Source: a virus. From it: a DNA stretch of 64,000 nucleotides. Every line of letters begins with the position of its first letter. Positions within the stretch are counted from its first letter, which is position 1. The notes below the pieces were generated by a model, which worked only from the letters and a program-made list of their open reading frames with translations, did not search any database and was not told the DNA's origin. A program made the position numbers and the translations under genes. Positions 1 to 64,000 of this stretch are shown here, piece after piece. The DNA is taken from positions 62,001 through 126,000 of the IMG/VR virus record IMGVR_UViG_3300046318_000439; one strand, 5' to 3'.

Positions 1-2313
1 GCTCTGTCCTTGATCATTGAGTATTACTCTAGCAGTAACGTCTTGTAATCCTCCTTCAGTAGACATCGTAACAGTCTCATCCTGTACATATCCAAATCCA
101 GAGTCAATAACTTCTAGAGAAGATACAACGGTGTTTGCAATCTGTACGTTGGCGCTTACTATAGCATTTTCTCCAACTGGTAATGTAGACTGGTCTGAAG
201 AAACATCTAATATAGTAGCCGCTGCTCCAGACAACTTACCAAAAATTGTTTCGTTAGCTAAAAACTCATCATTTAAATTTAAACGCTTCACTGTAATTAC
301 AGACGAGTTGCCTGTTTTGACAGAACCTGTCGTGGTGGTTACGAGGGTTACTGTATTTGCTGAAGATATGGTAGCTGTCGCATTGGTGGTTAGAGTATTA
401 AGAGCATATGTATTAACAAACGTACCAGTAGCATTATTGATCTTAATTGATCCAGAGCCCGCAGCTACAGAAGACTCATATACAAATCCAGATGCAGTGT
501 TGGATGTTCCATTACTCTGCCATACATACTCTCCTATCTCCGGAGCATTGGTAGCTGCTCCGTTGGCAGCTGTTCCACTAAATCCCGTAATCTGAAGTTG
601 TTGGCCAAAGGAATTGCTCGACATCTCTATTATTTCTCCTGGAACAAATAATCCAGTGAGATTTGACAACTTAATTGTAAAGTCGTGCTTATCGAGAGCA
701 GATATTTCTGGCTCTATCACTACGACTTTTGGATCAGCGTTATATCCCTCACCTGGGTTAATACTCCGTAGTACAGATATCTCTCCAATTGTTTTATTAC
801 TAAAACGTAATATATTTTGAAGGGTCGTGTTAATGTCTCCAGCAGGATACTTCGGAAACCCATACGCGTTAGCAGCTACATTTGAGTTACTACCATCTAG
901 TAAAACATTCATGAATGCAACGTTTCCAGTATTATTAGCTCTGAGTAAATCTGAAAATACTAATACCGTCTGTTCGTTTGTCAAACCACCTACGCTAAAT
1001 CTAGCGCTTGTACCGCTACTACGAACTGAAACGTTTGCGTATGTGTTACTTGTAAGTCCAACAATATAGTTGCCTGGATAAGTTACAAATTGATTGGTAG
1101 TGTCGTATACACCAATCAGAGTATTTGATACAAACATCACATTGCCAGTGGCCGTTGAATTTGTATATGTGTCGATGACGGCTGTTACGCTATTACCACT
1201 AAGGCTAATTGTAGCATCAGAACCTACGTTTCCATTAATTGGTACTACTACCATTGTACCAGATGTATTGTTTGTTGGAGTGTTTTGTATGACAACTGCG
1301 TTCGCAGATACTACTCCATTACCGTAATAATTTTCAACAATCGCGCCTGCAGAAAAAGCTGCAGAATTGGTCGTAGTAGAATAAGCAATAGTAGCAAGGG
1401 GCTGCGAAACTGTCTCGAATCTCTGAAACCCAGTAACAGCACTGTTTGCATTTGTTGGATTGTTTATTGTTAAATTAGTACTGGATATGATTACTTGAGC
1501 GTTCGTGGTGTAACCAAACCCTCCATCCTCAATTTTAAAATTAACACGTCCCGTTTCAGTCGAAATGCCAGTAACTAAGGCTTTACCTTGCTGGCCACTT
1601 CCGGTTTTGAGAGTAAGCACATCTCCGATATTGAAATCTTGGCCACCGTTTAATACAACTAATGAAGAAAGTGATCCAATAACTTTTGGAGCTCCTTCTA
1701 CAACTGGATCAGCTGAGTCAACTATACGCTCATTGTATACAAAGTTACCCTCACGAGCACTTATATAAAAAACATCAAGGAATTTACCTTGCACTCGCTT
1801 ACGCACAATCCGTTCAATAAATGCTGTTGCGCCGGAAGTAGTACCGATAGCTGTTTTACCTACCAAGCTATCATTCTTAGCTGCAGGGCTTACTTCAATA
1901 TATTCTGGAACAAACCACTGACCATCTGATGGCTTGAGTAAATCATCTCCTGGATAATATACGTCAGCTCCAACGTTGTATATTAAACGGAATAGTAAAT
2001 CAATACCGCGCTCTGTTCCTTTTGTGCGATATAAGTCCTGGATATGCTTTATTAATAATCTTTTATTAGTGGATACTTCATATGGAAGATCGCGTAAATA
2101 TTTTTCTTTGAAGTGTATTACGAAATCATCAATTGTCTTGTCGATATCTCGATACTCAAACATGTTACGACTAAGCTGAGTAGCTTGTCCGTTGCTTTCC
2201 ATCCACTCATAGTATGCTTTTACAAAAGCAATAAATTCCTTACCTTCTTCCTTATAAAAAGAAGGAAATTGTGATTCGATAAATGGGGAAACGTGATCTT
2301 CTATATCTCTCAT
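1..2313 (-). CDS. Baseplate/virion structural protein next to gp6 (3' part beyond window)
   Basis: An open minus-strand frame runs from an ATG at 2313 to the left edge, so at least 771 codons are present and the C-terminus is missing. The start (MRDIEDHVSPFIESQFPSF) overlaps the gp6 stop in ATGA fashion. The first ~150 residues form a charged helical domain (KAYYEWMES, GTERGIDLLFRLIY). The rest is a long Asn/Thr/Ser/Val-rich beta region, typical of large baseplate proteins. Similar N-termini occur next to gp6 in T4-like marine phages, and the position matches T4 gp7, but I cannot confirm gp7 homology. Plus-strand frames in this interval are shadows of this gene. Confidence 0.8.
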   Translation of the reverse strand, partial: MRDIEDHVSPFIESQFPSFYKEEGKEFIAFVKAYYEWMESNGQATQLSRNMFEYRDIDKTIDDFVIHFKEKYLRDLPYEVSTNKRLLIKHIQDLYRTKGTERGIDLLFRLIYNVGADVYYPGDDLLKPSDGQWFVPEYIEVSPAAKNDSLVGKTAIGTTSGATAFIERIVRKRVQGKFLDVFYISAREGNFVYNERIVDSADPVVEGAPKVIGSLSSLVVLNGGQDFNIGDVLTLKTGSGQQGKALVTGISTETGRVNFKIEDGGFGYTTNAQVIISSTNLTINNPTNANSAVTGFQRFETVSQPLATIAYSTTTNSAAFSAGAIVENYYGNGVVSANAVVIQNTPTNNTSGTMVVVPINGNVGSDATISLSGNSVTAVIDTYTNSTATGNVMFVSNTLIGVYDTTNQFVTYPGNYIVGLTSNTYANVSVRSSGTSARFSVGGLTNEQTVLVFSDLLRANNTGNVAFMNVLLDGSNSNVAANAYGFPKYPAGDINTTLQNILRFSNKTIGEISVLRSINPGEGYNADPKVVVIEPEISALDKHDFTIKLSNLTGLFVPGEIIEMSSNSFGQQLQITGFSGTAANGAATNAPEIGEYVWQSNGTSNTASGFVYESSVAAGSGSIKINNATGTFVNTYALNTLTTNATATISSANTVTLVTTTTGSVKTGNSSVITVKRLNLNDEFLANETIFGKLSGAAATILDVSSDQSTLPVGENAIVSANVQIANTVVSSLEVIDSGFGYVQDETVTMSTEGGLQDVTARVILNDQGQS

Positions 2314-4106
2314 TCTTTGATCGCCACTACGCTTACCTCAATATCTTCTTCACTAATTTGTAGAATGTAATTCTTGCCTGAGGTAATATCTTTTTCTACA
2401 GGGTTAACATACAGGTGAAGGTGAGGGCCATCTACACCATCTACGATAAGATCGGTAATCACTACTCTTCCATTTACATAATCGACGGTACCCACATTTA
2501 CTACTAGCGTATTTTTATCTATTCCCTCTGCCGTATAAATTCCAACATTGCCATTACGATCGTCTTGTAGATTACACAATCTTCCGCCATATTGGAACGT
2601 CTCACTATGAACGGCTTTTACATCTGATGAAACATAGTCGTCGTAGGATATAGTATATGTGGTAGATAAAGCAAATCCGAAATCAATAATATCACCAAAC
2701 GATACACCTGGAATAACTGACATCTTCTTATATGGTATTGTATATAAGTCAGCACTCACAATACTAGAATGGGCATCGTTAATATCTTCCAATAATTTAG
2801 AATAGCGTAGAGTTTTTTTGAACCCGCTCAATTTGGCATTATTGTAACTACTAATTTTAGATTTTACCAACGTAGAAATGTCTGACGTTTGCAATGTAGA
2901 AAGGTTTACATTATAACGTACTAAGCACTGTACCTCAACGTTTATAAATTCTGGATCGATAAACACAGGATCGATGGATAAAGGGGATCTAGGCTTAATG
3001 AAGTTATAATAACGTTGTTTCGCACTTTCTGGCGCTCCATCTAAATCTTTATTATCTACAGCAATGAATACTTTACCATACTGAGGAGGGGTGACGTCTT
3101 CTCCTCCGTAAGCTGATACTGCTTGAATTTCTGGAAAAGTAGTACTCAATAAAGTTTCAAAATCGGAAGAAGTGATAGCGCGTTCTTGGTTTTGGTAATG
3201 GCGAGGAGCGTTTAGTTTTATTGACTCAATTGGCTCATTAACTGCTCCGCCAGTAGCTACAGATGTCGTGATGATAGAGCTTATATTAGATTGACCAGAA
3301 ATCGATCCGTCAATGTCAAAAGATCGGGCTCCGTTTGGCAATTCTCCATTACACGTTCTATATTCAATTGATACTATTGATCCGTTTTTCGGAACTCGAC
3401 CTACAACCCCATCTCCAAACACAATTTCATATTGTGAATTTTCTGCTGGCTGCAAGAAATAACACTGGGTATTGCTCGTCAATCCAAGTAAAGAACGCGC
3501 GCCAGTGTATACTAAAGCAGAAGCTCCATTATCTTCTATAACAGTAACGTTGATGCTGCGTGTATCCACAGTGGGATTAGACAACACAAAACGTTGAGAT
3601 GTGTTAGAAGCAGTATATACAAAAGAGTCAGTGACGTAGCTACCCTCGTATATGGATAGGTTAGCATTGAACTGTCCGTTACTATTCAATGTTAATGTGG
3701 ATGATTCACTAGTAGCAAAAGAGTAATTGTTACTTCCAACTTTTGCTGTAAACGTCGTTCCTTTTGGTACAACCAATGCTCCCATCGGGATTGATGGAGT
3801 GACGGTGAACGATATCTGAGCTTGCGCTGATTGATAGGATCTTGGAATGTAGTTTAATTCCTTAGCATGAGATATAACACTATCGCGCAACTGAGCCGTA
3901 TCGAGAAACATCTCACTCGCCACCATATTCAAATAAAAAGAATTTAAATATGTGTTGTATGATAACACATCTAGCAATTGAGAAATGTTGGATCCCTCAA
4001 AGTCCACATCTTTAAATGGGGAGTCTGAGCTTTTAAGGTATGTTTTTAAATTGCTTTTTATTGTCTCAAAATCGAGATCAACTAAGCTAACGCTGGTGTT
4101 TGCCAT
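2310..4106 (-). CDS. 6: Baseplate wedge protein gp6 (baseplate J family)
   Basis: A 598-residue protein (T4 gp6 is about 660). The N-terminus (DFETIKSNLKTYLKSSD, SQLLDVLSYNTYLNSFYLN) and the middle section around GRVPKNGSIVSIEYR match the baseplate J/gp6 family. It forms the iris of wedges around the hub in contractile tails. It is read just after gp25 with a TAATG overlap, and its stop overlaps the start of the next structural gene, so the wedge genes are translationally coupled. Family assignment is confident. Confidence 0.95.
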   Translation of the reverse strand: MANTSVSLVDLDFETIKSNLKTYLKSSDSPFKDVDFEGSNISQLLDVLSYNTYLNSFYLNMVASEMFLDTAQLRDSVISHAKELNYIPRSYQSAQAQISFTVTPSIPMGALVVPKGTTFTAKVGSNNYSFATSESSTLTLNSNGQFNANLSIYEGSYVTDSFVYTASNTSQRFVLSNPTVDTRSINVTVIEDNGASALVYTGARSLLGLTSNTQCYFLQPAENSQYEIVFGDGVVGRVPKNGSIVSIEYRTCNGELPNGARSFDIDGSISGQSNISSIITTSVATGGAVNEPIESIKLNAPRHYQNQERAITSSDFETLLSTTFPEIQAVSAYGGEDVTPPQYGKVFIAVDNKDLDGAPESAKQRYYNFIKPRSPLSIDPVFIDPEFINVEVQCLVRYNVNLSTLQTSDISTLVKSKISSYNNAKLSGFKKTLRYSKLLEDINDAHSSIVSADLYTIPYKKMSVIPGVSFGDIIDFGFALSTTYTISYDDYVSSDVKAVHSETFQYGGRLCNLQDDRNGNVGIYTAEGIDKNTLVVNVGTVDYVNGRVVITDLIVDGVDGPHLHLYVNPVEKDITSGKNYILQISEEDIEVSVVAIKE

Positions 4107-4534
4107 TAGCGTATCCTATTAAGTAGAATGTCAAGTACAATGGGTTCTGATTTATTTATCACACTAAAAACAACAGTTACTGAATATGCGTTAGCTTCCA
4201 GAAGTGCAGAAACTATAACATCTATTAGGTTAGCTCTAGGCTCATAGTTGTTGATAGTCGTTTCAATGTAGTCACGTAGAGAACTTTCAGTTTGGGGACT
4301 AAAGTTTTCAAAAAGTAATGATCTAATATCGCTTCCCAAAATGGGATTAAATAATCTTTCTCCTCGATCGGTTAGCAATAAATTTCGTATTGATCGTTTT
4401 ACTGCTTCATCGTTGGTGGTTGTTACCAAATCTAACTTCGTTGGGTGAATATCAAAAGAAGTCGTAAAATCGGAGTACACCGTTTCTACGCGAGAGGATT
4501 GTGTTATTGCTTGAGCTCTTTTTATGACTGCCAT
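4106..4534 (-). CDS. 25: Baseplate wedge protein gp25
   Basis: A 142-residue protein of the gp25/lysozyme-like baseplate family (T4 gp25 is 132). The signature is seen in NLLLTDRGERLFNPILGSD and the following IRSLLFENFSP. Despite the family name these proteins are structural: they bind gp6 and start sheath assembly. It lies between gp5 and gp6 with one-base spacing upstream and TAATG coupling downstream. Confidence 0.95.
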   Translation of the reverse strand: MAVIKRAQAITQSSRVETVYSDFTTSFDIHPTKLDLVTTTNDEAVKRSIRNLLLTDRGERLFNPILGSDIRSLLFENFSPQTESSLRDYIETTINNYEPRANLIDVIVSALLEANAYSVTVVFSVINKSEPIVLDILLNRIR

Positions 4535-4535
4535 A

Positions 4536-5399
4536 TTACATTGTTCCGTTCGGCGTACCTGTTACAACTCCAATAGACTCTGGATGTGTGTGTGAATTGT
4601 AAATTGCTCTATCTGCAGACATTGTTCTCATACTATCTGATATCTGTTTCGTAGAAGATATGTTACCATTAACAGCAACATTACCAGTAATATTAACATC
4701 CCCAGTTAGATTCCAACTTGACGCTTTACCAGTTACTGTTCCATCTACATTGATATTCACACTACCCTTGACTTGTATATTGGCACTACCCCCAATATAC
4801 ACTTCATTATTCTTTACTACAACATTAATGCTATCGCCGGCCGTTTTTGTTACCATTCGACCATCTTCATTAATCTCAACGTATGTGCCTGATTTGTGAT
4901 AGATGTGAATACGTTCAAAATTTGGTGTATCGTCTACTTCAATTACATGTCCGCTTTCAGTGCGCATTACCTTATTATAAGGATATTTAGCCCTATATGC
5001 TGAACCAGGCTCTGGGCCAAGCTGCTCTTTATTGACATTATTCAGTTCACGGGCTTCTGGTGGCACATCATGGTTGTCAGCAATCTGTCCCGGTATTCCA
5101 GCTGTCGCTCCCATAATTATTGGATTGTTGCCATCCTCACCATCCATGAAAAACCCAATTACAGTGGTGCCTACCTGAATTCCGACTGGAGCTTGTCCAA
5201 CCTTATTATAGTTAGCTCCAGTTATTGGACTCATCACTACTGCCCATGGTAGGTTGTCTGTACCGACTCGGCTCTGTTTCATTGAATGTACGTTGTATAT
5301 GCGAACACGTACACGCCCAAGCTTCAAAGGATCCTCGCGGTCCTCTACCACGCCAATAAACCATCTAAATCCCTCTTCGCCTATATTTCTCGTGGTCAT
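4536..5399 (-). CDS. 5: Baseplate hub spike protein gp5, without lysozyme domain
   Basis: A 287-residue protein. Residues 10-110 form an OB-fold typical of gp5/VgrG (FRWFIGVVEDREDPLKLGRV, GTTVIGFFMDGEDG). From about residue 150, short beta repeats (INVVVKNN, VNINVDG, VNITGNVAVNG) would build the trimeric needle. T4 gp5 (575 residues) has a lysozyme domain between these parts. Here the OB-fold passes straight into the needle, as in cyanophage gp5, so peptidoglycan cutting must come from another virion protein. Its start overlaps the gp27 stop. Confidence 0.92.
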   Translation of the reverse strand: MTTRNIGEEGFRWFIGVVEDREDPLKLGRVRVRIYNVHSMKQSRVGTDNLPWAVVMSPITGANYNKVGQAPVGIQVGTTVIGFFMDGEDGNNPIIMGATAGIPGQIADNHDVPPEARELNNVNKEQLGPEPGSAYRAKYPYNKVMRTESGHVIEVDDTPNFERIHIYHKSGTYVEINEDGRMVTKTAGDSINVVVKNNEVYIGGSANIQVKGSVNINVDGTVTGKASSWNLTGDVNITGNVAVNGNISSTKQISDSMRTMSADRAIYNSHTHPESIGVVTGTPNGTM

Positions 5400-6643
5400 G
5401 CGTTGAATCCTATTTTATTACAATCAAAAGTAATATTATGTTTAAATTTCTTATCTTCTTGTACAATTAGATGTCGCAACTTTGTTATCATATATTTTCC
5501 AGAGTATCGCTTATCGCCGGATTTCTTTTCTGTTGTGCCAGAAGTATCTGGTAGATCCAGCTGGATCATATCTCCTACTGTAATATAGTTGTCACCATAA
5601 GCCATACAACGTGTTACGTTCTGATTGAATAGCTTAACAAAAGCATGTCTATATCCAATTAGATCAGATACGAAATCGTTTCCTTTGCTAGAGTCTTTAG
5701 GAGTAAACATATAATATGGAGCCCCAGCCTTAACTTCGTTTATAATCTTTTGACTGTTTGGTACCTTAGCTGCTTTATCCCCAGTTTCAAATTTATGAGC
5801 TTGTTTGTCGAGATCAAAATTAGTCTCTCCGAACTCCTTCGATAAAAGGTCAAAAGAGCGAACTGTATTTTTATACAAACCTCCGGACATTTTATCAATT
5901 GTATCAAATTTGGATAAATGCTCAAACCGTTGCAAATTGCGAAACGCAAACGCTTTTCTTTGTTTATCAGATACTGTATCGGGATTGTATGTGAACGCTC
6001 TGGATGCGATTGTCTTAGATCCATCCTCAATTAATTTTTCTAACGTAACGAAGTTTATTCCATATTGATTCTCAAAAAACACAAACACGCCACCAGATGC
6101 TCTTTTAGATATCGCCTTTTGTCTTAAAAAATCAACTGCTGCCAAAGGATTCATTTTAGGAAGCGTGACTGGAATCAATCCTCTTGTTGTTTCAACAACT
6201 ACTGGCTTTTTAGTTTTTACTTCATTGACGAGAATATCTGCTACCATCTCAGCAACAGTATTGTTGTACCCTTTGTCAATTAACTGAACGCTGTTAATAA
6301 AGTGTTCTTCAGAAACACATTTTAACATATATGCCGATCCTTTACCGGTGGCGTTGTTAACTGTGCCATCGATGCTATATGTGCGGAATTTGTACTTAGT
6401 GGGCTTATCGCGACCTGGAGTCACAAACACAATTTCAACATTTTCTTCGCCAATTATAGGAAAATCCTTTACTAAGTTGGCGCTGTCAACCATCATTAAC
6501 TCAGCATATACTGTAGGCTCTTCGATGTCTTCAAATATAGAAAGTGACATCACTTGAGCACGTATATCGACACTAGCACTTTTATTTGTGTTGGTGAGAT
6601 TGATACTAATTATTCGAATGTCGCCTGGCTCATATTGTTTCAT
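5396..6643 (-). CDS. 27: Baseplate hub protein gp27-like
   Basis: A 415-residue protein (T4 gp27 is 391) encoded directly upstream of gp5 with an ATGA overlap. In contractile tails the gp27 trimer forms the hub ring that holds the gp5 spike. The N-terminus (RIISINLTNTNKSASVDIRA, LSIFEDIEEPTVYAELMMVD) and length fit the tail-hub fold. Assignment rests on these segments plus the conserved neighbourhood gp53-gp27-gp5-gp25-gp6. Confidence 0.85.
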   Translation of the reverse strand: MKQYEPGDIRIISINLTNTNKSASVDIRAQVMSLSIFEDIEEPTVYAELMMVDSANLVKDFPIIGEENVEIVFVTPGRDKPTKYKFRTYSIDGTVNNATGKGSAYMLKCVSEEHFINSVQLIDKGYNNTVAEMVADILVNEVKTKKPVVVETTRGLIPVTLPKMNPLAAVDFLRQKAISKRASGGVFVFFENQYGINFVTLEKLIEDGSKTIASRAFTYNPDTVSDKQRKAFAFRNLQRFEHLSKFDTIDKMSGGLYKNTVRSFDLLSKEFGETNFDLDKQAHKFETGDKAAKVPNSQKIINEVKAGAPYYMFTPKDSSKGNDFVSDLIGYRHAFVKLFNQNVTRCMAYGDNYITVGDMIQLDLPDTSGTTEKKSGDKRYSGKYMITKLRHLIVQEDKKFKHNITFDCNKIGFNA

Positions 6644-7500
6644 AGAAGCTCTTCTAACTCTTTTTCAATTTGATCAATGTATCCTTTGTCTATTAATTTA
6701 ATGTGCCGTTTTGATTCATTAAGCTCGTTTTCGTAGTCATAAAAAGAGACGTATGTCCAATAAACTGCTTCATTAGCTGGAATTGATGTGACAATTGTAT
6801 TCACATCAGATACAGTAGCACTAGCTCCACTATTCATACCAATTAGACTGCCAACGGAACCAGCTGTATTAGCAATTGCGCCAACTACATGCTGTATAGT
6901 TAAGATGTTTTCTGCCTTATGTTTAACAATTGCAGATGCTGTAATATTGCCAGAAGTTTTTTGTGTGACTGGCTCTCCCTCTATAAAATTTGCTGTAGAG
7001 GAGACTGTTACTTCTTGTATTTTATTAGTATCTACTGCAAGAATATCTTGTGATCTTTCGTATGCGGCAATTGATCCAGAAGCTCCAATCCTAGGTGCAA
7101 AGTATTTTTTAGCGTAGCTTGGCAAAGCAGCATAACCAGCAGGCGTTAACATAGTATCATCCTCGTGCCAATTCGTACGCCAATATAAAATGCCTTCTTT
7201 AGCAGCTACCAACGACCCATACTTTTTAATAATAACGTTATTAAGTTCCTCTTCCATAAGAGGCCAATCGTACAAGGGGTCTACAATATCATTAGCCATA
7301 TAGATCACCCAACTGTATCGAGGATCATCATAGTAGTTGGCGGCAATAACATCTGCTCGTTCGCCCTCTAATATAGTGTATGGATAAAAGATAGCTCCTG
7401 CCTTTTTAGCAGCATTGCTAAATTTTACTTTAGCTAGTAAATTGACAGCAACGTTGCCATCATAGTATATTACAGGAAATTTTGTGAATAAATTAAACAT
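6640..7500 (-). CDS. 53: Baseplate wedge protein gp53, enlarged
   Basis: The first ~115 residues carry the gp53 signature (YPYTILEGERADVIAANYYD followed by DPRYSWVIYMANDIVDPLYDW). T4 gp53 is 196 residues; this one has 286. The surplus is a beta-rich insert at about residues 150-235 (SSTANFIEGEPVTQ, NTAGSVGSLIGMNSG). The gp53-like C-terminus then resumes (NEAVYWTYVSFYDYENELNE). gp53 joins neighbouring wedges around the hub. The stop overlaps the gp27 start by four bases. Confidence 0.9.
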   Translation of the reverse strand: MFNLFTKFPVIYYDGNVAVNLLAKVKFSNAAKKAGAIFYPYTILEGERADVIAANYYDDPRYSWVIYMANDIVDPLYDWPLMEEELNNVIIKKYGSLVAAKEGILYWRTNWHEDDTMLTPAGYAALPSYAKKYFAPRIGASGSIAAYERSQDILAVDTNKIQEVTVSSTANFIEGEPVTQKTSGNITASAIVKHKAENILTIQHVVGAIANTAGSVGSLIGMNSGASATVSDVNTIVTSIPANEAVYWTYVSFYDYENELNESKRHIKLIDKGYIDQIEKELEELL

Positions 7501-7513
7501 AAATTATTGTGAA

Positions 7514-8752
7514 TTAAGATGCAATTATATCTGCGCTGATGTTACCAGCCTGATCATTGCCTCCAGGACCCGCCCCTGTTCGAGCTGCGGGGGTGTTTTT
7601 CGGGACTGGCGACTTACCTTGAGTTGTTGCTGGTAGCGGTTTATTAGCAGAATTTCGGCCAAGCGGTTGTGTCAAATCGCCCGCCTGCACATCGTTACGA
7701 GTTACTGGCTCAACTTCACCAAACTCTAAACTTATTTCTGCTTCCGTTGTATATTTACCACCTTTGAAGAATGATGGAGTTCCTTGGGGAGCATAATTTA
7801 CGCTCATTGACTTCAAGTAACAATTTTTAAATGAGTACGGCATATCTCTTGTCTGGAATTCAATTGTACATATGTCAGGGAAGTTAAACAACAATCCAGA
7901 CTTTTCTGGCAACATTCTAATCTTTAATTCGCGTATAATAGCTTTAAGTGCAGCTGCCTCTGCTTCGGAGTTTGGCGAACATCTGAATCTAAACGAATGA
8001 CTCCGTAAATCAATTCCTTGGAACTGCAAAGCTTGATATGGATTCAATACAGAGCCAGTTGCGCGATCGATAGCTGCGCCTGCGTTATCAGATATTGATT
8101 TAATTCCACTTCTTGCCAAGTAAGCTAGGTTGCCTGGTGCTCCCGCAAGGTTGCCAAGATTTTTGCCAGCAGCTGCTGCTTTATCTTTTGTCATTGTTCC
8201 ACCCAACATATCCTGAGCAGATTTTAATAATCCACTTTCCTCTAAAAGACCAGCCATGCCTAGTTGTTTTTCTGCATATTGAACTGAGTAGCGCTCACTC
8301 AATTCTGATGGTAGAGGAAGATATATTGTAGCTGTCGGTAGCTCTTTACGAGGAAACACTGGGTTGGTTTGATAAGCACTTTTGAAGGAAAACTTTATAT
8401 AATAATGCCCTAAATCCAAAGGAAATTGCATTTGACCTGGTCCCTTAGTAATTTTTCCGCGAGTACCTTCAGGTCTTATCTCGCGAATCTTTTCAGCGAC
8501 GCCTAGAGTATCTTTAAATTTAGTAACTGTAGAGACAGCACTGCCTAATTGGTTAAATGCTGCAGATGCTGCTCCAGTAATGGAACTTCCAGCGGCGCTC
8601 AACTTGCCAGCAATTCCCCCCAACACTCCTTGAATGGATCCTGCAGCACCGTTAAGAGTGGTTGATCCGACGCCACTTATTGAGTTTTGAACGTTTCCAA
8701 GAGCCTGCTGAGTTTGCTGGGCGATTGAAGAAGGGTTAGTAAAATCAGGCAT
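7514..8752 (-). CDS. 48: Baseplate tail-tube cap protein gp48
   Basis: A 412-residue protein (T4 gp48 is 364). The N-terminal ~75 residues are Gln/Ala/Gly-rich and helical. A core then begins near GQMQFPLDLGHYYIKFSF. The C-terminal part (YSFKNCYLKSMSVNYAPQGT, ISLEFGEVEPVTRND) has the tail-tube-like fold shared by gp48, gp54 and gp19. gp48 sits on the hub and begins the tube. The gene starts back-to-back with the plus-strand head completion gene, eleven bases away. Confidence 0.85.
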   Translation of the reverse strand: MPDFTNPSSIAQQTQQALGNVQNSISGVGSTTLNGAAGSIQGVLGGIAGKLSAAGSSITGAASAAFNQLGSAVSTVTKFKDTLGVAEKIREIRPEGTRGKITKGPGQMQFPLDLGHYYIKFSFKSAYQTNPVFPRKELPTATIYLPLPSELSERYSVQYAEKQLGMAGLLEESGLLKSAQDMLGGTMTKDKAAAAGKNLGNLAGAPGNLAYLARSGIKSISDNAGAAIDRATGSVLNPYQALQFQGIDLRSHSFRFRCSPNSEAEAAALKAIIRELKIRMLPEKSGLLFNFPDICTIEFQTRDMPYSFKNCYLKSMSVNYAPQGTPSFFKGGKYTTEAEISLEFGEVEPVTRNDVQAGDLTQPLGRNSANKPLPATTQGKSPVPKNTPAARTGAGPGGNDQAGNISADIIAS

Positions 8753-8763
8753 AAATATTTTCT

Positions 8764-9213
8764 ATGAGTTATAAAGGTTTCTTTAAGCCCAAAAACCCCA
8801 GTCGATATAAAGGCGATCCTACAAACATAATTTACAGAAGTTCGTGGGAGTTTAAGCTTATGACCTATTTAGACGTCCACCCAGACGTAATAGAATGGTC
8901 TAGCGAAGAGTTTTGCATACCTTATAGATCTCCCATTGATGGTAAGATACATCGTTATTTTCCAGATTTCCATGTGAAAAAGAAAAATGCAACTGGTGAA
9001 ACGGAAACAGTGGTCATTGAAGTAAAGCCAAAAAACCAAGTAGTTCCACCAAATGTAGTTAAAACTAAAACAAACAAACCAACAAAACGATATATTAGAG
9101 AAGTTATGACATACGGTGTAAATGAAGCAAAATGGAAAGCGGCCAAAGCGTTTTGCGCTGACCGTAAATGGAAGTTTTTAATAATGACCGAATCTGAATT
9201 AGGAATAAAATAA
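8764..9213 (+). CDS. 4: Head completion protein gp4
   Basis: A 149-residue protein, the same size as T4 gp4 (150). The family hallmark is SYKGFFKPKNPSRYKGDPTN and then YRSSWEFKLMTYLDVHPDVI. The fold resembles a TnsA/PD-(D/E)XK-type nuclease (YFPDFHVKKK, VVIEVKPKNQ). It acts on packaged heads before tail joining. This gene opens the plus-strand structural run and overlaps the next gene by one base. Confidence 0.93.
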   Translation: MSYKGFFKPKNPSRYKGDPTNIIYRSSWEFKLMTYLDVHPDVIEWSSEEFCIPYRSPIDGKIHRYFPDFHVKKKNATGETETVVIEVKPKNQVVPPNVVKTKTNKPTKRYIREVMTYGVNEAKWKAAKAFCADRKWKFLIMTESELGIK

Positions 9214-9812
9214 TGGCGATTGCAGTTTTCGAGAATATTCTAAAACAGGCTCAAAAAGCTAATGTGCTAACTAACAAGGCTGAGGATGCTACTCAATGGC
9301 TTCGGAATAAGGCCATGACGTTTAGAAACGTCGATCCAAACCGCGTCATTAAACAAGGCATGGATAAATCTGTAATGCAGGTTAAACCTGGCCAGATGTT
9401 CTTGTTTCAATATGATCCTAAGTTAAAAGATAAGCTTCCATACCACGATCGGTTTCCGTTGGTATTTCCTATCAGGCGCAGTGGAGATGGATTCTATGGA
9501 CTGAACATGCATTATCTTCCAATCCCGTTCAGAGCAATATTGATGGATAATCTATATCAATTAATTAATAATTATAAAAACGACGAGACGACAAAACTCC
9601 GTCTAACATACAACCTACTTGCAGGTACTGCTAAATTTAGGTACTACAAACCATGTTTAAAATACTACCTAAATAGCCAGGTACAAAGTAAATTTATATA
9701 CATTGCCCCAAACGAATGGGACCTTGCTCTATTCCTTCCATTACATAGATTCCAGGGTGCAACAGCTGCTGCAGTGTATAAAGATAGCAAGAAAATAATA
9801 ACAGGTAGATAA
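9213..9812 (+). CDS. Probable DNA end protector (T4 gp2-like)
   Basis: A 199-residue protein with the conserved segment MFLFQYDPKLKDKLPYHDRF followed by a GFYGLNMHYLP motif. From memory this family is annotated as gp2, the protein that shields DNA ends in the packaged head, in many T4-like phages. I could not check this by alignment. Placement between gp4 and gp54 fits a head-completion role. It overlaps gp4 by one base and is followed one base later by gp54. Confidence 0.6.
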   Translation: MAIAVFENILKQAQKANVLTNKAEDATQWLRNKAMTFRNVDPNRVIKQGMDKSVMQVKPGQMFLFQYDPKLKDKLPYHDRFPLVFPIRRSGDGFYGLNMHYLPIPFRAILMDNLYQLINNYKNDETTKLRLTYNLLAGTAKFRYYKPCLKYYLNSQVQSKFIYIAPNEWDLALFLPLHRFQGATAAAVYKDSKKIITGR

Positions 9813-9813
9813 T

Positions 9814-10698
9814 ATGGCCAAAGCCGCTGACTTCTTCACAAAAGCTAGAAATGTAGCCGGAACTGCAAATGCACTCCGGGAATTCTTGCCAGATGAAATC
9901 ACAAATGGTATCGATTCCATCTTTGGCGGTAACATTCTACCAGTTGGAGCTCGTAAAGGAATCAGCGGTTTCAGATCCACCATTAATAACTTAAATGGAC
10001 TGCAAAGACCGAATCACTTTTACGTAACAATACCGAACCCTCCTATACTGCAGGGAGATATTGGTCCCATCTTATTGCCGTTTTTAACGGAGTCAGCAAC
10101 TATTCCTGGCGTATCTTTAGCAACATCAGATGTTAGACGTTACGGATATGGTCCAACCGAGAAAAAGCCGTATGCTCCTATATTTGTTGACCAACAGATG
10201 ACCTTTTTAGGAGACGCGTCTGGTGTTGTTCATAAGTTCTTTTATAAGTGGATGAACGGTATTGTAAAATATGATGAGTTCCCTCGAGGTAGACCAGGAT
10301 TCAATGGAGTACGTCCTTTTGAGGTTGAATATAAGCGCCAATACGCCGTCGACATTATAATCACAGCCATTGATGAAGTCGATCGGAAGATAATGGAAGT
10401 AAAGCTGTATGATGCGTTCCCAATCGCTATGGGTGATATAGGGTTGAGTTGGAACCAAAATGACAGCTACGTCGGTATACCAATCACGTTTTCTTACTAT
10501 AAATGGAAACGTACAGATATTAGTATCAATCTTGATGAATTAATTGGAGAAGACATTTCTCCAGTACAAAGATTGTTGAAGGCAGGAACTGCAATCCAGA
10601 CTCTTGCTAAAATTAAAAAGCCCAACAACGTTGCAGATATTCTCAACGTCGTCAACAATAGTAAAGTTGCTGTTGGAAGCTTAGGAGGTTTCTTTTAA
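9814..10698 (+). CDS. 54: Baseplate tail-tube initiator gp54
   Basis: A 294-residue protein (T4 gp54 is 320). Core features are LNGLQRPNHFYVTIPNPP, TESATIPGVSLATSDVRRYG and the tube-like end YVGIPITFSYYKWKRTDI. These belong to the tail-tube/gp54 fold that polymerises on gp48 and nucleates the tube and sheath. It sits between gp2-like and gp26, in the plus-strand structural operon. Confidence 0.9.
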   Translation: MAKAADFFTKARNVAGTANALREFLPDEITNGIDSIFGGNILPVGARKGISGFRSTINNLNGLQRPNHFYVTIPNPPILQGDIGPILLPFLTESATIPGVSLATSDVRRYGYGPTEKKPYAPIFVDQQMTFLGDASGVVHKFFYKWMNGIVKYDEFPRGRPGFNGVRPFEVEYKRQYAVDIIITAIDEVDRKIMEVKLYDAFPIAMGDIGLSWNQNDSYVGIPITFSYYKWKRTDISINLDELIGEDISPVQRLLKAGTAIQTLAKIKKPNNVADILNVVNNSKVAVGSLGGFF

Positions 10699-10707
10699 GG
10701 AGTTATT

Positions 10708-11418
10708 ATGGCATTACCAAAAATCAGTCACCCAATATTTGAATTGACATTACCATCCACCAAACAAACAATTCGCTACAGACCTTTCTTGGTCAAAGAA
10801 GAAAAGATTCTTCTAACTGCTCAAGCATCTGGCGAACCGCAAGACATTATCTTATCAATTAGACAAGTAATCAATAACTGTATTCTAACAGAAGGAATTG
10901 ATATTGAAGACTTAACAACATTTGATTTAGAGTATTTGTTTATTAAAATTAGAGCTAAATCTGTTAACAATATTATAAGTTTGACATATAGAGATTTAGA
11001 AGATGAAAAGCGTTATGATGTAGAAGTTGATCTAGATCAAATTGAAATGAAAGAAGATCCGACTCACACAAATATAGTGGATGTCGGTAACGGCATTTCT
11101 TTGACAATGCGTTATCCAAAAGCAGACATTGCATCATCATTAAAGGCTGTTGATGGTGAACTAGATGTATTCTTTGAAGTTTTGAGAAACTGCATTGCTA
11201 CAATTAATGACGGTGAGCAAACGCACGTTACGAGCGACTATGGCTCCGAAGAGATGGATGAATTTATTCAATCCCTTGACGTGAATGCATTTAAGAAGAT
11301 TCAAGAGTTTTTTTCAACTATGCCTAAACTGTACTATGAAGTCAAATATACTAATAGCTTAGGTAATGAAAAGGTCATCCCACTGACTACATTAAATGAT
11401 TTTTTTACGTTGGGCTGA
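10708..11418 (+). CDS. 26: Baseplate hub assembly protein gp26 (frame-0 product)
   Basis: A 236-residue protein (T4 gp26 is 208), with the family start HPIFELTLPSTKQTIRYRPF and LVKEEKILLTAQASGEPQD. It has a good ribosome site (AAGGAG) before the ATG at 10708. gp26 helps assemble the hub and is not abundant in the virion. Near its end is a run of six T residues at 11401-11406 preceded by GA, with codons ttt ttt acg. The -1 frame then stays open to 11594 (see next entry). Confidence 0.9.
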   Translation: MALPKISHPIFELTLPSTKQTIRYRPFLVKEEKILLTAQASGEPQDIILSIRQVINNCILTEGIDIEDLTTFDLEYLFIKIRAKSVNNIISLTYRDLEDEKRYDVEVDLDQIEMKEDPTHTNIVDVGNGISLTMRYPKADIASSLKAVDGELDVFFEVLRNCIATINDGEQTHVTSDYGSEEMDEFIQSLDVNAFKKIQEFFSTMPKLYYEVKYTNSLGNEKVIPLTTLNDFFTLG

Positions 11419-11594
11419 GTCATAACTCATTAGCAAACTACTATACGCTAATATTCAGTTTGGCTCAGCATCATAAATGGTCAGTGACAGAGATAGAAGA
11501 TATGATACCTTTTGAGCGTGATCTTTATGTGGATATGTTGAAGGATTATTTAGAAAAAGAACAAGAGAGATTAAAATCTAAAGGACATGGCTGA
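11406..11594 (+). CDS. gp51-like extension of gp26, reached by probable -1 frameshift
   Basis: In the -1 frame relative to gp26 the sequence is open from inside the T-run to TGA at 11592-11594. It gives about 60 residues that include LANYYTLIFSLAQHHKW and IEDMIPFERDLYVDML, then a charged helical end. The segment has no usable start or ribosome site near its beginning. The composition looks like hub-assembly (gp51-type) and tail-chaperone second halves. The slippery run T TTT TTT lies in register with gp26 codons. The stop overlaps the next gene's ATG at 11587. Confidence 0.65.
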   Translation, partial: YVGLSHNSLANYYTLIFSLAQHHKWSVTEIEDMIPFERDLYVDMLKDYLEKEQERLKSKGHG

Positions 11595-12894
11595 TACAAA
11601 GACCACTGCAATGAACGAAGCTAAGGATGCTGCTTTAGACAGCATCGGCTTCGTTTTGTCTGCTACAAAAACTCAATCAGTTCAATTAAAGAAATCGTCA
11701 CTGCTTGCAGCACGTAACGTCGTAGCGGTGCGTAAAAATTTAGTATCTCTCGTAACTACTTTTAAAACATATCAAAATACAATCAAGCAAATACAAGCCG
11801 TCGTTGGTAAAGGCGGAGATGCTAATAGCAAGGTATCTAAAATTAGTGGCATACTTCAATCTGGAGGAGATGCATACAAAGAAAAAGAAGCAGAGCAAGA
11901 AGACAAACCAAAAGCCACCGAATTGGTGAAGGGCATTGGTAAGAATGTAGCTACTGCTGCAGGCTCTGCATTAGCCCTAGCCATTCCATTCTTATTGAGT
12001 CCAGAAATGCGCGAAATGTTGATGAGTTTCTTTAGCGGTTTCTTGGAAGGTTTGGGATTAGGTAAAGATGCCCTGGATAAAGTTAAGCTCGGATTCGGAA
12101 TAGCTGCTGGTATATTGATAGCTTATTTCTCTGCATCAGTTATATCAAGTATAGCAGGGGCATTCATGCAAATGCAAAAACTAGCGCAGGTGTTGGGATT
12201 GGCTGGTGAGGTCGTAAGCGCTGAGAAAACCAAAATAGATACAGAGAAAGATAAAGTCAAGCAAGCAGGCAAGGGAACTAAAGCAGAGTTGGATAGTGCC
12301 AAAAAGGACATGAAGAAGAATAGCAAGGGCAATCTTCTAAAACGACTAGGAGTGCTTAAAAATACACTAGGTCCTAAACTATTGAAGTTGGGCAAAAACT
12401 TTCTTAAAGCACTACCAATAGTTGGCACAGTTTTAGGCATAGGACTCATTTTGTATGATTTGTTTGATATAGGTAAAGATGTTTGGAATTTCCTTAAAGG
12501 GGAAGAAACGACGGACGCTGAAGATAAGCAAAACACAGAGCAAGAAGATGCAGCTCCTGTTTCTGCTACATCTGCTCCAGCGTCAGCTGCTGCCTCTGCC
12601 CCTGCAGCAGCTGAGGCAGAAATAAAAGCACCAACAAGTAATACATCTGCAGCAGAAATGACTTCAGCTAGCTCTGCTCCCGTTGCAGCTGAACCAGCCG
12701 ATACCCCTCGCGCTGAAGGTATGGCCATACAAGAAAGTTCCGTAAAGGTAGAGCAAGCTGATTCAGATCTTGCTCGTACTGCTGGGGGAGTAAATATTAC
12801 TACAATAGACAATTCTACAACAATAATGTCCAGCCCTAAATCAGCTACCGCACCTCCTTCAACGCTAGTATATTCAGTAACGGTAGGAATGTAA
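11587..12894 (+). CDS. Tail/tape-measure-like membrane-spanning protein
   Basis: A 435-residue protein not closely recognised. It has a helical N-terminus, a hydrophobic stretch at about residues 115-140 (GSALALAIPFLLS), a second at 165-195 (GIAAGILIAYFSASVISSIAG), a basic helix, then a third at about 275-295 (ALPIVGTVLGIGLILYDLF). The last ~120 residues are Ala/Glu/Pro/Ser-rich and probably disordered. The order (helices, hydrophobic segments, flexible tail) is repeated in the next gene. The position after gp26/gp51 is where T4 has gp29 and gp28. I infer a tail-lumen or tape-measure role. Confidence 0.6.
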   Translation: MADTKTTAMNEAKDAALDSIGFVLSATKTQSVQLKKSSLLAARNVVAVRKNLVSLVTTFKTYQNTIKQIQAVVGKGGDANSKVSKISGILQSGGDAYKEKEAEQEDKPKATELVKGIGKNVATAAGSALALAIPFLLSPEMREMLMSFFSGFLEGLGLGKDALDKVKLGFGIAAGILIAYFSASVISSIAGAFMQMQKLAQVLGLAGEVVSAEKTKIDTEKDKVKQAGKGTKAELDSAKKDMKKNSKGNLLKRLGVLKNTLGPKLLKLGKNFLKALPIVGTVLGIGLILYDLFDIGKDVWNFLKGEETTDAEDKQNTEQEDAAPVSATSAPASAAASAPAAAEAEIKAPTSNTSAAEMTSASSAPVAAEPADTPRAEGMAIQESSVKVEQADSDLARTAGGVNITTIDNSTTIMSSPKSATAPPSTLVYSVTVGM

Positions 12895-12897
12895 TAA

Positions 12898-14685
12898 ATG
12901 GCTAACAAAAAGAATCTTCCTAAACTATCCAAACGCACAGCAAATTTGGAAGCATGGCTCGATGAAGTTACAAAGAAACACAACTACGTTGCCAAAGAAG
13001 TGGAGTATGCACATAGCGATCTAGCATTGGTTAGAGGCAGACTTGATAAAATTGAGAAGCATGAGGAAAAGACTGATAAGAGCATCGAGGAGATGCGCGG
13101 TATTATCAATGCAGTTAACAAAAAGGCAGGTTTATTAACTAATGTTGCTGCTAAGAATGCAGGTAAGGTAAAAACTGCTGAGCAAGGTGCAACAGGGAAA
13201 CCCGACACATCCAACACAATAGCTGCATTAACTAGTTCTATGAATATAATTGCTACTTCATTAGGAATAATGAATAGTAGCCTATCGAAAGCTTTAGGTG
13301 TAAAGATGGCTCCTATGGGAGCTCAGAAAGAAGAAGCTCCAGGTCCATCAGGAATCCCAGCTCCTAAAGAAGGAGAAAAAGAACAAGGTATATTTGGTCT
13401 ACTCAAAGGATTGTTCTCAAATCCTGCTGTCGTAGCTGCAATAGCTGGCATTGTATACACCGTATTGCCAAAAGAAACACAAGAACAAATTAAAGGGTTC
13501 TTGGGGGGATTCGCTGATGGTCTCGGAGAGGCTATGGGGAAGAATGAGCAAGAAGGTATGGGAGGTTTCAACACAGCCCTTAAAGCAGCTGGTATTGCAT
13601 TGACTGCATATTTTGGCGCTAAGATGATTAGCGGGGTTGCTGGTGCAATCACAACAACGCTAAAAATTGTCAAGATGATGGGTGGCGGTAAGCTAGGCAG
13701 AGGTCTTGCTGTTGCTGGAGCTGCAGCTGCAGTTGGTGGTGCTGTTGCGATGAGTGGTGGAGACGATGAAGAGGGCGGTGGCGGTGAAGCAGCTGCTGCA
13801 GGAGGAGCAGTTCCAAGTGGCGGAGATGCTGGAGGCGCTGAATCTAAACCATCTCCCGCTGGCACGAGCTTGCCTAAACCTAAAGATACAACAGCTCCTA
13901 AGGCACCCCCTGGATCATCAAGTACAGGTAGTAACGTACCAGACAATATCGATTTAAAGAGTGTAGTCAATGCTGGTTCTGGCGTTGACTTAGAAGGTCT
14001 TGACCCATCAGCCAAAAAACGTCTTGCAGGTATGGCATATGAGTACCAGCAGAAGACTGGCAAGAAACTACAAGTTAACTCTGCTTATAGAGACCCAGAA
14101 AAGCAAGCACAGCTGTATGCTAAGATAGGACCTCCCAATGCTGCCCCTCCTGGAAAGAGCTGGCACGAAAAGGGATTGGCTTTTGATATTAACTCAGCAG
14201 ATGCTAATAAAGCAGATGAGCTTGGACTCATGGCTAAGTATGGATTCAAGCGACCTGTGGCTAAAGAGCCATGGCACGTAGAATTATCTGAGACAAGAGG
14301 CGGCCCAGCATATGCTGATAATCCAGCTGCGCCTGGGGCTGCTGTTGCTGTTGCAGATAAGAGTGGTAAACCATCAATACCCGCATCAGGTAAAACCACT
14401 GCAGCAGGTGAGGTAGCATCAGCCCCAGGTGCTGGTAGCACCCCAGCCGATAGCGCTACATTAGCACAAGATAATAATAATACCGGACAACAAGTCAATA
14501 GCTTATCGCAAAATGTCAAGGATGCTGCTAGGCCTGGATCTTCCACTTCTATGGCAAGCGTTGACAACTCACAAAAAGGTGGGACAGGAAGTCAAGAAGC
14601 AGCTCCTCAACAACCTATCCCATCACCTATTGCTTCAAGAGGCTCACTAGGAGCCTTCACAAAACATAGTACAGCTTACGCTTAA
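12898..14685 (+). CDS. Tail tape-measure-like protein with M15 peptidase domain
   Basis: A 595-residue protein (T4 gp29 is 590). It has an N-terminal coiled coil (residues ~10-75), hydrophobic segments near 175-190 and 235-285, and a linker rich in Gly/Ala/Pro. At about residues 365-470 is a VanY/M15-type metallopeptidase domain: VNSAYRDPEKQAQLYAKIG, then SWHEKGLAFDIN with the zinc ligands His and Asp, then EPWHVE with the final His. M15 enzymes cut peptidoglycan cross-links. The C-terminus is low complexity. The virion probably uses this domain for cell-wall penetration, since gp5 lacks a lysozyme domain. It converges on gp32 with a four-base overlap. Confidence 0.75.
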   Translation: MANKKNLPKLSKRTANLEAWLDEVTKKHNYVAKEVEYAHSDLALVRGRLDKIEKHEEKTDKSIEEMRGIINAVNKKAGLLTNVAAKNAGKVKTAEQGATGKPDTSNTIAALTSSMNIIATSLGIMNSSLSKALGVKMAPMGAQKEEAPGPSGIPAPKEGEKEQGIFGLLKGLFSNPAVVAAIAGIVYTVLPKETQEQIKGFLGGFADGLGEAMGKNEQEGMGGFNTALKAAGIALTAYFGAKMISGVAGAITTTLKIVKMMGGGKLGRGLAVAGAAAAVGGAVAMSGGDDEEGGGGEAAAAGGAVPSGGDAGGAESKPSPAGTSLPKPKDTTAPKAPPGSSSTGSNVPDNIDLKSVVNAGSGVDLEGLDPSAKKRLAGMAYEYQQKTGKKLQVNSAYRDPEKQAQLYAKIGPPNAAPPGKSWHEKGLAFDINSADANKADELGLMAKYGFKRPVAKEPWHVELSETRGGPAYADNPAAPGAAVAVADKSGKPSIPASGKTTAAGEVASAPGAGSTPADSATLAQDNNNTGQQVNSLSQNVKDAARPGSSTSMASVDNSQKGGTGSQEAAPQQPIPSPIASRGSLGAFTKHSTAYA

Positions 14686-15626
14686 TCTTCTTCAGCTAAA
14701 CGCTTAAAGAAGTCCATGTTTTCATCATCATCATCAAAAGCAGGTTCTAATACTTTAGCAGGAGCTGCTTTAGCAGCTGCTGTTCGTTGAACCGGAGCTT
14801 GCGTTGCTGGCTCTTGATCATCCCACGGCGCTGTCTTTGACTCTGCTGCTGTTGTACGAGCAGCTGCTGGGCTACCATCTAATCCCAAAGCCTTATTTAA
14901 ACGAGCCTTCAATTCATCATATGATTTGAATTCTTTAGGATCAACAAACGCTGCTAATGAGTGTTCTTGTTTCCAGATGTTTTCCAACTCATCATCATCG
15001 TCCATTAGTGGAGCCTTAGCTTCGAACTCAGACTTATCGTAGTTGCGGTATCCCTCAACTTTACGAATCTTTAACTTAAAGTTAGCACCATCCCAGAAAT
15101 CAAATGGGTTGATCTTTGTCTCATCTTCAAACTCTGGATTCATAGCCAACTCAATCTTGTCCCAGATCTTCTTACCATATTTGAAAAGCATTACCTTGCC
15201 TTCATTTTCTGGATGAGCAGGATCTTTAACAACATAGATGTTAGAGATGAAAGATAGACGACGTTTATACTTGCGTACTAATTCTTTATTAGCTTCAATA
15301 CCAGAGTTCCACAACTGACTGTTGTATTCTGATACTGGATCTTTTTGACCTAGTGTAGTCAATGACTTATTCATATACCAACCGCCTGGACCTTGGAATC
15401 CATGATCCCAGATACGAACGTATGGTGTACCTTCGTCCCCATCAGCACCTGGTGTTGGCAAGAAGCGAATAATTGCATAGCCGTTACCTGCTTTATCTAC
15501 TTCTGGTTTCCAGAAGCGATTGTCATCTTGTGAACCTTGTGCGGGGGTGTTTAGTTTTTGAACTTCGTTGATTAGCTTATCAAATTGTGACTTGCTGTTT
15601 TTCTTGAGTGAGGCAAATGAGCTCAT
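14682..15626 (-). CDS. 32: Single-stranded DNA-binding protein gp32
   Basis: A 314-residue protein (T4 gp32 is 301). It shows the gp32 core: SSFASLKKNSKSQFDKLINE, then WKPEVDKAGNGYAIIRFLP, a middle domain with YKRRLSFISNIYVVKDP, and an acidic C-terminal tail (AFDDDDENMDFFKRLAEED) that binds replication partners. The T4 gp32 zinc cysteines are not evident in the expected region, so the fold may lack zinc. The order gp33-gp59-gp32 is as in T4. Confidence 0.95.
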   Translation of the reverse strand: MSSFASLKKNSKSQFDKLINEVQKLNTPAQGSQDDNRFWKPEVDKAGNGYAIIRFLPTPGADGDEGTPYVRIWDHGFQGPGGWYMNKSLTTLGQKDPVSEYNSQLWNSGIEANKELVRKYKRRLSFISNIYVVKDPAHPENEGKVMLFKYGKKIWDKIELAMNPEFEDETKINPFDFWDGANFKLKIRKVEGYRNYDKSEFEAKAPLMDDDDELENIWKQEHSLAAFVDPKEFKSYDELKARLNKALGLDGSPAAARTTAAESKTAPWDDQEPATQAPVQRTAAAKAAPAKVLEPAFDDDDENMDFFKRLAEED

Positions 15627-15695
15627 ATGTATTCTCCGTATAACGTTGTATGAAAGTGTATTCGTTGTATTTCACAAACTACCATAATGTAGAAG

Positions 15696-15703
15696 TATTT
15701 ATA
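15696..15703 (-). promoter_or_regulatory. T4-type late promoter before gp32
   Basis: The minus strand reads TATAAATA exactly, the T4 late promoter -10 consensus, about 70 bases upstream of the gp32 start. The phage encodes gp33, so gp33/gp45-dependent late promoters are expected. Confidence 0.5.
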
Positions 15704-16291
15704 TTACCTCTTTATTGCAAATTTGTCAACAACTATTTGCTTTAGTTTATCCTTTTCGAACCTAAGGAAGGGTCTGTACTTCTTACACTTCTTGTATATC
15801 ATTGGCCAAATAACATCTTCTTCAATGTTCTTGTTCCAGTGTCTAAAGAAACCACAAAGGTCATTCAAAATAATTACTGTCTCTAATGAGACCTTATTCT
15901 GTATCAATAACTTTAAAAGTATAGGGTGATTGCTACCATCCACCATAAGGTTGTTATTGTATACAGGATCAAGACTATCGAGATCATTGGTAAAGTTGTA
16001 TGTTAAAGATTCCTGGCGTTTAAGCCATATCTTGTAATTGTCCTCAGCTCGCTGCTCATTAGCTAAGTCGCCTACCCAAACGTTTGGGCTATCCTCAACG
16101 ATGTTGGCTAAAATATAAGACTGTGGATCTTTTTGTTTAGCCAACTTGCTAAAGAAGTATTTGTCATGTCGCATTTCAAATGACTTAACGTTTGCTCTTG
16201 TCTTACCGCCATAACGAAAAAAGTCATATGTATCAGAATTAAAATGATTCTTCAAAGCGACATACAGTTTGTATGCCTCATATCCTGTCAT
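15704..16291 (-). CDS. 59: Replicative helicase loader gp59
   Basis: A 195-residue protein (T4 gp59 is 217). It shows the family start MTGYEAYKLYVALKNHFNSD and the segment YDFFRYGGKTRANVKSFEMR. In T4, gp59 loads helicase gp41 onto gp32-covered fork DNA. It overlaps gp33 upstream by four bases, in the conserved gp33-gp59-gp32 order. Confidence 0.93.
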   Translation of the reverse strand: MTGYEAYKLYVALKNHFNSDTYDFFRYGGKTRANVKSFEMRHDKYFFSKLAKQKDPQSYILANIVEDSPNVWVGDLANEQRAEDNYKIWLKRQESLTYNFTNDLDSLDPVYNNNLMVDGSNHPILLKLLIQNKVSLETVIILNDLCGFFRHWNKNIEEDVIWPMIYKKCKKYRPFLRFEKDKLKQIVVDKFAIKR

Positions 16292-16533
16292 ATGGGTAGT
16301 TTTGCACTCTTAGGAAAATAACCAGCACTCTCAGCATCTAGTCGTACACGAGCTTTCATTTTTGCATTCTTCCGAATAAGTCCAGCAGCAGTCTCAATCT
16401 CCAGTCCTGTTTGTTCACAGTAATAGAGAACAGCATCTAAGTATTCCATTCGCTTCTCTTCAGCAATCTGTTCAATCTTCTGAAGAAAATCCTGTACGTT
16501 TATAATGCTATTGATCTGTTGTTCTTCTGTCAT
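16288..16533 (-). CDS. 33: Late transcription co-activator gp33
   Basis: An 81-residue protein (T4 gp33 is 112). It is an acidic/basic helical protein with the conserved C-terminal half (MEYLDAVLYYCEQTGLEIET, KMKARVRLDAESAGYFPK). gp33 links RNA polymerase to the sliding clamp at late promoters. The call relies on this segment plus position just before gp59. It overlaps genes on both sides by four bases. Confidence 0.85.
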   Translation of the reverse strand: MTEEQQINSIINVQDFLQKIEQIAEEKRMEYLDAVLYYCEQTGLEIETAAGLIRKNAKMKARVRLDAESAGYFPKSAKLPI

Positions 16534-16811
16534 TTAAAGACTACCAATCCTAGTAAAAAGGCTTGGACGAAAAACCCAACGCCTATGGTTATTATATTCA
16601 ACATATCTTTATTAATTAATGCTTTGAGGAAGAATAATAACAAGCCACCCCAGGCAAACATTACAACATCTAAAGATGGTAGTTTGTCGGATACAGCAAA
16701 TATCAACGATAGGAGAGAAGGAATCGTAGCGCAATGAATCAACACTACCGCTAACCAACCTATCCCCTCTGATGATAAATGTGATATCTTTTCAGCAGCT
16801 GTTTTCTTCAT
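16530..16811 (-). CDS. Small membrane protein
   Basis: A 93-residue protein when started at the ATG at 16811 (MKKTAAEKISHLSSEG), which lies just after the lysin stop. It has two or three hydrophobic segments (GWLAVVLIHCATIPSLLSLI, VVMFAWGGLLLFFLKAL, IITIGVGFFVQAFLLGLVVF). Being next to a lysin gene it could be a holin, but this is positional inference only. Confidence 0.65.
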   Translation of the reverse strand: MKKTAAEKISHLSSEGIGWLAVVLIHCATIPSLLSLIFAVSDKLPSLDVVMFAWGGLLLFFLKALINKDMLNIITIGVGFFVQAFLLGLVVFK

Positions 16812-16815
16812 AACT

Positions 16816-17406
16816 TTAATAAACCTTTCCAGCTGGCTTATCTTTGTAGAAGATGTGTTGGCCGATTTTTCCAATTCGCTGTTTGTTCCAGTTTGGGTTG
16901 ACATAGTCTGCATGATAATATAAAGCCTCTCTTAATCCATCAAGTCTGAAACCTTCAAGTAATACTTTCTTTGCTACTTCTTCACTCTCTTCGTACATCT
17001 TAGGATGTACTGGTCTAGTTTTATGGTTGGTTTCACAAAACCATGAAAACTGACATACCACCTTATCGTAGAACACGTTCCGTTGTTGTACTACTCCACA
17101 AACGCTAGACGGAAACTTACCGCTATTCATTCTATTGAGTGTTACTTGCGCTACAGCTACCTTACCTTCAAAAGGTTCTCCTGCTGCTTCCCAATAAATG
17201 TTTTGTGTCAAACATTGGATCTGTTGTTCCTTTTCCTTAACAGACATATTAGCTGGTAACCCAGTTATTGCAATATACTGTTTTGTTTTTGCGTCAAGCG
17301 CAAAGCTTACACCTAGGACTACAATCAGTAATCCAATAAAAAAATAAAAGCCTCTGAACATTAGTTCGAAGTTTTTAAGGATAGGCAAAAAAATTGACCT
17401 ATTCAT
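16816..17406 (-). CDS. SleB-type cell wall hydrolase (endolysin) with N-terminal membrane anchor
   Basis: A 196-residue protein. Residues 18-38 are a single hydrophobic segment (GFYFFIGLLIVVLGVSFA). From about residue 62 it matches the Hydrolase_2/SleB family: CLTQNIYWEAAGEPFEGKVA with the catalytic Glu, then VAQVTLNRMNSGKFPSSVCG and FSWFCE. These enzymes cleave the glycan chain of peptidoglycan. The N-terminal segment could be a signal-anchor-release type that secretes the enzyme without a holin, or a plain signal peptide. It has a strong ribosome site (AAGGAGG) and its own promoter at 17438-17466. Confidence 0.85.
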   Translation of the reverse strand: MNRSIFLPILKNFELMFRGFYFFIGLLIVVLGVSFALDAKTKQYIAITGLPANMSVKEKEQQIQCLTQNIYWEAAGEPFEGKVAVAQVTLNRMNSGKFPSSVCGVVQQRNVFYDKVVCQFSWFCETNHKTRPVHPKMYEESEEVAKKVLLEGFRLDGLREALYYHADYVNPNWNKQRIGKIGQHIFYKDKPAGKVY

Positions 17407-17437
17407 AATACCTCCTTTGATTTGTACAGCTCTTTAC

Positions 17438-17466
17438 ATTATCCCTCAAAAGGAGATTAATGTCTA
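17438..17466 (-). promoter_or_regulatory. Sigma70-like promoter for the lysin operon
   Basis: On the minus strand TAGACA at 17466-17461 and GATAAT at 17443-17438 are 17 bp apart, 32 bases before the lysin ATG. It resembles the early promoter family but with a weaker -35. Confidence 0.55.
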
Positions 17467-17570
17467 CTGGCAAATAGATTCAGTAGTATTGTGTATGCGT
17501 CCTAATATCTGAAAAGGACTAAACCAATATTGCAGCCAGGCATACACCCAATATTCTACAATAAAGTTTA

Positions 17571-18203
17571 TTAACATACAAGAGCTTTATGTGTTAATTC
17601 TGCTTTAGGGAAACCAAAGTATTTGGCTTTCCAATCGTTCTGTGCAAATCCGACTAAAGAAGACCATTCGTCCTTCTTTTCTATTAATCGCTTCGCTGCG
17701 TTCTCCCAATCTGTGGCAAGAACAAACTTCTCGATGTTTTCCTTATAGGCAGTACACTCCTCTGATGTGTGAAAATCTTGCTCGATGTGGATCACTTCAA
17801 ATATTTCCTCTCCATCGAAGTAATCTAGGGCAAGATCCAATCCCCATTTTTGTTTACATTGTAACAAATAGCTTAGCTTGGGAATCTGCGGTTTGAATGA
17901 AAGAAGTTGCTGTAAAGCATCTTCCGTGAAATTGCATCGGTGGAGAACAGTGCAATGGTCTAATATGAACCCTTTAGGTTGATTAGACAAATGCATCCAA
18001 GCTTCTTGGAATGCATTATGATTTAGTATTTCATTATAGACTGGATAACCATTCACCCAATAGTACTCTCGTTCGAGTTGGGTTAATTCGAATCCGTCTT
18101 TATCAAAGTAATTAGTGGCCTGTGTTAACAGCTTATGCTGCATCACCGGCGCTTTGCATGTTGGGTTTTTATACACCAACGCATGTTTATTTACAGTGAA
18201 CAT
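17571..18203 (-). CDS. Hypothetical protein, 210 residues
   Basis: Not recognised. The ATG at 18203 is chosen over an upstream TTG. It is a soluble, aromatic-rich protein (LEREYYWVNGYPVYNEILNH, RLIEKKDEWSSLVGFAQND) with several Cys and His but no ordered metal motif. The first ~110 residues describe an alpha/beta body; no signal peptide or membrane segment. The 90-odd bases on its 3' side before the lysin promoter hold no gene. Confidence 0.75.
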   Translation of the reverse strand: MFTVNKHALVYKNPTCKAPVMQHKLLTQATNYFDKDGFELTQLEREYYWVNGYPVYNEILNHNAFQEAWMHLSNQPKGFILDHCTVLHRCNFTEDALQQLLSFKPQIPKLSYLLQCKQKWGLDLALDYFDGEEIFEVIHIEQDFHTSEECTAYKENIEKFVLATDWENAAKRLIEKKDEWSSLVGFAQNDWKAKYFGFPKAELTHKALVC

Positions 18204-18232
18204 AGATTTATTTATGCTTTTTCTATGTCCAA

Positions 18233-18249
18233 ACAACTACTTTTTGTAG
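18233..18249. other. Inverted repeat upstream of the 18203 gene
   Basis: AACTAC, a five-T loop and GTAGTT form a perfect six-bp stem between the displaced tmRNA end and the 18203 start. Read on the minus strand it has no T-run after it, so a terminator role is doubtful. It may be the 3' boundary of the tmRNA transcript. Confidence 0.35.
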
Positions 18250-18274
18250 TTCCTTATTATAAACAAGGAGTTAC

Positions 18275-18344
18275 TGTTGGTGGGTAATTCTGTTACGAGG
18301 AAACCCACCGAAACCCTAAGCAGTGTTTAGGCTGCTAATGCGAA
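18275..18344 (-). ncRNA. Displaced tmRNA 3' end: second FALAA-stop tag end plus two hairpins
   Basis: On the minus strand 18344-18327 reads TTC GCA TTA GCA GCC TAA, encoding FALAA-stop, the classic end of a tmRNA tag. The stop lies in a hairpin (CCTAA/TTAGG, 18315-18331). A further 7-bp hairpin (GGTGGGT/ACCCACC, 18279-18309) follows. This matches the order of elements expected at the 3' end of a tmRNA coding piece. No resume codon or 5' domain is next to it. I interpret it as the original tmRNA end, pushed away by insertion of the GIY-YIG gene. Confidence 0.65.
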
Positions 18345-18360
18345 CTTAAATGTTTGAATT

Positions 18361-18368
18361 TATAAATA
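18361..18368 (+). promoter_or_regulatory. T4-type late promoter for the GIY-YIG gene
   Basis: An exact TATAAATA lies 33 bases before the ATG at 18401. The same octamer precedes the HNH endonuclease at 27308, so both homing endonuclease genes appear to be late-expressed. Confidence 0.6.
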
Positions 18369-18400
18369 GCATTATCATATACTTTTATAGGGAAAACAAC

Positions 18401-18952
18401 ATGACAGTTCATTTTGTATATATGTGGTTTGATCGTGTGCGCAAAATGTTTTACGTCGGTCAACATACTGGATCTCTGAATGATCAATACACTTCTTCTT
18501 CACGTTGGCTAGCTGGAGAGATACGTTATCGTCCAGCCGACTTTAAACGTCGCATCATTCGTACATTCAGGACTAAGCATGAAGCTCAGCTATATGAAGG
18601 CAGACTACTAACGCTCATCCGATCCAACGAGTTTGGCTCGAGGTATTATAACCTGAAGATGGGTGCACCTAAAGGCAACTTGCCTTGGAATGCTGGTAAA
18701 ACTAATGTATATTCGAAAGATACGTTAGATAAAATGTCGACCGCCAAAAAAGGACGGCCTTCTCACAATAAAGGTAAACTGAGCCCACTATCAGCCCAAA
18801 ACGGTAAAAAGGGAGCTTCAAAGCTCGCCAAAACTGTAACAGGGAGAAGAATGGCTACTAGGCTAGATGGTACACGGTACTGGATATATCCAGATGTAGA
18901 TTGTTTGGGTGATAAGGAACAATCTACAAATCCTCATTCGATCACTGCTTAA
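18401..18952 (+). CDS. GIY-YIG homing endonuclease with NUMOD3 repeats
   Basis: The start is placed at ATG 18401, after AGGGAAA and the late promoter. The 183-residue product begins MTVHFVYMWFDRVRKMFYVG, a GIY-YIG variant, with Arg and Glu candidates in FKRRIIRTFRTKHEAQLYEG. The second half has NUMOD3-type DNA-binding motifs (NLPWNAGKTNVYSKDTLDKM, KKGRPSHNKGKLS). Such enzymes cut allelic sites lacking the insert. The gene lies antisense to, and inside, the tmRNA gene: its stop is in the same TTAA as the tmRNA tag stop. Confidence 0.85.
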   Translation: MTVHFVYMWFDRVRKMFYVGQHTGSLNDQYTSSSRWLAGEIRYRPADFKRRIIRTFRTKHEAQLYEGRLLTLIRSNEFGSRYYNLKMGAPKGNLPWNAGKTNVYSKDTLDKMSTAKKGRPSHNKGKLSPLSAQNGKKGASKLAKTVTGRRMATRLDGTRYWIYPDVDCLGDKEQSTNPHSITA

Positions 18953-19091
18953 GCAGCGAGAGCGAAGCGGCTATCATTAGCTGCAATTACATTTATTTGC
19001 TTCTTCGGCCGAGTGTCCTCAACCCTATCGTCTTTCACATTGACGTGTTGCCGTCTCTACTATCTCACGCTGTCGAAACTGTTTCAGGCCC
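18949..19091 (-). ncRNA. ssrA: tmRNA coding piece with tag ANDSRFALAA
   Basis: It starts GGGCCTG, then AGTTTCGACAG, the D-loop-like TTCGAC element of tmRNA. A region able to fold as PK1 follows, then the tag frame: GCT AAT GAT AGC CGC TTC GCT CTC GCT GCT TAA at 18981-18949. A preceding GCA (18984) could be the resume codon, giving one extra Ala. The tag stop sits in a palindrome (CTGCTTAAGCAG). Beyond it a 10-bp hairpin (18896-18905 with 18918-18927) may close the 3' end; it lies inside the antisense endonuclease gene. Confidence 0.8.
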
Positions 19092-19095
19092 AATA

Positions 19096-19152
19096 GAAAG
19101 TATACTACAGCTTTCAGTTACGATACCCCGTAGCACCCCTTAATATACTTTC
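19096..19152 (-). other. Intervening segment of the tmRNA precursor, hairpin-forming
   Basis: Directly after the CCA, GAAAGTATA (19152-19144) pairs perfectly with TATACTTTC (19104-19096), just before the coding piece. This nine-bp stem would extend the acceptor stem in the precursor. It would present both ends to RNase P and 3' nucleases, as expected for a permuted tmRNA transcript. Confidence 0.75.
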
Positions 19153-19207
19153 TGGTGGACCTGCCCGGTACTGCCCCGGGGTCCAACATGCCTTCGCTTT
19201 GAAGGGA
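19153..19207 (-). ncRNA. ssrA: tmRNA acceptor piece
   Basis: The piece ends in an encoded ACCA (19156-19153). Inward from it are the acceptor strand CAGGTCC, a 5-bp T-type stem (CCCGG/CCGGG) around a seven-base loop GGCAGTA, the P2 strand GGCATGTTG and a small hairpin (CCTTC/GAAGG). The loop lacks the usual TTC of a T-loop, which is odd and should be compared with other two-piece tmRNAs. The true 5' end is set by processing; 19207 is an estimate just after the upstream small gene. Confidence 0.8.
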
Positions 19208-19321
19208 TTACAACAATTCTTTTTTACGAGTTACCAAATGGTATATTACCCAAAAATATATATTAACTGTAGTAGCAATGCCCCATATAAAGGTCCAGTG
19301 CCAGTAGTCTATTAGTATCAT
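19208..19321 (-). CDS. Small membrane protein, 37 residues
   Basis: The ATG at 19321 opens MILIDYWHWTFIWGIATTVN and a second hydrophobic half ending in a basic tail (RKKELL). It is one membrane segment and ends one base before the tmRNA acceptor region. There is no clear ribosome site, so it is tentative. Confidence 0.45.
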   Translation of the reverse strand: MILIDYWHWTFIWGIATTVNIYFWVIYHLVTRKKELL

Positions 19322-19333
19322 AATTATTATATA

Positions 19334-19561
19334 TTAAAATGGAGCGTCAGGCAAGCTATTTAACCACTTCTGCTTCTCAAACTTTGGTTTCTTTAGCTTG
19401 GCTATCTCCGTCAGTGTCAAAGAAGGATCGCCGTTCATAAAGTGTTCTGCATCCTCACGAGAGAAGAACCGCCGAAGCGGTCCGTCCTCATCACTTACTA
19501 CGAATCTACGAACTGGTCTGAATGGCTCAGGCAGCTTCAGCAAATGTAACGGCAGTTTCAA
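19334..19561 (-). CDS. Hypothetical protein, up to 75 residues
   Basis: The frame starts with TTG at 19561 inside the end of the DUF932 gene. No in-frame ATG lies before residue 42, so TTG or CTG initiation is needed. The composition is basic and proline-bearing (VRRFVVSDEDGPLRRFFSRE), with real coding character. Function unknown. Confidence 0.55.
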   Translation of the reverse strand: MKLPLHLLKLPEPFRPVRRFVVSDEDGPLRRFFSREDAEHFMNGDPSLTLTEIAKLKKPKFEKQKWLNSLPDAPF

Positions 19562-20477
19562 GAGCTTTTACCTTTAAGTTCTTATTAGCACCAAACCATG
19601 CTGACTGCAAGCGTGTGTCTGCTGAGCGACCGATTTCATGGTCAGTCAAATATGTCACAGCATTAAATGCTTGCCACCAGCTACCTTCTGCAAACTTATG
19701 ACCTGGTTGTGTATTCAATACTTCCAAGGCACGGGTAGCAGACTTTGACAACTCTTTACGTTGTGGGCCTTTTTCTTTATTGTAGGCAAGCACTGGGAAG
19801 ATTGAGTTAAAGTATTCTTTAACAGACTCACCATTGTAACGCTTGCTACCCAAGAATGCAGCCATCTCTTTGTACTTCGCCAACTTCTCAGTAGCAATAC
19901 CAAGAGTTTGTTTCACTTCATCAGCATCAAACACTGTGCGGTGGTTTTTCTTAACCATGCGATCAGCTTTTTGGTTGAGTGATAATGTTAGCGTGTTATT
20001 GCATACAACACGAATGGGAGTAAAGCGAACATCGATGCATTGACCGAACCGATGAGGATTTGTAAACAGTAGATATGAATCAACTTGATCTCCTTTAAAT
20101 AATTCAAATGAATCTTTGACCTTAGCCAAAGCCCATACGATCTGTCCATTTCTTAATGAACCAGCTGTATGCATTTCCATATCACCAGCTTTACAGTATT
20201 CATCAAAGAAGTTAAATGCTTCATGGTTCTGAACTGGGTTCCATTCATTAGACACAACGCCTAAGATAGAATCATCAGAAGAGCGTGTTAGGGCAGACCA
20301 ACCAACATTCACTTGATTACCATTAATATCAGCAAACGCTGGAATCTTTTCTACTGTCCAATCTAAACCAGCCTTTTGTAACATCTGAGCAGGAGATAGG
20401 TCGCTAGGAACTCGCTCGCCTAAACCGTGCCATGGTAATTCGCCTGCATATGCCATTGTTTCAATTTCGTGCGCCAT
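19527..20477 (-). CDS. DUF932 (TIGR03299-type) phage/plasmid protein
   Basis: A 316-residue protein with the family start AYAGELPWHGLGERVPSDL and the core SLLFTN-like segment YLLFTNPHRFGQCIDVRFTP followed by RVVCNNTLTLSL. DUF932 proteins are common in large phages and plasmids; their job is not established. It is the first gene after its own promoter (20543-20571), so probably early-expressed. Confidence 0.85.
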   Translation of the reverse strand: MAHEIETMAYAGELPWHGLGERVPSDLSPAQMLQKAGLDWTVEKIPAFADINGNQVNVGWSALTRSSDDSILGVVSNEWNPVQNHEAFNFFDEYCKAGDMEMHTAGSLRNGQIVWALAKVKDSFELFKGDQVDSYLLFTNPHRFGQCIDVRFTPIRVVCNNTLTLSLNQKADRMVKKNHRTVFDADEVKQTLGIATEKLAKYKEMAAFLGSKRYNGESVKEYFNSIFPVLAYNKEKGPQRKELSKSATRALEVLNTQPGHKFAEGSWWQAFNAVTYLTDHEIGRSADTRLQSAWFGANKNLKVKALETAVTFAEAA

Positions 20478-20542
20478 AATATAATCCTTTTCATAATATA
20501 ATCAAAAAACGGTCATGACCACTTTTTCACAACCATGAGTCT

Positions 20543-20571
20543 ATTATCACGTATTTCTCACAAAAAGGCAA
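20543..20571 (-). promoter_or_regulatory. Early promoter of the repeated family
   Basis: Minus strand: TTGCCT, 17 bp, GATAAT. The spacer begins TTTTTGTGAG, as in the other family members. It drives the DUF932 gene. Confidence 0.75.
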
Positions 20572-20575
20572 CAGG

Positions 20576-20755
20576 CTAGAAAAGCGCGTAGTTACGTACC
20601 CTATTAACCTCTTTCAAAATAACGTCGCATTCCTCTGGTTTTAAGTCCCCGGATTTTTTCTGTTTTTCCACCTCACCAACAAGCGCCATCAGCAGCTTAG
20701 GCCGGTTTTTTAGTACATGGACGCTCGCAATAAAAAGGTCGCGACTTCTGCTCAT
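20576..20755 (-). CDS. Hypothetical protein, 59 residues
   Basis: MSRSRDLFIASVHVLKNRPK starts at an ATG at 20755, one base after the 20757 gene. It is a basic helical protein that ends in front of the 20543 promoter. Not recognised. Confidence 0.65.
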   Translation of the reverse strand: MSRSRDLFIASVHVLKNRPKLLMALVGEVEKQKKSGDLKPEECDVILKEVNRVRNYALF

Positions 20756-20756
20756 A

Positions 20757-20969
20757 TTATAAGTTATCCTTCACATGCTGTATTATAAGAGCGGCTTCAA
20801 GCATATCGCTCTTAGCCACATAATTCTCGACTTCGTCAATAATAGATGAATATATCAGAGCATGGAGCTCAATCATCTCCTCTTCAGACAATCTCTCTAG
20901 TAAACGCTCACTCACCCATTTCTTAAGAGGGATCCCTTTGTAATGTGTAGGAGTTCTTTCTTCCATCAT
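20757..20969 (-). CDS. Hypothetical protein, 70 residues
   Basis: A helical, acidic protein (ERLLERLSEEEMIELHALIY) overlapping its upstream neighbour by four bases. No known motif. Part of a three- or four-gene early unit starting at 21384. Confidence 0.7.
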   Translation of the reverse strand: MMEERTPTHYKGIPLKKWVSERLLERLSEEEMIELHALIYSSIIDEVENYVAKSDMLEAALIIQHVKDNL

Positions 20970-21202
20970 TCACCTTTCGGTAACGTGTTGTGATTATCAT
21001 TATATAGACCCATTGCCTCTGCATCACGAGACATCATTTCTAATACAATACGTCCTGCTGTTAGTTGATAGAATCTTCTCAGATCCGTTTCATTGCCAAT
21101 CACTACATGCCAGTTATTTGCTTTGTCAAGAGAAACAACAAACCCTGCTTCCTTAGCAATCTGCAACAACCCCTCTGTAGTCTCAAACCTTTTGTCTGTC
21201 AT
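20966..21202 (-). CDS. Hypothetical protein, 78 residues
   Basis: Soluble protein (ETTEGLLQIAKEAGFVVSLD). It starts on the last base of the upstream stop (TAATG) and overlaps the next gene by four bases. Not recognised. Confidence 0.7.
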   Translation of the reverse strand: MTDKRFETTEGLLQIAKEAGFVVSLDKANNWHVVIGNETDLRRFYQLTAGRIVLEMMSRDAEAMGLYNDNHNTLPKGE

Positions 21203-21384
21203 TACATCATCTCCATGTCTACTACCTGCTTGGCTACGTGGTAATGCTTTGAAGAAACAACTCCCAATGTGTCCTCAATCATTTGATAGGCAGACAACCA
21301 ATTCTTATATGGGCCTGCAACATACTCATATTGATCACTCTTTGAGAATGACTTCACCACATAGTACAATTCAATCTTCTTCAT
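21202..21384 (-). CDS. Hypothetical protein, 60 residues
   Basis: First gene behind the promoter at 21421-21449. MKKIELYYVVKSFSKSDQYE is followed by an aromatic-rich short body, likely a small alpha/beta fold. Not recognised. Confidence 0.7.
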   Translation of the reverse strand: MKKIELYYVVKSFSKSDQYEYVAGPYKNWLSAYQMIEDTLGVVSSKHYHVAKQVVDMEMM

Positions 21385-21420
21385 AATATAAACTCCAGTG
21401 GATTATTACCGACGTTTCCT

Positions 21421-21449
21421 ATAATACAGGAAAACGCAATATTAGGCAA
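21421..21449 (-). promoter_or_regulatory. Early promoter
   Basis: Minus strand: TTGCCT, 17 bp, TATTAT, 37 bases before the 21384 start. Confidence 0.65.
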
Positions 21450-21452
21450 CCG

Positions 21453-21534
21453 CCCCGTAAAAAAATTTCAATGGCGCGTGAATGTTGAATTCCGGATTGC
21501 ATTTTTGTCTGGGTCCCCCCGCAAAAAAATTTCA
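21453..21534. repeat. Direct repeat in a non-coding gap
   Basis: CCCCGTAAAAAAATTTCA at 21453-21470 recurs as CCCCGCAAAAAAATTTCA at 21517-21534, 64 bases apart. Both are followed by (GA)ATGG. The 170-base gap between the promoter at 21449 and the gene end at 21618 holds no gene that I can see. Read on the minus strand each copy gives a T-run followed by G-rich sequence, so a transcription stop or processing signal is possible but unproven. Confidence 0.5.
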
Positions 21535-21617
21535 GATGGGGAAGGGATTGGACTTCGTTGTATATACGCGTCCGGCGTGTTCTGATCCCGAAATAAAAAA
21601 TACCCCCCTATGCCTTC

Positions 21618-21881
21618 TCAGACACCGAGTCCCATCCCAGCAAAACAGAAGTCATTCGCCTTTTTCAGCATCCTGTCCTTATTCATCGCTGTTTCGATTG
21701 AATTGATGATTGCATCCTTCGTTGGCTTGTTCCCACCACCAGACTCCACTAAGGCAATACAATACTGTCTGAACTGTTCCATGCCCATATCACTATACGC
21801 TTGATAAAGAGAACGTAAACCATCTTCACCAATAGTGTCGTTCTTTAATCTGCTCTTACTGCTAGACTGTGTATCATACAT
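21618..21881 (-). CDS. Hypothetical protein, 87 residues
   Basis: The start is placed at the ATG at 21881, eight bases inside the SWIM gene and behind AGGAG. A longer frame upstream would overlap that gene by 89 bases. Helical protein (GLRSLYQAYSDMGMEQFRQY, KPTKDAIINSIETAMNKDRM). Function unknown. Confidence 0.7.
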   Translation of the reverse strand: MYDTQSSSKSRLKNDTIGEDGLRSLYQAYSDMGMEQFRQYCIALVESGGGNKPTKDAIINSIETAMNKDRMLKKANDFCFAGMGLGV

Positions 21882-22167
21882 GCTTACATACTCCTCTATA
21901 CTTGAACCCTGGACATGTGCACTTATTATCATGCACGTAATATACATCGCCCTTAGAACCAATCACCTTTTTATCGTACTCTACTTCTTCTAGGATTTCT
22001 GCCTTATTAAACTTACGGCCACGAATATCGAATCTGATCGGCTGTTTGAAAGTAGTCTCTTCACCATTAGAAGCCTTGATATACCCATAACACTTTGATA
22101 AATCAGCGGATAGCTTATACGTGTGATTTGGCCACTCCCAATCAGTCACCTCTACTGCTAATATCAT
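21874..22167 (-). CDS. SWIM-type zinc finger protein
   Basis: A 97-residue protein. The C-terminus has the SWIM pattern CTCPGFKYRGVCKH: C-x-C, spacer, C-x-H. SWIM domains bind DNA or proteins. The first part is beta-rich (LAVEVTDWEWPNHTYKLSAD). It starts on the overlap with the 22164 gene. Confidence 0.75.
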   Translation of the reverse strand: MILAVEVTDWEWPNHTYKLSADLSKCYGYIKASNGEETTFKQPIRFDIRGRKFNKAEILEEVEYDKKVIGSKGDVYYVHDNKCTCPGFKYRGVCKHV

Positions 22168-22361
22168 GACGCGAAAATATCCTTGCTTAGAATTTCGTCT
22201 TCTACCAACTGATTACATGCATTCAATGTCATCTGAAAAATCATGTAAGCATTCGCCTTTTCTTGAGCAGGTAATCTTTCGATTTGTTCAGCAATCACCT
22301 CTAATGTTGGTGTCACAAAAAGGTTTGACCTTGGGATTGGATTTTCAACTGTGTTATACAT
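22164..22361 (-). CDS. Hypothetical protein, 65 residues
   Basis: Helical protein (VIAEQIERLPAQEKANAYMI), overlapping its neighbours by one to four bases. Not recognised. Confidence 0.7.
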   Translation of the reverse strand: MYNTVENPIPRSNLFVTPTLEVIAEQIERLPAQEKANAYMIFQMTLNACNQLVEDEILSKDIFAS

Positions 22362-22540
22362 TATACTAACTCCTCTTCTTCACAAGTAGCTACTACCTCT
22401 AAACTATCACCAGCTTGCATGAAACTAGCAAAGTCTCTCATCGCGAACATTAGATTGTTATCATAATCATCAGAACCTTCTAAACCTAAATCATATGAAC
22501 CAATCACACAACCTGTACTACCCTTCATAATCAATTTCAT
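22361..22540 (-). CDS. Hypothetical protein, 59 residues
   Basis: An ATG at 22573 would lie inside the promoter -10 box at 22572-22577. The ATG at 22540 sits 7 bases after AAAAGGGA and is at the usual ~32-base distance, so it is preferred. MKLIMKGSTGCVIGSYDLGL leads into an acidic body. Not recognised. Confidence 0.65.
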   Translation of the reverse strand: MKLIMKGSTGCVIGSYDLGLEGSDDYDNNLMFAMRDFASFMQAGDSLEVVATCEEEELV

Positions 22541-22571
22541 TTTCATTCCCTTTTCTTCACTTGATGTAATC

Positions 22572-22600
22572 ATTGTCCCTTTTTATCACAAAAAGGTCAA
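22572..22600 (-). promoter_or_regulatory. Early promoter of the repeated family
   Basis: Minus strand: TTGACC, 17 bp beginning TTTTTGT and ending GG, GACAAT. Confidence 0.75.
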
Positions 22601-22603
22601 CTG

Positions 22604-22837
22604 TTAATCCCAACTTTTCTTACCACCGAATTCTTCGTTCCAATCGTAACCAGCTAGGTAAGCATCACGCTCTTCATCAGTTAATTCAGTAATCGCTTCT
22701 GTATCATAACTACCACCAACGTAGTAATGTGGCTTACGAGGACGGTCATACCAACTATCAGCTGAACCACGGTCAAACGGGCCACCATGACGGTTATCGT
22801 ATAACACACCTTTGTATAACGTTACATTATCAATCAT
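22604..22837 (-). CDS. Conserved phage protein, 77 residues
   Basis: Contains NRHGGPFDRGSADSWYDRP and a Tyr/acidic C-terminus (TDEERDAYLAGYDWNEE). This pattern recurs in small unannotated proteins of many large phages. No function known. Single gene behind its own promoter. Confidence 0.75.
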   Translation of the reverse strand: MIDNVTLYKGVLYDNRHGGPFDRGSADSWYDRPRKPHYYVGGSYDTEAITELTDEERDAYLAGYDWNEEFGGKKSWD

Positions 22838-22866
22838 CTTATTCCCTTTCTTTAACTTATGAATCT

Positions 22867-22895
22867 ATTATCCGGGTTTATGACAAAAAGGTCAA
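22867..22895 (-). promoter_or_regulatory. Early promoter of the repeated family
   Basis: Minus strand: TTGACC, 17 bp (starts TTTTTGTC), GATAAT, 30 bases before the 22837 start. Confidence 0.8.
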
Positions 22896-22922
22896 CAGGG
22901 CAGATCCTATCGATTATACAGG

Positions 22923-22958
22923 AAAAAAAGAACCCCGGTCCAACGAAGGTACCGGGGT
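22923..22958 (-). terminator. Rho-independent terminator after the tRNA unit
   Basis: ACCCCGGT (22958-22951) pairs with ACCGGGGT (22939-22932). It is followed on the minus strand by TTCTTTTTTT. It ends the transcript that starts at 23554 and carries the 46-residue gene and tRNA-Glu. Confidence 0.85.
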
Positions 22959-23004
22959 GTGAAGGCCTTGTTTTTTAACAAGACTAGGGGAAAGGTGGTG
23001 GTAA

Positions 23005-23081
23005 TGTGATGTATTGCAACATCCTCTTGACTGCTGCTACAGTCTTTCAGCCTAGCGTCAAGGCATCCTACTTGGCATCAC
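23005..23081 (-). ncRNA. tRNA-like cloverleaf, identity unclear
   Basis: Seventy-odd bases closed by GTGATG/CATCAC contain a D-like arm (CAAG-loop with GG-CTTG) and a T-like arm (GATGT/ACATC). The middle arm is irregular, with CTGAAAG that could present a GAA anticodon. The T-loop lacks TTC. It may be a degenerate tRNA or another structured RNA of the same transcript. Confidence 0.35.
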
Positions 23082-23145
23082 CATATTGAAGCACACGGGC
23101 CTCTGATCAGACTTATAACGCCTAAGCCGATGTGCTTCAATATGG
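23081..23145. repeat. Long hairpin, 15-bp perfect stem
   Basis: CCATATTGAAGCACA at 23081-23095 and its complement at 23131-23145 enclose a 35-base loop containing the palindrome CTGATCAG. The outer end overlaps the CCA end of tRNA-Glu. Its stem is almost the same as that of the hairpin at 23226-23291. Confidence 0.8.
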
Positions 23146-23219
23146 TAACCTGTACGGGATTCGAACCTGTGAATGCCACCGTGAAAGGGTGGTGACTTAA
23201 GCCACTTGTCGAACAGGTT
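23143..23219 (-). tRNA. tRNA-Glu (UUC)
   Basis: Minus strand: acceptor AACCTGT/ACAGGTT with discriminator A and encoded CCA (23145-23143). The D-arm has GG. The anticodon arm is CCACC-CTTTCAC-GGTGG with anticodon TTC. The T-arm is ACAGG-TTCGAAT-CCCGT with one mismatch. It is flanked on both sides by near-identical long hairpins. Confidence 0.85.
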
Positions 23220-23225
23220 ATATTA

Positions 23226-23291
23226 CCATATTGAAGTACACTATCTCTACTTAAAGTTTATCGCTAGCGACACACAATGTACTTCAATATG
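23226..23291. repeat. Long hairpin, 14-bp perfect stem
   Basis: CATATTGAAGTACA at 23227-23240 pairs with TGTACTTCAATATG at 23278-23291 around a 37-base loop that holds the palindrome TCGCTAGCGA. It lies seven bases upstream of tRNA-Glu. The 99 bases from 23292 to 23390 show no further gene. Confidence 0.8.
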
Positions 23292-23390
23292 TGCTCGTTT
23301 GCGAATCATCCCGATTGGCTTAGAGCTTTGCAGTCATCACCTGCATGTCTTTACGCTTCCCAGCGATAGACTACGATGTACGAATGAATC

Positions 23391-23531
23391 TTACGAGGCC
23401 AACTCGCCTTTAAAGTAAACACGAACCGTGCCTGGAGCTGACGGACTAACTAAAACTGCTTCAGTCGTCTCACAGTAAGTGTCACGCTCTGTTGCAAATA
23501 ACACGAATGATGCGATTGCTGCTGATTCCAT
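23391..23531 (-). CDS. Hypothetical protein, 46 residues
   Basis: ATG at 23531 behind AAGGAGAAAG, a strong ribosome site. MESAAIASFVLFATERDTYC leads into a short beta-type end (GTVRVYFKGELAS). First gene of the tRNA-Glu transcript. Confidence 0.65.
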   Translation of the reverse strand: MESAAIASFVLFATERDTYCETTEAVLVSPSAPGTVRVYFKGELAS

Positions 23532-23553
23532 ATTCTTTCTCCTTAACAAAACC

Positions 23554-23582
23554 ATTATCTAACATTTAAACGAATAAGTCAA
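23554..23582 (-). promoter_or_regulatory. Early promoter for the tRNA unit
   Basis: Minus strand: TTGACT, 17 bp, GATAAT. It overlaps the 3' end of the 23736 gene. Confidence 0.75.
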
Positions 23583-23736
23583 CACTCTCGAGTTCAGAAG
23601 AACGAATCTCCAACAACTCCTTATTCGCATCTTCAATTGCTTCAGGAGAATCCAAATACTCCTGATACTCCAACTCAGCACAGTATGCCTCGTAACCAGC
23701 TGTGTCTTCAATTTGAATATCGTCGAATGAGTCCAT
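23566..23736 (-). CDS. Acidic hypothetical protein, 56 residues
   Basis: ATG at 23736 after AAAGGGAAAC. MDSFDDIQIEDTAGYEAYCA, strongly acidic and helical (pI clearly low). Single gene behind its own promoter. Small acidic early proteins often bind host enzymes, but nothing specific is visible. Confidence 0.65.
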   Translation of the reverse strand: MDSFDDIQIEDTAGYEAYCAELEYQEYLDSPEAIEDANKELLEIRSSELESVDLFV

Positions 23737-23765
23737 TTTGTTTCCCTTTCAATTTAATATAATTC

Positions 23766-23794
23766 ATTATCCCGAAAAAGTACAAAAAGGTCAA
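23766..23794 (-). promoter_or_regulatory. Early promoter of the repeated family
   Basis: Minus strand: TTGACC, 17 bp (starts TTTTTGT), GATAAT. Confidence 0.8.
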
Positions 23795-24060
23795 CTGCTC
23801 AAATTCATCACACGACCTGGATATTCCATGAAGTCAACTCTCCAAGGAACGAACACTGTCTGACCAACACGACTATGTTTACCTTTTGGTTGCTCTTCAC
23901 CACCATACACATCTTTAGTCACGGTAATCTTATATGACTGAAAGTACTCTTCATTGCAGTTTACAATCTCAACAATACCTTCTACGAAACAATCACCACG
24001 ACCGTCCATTGGTTTGAAGTCGTAAGATCTGATTTTATCGCCTTTTTTCACTTGTAACAT
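23791..24060 (-). CDS. Hypothetical protein, 89 residues
   Basis: A beta-rich small protein (LQVKKGDKIRSYDFKPMDGR, VGQTVFVPWRVDF), SH3/KOW-like in appearance but not recognised. Ends at the next promoter; single-gene unit. Confidence 0.7.
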   Translation of the reverse strand: MLQVKKGDKIRSYDFKPMDGRGDCFVEGIVEIVNCNEEYFQSYKITVTKDVYGGEEQPKGKHSRVGQTVFVPWRVDFMEYPGRVMNLSS

Positions 24061-24090
24061 TTTGTTTCCCTTTCTTCACTGTATGGATAC

Positions 24091-24119
24091 AGTATCCCGG
24101 AAAAAGGACAAAAGGTCAA
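24091..24119 (-). promoter_or_regulatory. Early promoter of the repeated family
   Basis: Minus strand: TTGACC, 17 bp, GATACT, 31 bases before the 24060 start. Confidence 0.75.
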
Positions 24120-24141
24120 CAGGGCCAAAAGGCCCTATTAA

Positions 24142-24414
24142 TCAACGATTTACATTCAAGCTTGGCTCACGTTGCTCGATCATATCGCGCTCATGGTCGC
24201 GAGCTTCACGTTGAGTTTTGAATTCTGCTAACAAAACTGTGTAGAAACTCTTGAACCCATCGCGTGCAATTGCTCTAGATAGTGGCGTATGTGTTCTATC
24301 CCCACATTTCGCGTGGGATTTATGACGAGCCATACGAGCTTTGAGATCTCCAGTCATGCCGATGTACGATTGACGTGGGTTCTTTGAGTTAATTAATTGA
24401 TAAACAGCGTACAT
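24142..24414 (-). CDS. GIY-YIG nuclease, single domain
   Basis: A 90-residue protein: YAVYQLINSK, then QSYIGMTGDLKARMARHKSH give the two signature strands and the catalytic Arg. A Glu follows in TQREARDHERDMIEQREPSL. The size and lack of a DNA-binding tail suggest a minimal SegE/UvrC-N-like nuclease. It overlaps the upstream gene by one base. Confidence 0.85.
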   Translation of the reverse strand: MYAVYQLINSKNPRQSYIGMTGDLKARMARHKSHAKCGDRTHTPLSRAIARDGFKSFYTVLLAEFKTQREARDHERDMIEQREPSLNVNR

Positions 24415-24878
24415 TATACAGCCTCCTTAGCAGTTTGTGTTGCTAAAAAGTTCTTAGCATTGTGAAAATACGTCGTTGCACCAGCTTTTGACATACTCAA
24501 TTCAGTCATAATCGCTTCGATGGCCACAGATTTGTCTGTAGTACCGAGTTTCTGCACGATTTCATACGCTTTTGCTTGCTTAGTACCGGCCTTAGCGCCA
24601 CGTAATACGCGCGTTGAACTAACTTTCATACCTACTGCTTCGATTTTCATGCTCATTTTGCTTCCTTTTTCACGTTTAATTGGTGTTACTACTGTTAACT
24701 CTTTGTCTTTAGTGGGTTTTTTCTTCTTATCAGCTGGATAACCAGGATATGTTGAAGTCATGTCACGTGTATTGTCCATCAACCACTCGTTATAATGCTT
24801 CAATCTATCTGTTAACTCTTGCTGATGAGGGTCACTATTACGGACTACCACTTCATCTTTCACTCTATTCTTCTTCAT
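24414..24878 (-). CDS. Hypothetical basic protein with C-terminal helix-turn-helix-like repeat
   Basis: 154 residues. The first 95 are charged and probably flexible. The last 50 (AKAYEIVQKLGTTDKSVAIE, LSMSKAGATTYFHNAK) resemble the end of the 46567-47049 protein (EIFEANRDKKASDVAKLIQV, TFANAYYYVSRVFK). This helical module recurs in T4-like phages and may bind DNA. Overlaps the DUF1281-like gene. Confidence 0.7.
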   Translation of the reverse strand: MKKNRVKDEVVVRNSDPHQQELTDRLKHYNEWLMDNTRDMTSTYPGYPADKKKKPTKDKELTVVTPIKREKGSKMSMKIEAVGMKVSSTRVLRGAKAGTKQAKAYEIVQKLGTTDKSVAIEAIMTELSMSKAGATTYFHNAKNFLATQTAKEAV

Positions 24879-25428
24879 ATATTCCTTTCATGGCAGCGTC
24901 ATAAGCTTCGAGTTGTTCTACTTCCTCTCTGGTTTCTAATATCTCACTAATACCCCACAGCTCATCCATGTACTCCGGAACATCCTCGCCAATCTCATAA
25001 CAGTCATCATCACCATTATTCCACTGGCCTACGAAATTCATTCCAGGCTCGAAGTAATCGAGTACTACTGAATCAAAACCATGGCCGCCCAGCTTCTCAA
25101 TTAAAGCTATCGGTGGACTCCATGCTGTATCGAATGAAGCTATGATGTAGCCAGGGCCTTCCTCTTGAATGACACCACCACTGATGTCCCACTTCGTTCC
25201 CCACTCAGCCACACTGAATGAGTACCAGTCTGCATATCCATACTTCTCAATCAAGGCCTCCGCCTTCGGAGCATCTTGTGGTCGTGTAGGGGAAGTAGTA
25301 TCTCTCAACTCGCCTGGCATAGAGAAGAATGCATCACACAGCCTGTCATTCTCGATAGCAGTCTTCGCACGTTCCACTAACCCTTGAGGGCCTTCTAGTC
25401 TCAAATAGTTATTGCACCAGTTAGGCAT
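24865..25428 (-). CDS. DUF1281/YubB-like ferredoxin-fold protein
   Basis: 187 residues with the family start MPNWCNNYLRLEGPQGLVER and the later AFDTAWSPP-type segment (IIASFDTAWSPPIALIEKL). Members occur in plasmids and phages, function unknown. Start and end overlap the neighbouring genes by 8 and 14 bases. Confidence 0.8.
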   Translation of the reverse strand: MPNWCNNYLRLEGPQGLVERAKTAIENDRLCDAFFSMPGELRDTTSPTRPQDAPKAEALIEKYGYADWYSFSVAEWGTKWDISGGVIQEEGPGYIIASFDTAWSPPIALIEKLGGHGFDSVVLDYFEPGMNFVGQWNNGDDDCYEIGEDVPEYMDELWGISEILETREEVEQLEAYDAAMKGIYEEE

Positions 25429-25732
25429 CAGCTGTCTCCTCGAATGAATCTACAATAGCATCCAACACTTCTTGTACTCTCTCAGATTCTGCTGTGTACA
25501 TTACATACTCACCATACTGCTTCACAAACTCTGAATCGATATACTCAAAGCCACCATAGTAATCTAAACTACGACGACGGTCAGCTGGAATAATAATACA
25601 TTCATAGTTGTACCAGAATAGACCAATTGCTCTCTTATCCAAACCAGTCGTTCTTGGTTCACCCTGCTTACAGTTCTTGTCGATAAAATCTTCAACAACC
25701 GTATTCACTTTATCATCTAAATCCATAATCAT
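25421..25732 (-). CDS. Hypothetical protein, 103 residues
   Basis: First gene of a unit behind the 25762 promoter. Mixed protein (EPRTTGLDKRAIGLFWYNYE, YYGGFEYIDSEFVKQYGEYV), acidic ends. Start could also be the ATG six bases downstream. Not recognised. Confidence 0.7.
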   Translation of the reverse strand: MIMDLDDKVNTVVEDFIDKNCKQGEPRTTGLDKRAIGLFWYNYECIIIPADRRRSLDYYGGFEYIDSEFVKQYGEYVMYTAESERVQEVLDAIVDSFEETADA

Positions 25733-25761
25733 AATAATTCCCTTTCTTCACTTTATAAACC

Positions 25762-25790
25762 ATTGTCCCTTATTTTGACAAAAAGGTCAA
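25762..25790 (-). promoter_or_regulatory. Early promoter of the repeated family
   Basis: Minus strand: TTGACC, 17 bp (starts TTTTTGTC, ends GG), GACAAT. Confidence 0.8.
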
Positions 25791-26014
25791 CTGGCCTCAA
25801 ACAGCTCGTCAATTGCAGCTCTATTGAACGGAAACTCACGACGACGTTCAATCTCAGACTCTAATAGTGTCAAATATACTTCATCCGTCACTGACTTAGA
25901 TTGTAGTTCAGAATACAACTGATATGTTCTCACCAAATACTCATCTGACAAGTCAGTAGGATGTTTAGTCATACCAGATTCGAATCTTTCTTGAATAACT
26001 GCTTTACTCATCAT
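25787..26014 (-). CDS. Hypothetical protein, 75 residues
   Basis: Start placed at the ATG at 26014 after GAGGTG, overlapping the small upstream gene. Helical (HPTDLSDEYLVRTYQLYSEL, LLESEIERRREFPFNRAAID). Not recognised. Confidence 0.65.
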   Translation of the reverse strand: MMSKAVIQERFESGMTKHPTDLSDEYLVRTYQLYSELQSKSVTDEVYLTLLESEIERRREFPFNRAAIDELFEAS

Positions 26015-26177
26015 CAAACACCTCTTCAAATTCGTTCATAATCAACATATCTTCAATCATATCAAAAGTCATATAACCAAGACAGGCCAACAACATTGTA
26101 CGAGCATCAATCATTCCTACATCTACCAACTCAATCGCTCTATCACGAGGATTGATATTCACTTCTGTATAACTCAT
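26004..26177 (-). CDS. Acidic hypothetical protein, 57 residues
   Basis: MSYTEVNINPRDRAIELVDV from the ATG at 26177, 28 bases after the -10 box; very acidic C-terminus (NEFEEVFDDE). Overlaps the next gene by 11 bases. Not recognised. Confidence 0.65.
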   Translation of the reverse strand: MSYTEVNINPRDRAIELVDVGMIDARTMLLACLGYMTFDMIEDMLIMNEFEEVFDDE

Positions 26178-26204
26178 TTTCACCCTTTCTTCAACTTATG
26201 AACC

Positions 26205-26233
26205 ATTGTCCCATAAAAAGGTCAAAAGGTCAA
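26205..26233 (-). promoter_or_regulatory. Early promoter of the repeated family
   Basis: Minus strand: TTGACC, 17 bp, GACAAT. Confidence 0.75.
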
Positions 26234-26527
26234 CTAGAATGAAAACCGCGAGTAGTAGCGGATTGGAGTGCGTTCTAAATGCGAGCTTTTGTATTTCAGC
26301 TCTTTTCCGAACTTTTGCTGATATGCCTGCATAAACGTAGCAGCATCACAATCTTCTTCCAAATAGACAGTATCACCCTTCATATATGAGTATGGTGTGA
26401 TTCTCTCCAACACGTCCAAGAAGACGAGCTCAGATCTCTTAACAGCCAACCAACCATGGCCAGGGTCACAGTGGAAGATATATTGTTTCTTACTCATACG
26501 ATACTTGTAGTTATAGACAAATTTCAT
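26234..26527 (-). CDS. Hypothetical protein, 97 residues
   Basis: Basic, aromatic protein (KFVYNYKYRMSKKQYIFHCD, YSYMKGDTVYLEEDCDAATF). Ends one base upstream of the next promoter. Not recognised. Confidence 0.7.
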   Translation of the reverse strand: MKFVYNYKYRMSKKQYIFHCDPGHGWLAVKRSELVFLDVLERITPYSYMKGDTVYLEEDCDAATFMQAYQQKFGKELKYKSSHLERTPIRYYSRFSF

Positions 26528-26712
26528 GACTCCTCCACATCAGCAAAGAATTCACGACCAACTTGCATGAATCTCATATAAGCTGAGATTTCATGTGGTT
26601 CGAAATCACCTAGATTATCACCCATGTACTGTACCGTCTCTAATACACCTTCGCCATGGTCTTTAGCTAATTGCTGGATGATCTCACATGCTCTAGCGAT
26701 ATCCATACTCAT
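26524..26712 (-). CDS. Hypothetical protein, 62 residues
   Basis: Helical (ARACEIIQQLAKDHGEGVLE). Four-base overlaps on both sides place it in the 27107 operon. Not recognised. Confidence 0.7.
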   Translation of the reverse strand: MSMDIARACEIIQQLAKDHGEGVLETVQYMGDNLGDFEPHEISAYMRFMQVGREFFADVEES

Positions 26713-26927
26713 ACTACCTCCAAATTCATCATTTTAAAGTATCCATCATTACCAGGAAGCAAACAACCACTCAACTTCTTACCGTCCTGATCTGTAATCT
26801 CTTGAACCAACAACCAGGGAATTGTATCACCAGCAGCATTCAAGTCCAAGTTAATATTAGTCACCTTACCAGTAAGAGTACCAGCTTTAGCAACCCACTT
26901 TAATGTATTACCGATTTCAATCTTCAT
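26709..26927 (-). CDS. Hypothetical protein, 72 residues
   Basis: Beta-rich small protein (IEIGNTLKWVAKAGTLTGKV, LSGCLLPGNDGYFKMMNLEV). Second gene of its operon. Not recognised. Confidence 0.7.
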   Translation of the reverse strand: MKIEIGNTLKWVAKAGTLTGKVTNINLDLNAAGDTIPWLLVQEITDQDGKKLSGCLLPGNDGYFKMMNLEVV

Positions 26928-26939
26928 CTTTACCCCTTA

Positions 26940-27107
26940 TTAGTAATTCGTAATCACATTTTCAATCAATTCAGCAATCAGATCTGAATTATACTCATAA
27001 GACTCAAAGTAAGACTGAATGTCAGCTTTTACAGTATCCAAATCCAACTCCATCTCATTACATAAAATCTGCAACTTCTTTTCATCAACATTAATTGTAA
27101 TATTCAT
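26940..27107 (-). CDS. Hypothetical protein, 55 residues
   Basis: MNITINVDEKKLQILCNEME followed by an acidic helix; ATG at 27107 is 30 bases after the -10 box and behind AAAGGGG. First gene of the operon. Not recognised. Confidence 0.65.
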   Translation of the reverse strand: MNITINVDEKKLQILCNEMELDLDTVKADIQSYFESYEYNSDLIAELIENVITNY

Positions 27108-27136
27108 CTTTACCCCTTTTGTATTAATATATGACC

Positions 27137-27165
27137 AGTATCCGTTTTTTTAACAAAAAGGTCAA
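27137..27165 (-). promoter_or_regulatory. Early promoter of the repeated family
   Basis: Minus strand: TTGACC, 17 bp (starts TTTTTGT), GATACT. Confidence 0.75.
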
Positions 27166-27198
27166 CAGGCCTACAAACACCAGCAAGATCCGGAGGGG

Positions 27199-27227
27199 TT
27201 GACTTAATTACGTTTTTCTGGGAAAAT
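27199..27227 (+). promoter_or_regulatory. Plus-strand early-type promoter before the HNH gene
   Basis: TTGACT, 17 bp ending GG, GAAAAT. Its leader contains ATGGACGTGGAG at 27260-27271, repeated behind the promoter at 27793. Confidence 0.55.
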
Positions 27228-27282
27228 GGTTTTAATGATTCGAACAGCATACTCTGGGGATGGACGTGGAGATATGGTTTAT

Positions 27283-27290
27283 TATAAATA
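27283..27290 (+). promoter_or_regulatory. T4-type late promoter for the HNH gene
   Basis: Exact TATAAATA, 18 bases before the ATG at 27308. Confidence 0.6.
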
Positions 27291-27307
27291 CCACAGGAGG
27301 ATGCAAA

Positions 27308-27796
27308 ATGAATGATAATGAACTGTATGAATTGTTCCATAGTAAGTACCGATATGAAGATGGTCAATTGATATCCAAACTAACTGGACAAGCAATCAAA
27401 AACAAAGCAACACGATATTTAAAATGTGAGCTTAAAATTAATGGTAAGACACACAACTTCAGAGTGCATAGAGTTATATTTCTGATGCATCATGGATATC
27501 TACCAACAATCGTCGATCACATCGACCGCGACATATACAATAACCGGATAGAGAATTTAAGAGCAGCTAGTCACAGTCAGAATAGCCAGAATCGCGGTGC
27601 GCAGTCAAACAACAAACTAGGTGTGAAGGGCGTATGTTTGAACACATCAAATAATGCCAAAAGCAAACCATACGCGGCCTTCATAAAAGCCAACGGCAAA
27701 AGATATCGAATCGGCTCTTTTGAAACCATCGAAGAGGCCTCTCGCGCTTATAACGACCATGCATCGTTGCATTTTGGTGAATTCAAGTCCAGTTGA
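27308..27796 (+). CDS. HNH homing endonuclease with AP2-like DNA-binding domain
   Basis: The start is ATG 27308 behind AGGAGG. The 162-residue protein has an HNH motif (FRVHRVIFLMHHGYLPTIVD, then HIDRDIYNNRIENLRAASHS) and an AP2-like C-terminal domain (KPYAAFIKANGKRYRIGSFE). An in-frame ATG at 27260 would add 16 residues but lacks a ribosome site. It lies between the leftward early block and the rightward small gene at 28055. Free-standing homing enzymes of this type are common in T4-like and T7-like phages. Confidence 0.88.
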   Translation: MNDNELYELFHSKYRYEDGQLISKLTGQAIKNKATRYLKCELKINGKTHNFRVHRVIFLMHHGYLPTIVDHIDRDIYNNRIENLRAASHSQNSQNRGAQSNNKLGVKGVCLNTSNNAKSKPYAAFIKANGKRYRIGSFETIEEASRAYNDHASLHFGEFKSS

Positions 27797-27821
27797 CCTT
27801 TTTGTCCTTTTCCCGGATAAT
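27793..27821 (+). promoter_or_regulatory. Plus-strand early promoter of the repeated family
   Basis: TTGACC, 17 bp (starts TTTTTGTCC), GATAAT. The -35 overlaps the HNH stop. The leader has ATGGACGTGGAG (27854-27865), which could begin a 21-codon peptide ending at 27919. No larger gene follows before the opposing promoter. Confidence 0.75.
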
Positions 27822-27920
27822 GATTACATAGATTTGAAGAGCTAACTCTCGGAATGGACGTGGAGGGTGGCCAACGATTCCTGGGTGCGCGAAAATTGGA
27901 GTCGGCTCTCCCACATTAAC

Positions 27921-27949
27921 AGTATCCCGGAAAATGGTCAAGAGGTCAA
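27921..27949 (-). promoter_or_regulatory. Minus-strand early promoter facing the HNH gene
   Basis: Minus strand: TTGACC, 17 bp, GATACT. It opposes the promoter at 27793. No minus-strand gene follows directly, so transcripts would run antisense to the HNH gene. Confidence 0.65.
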
Positions 27950-27987
27950 CGGATATGCTTACATCTCAGTCAAGTATTATTCAGCTG

Positions 27988-28016
27988 TTGACATTTTTTT
28001 CATAAACACGGATACT
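27988..28016 (+). promoter_or_regulatory. Plus-strand promoter with consensus -35
   Basis: TTGACA, 17 bp, GATACT, preceding the 28055 gene. Confidence 0.75.
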
Positions 28017-28054
28017 GTATAGAGTGACGTATTGTGCGTCTAATATTACATTAT

Positions 28055-28231
28055 ATGATTATATCGAGAAAACAAGCAATATTAGAATTAATAGAATATG
28101 ACATTAATGATATTAAATCTCTCAAGAAAAAGGAGATGTTATCATTAATCTCTGACCTATTATCAGACAGGTATTATGAATATACTAATGAAACCCTGTC
28201 CGATGAATATGTGGAGAAGATTATAGGATAA
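28055..28231 (+). CDS. Hypothetical protein, 58 residues
   Basis: MIISRKQAILELIEYDINDI and an acidic helical end (YYEYTNETLSDEYVEKIIG). A GTG at 28034 would add seven residues; neither start has a good ribosome site. Only rightward gene of this interval, behind the strong promoter at 27988. Confidence 0.6.
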   Translation: MIISRKQAILELIEYDINDIKSLKKKEMLSLISDLLSDRYYEYTNETLSDEYVEKIIG

Positions 28232-28734
28232 TCTATATTAACTATTATAATGTATAATAGACGGGATTATATTCTCTATTACCTAGTATAATGTCTAATA
28301 TGATTATACAGGATATACTGTGTATTATCGTGAAATAATCTCCTGGATTATCAAGGGGTTATATTATCTATTATCTCGTTGAATATACAGGGATTTTATA
28401 CGGTAGATTACAGCTGAATATAGCGGTTATACACTGAACGAGGCTGTACTTACGCTGGATCTGGAGAAGGTAAAAGGTCACCGAATCTAGCAGCGATTAA
28501 AGTTGAATTAGGCCTATAGTACCCCACCTTTTTCCGGTATTCCCTGAGTATTAGTTTAAGTTCATGCAGTGTATTCTACGACCATATTCTACCTGTTTTA
28601 TCCTTATCCTATTCCGATTGGTATTAGTTTAAGACGGGAGATTGATTTCTTACTATACGGCTTTTATTGTATACTACTGATTACTATATTGAAGGTATTA
28701 GTTTAAGACGGGGTATTGATATTTGATTAGTCGT
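28232..28734. other. AT-rich non-coding stretch between converging genes, with spaced repeats
   Basis: About 500 bases with no credible gene. The first 200 are very AT-rich with many short TATA/ATTAT runs. The last 200 hold three copies of TATTAGTTTAAG at 28549-28560, 28622-28633 and 28696-28707, spaced 73 and 74 bases. The latter two continue with GACGGG and ATTGAT. It could be a replication origin, termination zone or small RNA locus; the sequence does not decide. Confidence 0.5.
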
Positions 28735-29076
28735 CTAAAAGCGGACTGTATATTGTATCCTATTAGGGGATACTATTAGATAGTCTGTTATCTTTGCTGC
28801 TAGTAGTGATGAAGCGCATGTTACTATAAAGTCTTGCATTGAGCTATCACGATTCGCATACTTGCTATCCATATACTCTTTTGCTAGGCCTACACCGCAT
28901 CCTGCTAGACTACCTATTACTGGATCTTTTGTTAATAATGTGATTGAGCTTCCTATTGCTGCTCCCATGATAGCATGCTGACCTTTATCTTTACCATGCC
29001 AACTATCATTTGACCTTAATAATTCTCCGTATGATAATGATGGGACTAGCAATAAGGTTAGTAGCCACTTACTCAT
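28735..29076 (-). CDS. Secreted/lipoprotein-like protein, YfiM-type
   Basis: 113 residues from ATG 29076 (MSKWLLTLLLVPSLSYG), which is a signal peptide; the cleavage residue is Gly rather than lipobox Cys. Then WHGKDKGQHAIMGAAIGSSI and a second glycine-rich hydrophobic part (GSLAGCGVGLAKEYMDSKYA). This arrangement resembles YfiM/DUF2279 envelope proteins. It is the last gene of the long minus-strand accessory operon. A role at the cell envelope (e.g. lysis or exclusion) is speculative. Confidence 0.65.
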   Translation of the reverse strand: MSKWLLTLLLVPSLSYGELLRSNDSWHGKDKGQHAIMGAAIGSSITLLTKDPVIGSLAGCGVGLAKEYMDSKYANRDSSMQDFIVTCASSLLAAKITDYLIVSPNRIQYTVRF

Positions 29077-29290
29077 TATACTGATAATTTCTTTTCTTAT
29101 CAAACTCTATTGCCTCTTCCAATGTTCCTAGCTTATCTTGATTGTGTGCCTCTATTAGTTGATTAACCCATTCCTTCAGTTCGTTATGCCTTTTCATAAA
29201 CTGTTGTTTATTTCCATAATACCATCCATTAGACTCAACATCATTCAAATATGACAGCAATTGCTGATAATGGGTTTCTCTTAGCTTCAT
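29069..29290 (-). CDS. Hypothetical protein, 73 residues
   Basis: Helical, aromatic (KLRETHYQQLLSYLNDVESN, HNELKEWVNQLIEAHNQD). Overlaps both neighbours by a few bases. Not recognised. Confidence 0.7.
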   Translation of the reverse strand: MKLRETHYQQLLSYLNDVESNGWYYGNKQQFMKRHNELKEWVNQLIEAHNQDKLGTLEEAIEFDKKRNYQYNE

Positions 29291-29478
29291 CTGATCTTAT
29301 AATCGATTTTATTGCATGATGGGCACTGAACAGTCATCTTTGGTGGCATACTGGTTAACATGACGTTTGGCATAGGATAATACATCTCTACCCTACAATC
29401 ATCACATAGAACGCCAGCCTTGTTCTCTTGCTGGATAACCTGATGGCTTTGCCTATTATGTTCACTGATAGTTTTCAT
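29287..29478 (-). CDS. Zinc-ribbon-like protein, 63 residues
   Basis: Two Cys pairs, LCDDCRVEMYY and QCPSCNKIDYKIR, about 25 residues apart, form a likely zinc ribbon. Such small proteins often bind nucleic acid. Four-base overlaps with neighbours. Confidence 0.7.
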   Translation of the reverse strand: MKTISEHNRQSHQVIQQENKAGVLCDDCRVEMYYPMPNVMLTSMPPKMTVQCPSCNKIDYKIR

Positions 29479-29741
29479 TTGTGACCTATTCTTCGTAGTG
29501 TGTTTAATTCATTCCAACGATTGGTCGTCTTATGAATAGCAACACGGAAATCCATATACTCGTCAGTAGAACCACAAAACTCTACCTTCCACGTTTGATA
29601 CTTTGTCTTCACAATCGTTCCATAAACAACATCGTCCATGTGAATAACAGTAACGTTATCGTCAGAATAGGGAGATGTCTGCCTTTCCGTGAACTCTAAC
29701 TTTGGTACCTGGATAGGCTCTTTCTTCTTAAATGGCCACAT
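29475..29741 (-). CDS. Hypothetical protein, 88 residues
   Basis: Start placed at ATG 29741 (MWPFKKKEPIQVPKLEFTER), which forms TGATG with the upstream stop and follows AGAGGTGA. Beta-type body. Not recognised. Confidence 0.7.
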   Translation of the reverse strand: MWPFKKKEPIQVPKLEFTERQTSPYSDDNVTVIHMDDVVYGTIVKTKYQTWKVEFCGSTDEYMDFRVAIHKTTNRWNELNTLRRIGHK

Positions 29742-30193
29742 CACTTCACCTCTAACTTGAAACAAGTCTTTTCCTTGAACTTACGATATGCCAATGATAT
29801 GAATGATGGTCTCACTTCTGGAACAATGCCACCTTCTTGATAGAACATCGCCCAATACCGTTTTTTCTCGTACCGAGCATACAGTATAATGACATAACTT
29901 ATAATACCTGCCCCACCTAATACACCAAACGTGATCCAAACAATAGCGGCCATTGGATCAATAGCGTAGTCCAGGAATAACCAACCAATGAGATTACCAA
30001 TACTGAATAATACCCAAGATACAAATAGGATTGTGACAAATGTACAAAACATCGCCTTAATGATACCAAACGCCACCAATCGTATATACTGACATATATC
30101 AATCGTCTCACCTGGCTTTAGCTTACAATAACTATCCATACCGATATTAGCAAGCCACATATGCCAACTGTCATGTTTAATCTCTTGTTTCAT
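29741..30193 (-). CDS. Membrane protein, 150 residues
   Basis: Two or three membrane segments at about residues 38-75 (IKAMFCTFVTILFVSWVLFS, GNLIGWLFL) and 83-105 (AAIVWITFGVLGGAGIISYV), with soluble ends. Not recognised. First gene downstream of the junction-repeat series. Confidence 0.7.
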   Translation of the reverse strand: MKQEIKHDSWHMWLANIGMDSYCKLKPGETIDICQYIRLVAFGIIKAMFCTFVTILFVSWVLFSIGNLIGWLFLDYAIDPMAAIVWITFGVLGGAGIISYVIILYARYEKKRYWAMFYQEGGIVPEVRPSFISLAYRKFKEKTCFKLEVK

Positions 30194-30609
30194 TTCTCAC
30201 TCGCTTTCTTTAGTATTGCTCTAGCCAACCGTCTATGTGCTACATAAATGCCAGGATTTCTAGGCACTCCATATGTTTCATCAACAACTCGGTCTATTTC
30301 CTCATCACTTAACTCTCTTGGTGCGGTGTAGAGTGGAATAGTAAAGTTCTTAGCAATATCTTTATCCATATCAGAAAAATCTTCAACATGGTAAATTGTT
30401 TTGCTTTTGCTCATAAATGCAACAGGCTTTGGATTGTTTTTTAATAGAAGTTCTTGAACTGCATTTAATACTGCTTTTGCAGTTTCATCTACTGACATAT
30501 TAGGATTTACTTCAATCTTTCTATCGGCAGTAATTCTCATAGCCCATTCAGTATCGTAATTATTGAATGTAATAGTATTTGGTGGTGTATCTATTTTTTC
30601 TAATTTCAT
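30190..30609 (-). CDS. Junction-series protein with RELSDEE/KKASEK C-terminal module
   Basis: 139 residues. Unique N-terminus, then PVAFMSKSKTIYHVEDF and IPLYTAPRELSDEEIDRVVD, ending RRLARAILKKASEK. The same C-terminal pattern ends the proteins at 31116, 31400 and 31624. The KKASEK codons are part of the 22-bp repeat that also supplies the next gene's ATG. Function unknown. Confidence 0.75.
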   Translation of the reverse strand: MKLEKIDTPPNTITFNNYDTEWAMRITADRKIEVNPNMSVDETAKAVLNAVQELLLKNNPKPVAFMSKSKTIYHVEDFSDMDKDIAKNFTIPLYTAPRELSDEEIDRVVDETYGVPRNPGIYVAHRRLARAILKKASEK

Positions 30610-30788
30610 TTCTCACTCGCTTTCTTTATTTCATCAGCAGTAAATTGACCTAGTGCATATATGCCATAAACTCCAATAGTATTTAAAAAGGCAGACAACA
30701 ATCCTTCATGGTATTTACTAATAAAAGCCATTGTTAATATGACTAAAGTGAAAACTCTCCATTTATAAGACCAAATCTTTTTAATCAT
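30606..30788 (-). CDS. Junction-series membrane protein, 60 residues
   Basis: Two hydrophobic segments (VFTLVILTMAFISKY, LLSAFLNTIGVYGIYALGQF) and the shared end DEIKKASEK. Junction repeats lie at both ends. Confidence 0.7.
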   Translation of the reverse strand: MIKKIWSYKWRVFTLVILTMAFISKYHEGLLSAFLNTIGVYGIYALGQFTADEIKKASEK

Positions 30789-30791
30789 TTC

Positions 30792-30974
30792 TCACTCGCT
30801 TTCTTTAACCCAAACCCACCCAAGTAATTCTTCGGTGTTTTTAATTTGTTCAGGAGTAAATTGTTTATACATAGCAAAACTTATATAACTATATCCATCA
30901 CCTATTTTCCAATGACCTACTGGTTTAGGCGGTGTTGCCATGCTGATTATTTGTGGACTATCTAAATTTATCAT
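30792..30974 (-). CDS. Junction-series protein, 60 residues
   Basis: MINLDSPQIISMATPPKPVG, TPEQIKNTEELLGWVWVKESE. Here the junction repeat is read in a different frame, giving KESE and a stop three bases before the next ATG. Soluble, not recognised. Confidence 0.7.
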   Translation of the reverse strand: MINLDSPQIISMATPPKPVGHWKIGDGYSYISFAMYKQFTPEQIKNTEELLGWVWVKESE

Positions 30975-30990
30975 TTCTCACTCGCTTTCT

Positions 30991-31119
30991 TTAGCTTTTG
31001 CCAACAAAATAACCAATCGTATAAAACACAATAGCTACTACCATTGGGTGTTTTAAAACACGAATAACCCATCTTCGCCAATCACCACTAAGAAACCAGT
31101 CAAGAATTTCAATAATCAT
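30991..31119 (-). CDS. Junction-series membrane protein, 42 residues
   Basis: MIIEILDWFLSGDWRRWVIR, then one membrane segment (VVAIVFYTIGYFVGKS). The stop falls just before the junction repeat, so the repeat serves only as leader for the next gene. Confidence 0.6.
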   Translation of the reverse strand: MIIEILDWFLSGDWRRWVIRVLKHPMVVAIVFYTIGYFVGKS

Positions 31120-31403
31120 TTCCCACTCGCTTTCTTTATTAGTTCTTTAGCAAAAGCAACTTCATCTAATTTGCTATTTCCGTATATATCCATATTAGAA
31201 CAGTGCATAGCAATATAAGCTATTTCCTCATCACTTAACTCTCTTGGTGTGTATTGTGCAGGTCTAGCGTCATACTCACCATAATGTTTATCGCATAAGC
31301 ATCCATAAAATACAGCAGGTTCGCATTCCCTAGTTTCACCATCCCATTCGCTTGGGAAACCGCCATATTCTGATTCACAGCCACAGGTCAGTATATAAGT
31401 CAT
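31116..31403 (-). CDS. Junction-series Cys-rich protein, 95 residues
   Basis: Four Cys near the N-terminus (ILTCGCESEYGG, YGCLCDKHYGEYD) suggest metal binding. YTPRELSDEEIAYIAMHC and the end KELIKKASGK are the shared module. Confidence 0.72.
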   Translation of the reverse strand: MTYILTCGCESEYGGFPSEWDGETRECEPAVFYGCLCDKHYGEYDARPAQYTPRELSDEEIAYIAMHCSNMDIYGNSKLDEVAFAKELIKKASGK

Positions 31404-31627
31404 TTCTCACTTGCCTTCTTTAGGATTGCTCTAACCTGCTTTAAACAAACCTGAGCTTTATATCCATCCCATTCACTTTTAGGAATAAACAATTCCTCTA
31501 GTATCTCATCATCGCTCAACTCTCTATACTTAACGACTTCAACGACTTCGGAATCTTCTCCAGCAACTCTACTACTTGAGGCACATGCGCAACCTCGCTC
31601 GTAACAATCAATGTCCATGTATTTCAT
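31400..31627 (-). CDS. Junction-series protein, 75 residues
   Basis: DIDCYERGCACASSSRVAGE, then KYRELSDDEILEELFIPKSE and the shared end VRAILKKASEK. Little more than the common C-terminal module plus a short Cys-bearing head. Confidence 0.72.
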   Translation of the reverse strand: MKYMDIDCYERGCACASSSRVAGEDSEVVEVVKYRELSDDEILEELFIPKSEWDGYKAQVCLKQVRAILKKASEK

Positions 31628-32208
31628 TTCTCACTTGCTCTCTTTAGGATTGATATACCCAACTCAACTGGGAAGTTTCTCCATTTGCCGTCTGCAGTCT
31701 TGCTATCGGTCATCCAAAAGTCGTGCTCGAGAGTTGAGAATATTTCTTCATATTCTTCTTCACTCAGTTCTTTTAATGCTGTATACAATGGAATAGCGTC
31801 TGGATAGGCTGGTGGTTTTTCTTTTGAAAAGTTATAAACACCCTCCCATACTTCATTCTCTCGCATCCATGCAACTGGTTCTTGTGATTCTACCGTTGTC
31901 CTTACTACATCCTCATAACCATCAAACTCTTCTACGGGTGCATGAATTAATCTAAACGATTTAATAGTATCTACTAATGCTTCCTCTTCTTTAGTAAGAT
32001 ATCGTCCTCGCACTTCCTTTAATGCTTGCTCTAGAGTTACTTCCAAACGACTCTTCGCTGGCCTAATGCGAAACTCCATTGCTGTATTGCCCCAATATGG
32101 GCAAGGATGCTCATGCCAAACGTCTTCCTCTTTATACTTGTATTGAATCTCAGCACCATCTGCCCATGCTTTGATCAGTTCAGCGTGTTTATGTGGTTTC
32201 ATGTTCAT
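31624..32208 (-). CDS. Junction-series protein, 194 residues
   Basis: N-terminus KPHKHAELIKAWADGAEIQY resembles small phage proteins that start with a HxELIKAWADG motif. The middle has PVAWMRENEVWEGVYNF and IPLYTALKELSEEEYEEIF; the end is ISILKRASEK. It is the first member of the junction series in transcription order. Confidence 0.75.
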   Translation of the reverse strand: MNMKPHKHAELIKAWADGAEIQYKYKEEDVWHEHPCPYWGNTAMEFRIRPAKSRLEVTLEQALKEVRGRYLTKEEEALVDTIKSFRLIHAPVEEFDGYEDVVRTTVESQEPVAWMRENEVWEGVYNFSKEKPPAYPDAIPLYTALKELSEEEYEEIFSTLEHDFWMTDSKTADGKWRNFPVELGISILKRASEK

Positions 32209-32630
32209 TCCAAAAAGTCCTCATCAGCCTGTTCACCATTCTCTTTGCCTTCTTCCCACAAAGTATCAATCACATATTGTGGCACATTGTAACCATTGGC
32301 CTTTAACACAGCCAACTCATTACCCATACTGGTTGCAGTCTCTACATTGAACGACTTGCCATCCCACTCTAAACCAATTGGCTCACGAATTGCACCATCT
32401 TTTAACCAATCCATGTAGGCACGATGCTTCACCATGAAATCAGCAAGAGCTTCTTCTGTTATATTATCCTCACTATCTCTAGGATAGTCAACAAGATTGG
32501 GACAATGTGGGGCCTCATGTCTGTTTACAATTCTACGAGAGGCAACATGACAAGTGAATCCGCCGCTTACATCTTCATAAACGTAAACATCACAACCATA
32601 GGCATCACTTGACCATCTACAATAACTCAT
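32205..32630 (-). CDS. Conserved phage protein, 141 residues
   Basis: Begins MSYCRWSSDAYGCDVYVYED, a start seen in many phage proteins of unknown job. Acidic C-terminus. Overlaps the 31624 gene by four bases. A 74-base gap to the next gene holds nothing visible. Confidence 0.75.
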   Translation of the reverse strand: MSYCRWSSDAYGCDVYVYEDVSGGFTCHVASRRIVNRHEAPHCPNLVDYPRDSEDNITEEALADFMVKHRAYMDWLKDGAIREPIGLEWDGKSFNVETATSMGNELAVLKANGYNVPQYVIDTLWEEGKENGEQADEDFLE

Positions 32631-32704
32631 TTTTAATTTGCTTCCTTCAGCGACTCTTTTGCTCTATCCCACACACAATGATAAATTCATGACTAGTCAT
32701 TATT

Positions 32705-33028
32705 CTACGCAACTATTGGCATTGCTAGTTTAATTGTAGATTGTTCTTCATCATTCTTAGCAATTCGTGTTTCGATGGCTTTTCTAGCACAATTCTCTGA
32801 AATGTACTCACCCATCGTGTCTCCATTCACTTCTGCATAGTATACATCACTGAAACTGATCCGTGAATACTTGCCAACGATACGGCCAGTTGCCTTATCA
32901 CAATAATATGATTGGATACTCTTTTCATGCCACTGATATTTGTTCTCATTCACTTTCGCGATTGCTTTCTTAACCTGAGATCTTGTAATGTGATCGCCTT
33001 CTCGTGGTGATCTTTTAATTTTATTCAT
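32705..33028 (-). CDS. Hypothetical protein, 107 residues
   Basis: Basic N-terminus (KIKRSPREGDHITRSQVKKA), then YYCDKATGRIVGKYSRISFS. Four-base overlap with the next upstream gene. Not recognised. Confidence 0.7.
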   Translation of the reverse strand: MNKIKRSPREGDHITRSQVKKAIAKVNENKYQWHEKSIQSYYCDKATGRIVGKYSRISFSDVYYAEVNGDTMGEYISENCARKAIETRIAKNDEEQSTIKLAMPIVA

Positions 33029-33279
33029 TCTGCGTTTTCCTTTCTTTTTCTCCAGGAATGTAGATCTTCTTCAGTACCAGACTCGTTCCACTCGTTCCAT
33101 ACACGATTCACTTCTTCCATGGGCGTTTCTCTTACTGGGTTTAACTCCAACCACTTCTTACACCATCTAATATGATCATCCCGCTGAACTTTAATCTTAT
33201 CATGCGAAAGCTCAATCCACTCGTTAGCAATCATCTCGATCATCTGACGTGCTGTTAATTGTTCAATGTAATCATTCAT
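33025..33279 (-). CDS. Hypothetical protein, 84 residues
   Basis: Trp-rich helical protein (ARQMIEMIANEWIELSHDKI, EEVNRVWNEWNESGTEEDLH). Four-base overlaps at both ends. Not recognised. Confidence 0.7.
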   Translation of the reverse strand: MNDYIEQLTARQMIEMIANEWIELSHDKIKVQRDDHIRWCKKWLELNPVRETPMEEVNRVWNEWNESGTEEDLHSWRKRKENAE

Positions 33280-33899
33280 CCCTCATTCTCCTTAACCCAG
33301 AATCCTAACCTATCGGCTGATGGACTAGGATACCAATCCCAACCCACTGGCGGCTCTAAATCATCACCTTTCCAACGAGGTATGATTTCGTTAGACGTAT
33401 GATTGCTGAAATCATCATTATAACGACAATGCACCTCTATAGCCTTGCCTCCAATATACTCCACATTCACCCATGGGTGCACGAGAGCGAAGCTCTCCAA
33501 CCAAGATGGTATAGGGTAGATCTTTGGTGCTGGCAACTTAACCCATCTACTGAATCGATCTAATCTGTTAGGATTGTCTCTGAACCCTTGTACAGCCAGT
33601 ACTGGGGTACCCCAAAGATAATCTACACTGATATGATCACCGGTTAATACTTGAGACCAAAAGTAACCATCCGGCACATTACTATCATCCCCTGGTTCAA
33701 TCCACACAACATCAGCACCACGACTCATCATACGTATGTTAGTGATAGGCCTTACAATGTACCAATCGGCTTTGGGTACTGATATGCCTGCAGGGCCGGC
33801 CAAGATACCTTCGTATCCAGCAACTACCAGCTTATCGTATATCCATTTCCATTCAAGCGGTACTGATTCCCAAACATCACAATCGTTGATGTACTCCAT
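33276..33899 (-). CDS. Hypothetical protein, 207 residues
   Basis: Soluble protein rich in Trp/Pro (VAGYEGILAGPAGISVPKAD, WDWYPSPSADRLGFWVKE). No membrane segment or known motif. In the middle of a tightly overlapped unit (33025-34084). Confidence 0.7.
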   Translation of the reverse strand: MEYINDCDVWESVPLEWKWIYDKLVVAGYEGILAGPAGISVPKADWYIVRPITNIRMMSRGADVVWIEPGDDSNVPDGYFWSQVLTGDHISVDYLWGTPVLAVQGFRDNPNRLDRFSRWVKLPAPKIYPIPSWLESFALVHPWVNVEYIGGKAIEVHCRYNDDFSNHTSNEIIPRWKGDDLEPPVGWDWYPSPSADRLGFWVKENEG

Positions 33900-34084
33900 C
33901 AGTTGCTGGCATTCTCATTCGTATTCATTGCAATGTAATGCTCGGCAATAGTAATCATGGCTTGCGCATGCTCAATACTAGTAGGCAACACAACACGCTC
34001 ACCTCGGAAGATCTCTTCCATCATGGCTACTCGTTCTTCTAATTCCTTCACCTGACCTGGGTATGCTTCAACTGCATTATTCAT
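33899..34084 (-). CDS. Hypothetical protein, 61 residues
   Basis: Amphipathic helix (VKELEERVAMMEEIFRGERV) then a His-bearing end; coiled-coil likely. One-base overlap with the next gene. Not recognised. Confidence 0.7.
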   Translation of the reverse strand: MNNAVEAYPGQVKELEERVAMMEEIFRGERVVLPTSIEHAQAMITIAEHYIAMNTNENASN

Positions 34085-34094
34085 TTAATCTCCA

Positions 34095-34904
34095 TTATCT
34101 CTTTGCCATAACAACATTACACTGCCTAACAGCAGTCACAACTAATCTATCCATTGACTCTATCATACTATCTTCTAACAATAAGTCAACATCTCGCTGT
34201 ACTTTAGTAGAGCCATCAATAACTATTTGATTATTAATGAACTTTGTCATGTCGTGACTGAACGCAACGCATTTATTCAATACAATATTGTTATCTTGAT
34301 CGAATACTTCTACCTTCACCGCAACATCAGAGAATGTGTTATTCAACATCGCGTAACGCTTATAGTCAGCAGTCCATACATCATAGGTCTTTGGAATCCA
34401 GCCACCAACACGAACAGCTAACCTATACCCATGCTTACGTTCGTGATAAAGAACACCTTCATTAGTCTTCACCAATGCTTCACCCAACGCTTGCAAGTAC
34501 TCAGGATTCCATTTAATCACAACAGGTATAGTCATAACAACAGCACGACTGCTATCAATGGTAATGTTGTTTGTCTGTATAGTGAACGCTCTTAAAGGAT
34601 AGTCATTCAATACAGCCTTGAGAACTTTATCACCATTAACTGTTTGATTATTAACGGAATCTAGTCTAGCCTTGATGTTCTTGCCATCAATCCTACTCTT
34701 ATCCGTAGAATGATTGACTAGGCGCTGAGCAATCTTAGACTGCTTCACCCATACATCAATCACAAGAACAACATCACTACCAATCGTCTCTTTAGACTTC
34801 ACTTCATACTTAGAAACATAACCACTGCTATACTGAATGATTTCATTTCTAACTACTTGATTATCAACGACTTCTCGTTCGGAAAGAATTATCTGACCAA
34901 CCAC
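34095..34904 (-). CDS. Hypothetical protein, 269 residues
   Basis: Beta-rich soluble protein (VLVIDVWVKQSKIAQRLVNH, NNITIDSSRAVVMTIPVVIK). No signal peptide. Its ATG lies inside the end of the 34864 gene. Not recognised. Confidence 0.72.
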   Translation of the reverse strand: MVGQIILSEREVVDNQVVRNEIIQYSSGYVSKYEVKSKETIGSDVVLVIDVWVKQSKIAQRLVNHSTDKSRIDGKNIKARLDSVNNQTVNGDKVLKAVLNDYPLRAFTIQTNNITIDSSRAVVMTIPVVIKWNPEYLQALGEALVKTNEGVLYHERKHGYRLAVRVGGWIPKTYDVWTADYKRYAMLNNTFSDVAVKVEVFDQDNNIVLNKCVAFSHDMTKFINNQIVIDGSTKVQRDVDLLLEDSMIESMDRLVVTAVRQCNVVMAKR

Positions 34905-35223
34905 CCCACTCTAATCTAGGATCTTGTTTAACAAGTTGTTTCCATCTGTCATCGGGAACATCAAGGGATGTAGCATGTTGCAGATTATTTTTTACAATTC
35001 TGTGCCACCGTTTTTTTCCTGATGTATTTCCAATACTAGGAAAATTGCCCATATACCCAGTATCGATATAATAGAAATCTCTATTAATTTTTTGACATTC
35101 GACTATTTCACTTTTACTGGTGACTCCTCGCACAACCATAGGCTTGGAAATTTCATGCATATTTGTTGTGCAAATATTATTTGAACCTTGCACCAATGAA
35201 TCTTCTAAACCGATTTCTTTCAT
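34864..35223 (-). CDS. N-terminal half of a split T4-like phage protein (glycosyltransferase-like)
   Basis: 119 residues from ATG 35223, in ATGA overlap with the 35220 gene. MVVRGVTSKSEIVECQKINR, DFYYIDTGYMGNFPSIGNTS and KKRWHRIVKNNLQHATSLDV are known to me as the N-terminal half of a ~270-residue protein common in T4-like marine phages. Here this half is encoded downstream of the C-terminal half. The protein ends soon after DDRWKQLVKQDPRLEW, where the second half would normally continue. Confidence 0.7.
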   Translation of the reverse strand: MKEIGLEDSLVQGSNNICTTNMHEISKPMVVRGVTSKSEIVECQKINRDFYYIDTGYMGNFPSIGNTSGKKRWHRIVKNNLQHATSLDVPDDRWKQLVKQDPRLEWGGWSDNSFRTRSR

Positions 35224-35660
35224 AACTGTAATAATTCTTTTGCCTTGCCGTTTTTTAATTCCGAATTGTGGAACTGACCATATGCTAAGTGGCAACCCCA
35301 TGCATATAATTTATCTTGATCTGCGTAGTAAGGGGTTTCTATTTGACTCAAATCTTGTCGCGCTACCGGACTTGCTGCATTTGTTGGAGCAGTAGTAAAT
35401 GCTGGAATACCGTGAAATATTGATTCAATTGCTGCAACGCTGTTAAATGTTACTAAAGCAAATACATCATTATCTAGTGCTTGTTGTAATGTATCATTGA
35501 CTATTCGGTCAATTCTTTTTGATGCTCGTTCTCGAATTTCTATTGGGCGATCTGAATATTGTTTAATAGTATTAATAGTTTGATTAATCCAATCATCTTT
35601 AGTAATGCCATAAAATCTGCAAGGTTTATCATCAGGAGCGGCCATTAAAATTTTACCCAT
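35220..35660 (-). CDS. C-terminal half of the same split protein, encoded first
   Basis: 146 residues. MGKILMAAPDDKPCRFYGIT, RPIEIRERASKRIDRIVNDT and VTFNSVAAIESIFHGIPAFT are the C-terminal half of the family above; the last motif resembles the donor-binding region of capsule-type glycosyltransferases. It has its own ATG and overlaps the DnaE-like gene by eight bases. Halves may associate to rebuild the fold. Function of the family is uncertain. Confidence 0.7.
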   Translation of the reverse strand: MGKILMAAPDDKPCRFYGITKDDWINQTINTIKQYSDRPIEIRERASKRIDRIVNDTLQQALDNDVFALVTFNSVAAIESIFHGIPAFTTAPTNAASPVARQDLSQIETPYYADQDKLYAWGCHLAYGQFHNSELKNGKAKELLQL

Positions 35661-36129
35661 TTTGTTCTCCTTTGAAGAATTCTTCTATTGGTAGATTGTA
35701 TTTAATACTATCCACCTTGTGTACCCCTATCAAATAGAGTACATAACTTGCTACGCTTGATCCGCGACCTACACCCCAAACTACATTATTTTCTCTAAGA
35801 GTATCAACAATATATTTCATAGCATGTAATACTTCATACATATTGTTTTTGATAAACAATTCAAGTTCTAAACTTACGCGATCGGTTTGCTCTTGAGTTG
35901 TGCATTGTCCGTATAAAAACTCTACAAGATTCGGACAATAGTCTTTAGGAATAAACCAATGTGTTGAATCTATTGCTTTTGGAGGAATTGGATAATTTAA
36001 TCGTTCTTGATTGATACGATTGACATATTGAGTTAACTCATCTGAGGTTTCACATTGTTCCAAAATATCTGGACCATGTTTAAGCACCCCTTCTATAAGT
36101 TGTTGTTCAGTATTGTTTTTAGTCCACAT
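35653..36129 (-). CDS. Truncated DNA polymerase III alpha (DnaE/PolC)-like protein
   Basis: 158 residues. The C-terminal third reads YIVDTLRENNVVWGVGRGSS and VASYVLYLIGVHKVDSIKYN, then LPIEEFFKG. This matches the palm-domain entry of bacterial replicases (GRGS...Y.LGI...DP..Y.L.FERFLN). The chain stops just before the position where the catalytic Asp-x-Asp follows, so it cannot polymerise alone. It may be a decoy, a structural remnant or a binding module. Confidence 0.7.
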   Translation of the reverse strand: MWTKNNTEQQLIEGVLKHGPDILEQCETSDELTQYVNRINQERLNYPIPPKAIDSTHWFIPKDYCPNLVEFLYGQCTTQEQTDRVSLELELFIKNNMYEVLHAMKYIVDTLRENNVVWGVGRGSSVASYVLYLIGVHKVDSIKYNLPIEEFFKGEQNG

Positions 36130-36349
36130 TAATCAATTGATCCAAGTCACCGTCATTCTGTTGAGATTTACGAGCATATCGTTTACTTAACTCTTCTCTA
36201 TATATTGTAATGAAAGTTGACAGTTGTGTCAAGAGATCTTTGCTGCCCAATCGAGCAGCAGCATAGTATTTTTTGTTCAATTCAATCAGTTTCTGTTCAA
36301 CTTCGTTATCTTTAAGAACAGATAAATCAGTTTCAAGAGGATGAAACAT
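36119..36349 (-). CDS. Hypothetical protein, 76 residues
   Basis: Acidic/basic helical protein (EVEQKLIELNKKYYAAARLG, STFITIYREELSKRYARKS), a type seen in T4-like marine phages. Its ATG overlaps a TAA that closes the -1 frame of the lipoprotein gene upstream (TAATG). Function unknown. Confidence 0.72.
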   Translation of the reverse strand: MFHPLETDLSVLKDNEVEQKLIELNKKYYAAARLGSKDLLTQLSTFITIYREELSKRYARKSQQNDGDLDQLINVD

Positions 36350-36461
36350 TAACTAAATTCACCTACATAATTTAAAAATATGTTGGTTGAATTGTGTTGC
36401 CACACTTCAACAATAACAGGATTAGTTGGAGATGTTACAACAATTGTCGGATTTTCTGAAG
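36349..36461 (-). other. Probable frameshifted 3' end of the 36677 lipoprotein gene
   Basis: In the -1 frame the sequence is open from a TGA near 36484 to TAA at 36351-36349. From about 36461 it reads GGSSENPTIVVTSPTNPVIV and EVWQHNSTNIFLNYVGEFS. There is no start codon. The stop forms TAATG with the next gene, the coupling used elsewhere here. It therefore looks like the original C-terminus, joined to frame 0 near GTGGGGCGG by a frameshift or separated from it by a mutation. Confidence 0.6.
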
Positions 36462-36677
36462 AACCGCCCCACGCCAGACTTCAGCATATCCAAATGCTTC
36501 AATCTTTTCTACTTCACCACCGAACGTGTAAGTAACACGAACACCTTCTCTCTTAAAGTCAGTAGAGAGGCGTTGCTCTTTAACAGGAGTGATGTCTCCA
36601 GGATGTATTCCTACTTGCTTTGTTGAAGAACAACCAACAAGAGCTAGTACACATAATGAAACAATAGTCTTCTTCAT
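36435..36677 (-). CDS. Small lipoprotein, 80 residues (frame 0)
   Basis: Signal peptide with lipobox: MKKTIVSLCVLALVGCSSTK, so Cys16 would be lipidated and the protein held in the membrane. The body is KREGVRVTYTFGGEVEKIEA. The frame ends at 36435 with a charged tail unlike the rest. The -1 frame continues more plausibly to 36349 (see above). Confidence 0.75.
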   Translation of the reverse strand: MKKTIVSLCVLALVGCSSTKQVGIHPGDITPVKEQRLSTDFKREGVRVTYTFGGEVEKIEAFGYAEVWRGAVLQKIRQLL

Positions 36678-36802
36678 TTAGACATCTCCACAGATTGCGT
36701 TTTAATCTTCTCAACGCCATGATCAAGAATTCTAGCAACACCACTAAACCCTACTGTAGCAATCACTAGACCAAAAATGGTACCTAATACAAAGTTTCTC
36801 AT
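36674..36802 (-). CDS. Small membrane protein, 42 residues
   Basis: MRNFVLGTIFGLVIATVGFS and an amphipathic tail (ARILDHGVEKIKTQSVEMSK). One membrane segment. Similar short proteins are known to me from cyanophages. The stop overlaps the lipoprotein ATG. First gene behind the 36833 promoter. Confidence 0.75.
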   Translation of the reverse strand: MRNFVLGTIFGLVIATVGFSGVARILDHGVEKIKTQSVEMSK

Positions 36803-36832
36803 AATATAAACCTTCTCAATTAATACATGATT

Positions 36833-36861
36833 ATTATCCCATTTTGTGAGGAAAATGTCAA
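36833..36861 (-). promoter_or_regulatory. Early promoter of the repeated family
   Basis: Minus strand: TTGACA, 17 bp, GATAAT. Confidence 0.8.
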
Positions 36862-37083
36862 CTAGTCTTGATTCAGGTATTTGCGGTATGGTCTAGCATC
36901 AAAAAGGACACCATGGTCCTTATCAAAAACCACATCTACAACATCATAATAACCATAAGGCGTTAACACCTTGATTGGTAAGGAGAAATTTCCTTTCTTG
37001 AGCTGACCTGCATCATTGCTGGACATTGCATTCTGCTGCCAAAGGTCAAGAGCCTTTTTTATGATATCATATGCGTCATTCAT
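36862..37083 (-). CDS. Hypothetical protein, 73 residues
   Basis: MNDAYDIIKKALDLWQQNAM, then beta-type (TPYGYYDVVDVVFDKDHGVL). Ends at the 36833 promoter. Not recognised. Confidence 0.7.
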   Translation of the reverse strand: MNDAYDIIKKALDLWQQNAMSSNDAGQLKKGNFSLPIKVLTPYGYYDVVDVVFDKDHGVLFDARPYRKYLNQD

Positions 37084-37280
37084 TCTACTATGATCCTTAT
37101 GCCTTCACATGTGTAATATTCTTCCATTCTTTCACGATCCACCACCTTCGCGTAGTGTCCCTCCTCCAAGAACCGGTCAAACTCTATAGAGCTTAATAAG
37201 AAGTAATCAACAGGCCTATCGCCACCGAGGATATAATCCATTTGCTCAGTAATCGTACGTTCTCTATAAATTGCTTTCAT
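37080..37280 (-). CDS. Hypothetical protein, 66 residues
   Basis: MKAIYRERTITEQMDYILGG, EFDRFLEEGHYAKVVDRERM. Four-base overlaps on both sides. Not recognised. Confidence 0.7.
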   Translation of the reverse strand: MKAIYRERTITEQMDYILGGDRPVDYFLLSSIEFDRFLEEGHYAKVVDRERMEEYYTCEGIRIIVE

Positions 37281-37498
37281 TGCTTATCCTTGAACTTTTT
37301 TATTTCGAAGTTGAAATCGCGTTCCGTTGATATTAAACGATTTTCCAAATTCTGGATTCTACTAGATATCTTTGTAACTTTCAAGGATAATAGTATTATA
37401 GCTATAATAAGCAGGGAAACGGTTAGACCAAGGCCTGCCACTAGTCCAGTTATCCAACCCCATACCTCATTCAGTTCAGTTAAAATAGTATGAATCAT
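37277..37498 (-). CDS. Small membrane protein with coiled coil, 73 residues
   Basis: One membrane segment (WITGLVAGLGLTVSLLIIAI) followed by a charged helix (KISSRIQNLENRLISTERDF). Resembles Rz/spanin inner components in outline, but no partner is visible. Confidence 0.68.
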   Translation of the reverse strand: MIHTILTELNEVWGWITGLVAGLGLTVSLLIIAIILLSLKVTKISSRIQNLENRLISTERDFNFEIKKFKDKQ

Positions 37499-37683
37499 TA
37501 TTTGGAACGACTATAAGATATACTACCAAATAAAATCAACGCGGCTAACCAAGTAGTAAACGTGAGAGGAATGTTAGCTATTGGGAATAGTACATTGATT
37601 GACCATATCACTGCAATTGGCATACATGCGATTAAAATAATTGCGATTACCAAGAGAATTACATTTCTAACAAGTGATCCCAT
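37498..37683 (-). CDS. Small membrane protein, 61 residues
   Basis: Two hydrophobic segments (VILLVIAIILIACMPIAVIW, TTWLAALILFGSISY). One-base overlap with the next gene. Not recognised. Confidence 0.68.
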   Translation of the reverse strand: MGSLVRNVILLVIAIILIACMPIAVIWSINVLFPIANIPLTFTTWLAALILFGSISYSRSK

Positions 37684-37847
37684 TACTTACTCCCTTTGAT
37701 GTTGAAGAATTCTTCTACTGCTTTAGCTACTTGATCAATCACGCAAGCAGCAATCTGATGATCCCAAGTTGTAATCGCACATGCATTACCATTCTGATCC
37801 CTGATCACCTTTAAGCATTCTAAAATTGTTATTTCTCTTTCTGTCAT
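37683..37847 (-). CDS. Hypothetical protein, 54 residues
   Basis: MTEREITILECLKVIRDQNG and an amphipathic end (IDQVAKAVEEFFNIKGSK). TAATG coupling to the next gene. Not recognised. Confidence 0.65.
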   Translation of the reverse strand: MTEREITILECLKVIRDQNGNACAITTWDHQIAACVIDQVAKAVEEFFNIKGSK

Positions 37848-37855
37848 ATTTTTTC

Positions 37856-38086
37856 CTAGTGCATTGAATAATTGGTAAACCGCTCTCCATGTTCAGTCTT
37901 ACCTGTTATAGTAGTTAGTAGCTGTATAAAGTCTCTTTCGCTTCCAGCTTCTCTATTTGCACAAATAAGTCTTGCATTTACTACCGCGGATAGGGATAAT
38001 GGGGATAGTTTATATTTGAGAGCAAGTATTGCTAGTACTTCATCAACCTCTGCTGACAATTCTTTAATTTCCACATCTTTCAACAT
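37856..38086 (-). CDS. Hypothetical protein, 76 residues
   Basis: Start at ATG 38086, seven bases after AAAAAGGAG. MLKDVEIKELSAEVDEVLAI, helical. First gene of the unit behind the 38107 promoter. Not recognised. Confidence 0.7.
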   Translation of the reverse strand: MLKDVEIKELSAEVDEVLAILALKYKLSPLSLSAVVNARLICANREAGSERDFIQLLTTITGKTEHGERFTNYSMH

Positions 38087-38106
38087 GTTAAGCTCCTTTT
38101 TCGTCA

Positions 38107-38135
38107 ATTTTACATTAAAAATAACATTTAGTCAA
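38107..38135 (-). promoter_or_regulatory. Sigma70-like promoter
   Basis: Minus strand: TTGACT, 17 bp, TAAAAT. It starts the long leftward accessory operon. Confidence 0.65.
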
Positions 38136-38138
38136 CAT

Positions 38139-38146
38139 CATAAATA
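38139..38146 (+). promoter_or_regulatory. Possible T4-type late promoter
   Basis: CATAAATA, one change from consensus, 27 bases before the ATG of the plus-strand structural gene. Confidence 0.4.
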
Positions 38147-38172
38147 GTTAAAACATACTTAACGAGTACATA

Positions 38173-39054
38173 ATGAATAGTCTGCAAGAAAAGAAAATTC
38201 TCGTCCACATGAAGCAACGCTTAGGCGAAGAGGTACCACAATCTTTGTTGAATGAGATTAATGAGGAAGAAGCAGCAATTGTTGCTGCAGAGCAAAAACA
38301 GCTAGCACTCCAAGAAGAACGCAAAAGCGCGTTCAAAGGTATCTTTGCAGACCTATCATTACAACTTGGTCAGCTGATGGCTGAGGAGAAGAAAAAGACA
38401 GAAGAAGAACAAGCTCTATTAGATCGCTTCGCTAATGTTTTAGAACATGTCGATCAAATCAAATCTCAAATAGCAGAACGTAAGGAACAAACGACAGAAG
38501 AGTTTATCGAGGATATTATTCCACAAGAGATATTAGAAACTACTTCTATTGTTCTTGCTCCAGAAGAACCACCAAAGCGACCTCCAATCAAAGATCCTAT
38601 CAAAGATGTTGTAGATAAGATAAAGGCAACTAAACCCTCTTCAATGTTTATTCAGCCAGATCCGGTACCAGTGAGCAGAGATATCAAAGATATCCAAAGC
38701 AAGCTAAAGATGTTAGAGGGATGGGTTAGCAAGATATCAATGACTGGTCCTGGGGGTGGTGCTGGTAGCGTCGATCAACTCGATCACAGAACGCACGTAG
38801 TGGTTAGCGATAGTTATAATATTAGCAGGCATGACTATTACGTCGGAATTGATTATCCTGGAAATGTTGCTGTGTACTTGCCTACAACTGTATCAAATGG
38901 CCGAGTGCTCGTAATCAAAGATGAATCAGGCAGTGCCGCTCATTATCCTATTACAGTGGTTGGAAGAGTAGACAATGACCCAGATGGTTTTATTTTAAAA
39001 ATTAACAATGGAGCCGTGCAACTCATATACAGTAACGGCTGGAGAATAATATGA
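38173..39054 (+). CDS. Virion structural-like protein with coiled-coil N-terminus
   Basis: 293 residues. Residues 1-110 are a charged coiled coil (LLNEINEEEAAIVAAEQKQL). A proline-rich linker (VLAPEEPPKRPPIKDPIKDV) leads to a C-terminal beta domain with GGGAGSVDQLDHRTHVVVSD. Similar layouts occur in neck or fibre proteins of T4-like phages. Overlaps the next gene by four bases. Confidence 0.6.
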   Translation: MNSLQEKKILVHMKQRLGEEVPQSLLNEINEEEAAIVAAEQKQLALQEERKSAFKGIFADLSLQLGQLMAEEKKKTEEEQALLDRFANVLEHVDQIKSQIAERKEQTTEEFIEDIIPQEILETTSIVLAPEEPPKRPPIKDPIKDVVDKIKATKPSSMFIQPDPVPVSRDIKDIQSKLKMLEGWVSKISMTGPGGGAGSVDQLDHRTHVVVSDSYNISRHDYYVGIDYPGNVAVYLPTTVSNGRVLVIKDESGSAAHYPITVVGRVDNDPDGFILKINNGAVQLIYSNGWRII

Positions 39055-40286
39055 CATTTTTATTTAAAGAACCAAACGTCGATGCGTTTGGCAGACAAAT
39101 GGTTACTGTCCCATTTACACTTGGCGACTATAAACATCTATATGGTATTGATCCTAACTTCCTGGAGTATATTACTAATGGAGCGACGGTAGCATATCAA
39201 AGTAATAAAGCATGCGCACGTCTGACAACATCAAGCAACTCGGCAAGTCGCATCGTGCATCAGTCGAAGTTCTATCATCACTATATGCCTGGTAAGAGTC
39301 AGTTGATACTATCCAGCTTTAATTTTTACACAGCTGTTCCTAACGTAACCAAGCGAACAGGATACTTCGATGACAACAACGGCATATACTTTGAACAAAC
39401 AGGCGATGGTACGTTGAGCTTTGTTATCCGTAGCTACGTCAGTGGAAGTGTAGTAGAGACAAGAGTTCCGCAGTCTAGCTGGAATAGAAATAAGTGTAAT
39501 GGTGTTGGTCCAAACGCGTGGACAATTGATATCACGAAGACTCAATTAATATTCATTGATTTTCAGTGGCTAGGCGTTGGTCGTGTAAGAGTTGGTTTTG
39601 TCCATGATGGTGAGTATATTGTTGCTCATGTGTTTGATCATAGCAACGCGTTACCTACCGTTTATATGAGTACACCAAACTTACCAGTGCGTTGTGAAGT
39701 TGTCAATGTGGGAACAACGACTGGTGGATTTATCGATCAAATTTGTAGTACGGTAGTATCGGAAGGTGGCTATGTTGAAGCTGGTTCCGATTGGGCAGTC
39801 GCATCTCCCACACTAAGAACGCTTGCTGCCGGTGCCACATTGCCAATATTGGCAATACGTTTAAAGAATGCATATAAAACATATCCTAACCGAATGATTG
39901 CTAAGATGGGGCAAGTCAATATTTTATCTACAGGCGCTAACATTAAGTACCGTCTAATCAAATTACCAAATATATCACAATTAACTGTTGGTGGTAGTTG
40001 GGTGTCTGTCGATGATGATAGCGGTGTAGAATATATGGCTGGTGCAACTGCATTTACTGATGGGGATGAACATCTTAGTGGGTTTGTTGCTGCTAGCAGT
40101 CAAAACTTAATACAAACGCAAGGTGGTGCGCCTACGCCTAGTACACCATCATCAGCCAAGAAAAATTACATTGTTCAAAACTATGATAGTACAGATTCGG
40201 AAATATATGTACTGGTAGCAACTAATATACATGCCACCGATTCTACTACTGTTGGCGTATCAATGCAATGGCGTGAAATATATTAA
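39051..40286 (+). CDS. Virion structural/fibre-like protein
   Basis: 411 residues, beta-rich throughout. The segment QLIFIDFQWLGVGRVRVGFV and SRIVHQSKFYHHYMPGKSQL belong to a protein type found in many phage structural regions. A lectin-like or fibre role is likely but not shown by any motif. The pair 38173/39051 is probably late-expressed. Confidence 0.6.
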   Translation: MTFLFKEPNVDAFGRQMVTVPFTLGDYKHLYGIDPNFLEYITNGATVAYQSNKACARLTTSSNSASRIVHQSKFYHHYMPGKSQLILSSFNFYTAVPNVTKRTGYFDDNNGIYFEQTGDGTLSFVIRSYVSGSVVETRVPQSSWNRNKCNGVGPNAWTIDITKTQLIFIDFQWLGVGRVRVGFVHDGEYIVAHVFDHSNALPTVYMSTPNLPVRCEVVNVGTTTGGFIDQICSTVVSEGGYVEAGSDWAVASPTLRTLAAGATLPILAIRLKNAYKTYPNRMIAKMGQVNILSTGANIKYRLIKLPNISQLTVGGSWVSVDDDSGVEYMAGATAFTDGDEHLSGFVAASSQNLIQTQGGAPTPSTPSSAKKNYIVQNYDSTDSEIYVLVATNIHATDSTTVGVSMQWREIY

Positions 40287-40381
40287 ATAGGAATAAATAT
40301 ACAGATATCACACAAATACACACCTTAGGACCGTTATCTTACAAGTGTGTAAAAAGGAGGCCCCTGCCTACTACATCGCTT

Positions 40382-41506
40382 ATGCGAGGACACAAGTGGG
40401 GAACTAATAAACTTATAAATATGACCATGGACATCGAAACTAGACGTAAAATCTCTCGCTCAATGAAGGGCAAATCAAACTTTGAAGGTAAGAGACATTC
40501 TCACGCCACAAAGCTTCAGATCGGTTTCTCTCAAGAGGGGCACCGTAATGTTAAGGACCACAAGTGGGTTACTGACAAAGAAACAGGCGAGGAAAGCCGC
40601 GTAAAAGGCAATAAACCAAAAGGTACTCGTTGGGGCCGTAGTAGAAGGTCATTCAACGAGATGGTAAACGATCCATGTTGGAAAACACATAAGATGGTTG
40701 GGATGAAGAAAAAGAACGGTAAAATGGTACCAAATTGCGTACCGGAAAGCACACAAATGGCAGAACAAGATAACAAGAAATGGAAAACAAAAACTCCTTG
40801 GATGAAATCTAAAGAGGCTGTTACAGATAAATCTGGTGCTGTTCACACTCCAATGTCTCGTGCCCGTAACTTAGCTCGCATGGCTCTCAAATCAAAGAAA
40901 CAAAGAGAAGAAGTAAAAGAAGCGTCAATTTTTTCTTCTTCTATGGCTGGTCGTGGTCAGACTGGTATGGTAGGAAAGAAACCTAATGCTTCAGATATGC
41001 CTTCTTATGGAACATACAATGTCACTGTCAAACATGAAGGTGGCGAAAAGACATATAAGCTAAAGGCAATGAAGGATCATAAGCATGCCGTTAACGTAGC
41101 TTCTAAACTACACGCTAAAGACAATCCTGGCCAGAAGATCAAAGATGTATCACACATTAAAGAAGATACAGCCGTAAACGAAGTATCTAAGCAATTGATG
41201 GGCCGCTACATTGAAAAGGCTGCTACATCTATGTCAACAGCTGCATTCGGACAAGGTCAAGCATCTGCATCACGCCGTCCTCCATCAGAGAAAGATCAGA
41301 AGACAGGTTCGAAGCGTATGGCTGGCATTGCTAGAGCAACATCAAAACTTACTAAAGAAGAAACTTTAGAAGAAGCAAAGGCAACATATTGCGGTCGTTG
41401 TGGTACAACTCACGTTGCTCCTAAGTTTGGCGGCAAGTGTCCTGCTCTTAAAGAAAGCATGAGTCCAGTGACAAAGCGCGTATGTGCTCTTCTATCTAAA
41501 AAATAA
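40382..41506 (+). CDS. Basic protein with NUMOD-type head and head-protein-like body
   Basis: 374 residues. N-terminus: ETRRKISRSMKGKSNFEGKR, a NUMOD3-like motif shared with the next gene. The middle (KTHKMVGMKKKNGKMVPNCV, KSKEAVTDKSGAVHTPMSRA) and SKQLMGRYIEKAATSMSTAA recall internal head or scaffold-associated proteins of T4-like phages. The C-terminus has a zinc-knuckle-like CGRCGTTHVAPKFGGKCPAL. The start is uncertain: AGGAGG is 21 bases before ATG 40382, and TATAAATA at 40414 overlaps a later ATG. Confidence 0.6.
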   Translation: MRGHKWGTNKLINMTMDIETRRKISRSMKGKSNFEGKRHSHATKLQIGFSQEGHRNVKDHKWVTDKETGEESRVKGNKPKGTRWGRSRRSFNEMVNDPCWKTHKMVGMKKKNGKMVPNCVPESTQMAEQDNKKWKTKTPWMKSKEAVTDKSGAVHTPMSRARNLARMALKSKKQREEVKEASIFSSSMAGRGQTGMVGKKPNASDMPSYGTYNVTVKHEGGEKTYKLKAMKDHKHAVNVASKLHAKDNPGQKIKDVSHIKEDTAVNEVSKQLMGRYIEKAATSMSTAAFGQGQASASRRPPSEKDQKTGSKRMAGIARATSKLTKEETLEEAKATYCGRCGTTHVAPKFGGKCPALKESMSPVTKRVCALLSKK

Positions 41507-41512
41507 AGAGTA

Positions 41513-42043
41513 ATGTATAGGATATTTCTACAATCTAAGAAACTCATTGTAGTTGAAGCAACAGAAAAAGAGTTTAGACAGAAGTATCCTGGCTCATACG
41601 AACTTATCCAATCAATCGCTGAGTACGACAACCTTGATAAGGTGATCGAGCGTTTAAAGAAGGATTATCGCGTTTCAGAAGTAATCAAAGATTATGCTGA
41701 ATTGAAACGCTGGGGTTGGAAATATTTCACAGAAGAAGTAAGACGTCGATGGCTCCAAGCTAAAATAGGAAAGCCACGACCAGCTGCATCCAATGCTAAG
41801 GTTTCAGCTAAGATGAAAGGTAAGTCTAACTTCGAAGGCCGTCGTCATGCTAAGATGACTAAGATTGTAATAGCATCAAGACGATATGGCAAGGCTACCA
41901 TTAAAGGACAAAAGTGGTGCCATCATCCTGAATCAGGAAAAGAGCTACGCTGCTTCTACGAAGACCTACCAATCGGATTTGTTTGGGGTAGAAGTCCAGA
42001 AATTAGAGACTATCTAAGACCAGCTAAACGCAACAGCAATTAA
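41513..42043 (+). CDS. NUMOD3-bearing protein, paralogous to the end of its neighbour's head
   Basis: 176 residues. The C-terminal half (SAKMKGKSNFEGRRHAKMTK, KGQKWCHHPESGKELRCFYE, GFVWGRSPE) aligns by eye with residues ~28-85 of the 40382 protein. The N-terminal half is a charged helical region. No nuclease motif is seen, so this may be a DNA-binding remnant of a homing gene. Confidence 0.65.
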   Translation: MYRIFLQSKKLIVVEATEKEFRQKYPGSYELIQSIAEYDNLDKVIERLKKDYRVSEVIKDYAELKRWGWKYFTEEVRRRWLQAKIGKPRPAASNAKVSAKMKGKSNFEGRRHAKMTKIVIASRRYGKATIKGQKWCHHPESGKELRCFYEDLPIGFVWGRSPEIRDYLRPAKRNSN

Positions 42044-42486
42044 TAAGGCCAAGTGCCTTTCGGGGAATCTTCTTCTTCCTCTTCTTCTATTTCTTCGAGA
42101 AGCTCAATTTCTAATGGACCGATGAAGGTAGTTTCTGTGTCCCATTGACTCCAATCAAGTTCCTCAATGCCCTCATATCCATTTTCGTCCCACGCAGCTT
42201 CAAACTGCTCTTTCTCTTCATCGGTGACGTTATCTGAGTAATTGAACCACAACGCAACGCCGTCATCGAACCCTTGATCTTCTATTGAGTAGTCCGACAC
42301 TAAAAGGCCATTCGGATTTGTTGGGTCGATCTCATCCTTTTCAACACCACTTATGATAACATACCCCCAGCGCCACCACTGCTCCATTGTAACTCTTTGT
42401 GTTACGCCATTTACTACTCGTTCGAATATTTCTTCTTGACAAATAGACTTTTTATCTTGTGTTGAGATCTTATAGACGCAGCTCAT
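42040..42486 (-). CDS. Acidic conserved phage protein, 148 residues
   Basis: Begins MSCVYKISTQDKKSICQEEI and ends in a long acidic run. Middle: YSIEDQGFDDGVALWFNYSD. Very acidic overall, suggesting binding to a basic protein. Converges with the 41513 gene (four-base overlap). Function unknown. Confidence 0.7.
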   Translation of the reverse strand: MSCVYKISTQDKKSICQEEIFERVVNGVTQRVTMEQWWRWGYVIISGVEKDEIDPTNPNGLLVSDYSIEDQGFDDGVALWFNYSDNVTDEEKEQFEAAWDENGYEGIEELDWSQWDTETTFIGPLEIELLEEIEEEEEEDSPKGTWPY

Positions 42487-42488
42487 GT

Positions 42489-42626
42489 TTACTCCATATA
42501 TTCAAAGAACGTGTTACAGACTTCTCTACCTTTATTGAAACAGTAGGCAATAAAGTTCCAAAAGAACCCTAACACTAGGAAAGGAATCGCTAATGTAAAA
42601 CTAATGGCAATGGCTATATTTTTCAT
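42489..42626 (-). CDS. Small membrane protein, 45 residues
   Basis: MKNIAIAISFTLAIPFLVLG, FFWNFIAYCFNKGREVC. Single hydrophobic stretch. Starts in an ATGA overlap with the MazG-like gene. Not recognised. Confidence 0.65.
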   Translation of the reverse strand: MKNIAIAISFTLAIPFLVLGFFWNFIAYCFNKGREVCNTFFEYME

Positions 42627-42907
42627 TCTTCACTTTCAATAATTAAGTTAGAGTACTTTTTAAGTTTGTTGCGTTTCTGCTCAACGAACCGCTCAATGCG
42701 AGTAAAAGAAATATGGTCATGTTGATGTAGTAGCTCAATCATACACATGAAGTCACCAATCTCTTTTTCTAGGTGAGCCATATTGTCATGAACACCAAAC
42801 CGAATACACTTACTTGCTTCTTGGATCACCTCAGCAGCTTCTTCCATAAGAACTGTTAGCAGCTCATGATCGTAGGGCATCTTAGAGATTTGTACTTCAG
42901 TTGTCAT
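42623..42907 (-). CDS. MazG-like nucleotide pyrophosphohydrolase
   Basis: 94 residues, all helical. LTVLMEEAAEVIQEASKCIR has the metal-binding EExxE motif and HLEKEIGDFMCMIELLHQHD the second ExxD. Phage MazG proteins hydrolyse (d)NTPs or lower host alarmone levels. Four-base overlap with the AAA gene. Confidence 0.8.
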   Translation of the reverse strand: MTTEVQISKMPYDHELLTVLMEEAAEVIQEASKCIRFGVHDNMAHLEKEIGDFMCMIELLHQHDHISFTRIERFVEQKRNKLKKYSNLIIESEE

Positions 42908-44058
42908 ACGAAACCAACCTTTCTACCAATTGTTTTTGTTTCATGTTTTTGAACATCACCATTAAATATTTCAGCAAGCGTCCATTTATCTTTTGTAGCA
43001 ATGGTACGTCCAGCTTTCTTAGCTACTACCTCTGCCTCATCTTGCGTTAGCGTATCGAAGTGAAGAATATCGAAGCAGCGGCCAGGACGAACAAGAGCAG
43101 AATCAACATCTCTAATAGATGGTAAGTTTGTAGAGAAGATTAACTTCTTACCTTTAGTAGTTACGAGGCCATCACCAACGTTAAGGAAGCGATGCATCAT
43201 TGAGTTGCCTTCGCTTCTAGCCTTTAGGAACGTATCAGCATCTTCCATCACCATCACGTTAGTATCATTCTCAATAAACTGAGCAAACACATAATCCTTT
43301 TCTAGGATTGCAGCATCATATGTTACAATAGCACTTGACTTAGTGTGTTGTAGGAATCCACGAATGAATGTAGTCTTACCAGTTCCTGGTGGACCAATCA
43401 ACAACAAAATAGAAGCATCCGATTCTAAGAAACGATCGTAGAAATCTTCTACTGCCTCACCCTTAAGGAATGGATACATCTCTGTAGAGGGTGTACGGTC
43501 AGTACGTAAAGGAACGTTCACTGATTGACCATCAGTCGAATACATCCATTCAACATAAGATTCTGCAATCTCAAACTTGCCACCAACGATATCCATGAAT
43601 GCATCGATCTCATCTTGTGTGCCATATACCTTAACATCGATTGCATTAGCATTTAATGAAGCATCAATCCATGAGTTATCTTCTTGATTAATGATCAGCA
43701 TTCCGTTGGAAGAGTAATGAATGATTTTGTATTTCATGTCATCAGTACTAAATCTATTCTTAACATACTCACTCCAACCTTGGCGTGTTGCTAATAGTGT
43801 AGCTTCTTCTAATAACGTATTCTTATCTTGACGATTGAAAAGCAACCGCGTCGTCATATGATCAGATACATCTGATGATGCTAGAAAGAATTCGTTGTTT
43901 GTTGTACTCATTGGTGTTTCTCTATATGGATAGCGTTTATTAAATCTGTTAACCGTCACTCGGCGTACAAGCGATGTCGTATTTGAAGCTCTAGAAGCTC
44001 GTTTTAGTTTTCTAATTTGAGCTGGCGTGAAGCCCATCTCTCTAAGAAACTTACTCAT
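42904..44058 (-). CDS. AAA+ ATPase
   Basis: 384 residues. Walker A: LLLIGPPGTGKTTFIRGFLQ; Walker B: VMVMEDADTFLKAR; sensor-like KLIFSTNLPS and an arginine-rich SALVRPGRCFDI. The first ~50 residues are basic and could precede the true start at MSTTNNEFF (residue 50). Central region resembles moderately conserved AAA proteins of T4-like phages. Likely a remodelling factor; target unknown. Confidence 0.8.
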   Translation of the reverse strand: MSKFLREMGFTPAQIRKLKRASRASNTTSLVRRVTVNRFNKRYPYRETPMSTTNNEFFLASSDVSDHMTTRLLFNRQDKNTLLEEATLLATRQGWSEYVKNRFSTDDMKYKIIHYSSNGMLIINQEDNSWIDASLNANAIDVKVYGTQDEIDAFMDIVGGKFEIAESYVEWMYSTDGQSVNVPLRTDRTPSTEMYPFLKGEAVEDFYDRFLESDASILLLIGPPGTGKTTFIRGFLQHTKSSAIVTYDAAILEKDYVFAQFIENDTNVMVMEDADTFLKARSEGNSMMHRFLNVGDGLVTTKGKKLIFSTNLPSIRDVDSALVRPGRCFDILHFDTLTQDEAEVVAKKAGRTIATKDKWTLAEIFNGDVQKHETKTIGRKVGFV

Positions 44059-44215
44059 CTGTGTCTACTTCTGTATATTCTTTTTCAATTTCTATACGTA
44101 ACAAGTTTTCATAATCTTCTAAGAGATCATAATCAGAGTAGTCCTCGTACTGCTCGGCCTTTGCTCCGCCAAGGCCTCTGATACGATCTACTATTTGTTG
44201 TCTTAGCGGTTTCAT
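44051..44215 (-). CDS. Acidic hypothetical protein, 54 residues
   Basis: MKPLRQQIVDRIRGLGGAKA then an acidic helix. The stop is five bases past the ATPase ATG (8-base overlap). Not recognised. Confidence 0.65.
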   Translation of the reverse strand: MKPLRQQIVDRIRGLGGAKAEQYEDYSDYDLLEDYENLLRIEIEKEYTEVDTDE

Positions 44216-44370
44216 TATTTTGCCAGTTGTTGTGTGAATAATATCATAATGATGATTATAAAGCAGGTACTAAAATAAATCCACTCTGATGAACTAAACT
44301 TTGAATTATTTTTACCACAAGTACATGGATCTCGTCCTTGTCTGCAATTGCAATCTTTACAATTGTTCAT
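44215..44370 (-). CDS. Cys-rich small membrane protein, 51 residues
   Basis: MNNCKDCNCRQGRDPCTCGK carries six Cys in a short head, then a membrane segment (WIYFSTCFIIIIMILF). The head probably binds zinc or Fe. TAATG coupling to the next gene. Directly downstream of DNA ligase. Confidence 0.65.
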   Translation of the reverse strand: MNNCKDCNCRQGRDPCTCGKNNSKFSSSEWIYFSTCFIIIIMILFTQQLAK

Positions 44371-44371
44371 A

Positions 44372-45697
44372 TTAGCCTTTCAGTTTATCTAGTGTGTCAG
44401 CAGTATCCTTATCTTCACGCACTTCTAAAAAGATAGGAAGGAATAACGACTTAGTATCTTTTGTTTTATCATCAACAATAGCATTGTACTTCACTGTAAT
44501 AACTTTACCAACGACATCTGGAGTAATGTTATCACGATCAGCATCAGTAAGACCTGAGCCAACACCAACCTTTAACTTACCACATGCAGACTCAAGCTGC
44601 AGAGCTCCTAAACGTCCAGCATTCTTACCAGTACCTTCCTCCCAAGCTGTACAGATAAGGTCACACTCATACTCACCTTTGAATTTAATCTGATGCTTAG
44701 CACGTTTGTCTTCCCAAATACCATCACGAGTCTTTAGGATAATGCCTTCTTGTCCTTCGCCTAGGAACTTCTCAAACAACGCTTGCGCTTCTTCTTTGTC
44801 CTTAACCTCTTTATGCCACACCAAAGATGCTAAGTATCCAACACCTGACTTCTCTTTCATATCAGATAATGCATTACTTAACTTCGCAATACGAATGGAG
44901 TATGGTTCATCAAACTTACCTTCTGCAAAGTTTTCTAATGGAATAGCATCCCAAAGAGTAGCACGAACATCCAAGGCCTCATCGCCTGACATTGTACCCT
45001 TCACTGCTTTATTGAGAATACCATTACCAGTCTTACGATCGAGTGGCTTACTACCAGAGATGTCTACGACAAGCAGCTCACCATCAAACACCATATCGCA
45101 CCCCCAGAATCTAGCCATGTGAATAAATGGAGCTCCAATAAGGGTGGATGGAATGTCGATCAACTTACCATTACGACTGCGGAACTCACACTTACCGTTT
45201 TTAACGATAGCATTGAATCGCATTCCATCCATCTTTACTTGCACAAATGCAGGCCACTTCACCTTCTGTACAAGTTTATCTTCATAAGCGCTAGCCAACA
45301 TACACGGATACTCTGGAATCAAACCAGGCCACACCTTATTAACTGTTGACTCAGATACTCCACACTTCAGATCTTTCTCAATGATGCGCTCGATTACTCT
45401 TGCTTTATCTGTTGGCAGATTGCAAAGGATATTCCTCAGGTGTTCGATGGCAGCATTGCCAGTCAACGTTCGACCAGATAGTACTGACAATTGGTCCATT
45501 GCCTCTGTTAGGCTGATATCGACGTTGTCTATTTGTTTGTACTCAGGAATCTTTCGGATGAAGAATTGAGTGTATGGGTCTAATGCAAGAAAGATTGCTC
45601 GCTTGAGTACCTCATTGTTTTGATGTTGTTTGAGGTAATCAATTTTAAAATTACGACCATTATCACTAGCGAGAGTTTCAAATATTTGATTAATCAT
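44372..45697 (-). CDS. 30: ATP-dependent DNA ligase gp30
   Basis: 441 residues (T4 gp30 is 487). Active-site motif I: FVQVKMDGMRFNAIV, with the adenylated Lys; motif III region FDGELLVVD; motif V EGIILKTRDG and IKFK. Seals Okazaki fragment nicks and repairs. Overlaps the next upstream gene by eight bases. Confidence 0.95.
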   Translation of the reverse strand: MINQIFETLASDNGRNFKIDYLKQHQNNEVLKRAIFLALDPYTQFFIRKIPEYKQIDNVDISLTEAMDQLSVLSGRTLTGNAAIEHLRNILCNLPTDKARVIERIIEKDLKCGVSESTVNKVWPGLIPEYPCMLASAYEDKLVQKVKWPAFVQVKMDGMRFNAIVKNGKCEFRSRNGKLIDIPSTLIGAPFIHMARFWGCDMVFDGELLVVDISGSKPLDRKTGNGILNKAVKGTMSGDEALDVRATLWDAIPLENFAEGKFDEPYSIRIAKLSNALSDMKEKSGVGYLASLVWHKEVKDKEEAQALFEKFLGEGQEGIILKTRDGIWEDKRAKHQIKFKGEYECDLICTAWEEGTGKNAGRLGALQLESACGKLKVGVGSGLTDADRDNITPDVVGKVITVKYNAIVDDKTKDTKSLFLPIFLEVREDKDTADTLDKLKG

Positions 45698-46043
45698 TGC
45701 GTCTCATCTTCGAAATATCAACAGCAGCTTCTTCGCTGAAAATAGGAACCAGGTTTGATTTGTGCATTGTACCAATGCCAATAACTTTACTGCCAGTGTA
45801 TACATTAGCACTTGGCTTAGTAGCAGTCATACCGCCACTATCAACCGATTGAATAGTTTTAAAGTCCATTGAACCTGGACGTACAAACTTAGGTGTAGGA
45901 GTATAAGTCTTAACTATTTCATATGTCTTAGCTTTATTCTCAACTAAGCCATACTTTGCCTTATACTCTTCCCAAGCATCCTTTTGCTTCTCGCGTTGTT
46001 TACGAGTAGTCTTTGATTTAGTACTGAATTGAATAACAGCCAT
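45690..46043 (-). CDS. Hypothetical protein, 117 residues
   Basis: Start at ATG 46043 behind GGAG; a GTG one codon earlier is less likely. Basic, low-complexity head (QFSTKSKTTRKQREKQKDAW), then a Ser/Thr/Lys body with YTPTPKFVRPGSMDFKT. Not recognised. Confidence 0.7.
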   Translation of the reverse strand: MAVIQFSTKSKTTRKQREKQKDAWEEYKAKYGLVENKAKTYEIVKTYTPTPKFVRPGSMDFKTIQSVDSGGMTATKPSANVYTGSKVIGIGTMHKSNLVPIFSEEAAVDISKMRRND

Positions 46044-46066
46044 CACTTTTCTCCATAATATAATAC

Positions 46067-46095
46067 ATTATCCCTTTTTATGAGAAAAATGTCAA
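46067..46095 (-). promoter_or_regulatory. Early promoter of the repeated family
   Basis: Minus strand: TTGACA, 17 bp (starts TTTTTCTC, ends GG), GATAAT. Drives the ligase unit. Confidence 0.8.
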
Positions 46096-46096
46096 C

Positions 46097-46330
46097 TCAA
46101 TCGTGGTAGAATTTTCGCTGTACTCCAAGCACATGGTGAGTTATTTTGTCCTGAATCATGTCAGGTACCGTAAGATATGGCCACTCTAACACAAAAGGAC
46201 AAACGAAACTTTTCCAGCTCTTATGCTGCAAGAAGTGCTTATATTCTTCTCTGTCCTTTTTCTTAGACGGATCAAAGCGACGCTTGACATTAACAGCTTG
46301 ATGCCATTCAAATAAACGTGTACTATACAT
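46097..46330 (-). CDS. Hypothetical protein, 77 residues
   Basis: YSTRLFEWHQAVNVKRRFDP, EWPYLTVPDMIQDKITHHVL. Aromatic-rich soluble protein. Ends at the 46067 promoter. Not recognised. Confidence 0.7.
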   Translation of the reverse strand: MYSTRLFEWHQAVNVKRRFDPSKKKDREEYKHFLQHKSWKSFVCPFVLEWPYLTVPDMIQDKITHHVLGVQRKFYHD

Positions 46331-46497
46331 TATTGTATTGTCCTTTTCGCAGTTTGATAGTTGAGTTTATAAGCTACAGCATCCATCACTAATGCTTTAA
46401 GCTCAACTACCTCTTCAAAGGTCAAATAGTCTTCCGACAAATCGCCTCGAAGTACTAATTTCATACGTTCTTCTTTGGTTAGTTTATGTGTGTTCAT
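46330..46497 (-). CDS. Hypothetical protein, 55 residues
   Basis: MNTHKLTKEERMKLVLRGDL, helical (LTFEEVVELKALVMDAVAYK). TAATG coupling downstream. Its ATG lies in one arm of a perfect 11-bp hairpin (46494-46533), which could control its translation. Confidence 0.65.
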   Translation of the reverse strand: MNTHKLTKEERMKLVLRGDLSEDYLTFEEVVELKALVMDAVAYKLNYQTAKRTIQ

Positions 46498-46533
46498 AGG
46501 TCTGCTATCTAAAATTAAAGAACAGACCTATGA
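46494..46533 (-). promoter_or_regulatory. Hairpin covering the 46497 start codon
   Basis: TCATAGGTCTG (46533-46523 read on the minus strand) and CAGACCTATGA (46504-46494) are perfect complements around an 18-base loop. The downstream arm contains the ATG. In RNA this would hide the start; a translational operator is possible. Confidence 0.6.
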
Positions 46534-46566
46534 AGCCCAAGAGGGCAACATAGGGATTGATGATGC

Positions 46567-47049
46567 TTACTTAAATACGCGAGACACATAATAGTACGCG
46601 TTGGCGAATGTAATACCAAGTTCTACCTGGATCAGTTTAGCTACATCACTAGCCTTCTTATCGCGATTAGCTTCAAAGATTTCTAATGCACGTGCCTTCT
46701 TATCATTTACTGGCTTTGCTGCTGCTTCCATTTCACTCTCCTTCATAACAAACATATATGGGTGTTTAATCTTCATAACATACAATTTTTCTTGAGCAAT
46801 CAATAGAGCTGCTTCAGGATTGTAGTCTAGTTTGTTGATGATCGCTTGCTCCATCAATGCTTTCGCGATGATAGTAGCATCTACGGTACCTACAACAAAC
46901 TTACCACCAAGTTGTTTGATTATTTGATTAGACATTGCTGATGGATCTGGCGCATCAGTAATACGGTCTCCTACTTTCTGGACCGCACGGATCACAGAAG
47001 CATTAGGGTCAATGTCATACTTTTTGAACACAGACTGAACATCCATCAT
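46567..47049 (-). CDS. Hypothetical protein with C-terminal helical module
   Basis: 160 residues. MDVQSVFKKYDIDPNASVIR, then ALMEQAIINKLDYNPEAALL. The end (KARALEIFEANRDKKASDVA, FANAYYYVSRVF) resembles the C-terminus of the 24414 protein, suggesting a shared DNA-binding-like module. First gene behind the 47082 promoter. Confidence 0.7.
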   Translation of the reverse strand: MMDVQSVFKKYDIDPNASVIRAVQKVGDRITDAPDPSAMSNQIIKQLGGKFVVGTVDATIIAKALMEQAIINKLDYNPEAALLIAQEKLYVMKIKHPYMFVMKESEMEAAAKPVNDKKARALEIFEANRDKKASDVAKLIQVELGITFANAYYYVSRVFK

Positions 47050-47081
47050 TTTTACATCCTTTATCAGTTAAGGTATAGCCT

Positions 47082-47110
47082 ATTATATACAGTTTTTGAC
47101 CGGAAGTCAA
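47082..47110 (-). promoter_or_regulatory. Sigma70-like promoter
   Basis: Minus strand: TTGACT, 17 bp, TATAAT (consensus -10). Confidence 0.75.
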
Positions 47111-47130
47111 CAGGCTATAACTATCTGATT

Positions 47131-47859
47131 TTAAACGTTTAATTCAGGATTTTCACGGGGATAATCAGCAGGGCTGGGAAGCGTATATAATTCATGGTAC
47201 CGCGCAAAAAGGTCTCTTGCCTTTTGACGGTAATCTGCTGTTTTCTTAACGAAAAGTTGATGCTTACTTTCACCACCTTCAACTGCAACAATGATTGCTA
47301 ACTGAGGAATGTGTAATGGTTTGATATCCTTATACATCTCTTCAATCATAATTGCATATACTGTCGATTGGATAAAGTAATCCTCAATCCAACCTTCTTT
47401 CTTGTTCTTGCTTGCTGTCTTAAAGTCAGCAATTGTATTCACACCTTGAAATCTACAGAACACATCAGTACGACCAGCTGTCTTTAGCTCATGTGAAAAT
47501 AATGCCATTTCATTTCCATAAACAATCTCAATGTTCTCATCGATTACAGGCTTTATATTCTTGAACAACTCTACAGCTATAGGCATGCTCTTACCAATAT
47601 AGTTTTCTTTATTACGGAGGTAATCCTCGCAGATTTGATGCATTTCTGTACCGCGATCTGTTGCTCGCTTTGAAATACGATTAGCTTCTGCTAAACCAAC
47701 TCTTTTTCTCCACTCGATTAAGAATGTTTGATCCTTCATTGCTGAAAGAACAGTAGTCACTGATGGGTAAAGCGCTCCGTCAGGAGTACGATAGTAGCGC
47801 TTCCCATCAATATAAGTTGAATCTAAATCAATTACCGGAAGTTCTTGTATTTCGAACAT
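47131..47859 (-). CDS. PD-(D/E)XK exonuclease (RecB/Cas4-like fold)
   Basis: 242 residues from ATG 47859 (MFEIQELPVIDLDST). Nuclease core: RATDRGTEMHQICEDYL with the first His, TAGRTDVFCRFQGVNTIADF with Asp, then FKTASKNK for the catalytic Lys, and YFIQSTVYAIMIEE. Such proteins in T4-like marine phages process DNA ends. It overlaps the PhoH-like gene by 32 bases. Confidence 0.82.
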   Translation of the reverse strand: MFEIQELPVIDLDSTYIDGKRYYRTPDGALYPSVTTVLSAMKDQTFLIEWRKRVGLAEANRISKRATDRGTEMHQICEDYLRNKENYIGKSMPIAVELFKNIKPVIDENIEIVYGNEMALFSHELKTAGRTDVFCRFQGVNTIADFKTASKNKKEGWIEDYFIQSTVYAIMIEEMYKDIKPLHIPQLAIIVAVEGGESKHQLFVKKTADYRQKARDLFARYHELYTLPSPADYPRENPELNV

Positions 47860-48622
47860 CTTTCGCGGCTGCTTGGTCTTCGAGTTGAATCTTTGCAAGG
47901 ATATAATCTTTCACTAGGGAACTTCTAACAATATCATCAGTAGTAAACTCAATCTTCGTAAATGCACCCATTAGCTGTGCTACATCAAAAAACTTCTGTA
48001 GTCCAGATTTGTCATCACGTTTCTTTAAGTCACACTGTCTATAATCACCACACCATATAATCTTGGATCTGTGTCCAACACGAGTCATTACGGTATCAAT
48101 TTCCTCGTACGTCATGTTCTGCATTTCATCAACAATAATGATTGCATCATCGAATGTCATGCCTCGGATAAATGAAGTTGAAATAAACTCAACAACTCCT
48201 TGCTCCTCTAAACGCGCATAGGCGTCCTTTCTACCAAACAACGTTTCACATATTTGTCTATATGGTTGTTGATAAATTTCAAGCTTACCTTCAATGTCGC
48301 CTGGTAGATGTCCAATTTCTCTACCCTGCACAGCCGATCTAACTATAATAACCTTGTCAAATGGGTTGCTCTTATCTAATACTTCTTCTAACGCTTTATA
48401 CACCGCAATAAAACTTTTACCAGTACCTGCTACGCCATGTAAAGCTACAAAATAATCGCCTCGCTTATATGCATCATAAAACTTCTTCTGATTATTTGTC
48501 AACGGATCAAAAGTTTTCATATGATCCAGTTTAATCTTTAGAGGCTGATGCTGCTTTGATGGTTGCTCTGCGTGAGCTTCATTACTTACTATATGTAATG
48601 CATTGTTAGAGCGCTTGGCCAT
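47828..48622 (-). CDS. phoH: PhoH-like ATPase
   Basis: 264 residues. Walker A: VALHGVAGTGKSFIAVYKAL; signature VIIVRSAVQGREIGHLPGDI; Walker B: DDAIIIVDEMQNMTYEEIDT; then TRVGHRSKIIWCGDYRQCDL. PhoH is a very common marine phage gene; it may help RNA or phosphate metabolism. Clear family member. Confidence 0.95.
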   Translation of the reverse strand: MAKRSNNALHIVSNEAHAEQPSKQHQPLKIKLDHMKTFDPLTNNQKKFYDAYKRGDYFVALHGVAGTGKSFIAVYKALEEVLDKSNPFDKVIIVRSAVQGREIGHLPGDIEGKLEIYQQPYRQICETLFGRKDAYARLEEQGVVEFISTSFIRGMTFDDAIIIVDEMQNMTYEEIDTVMTRVGHRSKIIWCGDYRQCDLKKRDDKSGLQKFFDVAQLMGAFTKIEFTTDDIVRSSLVKDYILAKIQLEDQAAAKDVRNTRTSGN

Positions 48623-48640
48623 GTTTCTCCCGTATTTTTA

Positions 48641-48946
48641 TTATGACGGATTTGAGCTCCTCCACTTTCGGACAGCTCGTTCCGTTTGGACCTGCTTAAT
48701 AGATTTCCTTCCGTGATTATCTGCTAAGGGTGAATCGGGATGTGCATCAGAAATTTTAGACAATACGTCTCTAAACCCTCCAGCTACCTTATCTCTAACA
48801 GACACTCCAGAAACAATGTTTGGAGCTCCATCGATATAACGTTCGTGGGTTGGGTTCTGAGTTTTATACTCATCTAAGTCCTTGATACTCATCATGATAT
48901 CAAACACCTCATCAGTTTCAGTATCTTTGAAGGAATAGATTGGCAT
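48641..48946 (-). CDS. FmdB-like zinc-ribbon-derived protein, Cys lost
   Basis: 101 residues: MPIYSFKDTETDEVFDIMMS matches the start of phage FmdB-type proteins, but the zinc cysteines are absent. Middle: GVSVRDKVAGGFRDVLSKIS. Conserved in T4-like phages; job unknown. Confidence 0.75.
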   Translation of the reverse strand: MPIYSFKDTETDEVFDIMMSIKDLDEYKTQNPTHERYIDGAPNIVSGVSVRDKVAGGFRDVLSKISDAHPDSPLADNHGRKSIKQVQTERAVRKWRSSNPS

Positions 48947-48947
48947 A

Positions 48948-49100
48948 TTACTTCGTTGTTGTCTTTTTTTGACGTGGCTTACGTGTAGCTTTAATTTTTG
49001 CTGGTGTTGCAGGCACTTCAGCTACTGGAGCTTCTTCTACCTTTACTTCTTCGGCTTTAGGTTTTGACAACCCAAATAGTTTAGCTAATGTTGAAAACAT
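48948..49100 (-). CDS. Small basic/acidic low-complexity protein, 50 residues
   Basis: MFSTLAKLFGLSKPKAEEVK then Ala/Pro/Lys-rich. TAATG-type spacing to the next gene (two bases). Ribosome site AGGAG. Not recognised. Confidence 0.65.
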   Translation of the reverse strand: MFSTLAKLFGLSKPKAEEVKVEEAPVAEVPATPAKIKATRKPRQKKTTTK

Positions 49101-49116
49101 TTTTATCTCCTAGTTA

Positions 49117-49299
49117 TTAAAAATCATCCATATCGACTAAGTTTCTCAAACTCTTTACTCTCAATGCTTTGTCAATTGCATTGTTAGCTTTTTGCTGCAT
49201 ATGCGTTTTTATCTTCTTAGATAAATGGTGGCTGTTCTCGCCATACTCTTTAAAAGATAAATGCGACTTTTTACTTTGCTTATGAGGATTGTGCTTCAT
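49117..49299 (-). CDS. Hypothetical protein, 60 residues
   Basis: Basic, His-rich (MKHNPHKQSKKSHLSFKEYG), 20 bases inside the end of the upstream gene. Nucleic-acid binding is plausible. Not recognised. Confidence 0.65.
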   Translation of the reverse strand: MKHNPHKQSKKSHLSFKEYGENSHHLSKKIKTHMQQKANNAIDKALRVKSLRNLVDMDDF

Positions 49300-49723
49300 T
49301 TGTTACTGGCTCTGCAATAAGACCTGGAAAGGCTTCTTTTACTAATTTGTTTGTAATACCTTTGTACGGAATCTTCTTATCTTTTATTGCTACGAGTAGA
49401 TTAGCATCTTCTGGATGTACAGACTCAAGCAATTCAATATAAAGCGATTCGCGTTTTAATTTAGTGAGATTTGGATTACCTCCCTTGATAAACAAGTAGA
49501 GGCGTCGTGTCTCTGCCATCAATCTCATTTCCTGTGCTGGATATGGACATGGTTTGTAAGGTGGTGCACCTGTAGGTAGATCCCAAACAATACTAGGGTC
49601 AAGAGCATACTTCAAAATCGTTTGAAGTGCTGGTGAATTATTAGCTCTCAAGAATAATACTTTATCCTCTGTGCCTTTTAGTTTAGATGCTTGTTCGAGT
49701 ACTTGAAAAATACCTAGTCTCAT
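49280..49723 (-). CDS. Conserved T4-like phage protein (DUF6433-type)
   Basis: 147 residues from ATG 49723 (MRLGIFQVLEQASKLKGTED), just after the RNase H stop. Contains YALDPSIVWDLPTGAPPYKP, EMRLMAETRRLYLFIKGGN and ESLYIELLESVHPEDANLLV. This protein commonly sits beside rnh in T4-like phages; role unknown. Confidence 0.82.
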   Translation of the reverse strand: MRLGIFQVLEQASKLKGTEDKVLFLRANNSPALQTILKYALDPSIVWDLPTGAPPYKPCPYPAQEMRLMAETRRLYLFIKGGNPNLTKLKRESLYIELLESVHPEDANLLVAIKDKKIPYKGITNKLVKEAFPGLIAEPVTNEAQSS

Positions 49724-49724
49724 A

Positions 49725-50585
49725 TTAAAAATCGCCAATCAGTTCAGTTAATGAATTTAGTTTATGTTTTTTTAGATATGCCAACAATAAGTGCTTAGTC
49801 TTACCTGCTTGGGCTTGATAAGCTGCCATAATATCGACACGCAAATTTTCCGGAATCATGTGTAGATCAATTAGCTGTTCGTTGCGTTTAAAATTCTTCA
49901 ATTGATCTTCCGGTAAGACTGTGGAAAGATCGGCAACGCTTGTGAGAAACTCAATACGCTTCGCTGGAAGTGATTTCTGACGTTCTCCCTCAGCAATACA
50001 ATTGTCTGCAGACATGATGTTAGGAATACCGTCTCCGCGGTCTCCTTTAAGGATGTGTTCTCGCAGATATCTGTGAGGATCCACGTGCTTAATGTATTTT
50101 TTAAGAACAGGGTTGTACTGTTCGACATTTCCATATACTTGTAACTGAACAAAATCTTTATCTCCAGAAAGAATTATAATTTTTTCCGAAGAATTAAGGA
50201 TAGTACCAAATTCAATGCAGAGTGTAGCAATAACATCATCAGCTTCTGCTCCATCCACCTGAACTACTCTATAAGGAGAATTCGTCTTTAATTCGTCCTT
50301 AACCTTATTTAGACAATTGAATATTTGGTTCCAATCAACATCTGATTCTTCCCTTGCCTTTTTGCGGTTAGCTTTGTAATACGGGAATATTTGTTTACGC
50401 CAGTAAAATTTATCATCACAGGCGATTATCATTTCTCCGTGATCCCGGAACTGCTTACGGTAAGAACGCAATGCGTTAAGGACCATGTGTCTAAACAGGT
50501 CCTCTTCGATTGCTGTATTTGTGTGGTTTCCAAGTTGAGCCATTATGTTGGCAATCATAACTTGGTTAATGTCGACTATTATCAT
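49725..50585 (-). CDS. rnh: RNase H / 5'-3' exonuclease (FEN-type)
   Basis: 286 residues (T4 RNase H is 305). MIIVDINQVMIANIMAQLGN gives the first metal Asp; DDKFYWRKQIFPYYKANRKK the DNA-binding Arg/Lys; VDGAEADDVIATLCIEFGT and IILSGDKDFVQLQVYGNVEQ the Asp clusters; LKGDRGDGIPNI the third. Removes RNA primers and trims 5' ends during lagging-strand synthesis. Confidence 0.95.
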   Translation of the reverse strand: MIIVDINQVMIANIMAQLGNHTNTAIEEDLFRHMVLNALRSYRKQFRDHGEMIIACDDKFYWRKQIFPYYKANRKKAREESDVDWNQIFNCLNKVKDELKTNSPYRVVQVDGAEADDVIATLCIEFGTILNSSEKIIILSGDKDFVQLQVYGNVEQYNPVLKKYIKHVDPHRYLREHILKGDRGDGIPNIMSADNCIAEGERQKSLPAKRIEFLTSVADLSTVLPEDQLKNFKRNEQLIDLHMIPENLRVDIMAAYQAQAGKTKHLLLAYLKKHKLNSLTELIGDF

Positions 50586-50623
50586 TCCGCAAGTATATCA
50601 TATTTGATTAGTAAAATCAACTG

Positions 50624-51565
50624 TTAGGCAACACCTTTATCTTGTAGGATAGATGTCAAAAAGGCTTTCCACTGTTGTTCCCGGTATTGCCAGCTATAAA
50701 ACACATCAGCATACGATTTTTGACCACCTAAACGCGTTTGTACTCCATCCGTCCAGTAATTATCAATGCCTGCTGCAAGGTGATTGTACAAAATCTTTGC
50801 GTGGTCACGTTTATCTTGAGCCCACTGGTACATCCATGTCCAGTTAGCAGCCGTTTCATACAAAGCTCCATAATTGGGATGGATGCATAAACAACCAGCA
50901 CTCATTCCTTCCATAAGAGCCATGCATGATGTCTCTAACCATATTGATGGATATGCTTGAATGTGAGCTTCAGCCAATGCTGCTCGTACTACCTCATTTG
51001 GTTGGTATCCATGATAGTTAATTTTAGGATGATCTTCACAGCGTTTAAACAGCTCTTTATACGGTTCATCACGTTCTTCCCATCCATATGCCTTAAAAGA
51101 AGAGAACACGTCTAATTCGATGTTATCGTAGTTTTTACACAGCTCCTCAAACACAGGAACGAGAATCTCCAATCCACGGTGGGGAGTTGTATTGTAGATA
51201 ATTTTAATCTTATCTTTTGACTTTTCTTTTACTTGGATTGGTTCAATGGCATTTTGAATAACGACAGATTTATACCACGGTAAACCATAATGTTGTTGAT
51301 ATTGTTGGAACTGCCAATTAGAAACAAAAATAAGTTTTTCGAATTGATTCCAGCCACCATTAGCTAGGTGAGCTGATTCTGGGTCACTAGGTAGGTCATG
51401 CAACCAATATAGTTCAATCTTACCAGGTTCTGTTCCACGAAAACGGCTAGCAGTGATGTGAAACTTATCTAGGAGTTCAGGTTCAATCCGATCCTGCAAA
51501 CCATGCTTCATCATTTCTGTGCCGCCATTAGCATTCTTACTCATTTCATCTGTTGCAATAGACAT
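50624..51565 (-). CDS. GT4-type glycosyltransferase
   Basis: 313 residues. The C-terminal domain has the GT-B pattern: KIIYNTTPHRGLEILVPVFE, then IQAYPSIWLETSCMALMEGM and AGCLCIHPNYGALYE for nucleotide-sugar binding. N-terminal domain: IELYWLHDLPSDPESAHLAN. Such enzymes may glycosylate virion proteins, phage DNA or host surface sugars. Substrate unknown. Confidence 0.82.
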   Translation of the reverse strand: MSIATDEMSKNANGGTEMMKHGLQDRIEPELLDKFHITASRFRGTEPGKIELYWLHDLPSDPESAHLANGGWNQFEKLIFVSNWQFQQYQQHYGLPWYKSVVIQNAIEPIQVKEKSKDKIKIIYNTTPHRGLEILVPVFEELCKNYDNIELDVFSSFKAYGWEERDEPYKELFKRCEDHPKINYHGYQPNEVVRAALAEAHIQAYPSIWLETSCMALMEGMSAGCLCIHPNYGALYETAANWTWMYQWAQDKRDHAKILYNHLAAGIDNYWTDGVQTRLGGQKSYADVFYSWQYREQQWKAFLTSILQDKGVA

Positions 51566-51567
51566 AA

Positions 51568-51876
51568 TTATTCAATTCCGAATTCAATTGTATTAACAGT
51601 ATCTAGTCGGAAAGATCTCCACGCATTCTTTTCCATATCCCATACTGCAAGCGTTTCTGTATTTTCTTCTTTCACACGCTCGGTTGTTTTTTCGTGCGGA
51701 ACCACAACACCTTCTTGGAGTGTACACTTCATTTTACGTTCCGTACCATCCTTCTTAGTGAAGGTCACATATACAGGACCCATTTTGAGGTGAGATTTCA
51801 ACCAGTCTCTGCCTTCTTGTGTTGCAAGGGGCTTTTCACATGTTGTAGTGCCTAGTGGTCCGTTTTCCATAATCAT
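51568..51876 (-). CDS. DUF2693-like SH3-fold protein, 102 residues
   Basis: Start at ATG 51876, in ATGA overlap with the next gene. PVYVTFTKKDGTERKMKCTL, then VWDMEKNAWRSFRLDTVNTI matches DUF2693. Common in phages; function unknown. Confidence 0.78.
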   Translation of the reverse strand: MIMENGPLGTTTCEKPLATQEGRDWLKSHLKMGPVYVTFTKKDGTERKMKCTLQEGVVVPHEKTTERVKEENTETLAVWDMEKNAWRSFRLDTVNTIEFGIE

Positions 51877-52073
51877 TTTCCTTTTCTCACGATTAACCAT
51901 GATTCTTTTGCAAAAGATAGCTGAGTGGCTCCCCTACTAGGAACGTTCATTACCCAATAGGATTTGCCATCAATATCTCGCTCATTCACAATGTTACCAT
52001 AAATCATCTCACTATTGAAACGATTCTTAATAACAGCGTCATATTTTATTTGGTATTGATTCTTTTTCATCAT
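51873..52073 (-). CDS. Hypothetical protein, 66 residues
   Basis: MMKKNQYQIKYDAVIKNRFN, then beta-type ending in KESWLIVRKGK. Immediately downstream of tRNA-Met. Not recognised. Confidence 0.68.
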   Translation of the reverse strand: MMKKNQYQIKYDAVIKNRFNSEMIYGNIVNERDIDGKSYWVMNVPSRGATQLSFAKESWLIVRKGK

Positions 52074-52082
52074 ATCATTTTA

Positions 52083-52159
52083 TGGTGGGCCGAGTAGGAC
52101 TTGAACCTACGACCAACGGGTTATGAGCCCGCTGCTCTAACCAACTGAGCTATCGGCCC
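52083..52159 (-). tRNA. tRNA-Met (CAU)
   Basis: Minus strand: acceptor GGGCCGA/TCGGCCC, discriminator A, encoded CCA. D-arm AGCTCAGTTGGTTAGAGCA; anticodon loop CTCATAA; T-arm GTAGG-TTCAAGT-CCTAC. All stems are canonical. The elongator type is indicated by the 7-bp fully paired acceptor; an Ile-CAU reading would require tilS modification. Confidence 0.93.
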
Positions 52160-52308
52160 TATTCATACTCCCTTGTTGGAATATCAGCTGTGCCTCGTCT
52201 TACCTTTCCATTCATCTTGTGAATGGTGTGGTCTATTCTATCCTTCCAATATGGAGGGACAAAATTTCGTAGCACATTTAAAAATTTAACTAATTCGTCT
52301 GGGTTCAT
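52159..52308 (-). CDS. Hypothetical protein, 49 residues
   Basis: MNPDELVKFLNVLRNFVPPY, basic end (KMNGKVRRGTADIPTREYE). Its TAG uses the first base of the tRNA. Not recognised. Confidence 0.65.
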   Translation of the reverse strand: MNPDELVKFLNVLRNFVPPYWKDRIDHTIHKMNGKVRRGTADIPTREYE

Positions 52309-52508
52309 TTAGTGGAGTGTATTTTATCTTTAAAAGAGTTCCATTGGTCCATAGACATTTGAAGTCTTTGCATTTGACCATCTCGATCTTGGAACACTTC
52401 TACATTATACATCCCAACGTAGGCAGAAATCAACGCTTCGCCAACCTGCTGTTCAAAGTCAGGCTTTCTTTCTGGTTTTGGGTGGAGTCTTCCTAGTACT
52501 GCTTTCAT
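52305..52508 (-). CDS. Hypothetical protein, 67 residues
   Basis: MKAVLGRLHPKPERKPDFEQ, VGMYNVEVFQDRDGQMQRLQ. Overlaps the GIY-YIG gene by 50 bases. Not recognised. Confidence 0.68.
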   Translation of the reverse strand: MKAVLGRLHPKPERKPDFEQQVGEALISAYVGMYNVEVFQDRDGQMQRLQMSMDQWNSFKDKIHSTK

Positions 52509-52905
52509 TTAAAATATGCTTTCTATGTACTCGACAAATAACCCAATCATTATAATACAAATCTGGATTTAAGAGAACATCTCTTTGTATTTGTTCTTTA
52601 GTCTCCAAATAAGAACACTCACCTTTAGATTTGCATAAGTGTAATATTTCTCGTTTGAAAGCACCTTCTCCAAGTAGCTCTACGTCTTTATTGAGGGCAA
52701 TAGATGACCCGTAGTAACTTTTCCAGTCACTCTCGCCCAAGTATCGTACTTTTTTCTTTTTGAGGATTTTGGTTTTCTTAAACCAAAAAAGTTTCTTACC
52801 AATATATTGCTTGCCTGTTTGCAAGTTGGTAATGTTGTATACAAATCCATAATGCTCTTCAGCTGGACTTTCAAACACTTCCCCATTATAAAACCATTCA
52901 TTCAT
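52459..52905 (-). CDS. GIY-YIG-type nuclease (SegE-like)
   Basis: 148 residues. GFVYNITNLQTGKQYIGKKL gives the Y-I-G strand pair; YLGESDWKSYYGSS and FKREILHLCKSKGECSYLET the Arg/Glu region; ends in a basic tail. Conserved in T4-like phages, sometimes as a homing-type or repair nuclease. Confidence 0.8.
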   Translation of the reverse strand: MNEWFYNGEVFESPAEEHYGFVYNITNLQTGKQYIGKKLFWFKKTKILKKKKVRYLGESDWKSYYGSSIALNKDVELLGEGAFKREILHLCKSKGECSYLETKEQIQRDVLLNPDLYYNDWVICRVHRKHILNESSTRKTPPKTRKKA

Positions 52906-52933
52906 TATACTATATATTCAAAAGGAGACAACT

Positions 52934-53029
52934 ATGTTATTTTGGTTATTATTTTTCGCTGTTGCTAGTCTTATCGTCATCGGTATGATAAAATTGAGAG
53001 ACTGGATCGACGGCCCAGAAAACAAATAA
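52934..53029 (+). CDS. Tiny membrane protein, 31 residues
   Basis: ATG 52934 behind AAAGGAG. MLFWLLFFAVASLIVIGMIK, then a charged end (RDWIDGPENK). Single membrane segment. Plus-strand, next to the adhesin gene. Confidence 0.65.
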   Translation: MLFWLLFFAVASLIVIGMIKLRDWIDGPENK

Positions 53030-53099
53030 TTTACTAAGTATTCCTATATACTTATCCATGTTAAAATATATTATGTTTTATGCTAAACGAGGGATGAAT

Positions 53100-53261
53100 A
53101 TGATTCGAATATTTACTCGTAGGGCTAAATCTTTATGCCTTTCTGCCATTGGCAGGAAACCTAACAGTGGTTGGAGTAAAGAGTTGTATAGAGATGGAAA
53201 GAGCAACTACTACGACGCTAAGGCTGATAGCACCAACACATACAACCTTCATAAAAAGTAA
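53100..53261 (+). CDS. Basic hypothetical protein, 53 residues
   Basis: Start chosen at ATG 53100, seven bases after GAGGG; ATG codons at 53094 and 53058 are alternatives. MIRIFTRRAKSLCLSAIGRK. Not recognised. Confidence 0.6.
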   Translation: MIRIFTRRAKSLCLSAIGRKPNSGWSKELYRDGKSNYYDAKADSTNTYNLHKK

Positions 53262-53307
53262 CAAAAGTTACACAACTAACTTCCCACCCGTAAAAACTGT
53301 TTAGAGT

Positions 53308-53315
53308 AATAAATA
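53308..53315 (+). promoter_or_regulatory. Possible T4-type late promoter
   Basis: AATAAATA, one change from consensus, 28 bases before the ATG of the adhesin-like gene. Confidence 0.4.
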
Positions 53316-53343
53316 TTTTCATACAACAAAGGATTAGTTCGAT

Positions 53344-55773
53344 ATGAATAATATTACAAATGTAAGTCAAGCTCAGATTCTCGATGACTTAACATCACTC
53401 CAACAAGACACTCCTAAATTAGATAACGCCAAACAAGATGTGGCCGTCAATTCGGAAACCGTCAAATCAGATGACCCATCCCTATCAAGACCTGAAGAAA
53501 AGAAGATTGATTCTCGTGGATTACCAGAAGGCGGTAAACCATACGAATATGATGTACAATCTACTGAATTAAAAAATAATTTCGAATTAACTAACAAGCA
53601 AGACAATCAAAGAACAGAAGATAACATAAAAGTAGATTCAACGGAACTCAGTCTCGATAATCAAACAGCTAAAGCAAATTTCAGTGAAGTTGTAAGAAAT
53701 CTCAAATCAACTCCATTGGTTGTTGCTACAGACGCGAATAAATCTATCACACAAAATGAATCTTCTAGACCAAATATTGACAATAATCAAAACCAAAAAC
53801 CAAACACTGATGTAATACCACAACAACCTACTGAATTTACTCCAGATGAACCAACTCGTGGCACAGAGGGATCCTACAATAGTGGTTATAGCAGACCAGT
53901 GATTGCAATTGAAATTGATGATACTATTTTGGACGTTGGAGATACTACTGCTGTATATTTTAGAATTTACACCTCAGAATTTGGATTGAATACATCTAGC
54001 TTTACGTTAGATGATATTCAAGTTACTGGTGGTTCACTAAATGATTTTGAATACATTGGTTATCAAACCGATGGCCAAAACTTTTCTTATTTGTATATTG
54101 CAACTTTCACAAAAGATGATAGTAAAACAGGCGGAAACGTATTTGTTGATAGTGATAAGTTTTATGATTACTCACAGGAGGCTTCTTGGGCAAATGAAGA
54201 TAGTGGGTATAATAAAGATGGTGCAGATTTAAATAATACTGTTTCAGTTGAACCTAAACTGGTTGTTAGTAGTTTAACAAATAATATTACTAATACTGAA
54301 ACCAGTATATCAGACCCACAAGTTACCACAACTTATACTGATAATACTTTCTGTCAAAGTGATACAGCTAATAACAGAGAAGTTGACACTACAATCCGTA
54401 ACTATACAGATACGACAAGTATTACAACAACGAAAACCACAACAGTTACGCCTTATACCGTATACACATATAACGATGGCACGACGGAAACAATTTACGA
54501 CAATCCTTTCGTCACGGTAGAATCCACAACTGATAGTACTATTGCAACAAGACAAGAAGTCATCAGCACAGACATTGAAGAACCCACAATCGTTACAGCA
54601 TACGAAGAAACTGTTAATACTACAACAAATCCTTCTTCATCCACAACTACAACATTAGGTTCTCAAACAGTTAGAACAACCGACGATGAGAACGATCGTT
54701 GGGTGGATACAACTACTACAAGTTACCAAACAGTAACCACACAAGATACCGTCACAACAACCACAAGGACTCCAATTTATACGATTACCTATTGCGATGG
54801 AACAATAGAGGTTGAGACTGGCACATCGACGATGACCTCTCAAACAAACACGACAACACAAACGAGTTATTTTGATGAGGTGACTGATGTATCGTATGTA
54901 GATTATCCTGAACCAGAGAAAGAACAAGACAACAACGGACATGGAAACAATCAAGATGGAGAAGATGACTCCAATCCAGGTCAAGGTAGTGGGGGTCCGA
55001 ACGATAATAAAGATACTACTGATGAGGATGAAGGAGCAAACGGAAATACTGATGACGACAATCCAGGCAGTGAAGAAAACAATCAAGATGGTAATGATGG
55101 TGGAGATACAGAACCGCCAATAGACCCACCTGTGGATCCTGAAGAACCTGATAACAACACTGGACAAAATCCAGGAAACGACAAAGATGTTGGCGGTAGT
55201 CCGTTTGATGGTGAAACAGGAGATTCTGGCCAGTCAGGAAATGGCCAAACTCAAGATGGTATAGATACAAATACCAATAATCCTCCTGGTCAAGACGGCA
55301 CACAAGATAGTGGTTCGAGTGCTAGTGATAATAACACAACGCCTACTGATAATGGAAATTCTAGTGGCAACGGTGGCCCACAAGGTAATAATGGTTTTGG
55401 TAATGGAGACCAAGAATCGCCTGGTGGTTCAGAAGATAACAACAATGCAGAAAATAATACACAAACTCCTACAACAGACCTGTTGGATACATTTGTTTAT
55501 GATCTGGACAGTTTATTACCAAATGGAAATAAGATCACAGAAAGTAATCTTAACGATTGGGTTCGTCTGGTAGATAATGCTGATGGTTCAACCACGATAC
55601 AAGTTGATTTACATAGCGGTCGTGGTCAAACTTCTAGTGGTTGGATAGATGTTGCAGATGTACCTGATGTTGATGGACGTCAATCATATTTCGACCCAAC
55701 ACAACAAACATTAGATTTCACAAATCAAAGTGGCGATTGGGTCATAGACCACGAAACACCACCTCAAGTGTAA
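53344..55773 (+). CDS. Large adhesin-like virion protein
   Basis: 809 residues in four blocks. (1) Residues ~1-180: acidic, low complexity. (2) ~185-300: an Ig-like domain (VIAIEIDDTILDVGDTTAVY, FTLDDIQVTGGSLNDFEYIG) of the type seen in bacterial adhesins. (3) ~300-520: very Thr-rich. (4) ~520-730: Asp/Asn/Gly-rich, then a C-terminal domain (TFVYDLDSLLPNGNKITESN) resembling RTX/T1SS adhesin ends. No signal peptide. Likely a fibre or decoration protein; could also be secreted. Preceded by a late-type promoter. Confidence 0.6.
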   Translation: MNNITNVSQAQILDDLTSLQQDTPKLDNAKQDVAVNSETVKSDDPSLSRPEEKKIDSRGLPEGGKPYEYDVQSTELKNNFELTNKQDNQRTEDNIKVDSTELSLDNQTAKANFSEVVRNLKSTPLVVATDANKSITQNESSRPNIDNNQNQKPNTDVIPQQPTEFTPDEPTRGTEGSYNSGYSRPVIAIEIDDTILDVGDTTAVYFRIYTSEFGLNTSSFTLDDIQVTGGSLNDFEYIGYQTDGQNFSYLYIATFTKDDSKTGGNVFVDSDKFYDYSQEASWANEDSGYNKDGADLNNTVSVEPKLVVSSLTNNITNTETSISDPQVTTTYTDNTFCQSDTANNREVDTTIRNYTDTTSITTTKTTTVTPYTVYTYNDGTTETIYDNPFVTVESTTDSTIATRQEVISTDIEEPTIVTAYEETVNTTTNPSSSTTTTLGSQTVRTTDDENDRWVDTTTTSYQTVTTQDTVTTTTRTPIYTITYCDGTIEVETGTSTMTSQTNTTTQTSYFDEVTDVSYVDYPEPEKEQDNNGHGNNQDGEDDSNPGQGSGGPNDNKDTTDEDEGANGNTDDDNPGSEENNQDGNDGGDTEPPIDPPVDPEEPDNNTGQNPGNDKDVGGSPFDGETGDSGQSGNGQTQDGIDTNTNNPPGQDGTQDSGSSASDNNTTPTDNGNSSGNGGPQGNNGFGNGDQESPGGSEDNNNAENNTQTPTTDLLDTFVYDLDSLLPNGNKITESNLNDWVRLVDNADGSTTIQVDLHSGRGQTSSGWIDVADVPDVDGRQSYFDPTQQTLDFTNQSGDWVIDHETPPQV

Positions 55774-55795
55774 TCAGCAGGCATATGCCTGCTGA
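55774..55795. terminator. Palindrome between converging genes
   Basis: A 22-base perfect palindrome centred on CATATG (arms TCAGCAGGCAT) separates the plus adhesin gene and the minus 55803 gene. No T-run follows on either strand, so it may be a bidirectional transcription or replication barrier rather than a normal terminator. Confidence 0.55.
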
Positions 55796-55802
55796 ACCAC
55801 AA

Positions 55803-56279
55803 TCACTTAGCTAATGGATTATCCAAAGCCTTTTGGATCTTGTTATCTATTTCTTTTCTCAATTGTCTGATATCTTGATCTGTTTCACGTGATAGCTGTT
55901 TGCCGTCACGCTCTACCTGTTCTACTACCTTTTCCAATCTGCGGATATCATTCTTCAAATCATTTTTAATGTCACGTGTATAGTCAGTAGTTTTTTGTGA
56001 ATTCTCTTCGATTACAGATAAACGCTTATCAAACTCTGTTAAATCAGGAGCAACATACTTTTCAATTTTAGTCTTCATATCTTGATATGATTTGTATACC
56101 TCAAATGTTCCATATAGACCACCTAAGATTGATGATACTAATGTGAATGCTACCATTAACTTTGCTGGTGTGAATTCATAGCCACCAATACTAATGACAG
56201 TATCTTTACTGGCATACTTCTTAACAGCTGATTCCGCCTGATCTATTTTCTTATTAACATCTTTAATTTCTTCTGGCAT
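55803..56279 (-). CDS. Membrane-anchored coiled-coil protein
   Basis: 158 residues. One membrane segment near 40-55 (FTPAKLMVAFTLVSSILGGL), then a long coiled coil (DLTEFDKRLSVIEENSQKTT, IRRLEKVVEQVERDGKQLSR). Similar proteins occur in T4-like phages near tail genes. A holin or scaffold role is possible. Confidence 0.68.
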   Translation of the reverse strand: MPEEIKDVNKKIDQAESAVKKYASKDTVISIGGYEFTPAKLMVAFTLVSSILGGLYGTFEVYKSYQDMKTKIEKYVAPDLTEFDKRLSVIEENSQKTTDYTRDIKNDLKNDIRRLEKVVEQVERDGKQLSRETDQDIRQLRKEIDNKIQKALDNPLAK

Positions 56280-56288
56280 TTTATTTCC

Positions 56289-57698
56289 CTATTTGTATTG
56301 TGAATCGACAATTTGATTATATTTTTCATCATTAGGACCAAATAATCCACGCAAAGCTCTTCTGTTATCCACATTCTTTTGATTTTTATAAACTTCGTAT
56401 GGTTTATAAAAAGGTACATCAGCTAGTACAATAGAGTATGCATTAAATCCCTCTGGAGCTTTTGCCATAGTACTCAAAATGCTTACTTGCGTTGGGACAT
56501 TGTCAGTATCATTCTTTGTTTCAGTTTTTTGTACAGAAACTGTTCTTGTTGTGTTTTTGTTTTCGCTTTTCGAATCAGTTTTTGTTTCTGTTTTAACTTC
56601 TTTACTTGCTACCACATTCGTCGGAGATGCTGGTGATGAGGTTTGAGGTGCAACCACACTTGTTACGCTTGTTACAGATGTTGGAGATGTTGTTGAAGTT
56701 GTTGTATTACTTTGACTAGTCGATGAAGGGCTTGGACTAGTATTAATAGTTGTATTGACGAGTGTATCGAAAGAAACACCCTCAGCTAGAGATTGGGGTT
56801 CTGTTGCTGCAACATTTGTTGATTCTTGTGTTGCTTGTAGAAGGTTTCTAACAACAACTGCTTCTCTATACCCAGGGCATGATTCGTTGTATAATGGATT
56901 CAGATTGCATTGTGCTATAAAATAACCAGGGCAATCTGACATGTATAGTGGGTTAATAGAACATTGTTGAGCATGGAAGGCTTGTTGATATGTGGGGCAT
57001 GATGGATCGCTTAATGGATTAACTGCGCACAAATCAACAGCCGTAGAATTTGCTGTCCATGATAACCCATTTGTATTGAATCCAACACCATGATAGTATT
57101 GAAAATATTCACCTCTTGATATATCTCCAATCATACCAACCGTGACTGGCTGGTAAGCAAGAACAGCACCACCATATCTAACATCTACCATTCCGGTAGA
57201 ATCGATCTTTAATTCAAAACTACTGTTGTTGGTCCTATTACTATACTCAGACACTCCATACCAACCATATGTCATTGAATTAGCTGTGCTTAGATAATAA
57301 TGACTGCCACCACTTGCAATCAAGTCTGTCCAAAGTGGCGCAATTGAATAATTATAATTTGTGTCTGTCAGTGTCGTTATGTTCTGTCCTGAGCAACAAA
57401 ATCCTCCAGGAGCATTAGGTCCAACGAAGTTCACGACGCCGTTGGAGTACATCCACGAGTTATTAAATGTTTTACCGAAATAAGGAAAGTTAAACTGCAA
57501 AGGTACGTTGACATTACTATCATCCCCCATCGTTATATTGACAGAGGAAGGATTAGTTCTTATATCTTGAAGAGGTAATGCATTGCTTCCAGTTCCAACG
57601 ACTACACTTAGCCCAGCAGCACCTGGTATTGGTATTGAAACTATTTCTGCATTAACATTCAAGCAGAAGAAACAAAACAACAACAGTAGTTTTTTCAT
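56289..57698 (-). CDS. Secreted NIDO-like protein with Cys repeats
   Basis: 469 residues. Signal peptide MKKLLLLFCFFCLNVNAE. Then beta-rich, adhesion-like sequence (VSIPIPGAAGLSVVVGTG). Around residues 220-290 three related Cys motifs occur: DLCAVNPLSDPSCPTYQQ, QQCSINPLYMSDCPGYFI and AQCNLNPLYNESCPGYRE. The rest is Ser/Thr-rich. A phage gene with a clear secretion signal is unusual; it may act on the host surface during infection or ride on the virion after envelope transit. Confidence 0.72.
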   Translation of the reverse strand: MKKLLLLFCFFCLNVNAEIVSIPIPGAAGLSVVVGTGSNALPLQDIRTNPSSVNITMGDDSNVNVPLQFNFPYFGKTFNNSWMYSNGVVNFVGPNAPGGFCCSGQNITTLTDTNYNYSIAPLWTDLIASGGSHYYLSTANSMTYGWYGVSEYSNRTNNSSFELKIDSTGMVDVRYGGAVLAYQPVTVGMIGDISRGEYFQYYHGVGFNTNGLSWTANSTAVDLCAVNPLSDPSCPTYQQAFHAQQCSINPLYMSDCPGYFIAQCNLNPLYNESCPGYREAVVVRNLLQATQESTNVAATEPQSLAEGVSFDTLVNTTINTSPSPSSTSQSNTTTSTTSPTSVTSVTSVVAPQTSSPASPTNVVASKEVKTETKTDSKSENKNTTRTVSVQKTETKNDTDNVPTQVSILSTMAKAPEGFNAYSIVLADVPFYKPYEVYKNQKNVDNRRALRGLFGPNDEKYNQIVDSQYK

Positions 57699-58150
57699 TT
57701 CTTAGGTTGTTTGTCTGGGTTTTGTTCCCACGCAGCCTTTGCTTCTAAGCCAATCTTACCTTCAATCGGACATGGTGTGCCAGCATTCATCATGGCTTCG
57801 AATACTCTTGTATCTTGACATAGTGTAGATACTGCTGCTACTTTCATTCCCATGTCGTATAAACTCTTAGCAAGTTTTAAACGTTCGCAGTTCATGTCTC
57901 TGGTAGTAGCACCAAAAGACATACCTAGAATTTGTGTTTGTACAGCACCAGAAGCACCGACAGTACACAAATCATTATTAATTGATGTAATTGTTGGTGC
58001 TATTGCTGTTGGGGGTGGTGATTTGACAGTGGTTGTAGTTTCATTGCGTGAAACAGAATTACTGTTTGATGTCGATTCAGTTACAATTGGCTGAGCAAGT
58101 GTAAGGTGTGAAGCCATGACCAAAAATACCGCGAAGGTCTTTTTGAACAT
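57695..58150 (-). CDS. Secreted protein, 151 residues
   Basis: Start at ATG 58150: MFKKTFAVFLVMASHLTLAQ, a signal peptide. Thr/Ser-rich region then a Cys pair (GASGAVQTQILGMSFGATTR, VAAVSTLCQDTRVFEAMMNA). Four-base overlap with the NIDO-like gene: the two are likely co-translated. Confidence 0.7.
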   Translation of the reverse strand: MFKKTFAVFLVMASHLTLAQPIVTESTSNSNSVSRNETTTTVKSPPPTAIAPTITSINNDLCTVGASGAVQTQILGMSFGATTRDMNCERLKLAKSLYDMGMKVAAVSTLCQDTRVFEAMMNAGTPCPIEGKIGLEAKAAWEQNPDKQPKK

Positions 58151-58240
58151 CTTTGTTATCCTTTTTAATTGTTTATGTGTGATAAAATGCAGTTCAACAA
58201 AACATAACAAACAATTAAAAAATCAGTATACCTTTATTTA

Positions 58241-58275
58241 GGGATTCGAACTACTCGAATCCCTTGTTTTTTGCG
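58241..58275 (+). terminator. Hairpin with T-run on the plus strand
   Basis: GGGATTCGA pairs with TCGAATCCC (9 bp), followed on the plus strand by TTGTTTTTT. There is no plus-strand gene just upstream, so it may stop antisense reading into the RNR block or act on the minus strand with A-rich sequence before it. Confidence 0.6.
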
Positions 58276-58276
58276 T

Positions 58277-58471
58277 TTAATTTAAATACGGACCATCTTC
58301 TGATTCATCCTCGATGTCGTCATCCTCTTCCTCATCTTCTATGTGTTGGAACCCACAGAATGGACAAAACTCTGGCTCTTGCTGTTCATCATCTATTTTT
58401 GTTATCGTATACTCTGCATCACAATTTACACAAAGTATGATGTCTTGATCTTCTTCATCGTATTGAAACAC
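58277..58471 (-). CDS. Zinc-ribbon protein, 64 residues
   Basis: Start at GTG 58471, right after AGGGGG; upstream ATGs lie within NrdB. MFQYDEEDQDIILCVNCDAE and EPEFCPFCGFQH give C-x-x-C and C-x-x-C ligands of a ribbon; acidic tail. Also seen after NrdB in other T4-like phages, from memory. Function unknown. Confidence 0.7.
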   Translation of the reverse strand: MFQYDEEDQDIILCVNCDAEYTITKIDDEQQEPEFCPFCGFQHIEDEEEDDDIEDESEDGPYLN

Positions 58472-58508
58472 ACTACCCCCTATACAAGTGTTATTATTAG
58501 TTCTATCC

Positions 58509-59495
58509 CTATGCTGCCTTAGCCCAAACATCATTCCATGAACCAGACAAAGCTCCTTTTGAATAGTCTGTTGATCTATTTTCAAAGAAGTTTGTATGTG
58601 TTGGTGCATTAATCATTTCTTCAACCCACGGTAAAGGATTCTTCTTTACTTTGAAGATGCCTTTAAGGCCAAGGGAAATGAGGCGACGGTCAGCAATATA
58701 CCGAATGTATTGTTTGACGTCAGCAGGAGTAAGATTAGGCATGTCGCCCATATCGAAAGCGAGATCAATAAACTTGTCCTCGAGTACCACCATCTTTTCA
58801 GCAATAGTATAAATTTCACCTTTGAGCTCATCATTCCAAATATCCCTATTTTCTTCCACAAATGTTCTGAATAATTTAATCATTGATTCTGCATGCATTG
58901 TTTCATCAACAATAGACCATGTAACAATCTGACCCATACCTTTCATCATGCCATGGCGTGGGAAGTTTAAAAGCATGATAAACGAACTAAACAACTGCAT
59001 ACCTTCCGTGAACGCTGAGAAGGCAGCAATCTGCTGAGCAATCGTTTGTTGATCCTGTCCAGCAAGGTTCAAGAAGTATTCGTGCTTATCCTTCATCGCT
59101 TCATATTCTAAGAATTGATTGTATGTTGATTCCGGTAGTCCCAACGTTTCAATCAAATGACTATAAGCTGCTATATGCAAAGCTTCGCGCGCTGCAAATC
59201 CAGTAAGCATCATTCGCACTTCTGGCTGTGGAAAGTATGGTAGGTAATTCTTTACGTAACCACCTGCCACGTCCACATCGCCTTGTGTAAAAAATCTAAA
59301 GATGTGAGTCAGGAATTGTTTTTGTGCTGGAGTCAACTTCTTCTTCCAGTCTTTTACATCTTCTAACATTGGTACTTCTGTATGCAACCAGTGACTCTGT
59401 TCGTGCTTTAACCAAGCGTCATATGCCCATGGATAATTAAACGGCTTGAAATTCGAACGCTCGTCTGTTAATTTTATTTTATTTTTTGTTGCCAT
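58509..59495 (-). CDS. nrdB: Ribonucleotide reductase beta subunit NrdB
   Basis: 328 residues from ATG 59495 (MATKNKIKLTDERSNFKPFN), behind AAGGATAAC. Diiron site: FTQGDVDVAGGYVKNYLPYF; AAREALHIAAYSHLIETLG with E-x-x-H and the Tyr at the radical position (E, +3 His, +7 Tyr as in E. coli Y122); SIVDETMHAESMIKLF with E-x-x-H. Generates the tyrosyl radical for NrdA. Unusually it is read after two A-type Fe-S proteins rather than after NrdA. Confidence 0.95.
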   Translation of the reverse strand: MATKNKIKLTDERSNFKPFNYPWAYDAWLKHEQSHWLHTEVPMLEDVKDWKKKLTPAQKQFLTHIFRFFTQGDVDVAGGYVKNYLPYFPQPEVRMMLTGFAAREALHIAAYSHLIETLGLPESTYNQFLEYEAMKDKHEYFLNLAGQDQQTIAQQIAAFSAFTEGMQLFSSFIMLLNFPRHGMMKGMGQIVTWSIVDETMHAESMIKLFRTFVEENRDIWNDELKGEIYTIAEKMVVLEDKFIDLAFDMGDMPNLTPADVKQYIRYIADRRLISLGLKGIFKVKKNPLPWVEEMINAPTHTNFFENRSTDYSKGALSGSWNDVWAKAA

Positions 59496-59502
59496 GTTAT
59501 CC

Positions 59503-59823
59503 TTATATTCTGAAACTTTCTCCGCAACCACAACGATCTTTTTCGTTAGGGTTGATAAACTCAAAGCCTTCGTTAAGGCCCTGTCTCTTATAATCTACTT
59601 CTAAATTTTGTAGGTAGGGTTGATCTTTTTTATTAACGATGATACTAAAACCATCTAATACTACTGCATCATCCCCCGTTTGTAACTCATCCACATATTC
59701 TAACACATACGCCAATCCAGAACATCCAGTCGTTCTTACTCCAACACGTATTCCTAACCCGCCTCCACGACGACTAAGTTGTTGAATAATCTTTTTAGAT
59801 GCTTGTTCTGTTACCGTTATCAT
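59503..59823 (-). CDS. A-type Fe-S carrier (IscA/ErpA family)
   Basis: 106 residues. [20 protein letters not shown] and [11 protein letters not shown] supply the three conserved Cys (C-x(n)-C-G-C). Carries [2Fe-2S] or [4Fe-4S] clusters to targets. Four-base overlap with the next A-type gene; ends eight bases before NrdB. Confidence 0.92.
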
Positions 59824-60140
59824 ACACTAAAGGATGATCCACATCCACATGTAGTTGTTGCATTAGGATTAATAATTTTAAAATGATTGCCATTTAAATC
59901 CTCAACATAATCAACTGTAGCTCCCATCAAGTACTGCATACTCATTGAATCTACTAAAAGTTTAGACCCATTGTGCTCTATAGTTATGTCATCTTCATTG
60001 ACTAAATCTTCTATCATGAAGTTGTATTGGAACCCTGAACATCCACCACCCTCTACAAACACTCGTATAGAGAGACTTGGATCTTTTTCTTCTTCTAAAA
60101 TCTGTTGAATTTTACTTGCAGCTGAATCGGTTAATGTCAT
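59820..60140 (-). CDS. A-type Fe-S carrier (ErpA-like)
   Basis: 106 residues. [20 protein letters not shown], then [12 protein letters not shown], again the full Cys triad. The two A-type proteins are clearly paralogous but not duplicates (about one-third identical by eye). One of them may serve IscU, the other an apo-target. Confidence 0.92.
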
Positions 60141-60142
60141 TT

Positions 60143-60517
60143 TTAGTGCCTCTTTCTATAATCTTCAATTGCCGCCTTTATCGCATCTTCAGCGAGAATG
60201 CTGCAGTGGATCTTAACAGGCGGGAGCGCGAGTTCTTCAGCAATTTGGCTGTTCTTAATTGCGCCTGCCTCGTCAAGTGTCTTGCCCTTGACCCATTCGG
60301 TAACGAGTGAGCTGCTCGCAATGGCTGATCCGCAGCCATATGTTTTAAATTTCGCATCTGTTATAATTCCTTCTTCCACTTTGATTTGCAACTTCATCAC
60401 GTCTCCACACGCTGGAGCTCCCACCATACCAGTGCCGACATTTGGATCATCCTTTTCGAAAGACCCAACATTACGAGGTTGTTCATAGTGGTCAATAACT
60501 TTTTCTGAGTAGGCCAT
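60143..60517 (-). CDS. iscU: Fe-S cluster scaffold protein IscU
   Basis: 124 residues. [39 protein letters not shown] with Cys37 and Asp39, [20 protein letters not shown] with Cys62, [20 protein letters not shown] with the LPPVK HscA-binding site and Cys105. All catalytic residues are intact, so host IscS and HscA could work with it. Ends two bases before the A-type genes. Confidence 0.93.
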
Positions 60518-60554
60518 ACATTGTATCCTATGCTTTATAAAAAGCCAAACAGCG

Positions 60555-60573
60555 AGAGGGTCGCTGACCCTCT
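60555..60573 (-). terminator. Hairpin between AhpD and IscU
   Basis: AGAGGGTC and GACCCTCT (8 bp) around a GCT loop. On the minus strand CGCTGTTTGGC follows, only weakly T-rich. It may lower transcription from AhpD into IscU or act as an RNA stability element. Confidence 0.5.
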
Positions 60574-60598
60574 ATTTAGAATTACTATTATAATCCAA

Positions 60599-61111
60599 TT
60601 AGCTGTTTAGAACTTTTGCTACGCTGTTAATTACAGCAGCGATCCGTCCAATATCACGAAGTTGTTCTACTGTAAATCCTTCTTGCTTCAATGTGTCGTA
60701 GTGAGCCTTCACGCAGAAGTGACACTTGCCAACAATTGAGGCTGATAAGGAATATGCTTCAAAAAGTGCTTTAGTAGTACCACCATGTGATGCAATAGCA
60801 TTCATTCTCAATTGGGCTGGTAAGCCTTTTAGATTAGGATCTTCTGCCATTTCGACGTATGGATACCATACATTATTCTGAGCCATGATAGCAGAAGCTG
60901 TTAGTGCTGCATCACGTTCAATTTCATTCTCAAACCCAGCACTAATGAATGTGACTAACTTACCATTACCGGTTGCCATAGCTGCAGCCAAAGCACAGCC
61001 GTTTACAATATCGGTATCTAGCGTACTGCGTTTAATAACAGCGTCTAAATTTAGCTTCGTGTCCTTAGCATATTCCGGTAAGGCTTCTTTAATTTGATCA
61101 ACCCATTGCAT
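60599..61111 (-). CDS. ahpD: AhpD-like alkylhydroperoxidase
   Basis: 170 residues. The active site is exactly E-x11-C-x2-C-x3-H: FEAYSLSASIVGKCHFCVKA then H. This is the motif of Mycobacterium AhpD, which reduces AhpC. Start MQWVDQIKEALPEYAKDTKL. Read 98 bases after AhpC, with a small Cys protein between. Confidence 0.9.
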   Translation of the reverse strand: MQWVDQIKEALPEYAKDTKLNLDAVIKRSTLDTDIVNGCALAAAMATGNGKLVTFISAGFENEIERDAALTASAIMAQNNVWYPYVEMAEDPNLKGLPAQLRMNAIASHGGTTKALFEAYSLSASIVGKCHFCVKAHYDTLKQEGFTVEQLRDIGRIAAVINSVAKVLNS

Positions 61112-61122
61112 AATATTTTCCT

Positions 61123-61194
61123 TTATTTAAGTGGACAGTCGGGGCATCCTAGCCTACGACAAAATTCTAAGTATTCGTTGTATTCGCTATTCAT
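61123..61194 (-). CDS. Tiny Cys-bearing peptide, 23 residues
   Basis: MNSEYNEYLEFCRRLGCPDC then PLK, behind GGAG. Three Cys, including CPDC, in a peptide lying between AhpC and AhpD. It could bind metal or exchange disulfides with its neighbours, but may also be chance. An ATG nine bases upstream is an alternative. Confidence 0.45.
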   Translation of the reverse strand: MNSEYNEYLEFCRRLGCPDCPLK

Positions 61195-61208
61195 GCCCCT
61201 CATCTCCT

Positions 61209-61748
61209 TTAAAGCGTCTCGCCGCCTACTGAACGGTTACATGCACACAACTCACCAGTCTGTAATGCATCAAGTACGCGTAATGTTTCTTCTGGCGAAC
61301 GTCCCACATTTAAATTGTTCACAGTAACGTGTTGAATGACGTTATCTGGATCAACGATGAACGTTGCACGAAGTGCTGCTCCAGCAGGCTCAAAGAAGAT
61401 CCCTAACTGATTAGCCAAAGAGCGCTCGTCTCGAGCAGTATCAGCAAACTGAGTATGCTTAATAGTTTTAAGGTCAGAATGAGCATTTTGCCAAGCCACT
61501 TTACAAAATTCGTTGTCAGTAGAACCCGTTAACAATACAGCATCGCGGTCTGCAAAGTCTTGGGATAATTTATCATATGCTACAATTTCTGTAGGACATA
61601 CAAATGTGAAGTCTTTTGGATAGTAAACGATTACTTTCCATTTACCAGCAAATGATTCTTCCGTGATAGGAAAGAATGCATCTTCCGGCTGACCTGGTTT
61701 AACACCTGTTACAACAAACGGTTCAATTTTATCATTAATTGTTTTCAT
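61209..61748 (-). CDS. ahpC: AhpC-like peroxiredoxin
   Basis: 179 residues from ATG 61748 (MKTINDKIEPFVVTGVKPGQ) after GGAG. The peroxidatic Cys lies in YYPKDFTFVCPTEIVAYDKL. The C-terminus, LQTGELCACNRSVGG, has the C-x-C pair of Mycobacterium-type AhpC, the kind recycled by AhpD. It reduces H2O2 and organic peroxides. Confidence 0.92.
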   Translation of the reverse strand: MKTINDKIEPFVVTGVKPGQPEDAFFPITEESFAGKWKVIVYYPKDFTFVCPTEIVAYDKLSQDFADRDAVLLTGSTDNEFCKVAWQNAHSDLKTIKHTQFADTARDERSLANQLGIFFEPAGAALRATFIVDPDNVIQHVTVNNLNVGRSPEETLRVLDALQTGELCACNRSVGGETL

Positions 61749-61798
61749 ATTTTTCTCCATTGATTAACAAAAACTAACATTTTCATGTTATGATAGTA

Positions 61799-61826
61799 AT
61801 TATACATCAAATTGAAAAAAATGCAA
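61799..61826 (-). promoter_or_regulatory. Sigma70-like promoter for AhpC/AhpD
   Basis: Minus strand: TTGCAT, 16 bp, TATAAT, about 50 bases before the AhpC start. Confidence 0.65.
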
Positions 61827-61872
61827 GCTTTCCCCCATGATATATTTTGATCGATCTTATTAATAAAATCAA

Positions 61873-62031
61873 TCATCGACCTCGACCAGCACTTCTCTTC
61901 ACTGGTTTAGTGGTAATTTTAAGTCCACCATTCTTAGTCTTCTTACTTTCAGTAACATATTTGTTGCCACAACTATAAGATGTTTTCTGCGATTTACCTG
62001 ATTTATTTTTAAACGCGTTCAAAATACTCAT
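61873..62031 (-). CDS. Small basic protein, 52 residues
   Basis: MSILNAFKNKSGKSQKTSYS, very Lys/Arg-rich end (KPVKRSAGRGR). One Cys. Ribosome site GGAGGCAAG. Nucleic-acid binding plausible. Not recognised. Confidence 0.6.
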   Translation of the reverse strand: MSILNAFKNKSGKSQKTSYSCGNKYVTESKKTKNGGLKITTKPVKRSAGRGR

Positions 62032-62048
62032 AACTTGCCTCCAATATA

Positions 62049-63845
62049 TTATCCTTCACAAGCCAAACACACATCGCCTTCAGCCAAAGACTTCAAATCG
62101 ATCTCTTGAATTACTTGACGTTCAATCTTCTTAGATACCTTATCTGCTTTGGCTAACTTCTCAGAGCGGCAGTAATATAAAGTCTTCAATCCTTCTTTCC
62201 ATGCTTGGAAGTGTACAGCATGCAAATACTTCACGTTACAATCTGGTCTAAAGAATATGTTCAACGATTGAGCTTGGTCGATGTATTGTTGACGATCAGC
62301 AGCGTGCTGAATTAACCAACGTTGATCAATCTCCATTGCTGTCTTATATACATCCTTAGTCCACTCATCGAAGAATGTTAAGTGTTGTACAGAACCATCA
62401 TTAGCAATAATTGATGACCATACTTCTTGATAATCTAACTTCGGATCTTCTTCACACTTTTGTTTGATTATCTTATCGAGGTGTTTGTTTTTGTTGAGGC
62501 TAGATCCGGATAAGGTATCTTGCCTGTAAGCATTGGCTCTAAAAGGTTCAATTGAAGGTGATGTGTTGCCCATGATAATAGAGCTACTTGCATTAGGAGC
62601 GATGGCCATAAGATGGCTAAAGCGTAAGCCTGTTCCTGCAGCATCCGGAGCCTCTCCTCGTTCTGCTCCAAGTTCTTTGTTTGCTTCATCTAACTTACCT
62701 CTGATGTGTTTAAAAATTTGTTGGTTACGGCCAACTGCCATTGCTGATTCCCAAGGTAAGTTATTCTTTTGCAGGTATGCATGATAACCAAGGGCTCCAA
62801 TACCGATTGAGCGCTCTTGCATAGCTGAGTACTTTGCTCTTGCTACTGGCTCTGGAGCATTGTCAATAAAGTATTGCAATACATTATCCAACATCTCCGC
62901 CATATCCTTAAGGAACAATGGATCATTCTTCCACTCATCATAATATTCTAGATTGACTGAACTTAAGCAACAAACAGCTGTGCGGTCTTTATCTGTTGGT
63001 AGAATAATCTCAGAGCATAGATTAGATTGTTTAATTGATAAGCCTTTTTTCTTTTGGAATTCTGGCATCATTCTATTTGATGTATCAATAAAGTGAATGT
63101 ATGGCTCACCAGTTAACATACGCATTTCAATGATACGCTGCCACAATTCACGAGCAGGAATAGTATCACGCACTTCATTGTTGTGTGGATCTCTTAACTC
63201 CCACGTATCATCAAACGATGGGTCTAACATAGACTGCTCGATGATATGCATAAACTTATCTGTAATGTTAATACCATGATGCAAATTCAAACAACGCATA
63301 TTCTGATCGCCTGTTGGCTTTCTCATCTCTAAGAATAAAAGAATATCTGGGTGATCGATATTGAGATAAGCAGCATAACTGCCACGACGCGTACGTCCCT
63401 GACGATATGCTAAACTACTTGCATCATATGTTCGTAAGTGTGGCATAATTCCTACAGACTTATCATCAGCACTACGAATACCAAGACCGATACCAACTCC
63501 ACCTCCAAGCATTGATAGCCAATTAACTTCAGCTAGACAATCTACCAAACCTTCCGCACTATCGTGTAGATACGGTAAAAAACATGAAATAGGCAAACCC
63601 CTACTACTGCGGCCAAAAGAAAGAATGGGTGTAGAATAGCTAAGCCAATGTTTGCTAGCGTAATCGTATAACCTTTGCGCATGTTCTTTGTTTGTGCCAA
63701 ACGCCTGAGAAACATATGCGAACCTTTCTTGGGGTGATTGTTCTTCTTCTTTCATATACGACTCTTTTAGTCGCTTAATACCTAATTCATCAAATAGTGC
63801 ATCACGTGAATAGTCTACTTTAATACCATGGACGATATCTTCCAT
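62049..63845 (-). CDS. nrdA: Ribonucleotide reductase alpha subunit NrdA, class I without ATP-cone
   Basis: 598 residues, shorter than E. coli NrdA (761) because the N-terminal ATP-cone is missing; the overall activity switch is therefore absent. Catalytic Cys: GLPISCFLPYLHDSAEG, LSIKQSNLCSEIILPTDKD and AVCCLSSVNLEYYD; C-terminal shuttle pair VCLACEG. Specificity region: GGGVGIGLGIRSADD. Reduces ribonucleotides using the NrdB radical. Followed by the ThyX partial gene upstream. Confidence 0.95.
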   Translation of the reverse strand: MEDIVHGIKVDYSRDALFDELGIKRLKESYMKEEEQSPQERFAYVSQAFGTNKEHAQRLYDYASKHWLSYSTPILSFGRSSRGLPISCFLPYLHDSAEGLVDCLAEVNWLSMLGGGVGIGLGIRSADDKSVGIMPHLRTYDASSLAYRQGRTRRGSYAAYLNIDHPDILLFLEMRKPTGDQNMRCLNLHHGINITDKFMHIIEQSMLDPSFDDTWELRDPHNNEVRDTIPARELWQRIIEMRMLTGEPYIHFIDTSNRMMPEFQKKKGLSIKQSNLCSEIILPTDKDRTAVCCLSSVNLEYYDEWKNDPLFLKDMAEMLDNVLQYFIDNAPEPVARAKYSAMQERSIGIGALGYHAYLQKNNLPWESAMAVGRNQQIFKHIRGKLDEANKELGAERGEAPDAAGTGLRFSHLMAIAPNASSSIIMGNTSPSIEPFRANAYRQDTLSGSSLNKNKHLDKIIKQKCEEDPKLDYQEVWSSIIANDGSVQHLTFFDEWTKDVYKTAMEIDQRWLIQHAADRQQYIDQAQSLNIFFRPDCNVKYLHAVHFQAWKEGLKTLYYCRSEKLAKADKVSKKIERQVIQEIDLKSLAEGDVCLACEG

Positions 63846-63866
63846 TTTAACTCCAAATTGTTCTAA

Positions 63867-64000
63867 TTATTTTTGTATGAATTGCTCAGCCATCGGAAAG
63901 ATGGTTGCAATGACTTTTGCGCATTCCTTAGCTATAAGAATATGCTCTTTTTGTGTACCGTGTGCTGCTCTTAGTTGAATATAATGAATCCATGATCTTA
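63867..64000 (-). CDS. thyX: Thymidylate synthase ThyX, C-terminal end (runs off window)
   Basis: Only the last ~44 residues are present: SWIHYIQLRAAHGTQKEHIL and IAKECAKVIATIFPMAEQFI. ThyX C-termini read RSLxHFxxLR...QxEIR, here RSWIHYIQLR...TQKEH. dTMP synthesis with FAD fits beside NrdA. The rest of the gene lies beyond the right edge. Confidence 0.72.
   Translation of the reverse strand, partial: RSWIHYIQLRAAHGTQKEHILIAKECAKVIATIFPMAEQFIQK

Follow-up and report, generated by a model that had tools for sequence, protein, structure and literature searches.

Two-piece, permuted tmRNAs account for 53 of 133 distinct phage tmRNA structures, including one in the T4-like phage Melnitz (PMC9004378), and the current tmRNA database lists 79 bacteriophage sequences (PMC11915505). 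Mobile elements have also been described at tmRNA genes, such as LAGLIDADG endonuclease genes in self-splicing group I introns located in the T loop of standard tmRNA, and genomic islands and prophages that integrate at these genes by means of integrases (PMC11915505). In the phage DNA analysed here, a free-standing gene for a GIY-YIG homing endonuclease has probably entered the tag frame of a permuted tmRNA of a T4-like phage, with the tmRNA rebuilt around a tag that is presumably not a target of the enzyme.

The window, meaning the whole 64,000-nt stretch of DNA that was analysed, belongs to a 202-kb IMG/VR record carrying T4-type genes (single-strand binding protein, gp6-like baseplate protein, ribonucleotide reductase, and tail tube), and an earlier note on this DNA was right in assigning it to a T4-like phage. 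Direct reading, ARAGORN, and Rfam models together identified a permuted two-piece tmRNA on the minus strand at 18895-19215 (Table 1). ARAGORN called a permuted gene at 19245-18858 with the tag AANDSRFALAA, and RF04321 (tmRNA_permuted) was matched over the whole model (1-213) with 112 bits against a cut-off of 47 (E 5e-21). The covariance search that had been proposed as a check was positive for the permuted model, whereas RF01850 (beta_tmRNA), matched at full length (1-331, E 3e-25), reached 83.7 bits, 0.3 under its gathering cut-off of 84, and RF01849 (alpha) was matched in one part only (54.5 bits). From these alignments, it is reasonable to read the window tmRNA as closest to the betaproteobacterial form. 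The structural features claimed in the earlier note were all present on the minus strand: an acceptor half with encoded CCA upstream of the coding half, an acceptor stem of GGGCCTG and CAGGTCC, a P2-type stem joining the pieces, an intervening segment of 61 bases continuing the acceptor stem, and a coding half ending in ANDSRFALAA-stop. By direct reading, the acceptor stem (GGGCCUG/CAGGUCC) comprises 7 bp including G3-U70, the alanine identity pair. In the fold of 19170-19081 it is stacked on the long precursor stem, with -32.4 kcal/mol compared with a shuffled mean of -21.3 kcal/mol (z about -3.6). The tag frame is open, and AANDSRFALAA-stop provides a ClpXP-type hydrophobic end. A search of the 202-kb record turned up no SmpB gene. 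Judged by its sequence, the tmRNA would mature into two RNAs, be charged with alanine, and act in SmpB-dependent trans-translation.

Table 1. Features of the tmRNA and endonuclease locus, in window coordinates.
Feature	Position	Strand	Basis
tmRNA acceptor piece with T arm	19153-19215	-	RF04321 and RF01850 alignments, ARAGORN
Acceptor 3' strand CAGGTCC	19163-19157	-	Direct reading
A, then encoded CCA	19156, then 19155-19153	-	Direct reading
Intervening segment, 61 nt, predicted to be removed on maturation	19092-19152	-	Precursor-stem fold, inverted repeat I1
Coding piece, 5' part, first pseudoknot region	18985-19091	-	Model alignments, 89% identity to L004 over 19079-18996
Acceptor 5' strand GGGCCTG	19091-19085	-	Direct reading
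Tag frame of the presumed functional tmRNA, AANDSRFALAA-stop, DNA recoded relative to target tag	18949-18984	-	
Replacement 3' stem-loop of coding piece, 11-bp stem	18895-18928	-	Fold of -11.1 kcal/mol, z -7.0
GIY-YIG homing endonuclease gene, 183 aa	18401-18952	+	phrog_314, GIY-YIG residues, I-TevI fold match
T4-type late-promoter-like octamer TATAAATA, candidate	18361-18368	+	33 nt upstream of endonuclease start codon
Displaced original tmRNA 3' end, AAGTTCGCATTAGCAGCCTAA (codons K-F-A-L-A-A-stop), with stem-loop 18309-18279	18278-18347	-	

In itself, the window tmRNA is ordinary and of a known kind. Permuted phage tmRNAs are published, and the novelty that the earlier note saw in one from a T4-like phage had been anticipated, for example, by phage Melnitz (PMC9004378). 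A permuted tmRNA was called by ARAGORN in about 45 of 80 viral loci fetched via the neighbouring DUF932 gene, with many different tags. The gene for the DUF932 protein (window 19527-20477, minus strand) lies a short way upstream of the tmRNA, as it does in many related phages. Unusual tag ends (FLMAA, DYRMVA, double stop codons) were observed at L009, L019, L043, and L091, several of these without an endonuclease. The range given in the earlier note covered the tmRNA as far as the replacement 3' stem-loop and missed that an endonuclease gene has inserted, that the original 3' end is displaced beyond it, and that the tag has been replaced.

The endonuclease gene is convergent with the tmRNA and overlaps its 3' end. 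The last codons run antisense through the replacement 3' stem-loop, and the stop codon is located at that of the tmRNA, inside the tag region; the beta_tmRNA alignment runs through this stem-loop to the end of the model. The protein matches the homing endonucleases of phrog_314 (E 1e-12), while PF01541 was over its cut-off on the L084 homologue and below it on the window protein itself. R35, E66, and N84, corresponding to the conserved Arg, Glu, and Asn of GIY-YIG enzymes, are invariant in the family alignment A2. For the AlphaFold model, the only plausible PDB matches were to the catalytic domain of I-TevI, the best two with a probability of 0.96-0.98 and a weak E-value (0.08), and searching solved structures by sequence brought up no relative of use. 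Among isolates, homologues such as SegE and proteins of Sinorhizobium and Rhizobium phages reach 33-50% identity at most; neither of the two inspected adjoins a tmRNA. The octamer TATAAATA is also found in L088 and L089; since the T4 late-promoter octamer is not enriched within the window, it is given as a candidate only. Between the two tmRNA ends, the endonuclease gene is the only gene, with no recombinase or integrase, and the two ends flanking it are of different types rather than identical repeats.

The displaced end was detected as a second, partial RF01850 match at 18368-18280 (model positions 216-304 only, E 4e-4), which contains ..TTCGCATTAGCAGCCTAA, the FALAA tag end, and a 3' stem-loop. 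By blastn, this piece is 90-96% identical to the ends of uninterrupted tmRNAs in L005, L006, L011, L022, L029, and other loci. The closest relative by DUF932 protein (95%), L004, has a syntenic empty site with no endonuclease at its tmRNA, and its flanks share 87% (upstream gene) and 85% (downstream region) DNA identity with the window. The L004 tmRNA is uninterrupted, with the tag ANDEKFALAA; empty-site tmRNAs of the L004 type have the tag end GTTCGCATTGGCAGCC. Its body is 89% identical to the window over 19079-18996, where the match stops, and its tag end matches again only at 18347-18325, beyond the endonuclease. Thus, the presence of the endonuclease is polymorphic at one and the same site, occupied in the window and empty in L004. 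In most members of the family, the displaced copy, located by the endonuclease promoter, is similar to the uninterrupted site but reads GCAAAC-6 nt-GTTCGC, compared with a spacing of 8 nt there; one idea, by analogy with I-TevI, is that the stranded old tag could act as an operator of the endonuclease.

The same arrangement recurs across viral contigs. Searching these with the endonuclease alone retrieved 8 loci, with a permuted tmRNA called in 7 and the other cut by the contig end, and a search with a small alignment of the family retrieved 51. Among the 40 closest loci, the displaced tmRNA tail adjoins the endonuclease start codon in all 40, and the endonuclease is convergent with a permuted tmRNA in 38, the other two contigs ending first; the 11 more distant GIY-YIG loci have neither tmRNA nor displaced tail. 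The displaced end begins at the tag in every locus of the endonuclease family, and after deduplication the occupied loci comprise 19 distinct tmRNA bodies, a minimum for the number of phage tmRNAs with this arrangement. The target sequence GTTCGCATTRGCAGCCTAA is found at at least 138 places, some contigs being counted twice. Among the matches listed, 128 are uninterrupted tmRNA tags, none of them with this endonuclease, and the remaining 10 of the 138 are displaced ends, all with it. The relatives with this arrangement are all metagenomic contigs; no isolate phage with it was found among the isolates with endonuclease homologues that were examined. In INPHARED, the tmRNA DNA had no match, and the surrounding genome region yielded just a short snippet of T4-like SSB. 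In a second subfamily (L211-L237, e.g. L232 with GTAAAAGCAAACTTTCAAGTTCGCATTTAC), the displaced old tag is a near-palindrome with paired changes between loci, located downstream of the endonuclease start and adjoining the endonuclease promoter region. One locus, L278 (9370-9512), in which the displaced tail comes straight after an acceptor piece, was considered as a deletion of the coding half and the endonuclease and set aside, as it lies less than 50 nt from the contig end and may be an artefact.

The earlier note had also read the tmRNA as a strong clue to host and origin. The tag type does fit a betaproteobacterial-type tmRNA; nevertheless, the host inference is weak, since the 19-mer common to these phage tags is present in 0 of 84,980 bacterial and archaeal species genomes. 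The endonuclease was likewise not found in a scan of these genomes, and because both scans were empty, no host is named and host ssrA as a target is unsupported. Other GIY-YIG genes are found at the same spot. At L266, L271, and L272, a gene of a different GIY-YIG family (..YAYLREDGTPYYIGKGCG..) is convergent and directly 3' of an AANDSRFALAA tmRNA. At L051 (6445-6672), L059 (10312-10539), and L079 (7945-8103), the phage tmRNAs are of the alpha type and have a long tag (..SNDNVPYSAMKVAA); behind them comes a convergent, distant GIY-YIG gene of a third type, 46-51% identical to L245, and no displaced tail was seen there. These occurrences suggest a general role of the tmRNA 3' end as a landing place.

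The presumed functional tag of every occupied tmRNA differs at 4-8 nt from the 16-mer target present in the 128 listed uninterrupted tmRNAs, with AANDSRFALAA, ANDNAFLMAA, ANDERFLMAA, ANDESYRIAA, ANEESFLMAA, ANDELFLAAA, ANDNVWALAA, AANDARFLMAVNA, and others represented. Each occupied body is 76-96% similar to an empty-site tmRNA; in 14 of 20 cases this similarity breaks off no more than about 13 nt from the resume codon. Seven bodies carry almost identical DNA (96%) for AANDSRFALAA, with only 50% identity in the 75 nt that precede it. Mantel tests on 19 loci related tag similarity closely to that of the 3' tail (r 0.84, p 0.0002) and hardly to that of the tmRNA body (r -0.06); similarity of the endonuclease correlated weakly with that of the body (r 0.24-0.43). 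Tag and 3' stem-loop thus form a cassette of about 90 bp with sharp edges on both sides that is independent of the tmRNA body. A candidate explanation in which tag and endonuclease simply move together lost ground with the Mantel correlation between the two (r 0.02), and for the same reason the cassette is not simply co-inherited with the gene. Non-target tags are also found without the endonuclease (L017, L019, L034, L257, L258, and L260), which, together with the lack of tag-endonuclease correlation, indicates that the cassette is a shuffled unit.

The invasion of the tag frame probably proceeded as follows. Before insertion, the gene encoded a tag of the ANDxxFALAA type and, behind it, a 3' stem-loop of its own. 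This old end now lies stranded beyond the endonuclease gene, and the working copy of the tmRNA has been rebuilt with a different tag-plus-stem-loop cassette (here AANDSRFALAA), in whose DNA the old tag sequence is missing. What the sequences show are the products, namely the tmRNA, the endonuclease, the displaced end, and the replaced tag, together with the empty-site relatives and the recurrence; the steps leading to them are inferred. In the most likely course, the endonuclease would cut the conserved tag DNA of an empty tmRNA allele in a co-infecting phage, and the cut would be followed, by analogy with T4 endonucleases, by resection and invasion of the occupied allele (PMC2988022). Repair of the break would copy the non-target tag, the tail, and the endonuclease into the cut gene, the stranded old end providing the homology arm on the right. 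Homing of this kind would leave a new tag that is presumably immune to cleavage, and the rebuilt tmRNA could still rescue ribosomes with host SmpB while adding another tag. As the displaced end represents a target-type tag at the window, L084, L088, and L089, insertion and tag replacement coincide at these loci. We lean, by a small degree, towards a wider proposal in which the endonuclease family is specialised on the phage tmRNA tag frame and each insertion swaps the old tag, so that a selfish element would rewrite and diversify the tag peptide (from FALAA to FLMAA, SYRIAA, FLAAA, VWALAA, and others).

Tag diversity could also have arisen with the endonuclease as a bystander to the exchange. 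Tag-plus-tail cassettes would then be shuffled by ordinary homologous recombination independent of the endonuclease, which would persist only beside tags that it cannot cut, so that its pressure selects tag diversity in an arms race and does not deliver the tags. The absence of correlation between tag and endonuclease, the joint variation of tag and tail with sharp edges, and the occurrence of the same tags with and without the endonuclease are in line with this account. We hold it to be possible but rather unlikely, given that the displaced ends show a target-type tag before insertion, most clearly at the four loci named above. The endonuclease may deliver the tag cassette or may only select for it. 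Less probable still is that the tmRNA 3' end was first duplicated in tandem and the endonuclease gene inserted later between the copies. In one subfamily the displaced copy does retain a decayed tag start (GTAAAnGCAAAC..AAGTTCGCATT); however, no endonuclease-free duplicated tmRNA end occurs among the 138 listed target-sequence places, and the two ends of one locus are usually of different tail types (C and A in the window), which makes this order of events doubtful. That the tmRNA represents no more than an integration scar or a pseudogene in decay, as its overlap with another gene and the lack of an SmpB gene in the record might suggest, is very improbable in view of the intact acceptor stem with G3-U70, encoded CCA, full-length covariance matches, and open tag frame, the open tags kept by occupied tmRNAs across 19 bodies, and an SmpB that the host could supply. 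Equally improbable is an ordinary permuted tmRNA with an unrelated endonuclease beside it by chance: free-standing endonucleases are abundant in T4-like phages (PMC2988022) and the window tmRNA looks complete, but an accident of position is refuted by the displaced tails (40 of 40 family loci, with a tmRNA in 38) that begin at the tag every time and are missing from the distant GIY-YIG loci, and by the GTTCGCATTRGCAGCCTAA survey.

Invasion of the tag frame by the endonuclease gene would offer trans-translation research a reason for the strong variation among phage tmRNA tags, and the loci provide natural tag-swap pairs whose tmRNA bodies are almost alike. In the field of mobile elements, it would represent a tiny endonuclease element that invades the coding core of an RNA gene, which is rebuilt beside its displaced old end; the rebuilding resembles integrase action at tRNA genes, yet proceeds with neither integrase nor intron. 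The need of phages for tmRNA, the tags they tolerate, and endonuclease pressure as a driver of tag change are now testable.

In the open-access full-text literature, no report of the endonuclease-tmRNA arrangement was found, the only related case being the LAGLIDADG genes in tmRNA group I introns (PMC11915505). With other phage permuted tmRNAs, as represented by phage Melnitz (PMC9004378), the models RF04321 and RF01850, and the sequences in PMC11915505, the window shares the gene order, intervening segment, encoded CCA, tag frame, and origin in aquatic T4-like phages; it differs in the replaced 3' part of its coding piece, which overlaps a convergent endonuclease gene, and in the displaced original 3' end beyond. 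The Seg GIY-YIG endonucleases of T4 are similar in fold family, T4-like setting, late-promoter-like octamer, polymorphic presence, and association with RNA genes, the closest to the window enzyme being SegE by sequence (31%) and SegB by its location at RNA genes (PMC2988022, PMC13096335). Seg genes are intergenic, whereas the window family is found inside the tmRNA tag frame, with the gene end rebuilt from other sequence. The LAGLIDADG genes in tmRNA introns are likewise homing endonuclease genes within a tmRNA gene (PMC11915505), but the window case has no intron and its site is the tag of a permuted tmRNA. Integrase islands at tmRNA genes also occupy the 3' part, reconstitute the gene, and leave a displaced 3' fragment; in contrast, the window element is only about 600 bp long and consists of an endonuclease gene with no integrase, and the end that reconstitutes the gene differs from the displaced one. 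A further parallel is mobE within nrdA of Aeromonas phage Aeh1, an endonuclease insertion giving genes-in-pieces. The regulation of mobE is mentioned in PMC2988022. In both cases, a conserved gene harbours a free-standing endonuclease gene and remains functional; in mobE/nrdA, however, both gene halves are in use, whereas in the window the original 3' half is bypassed by its replacement.
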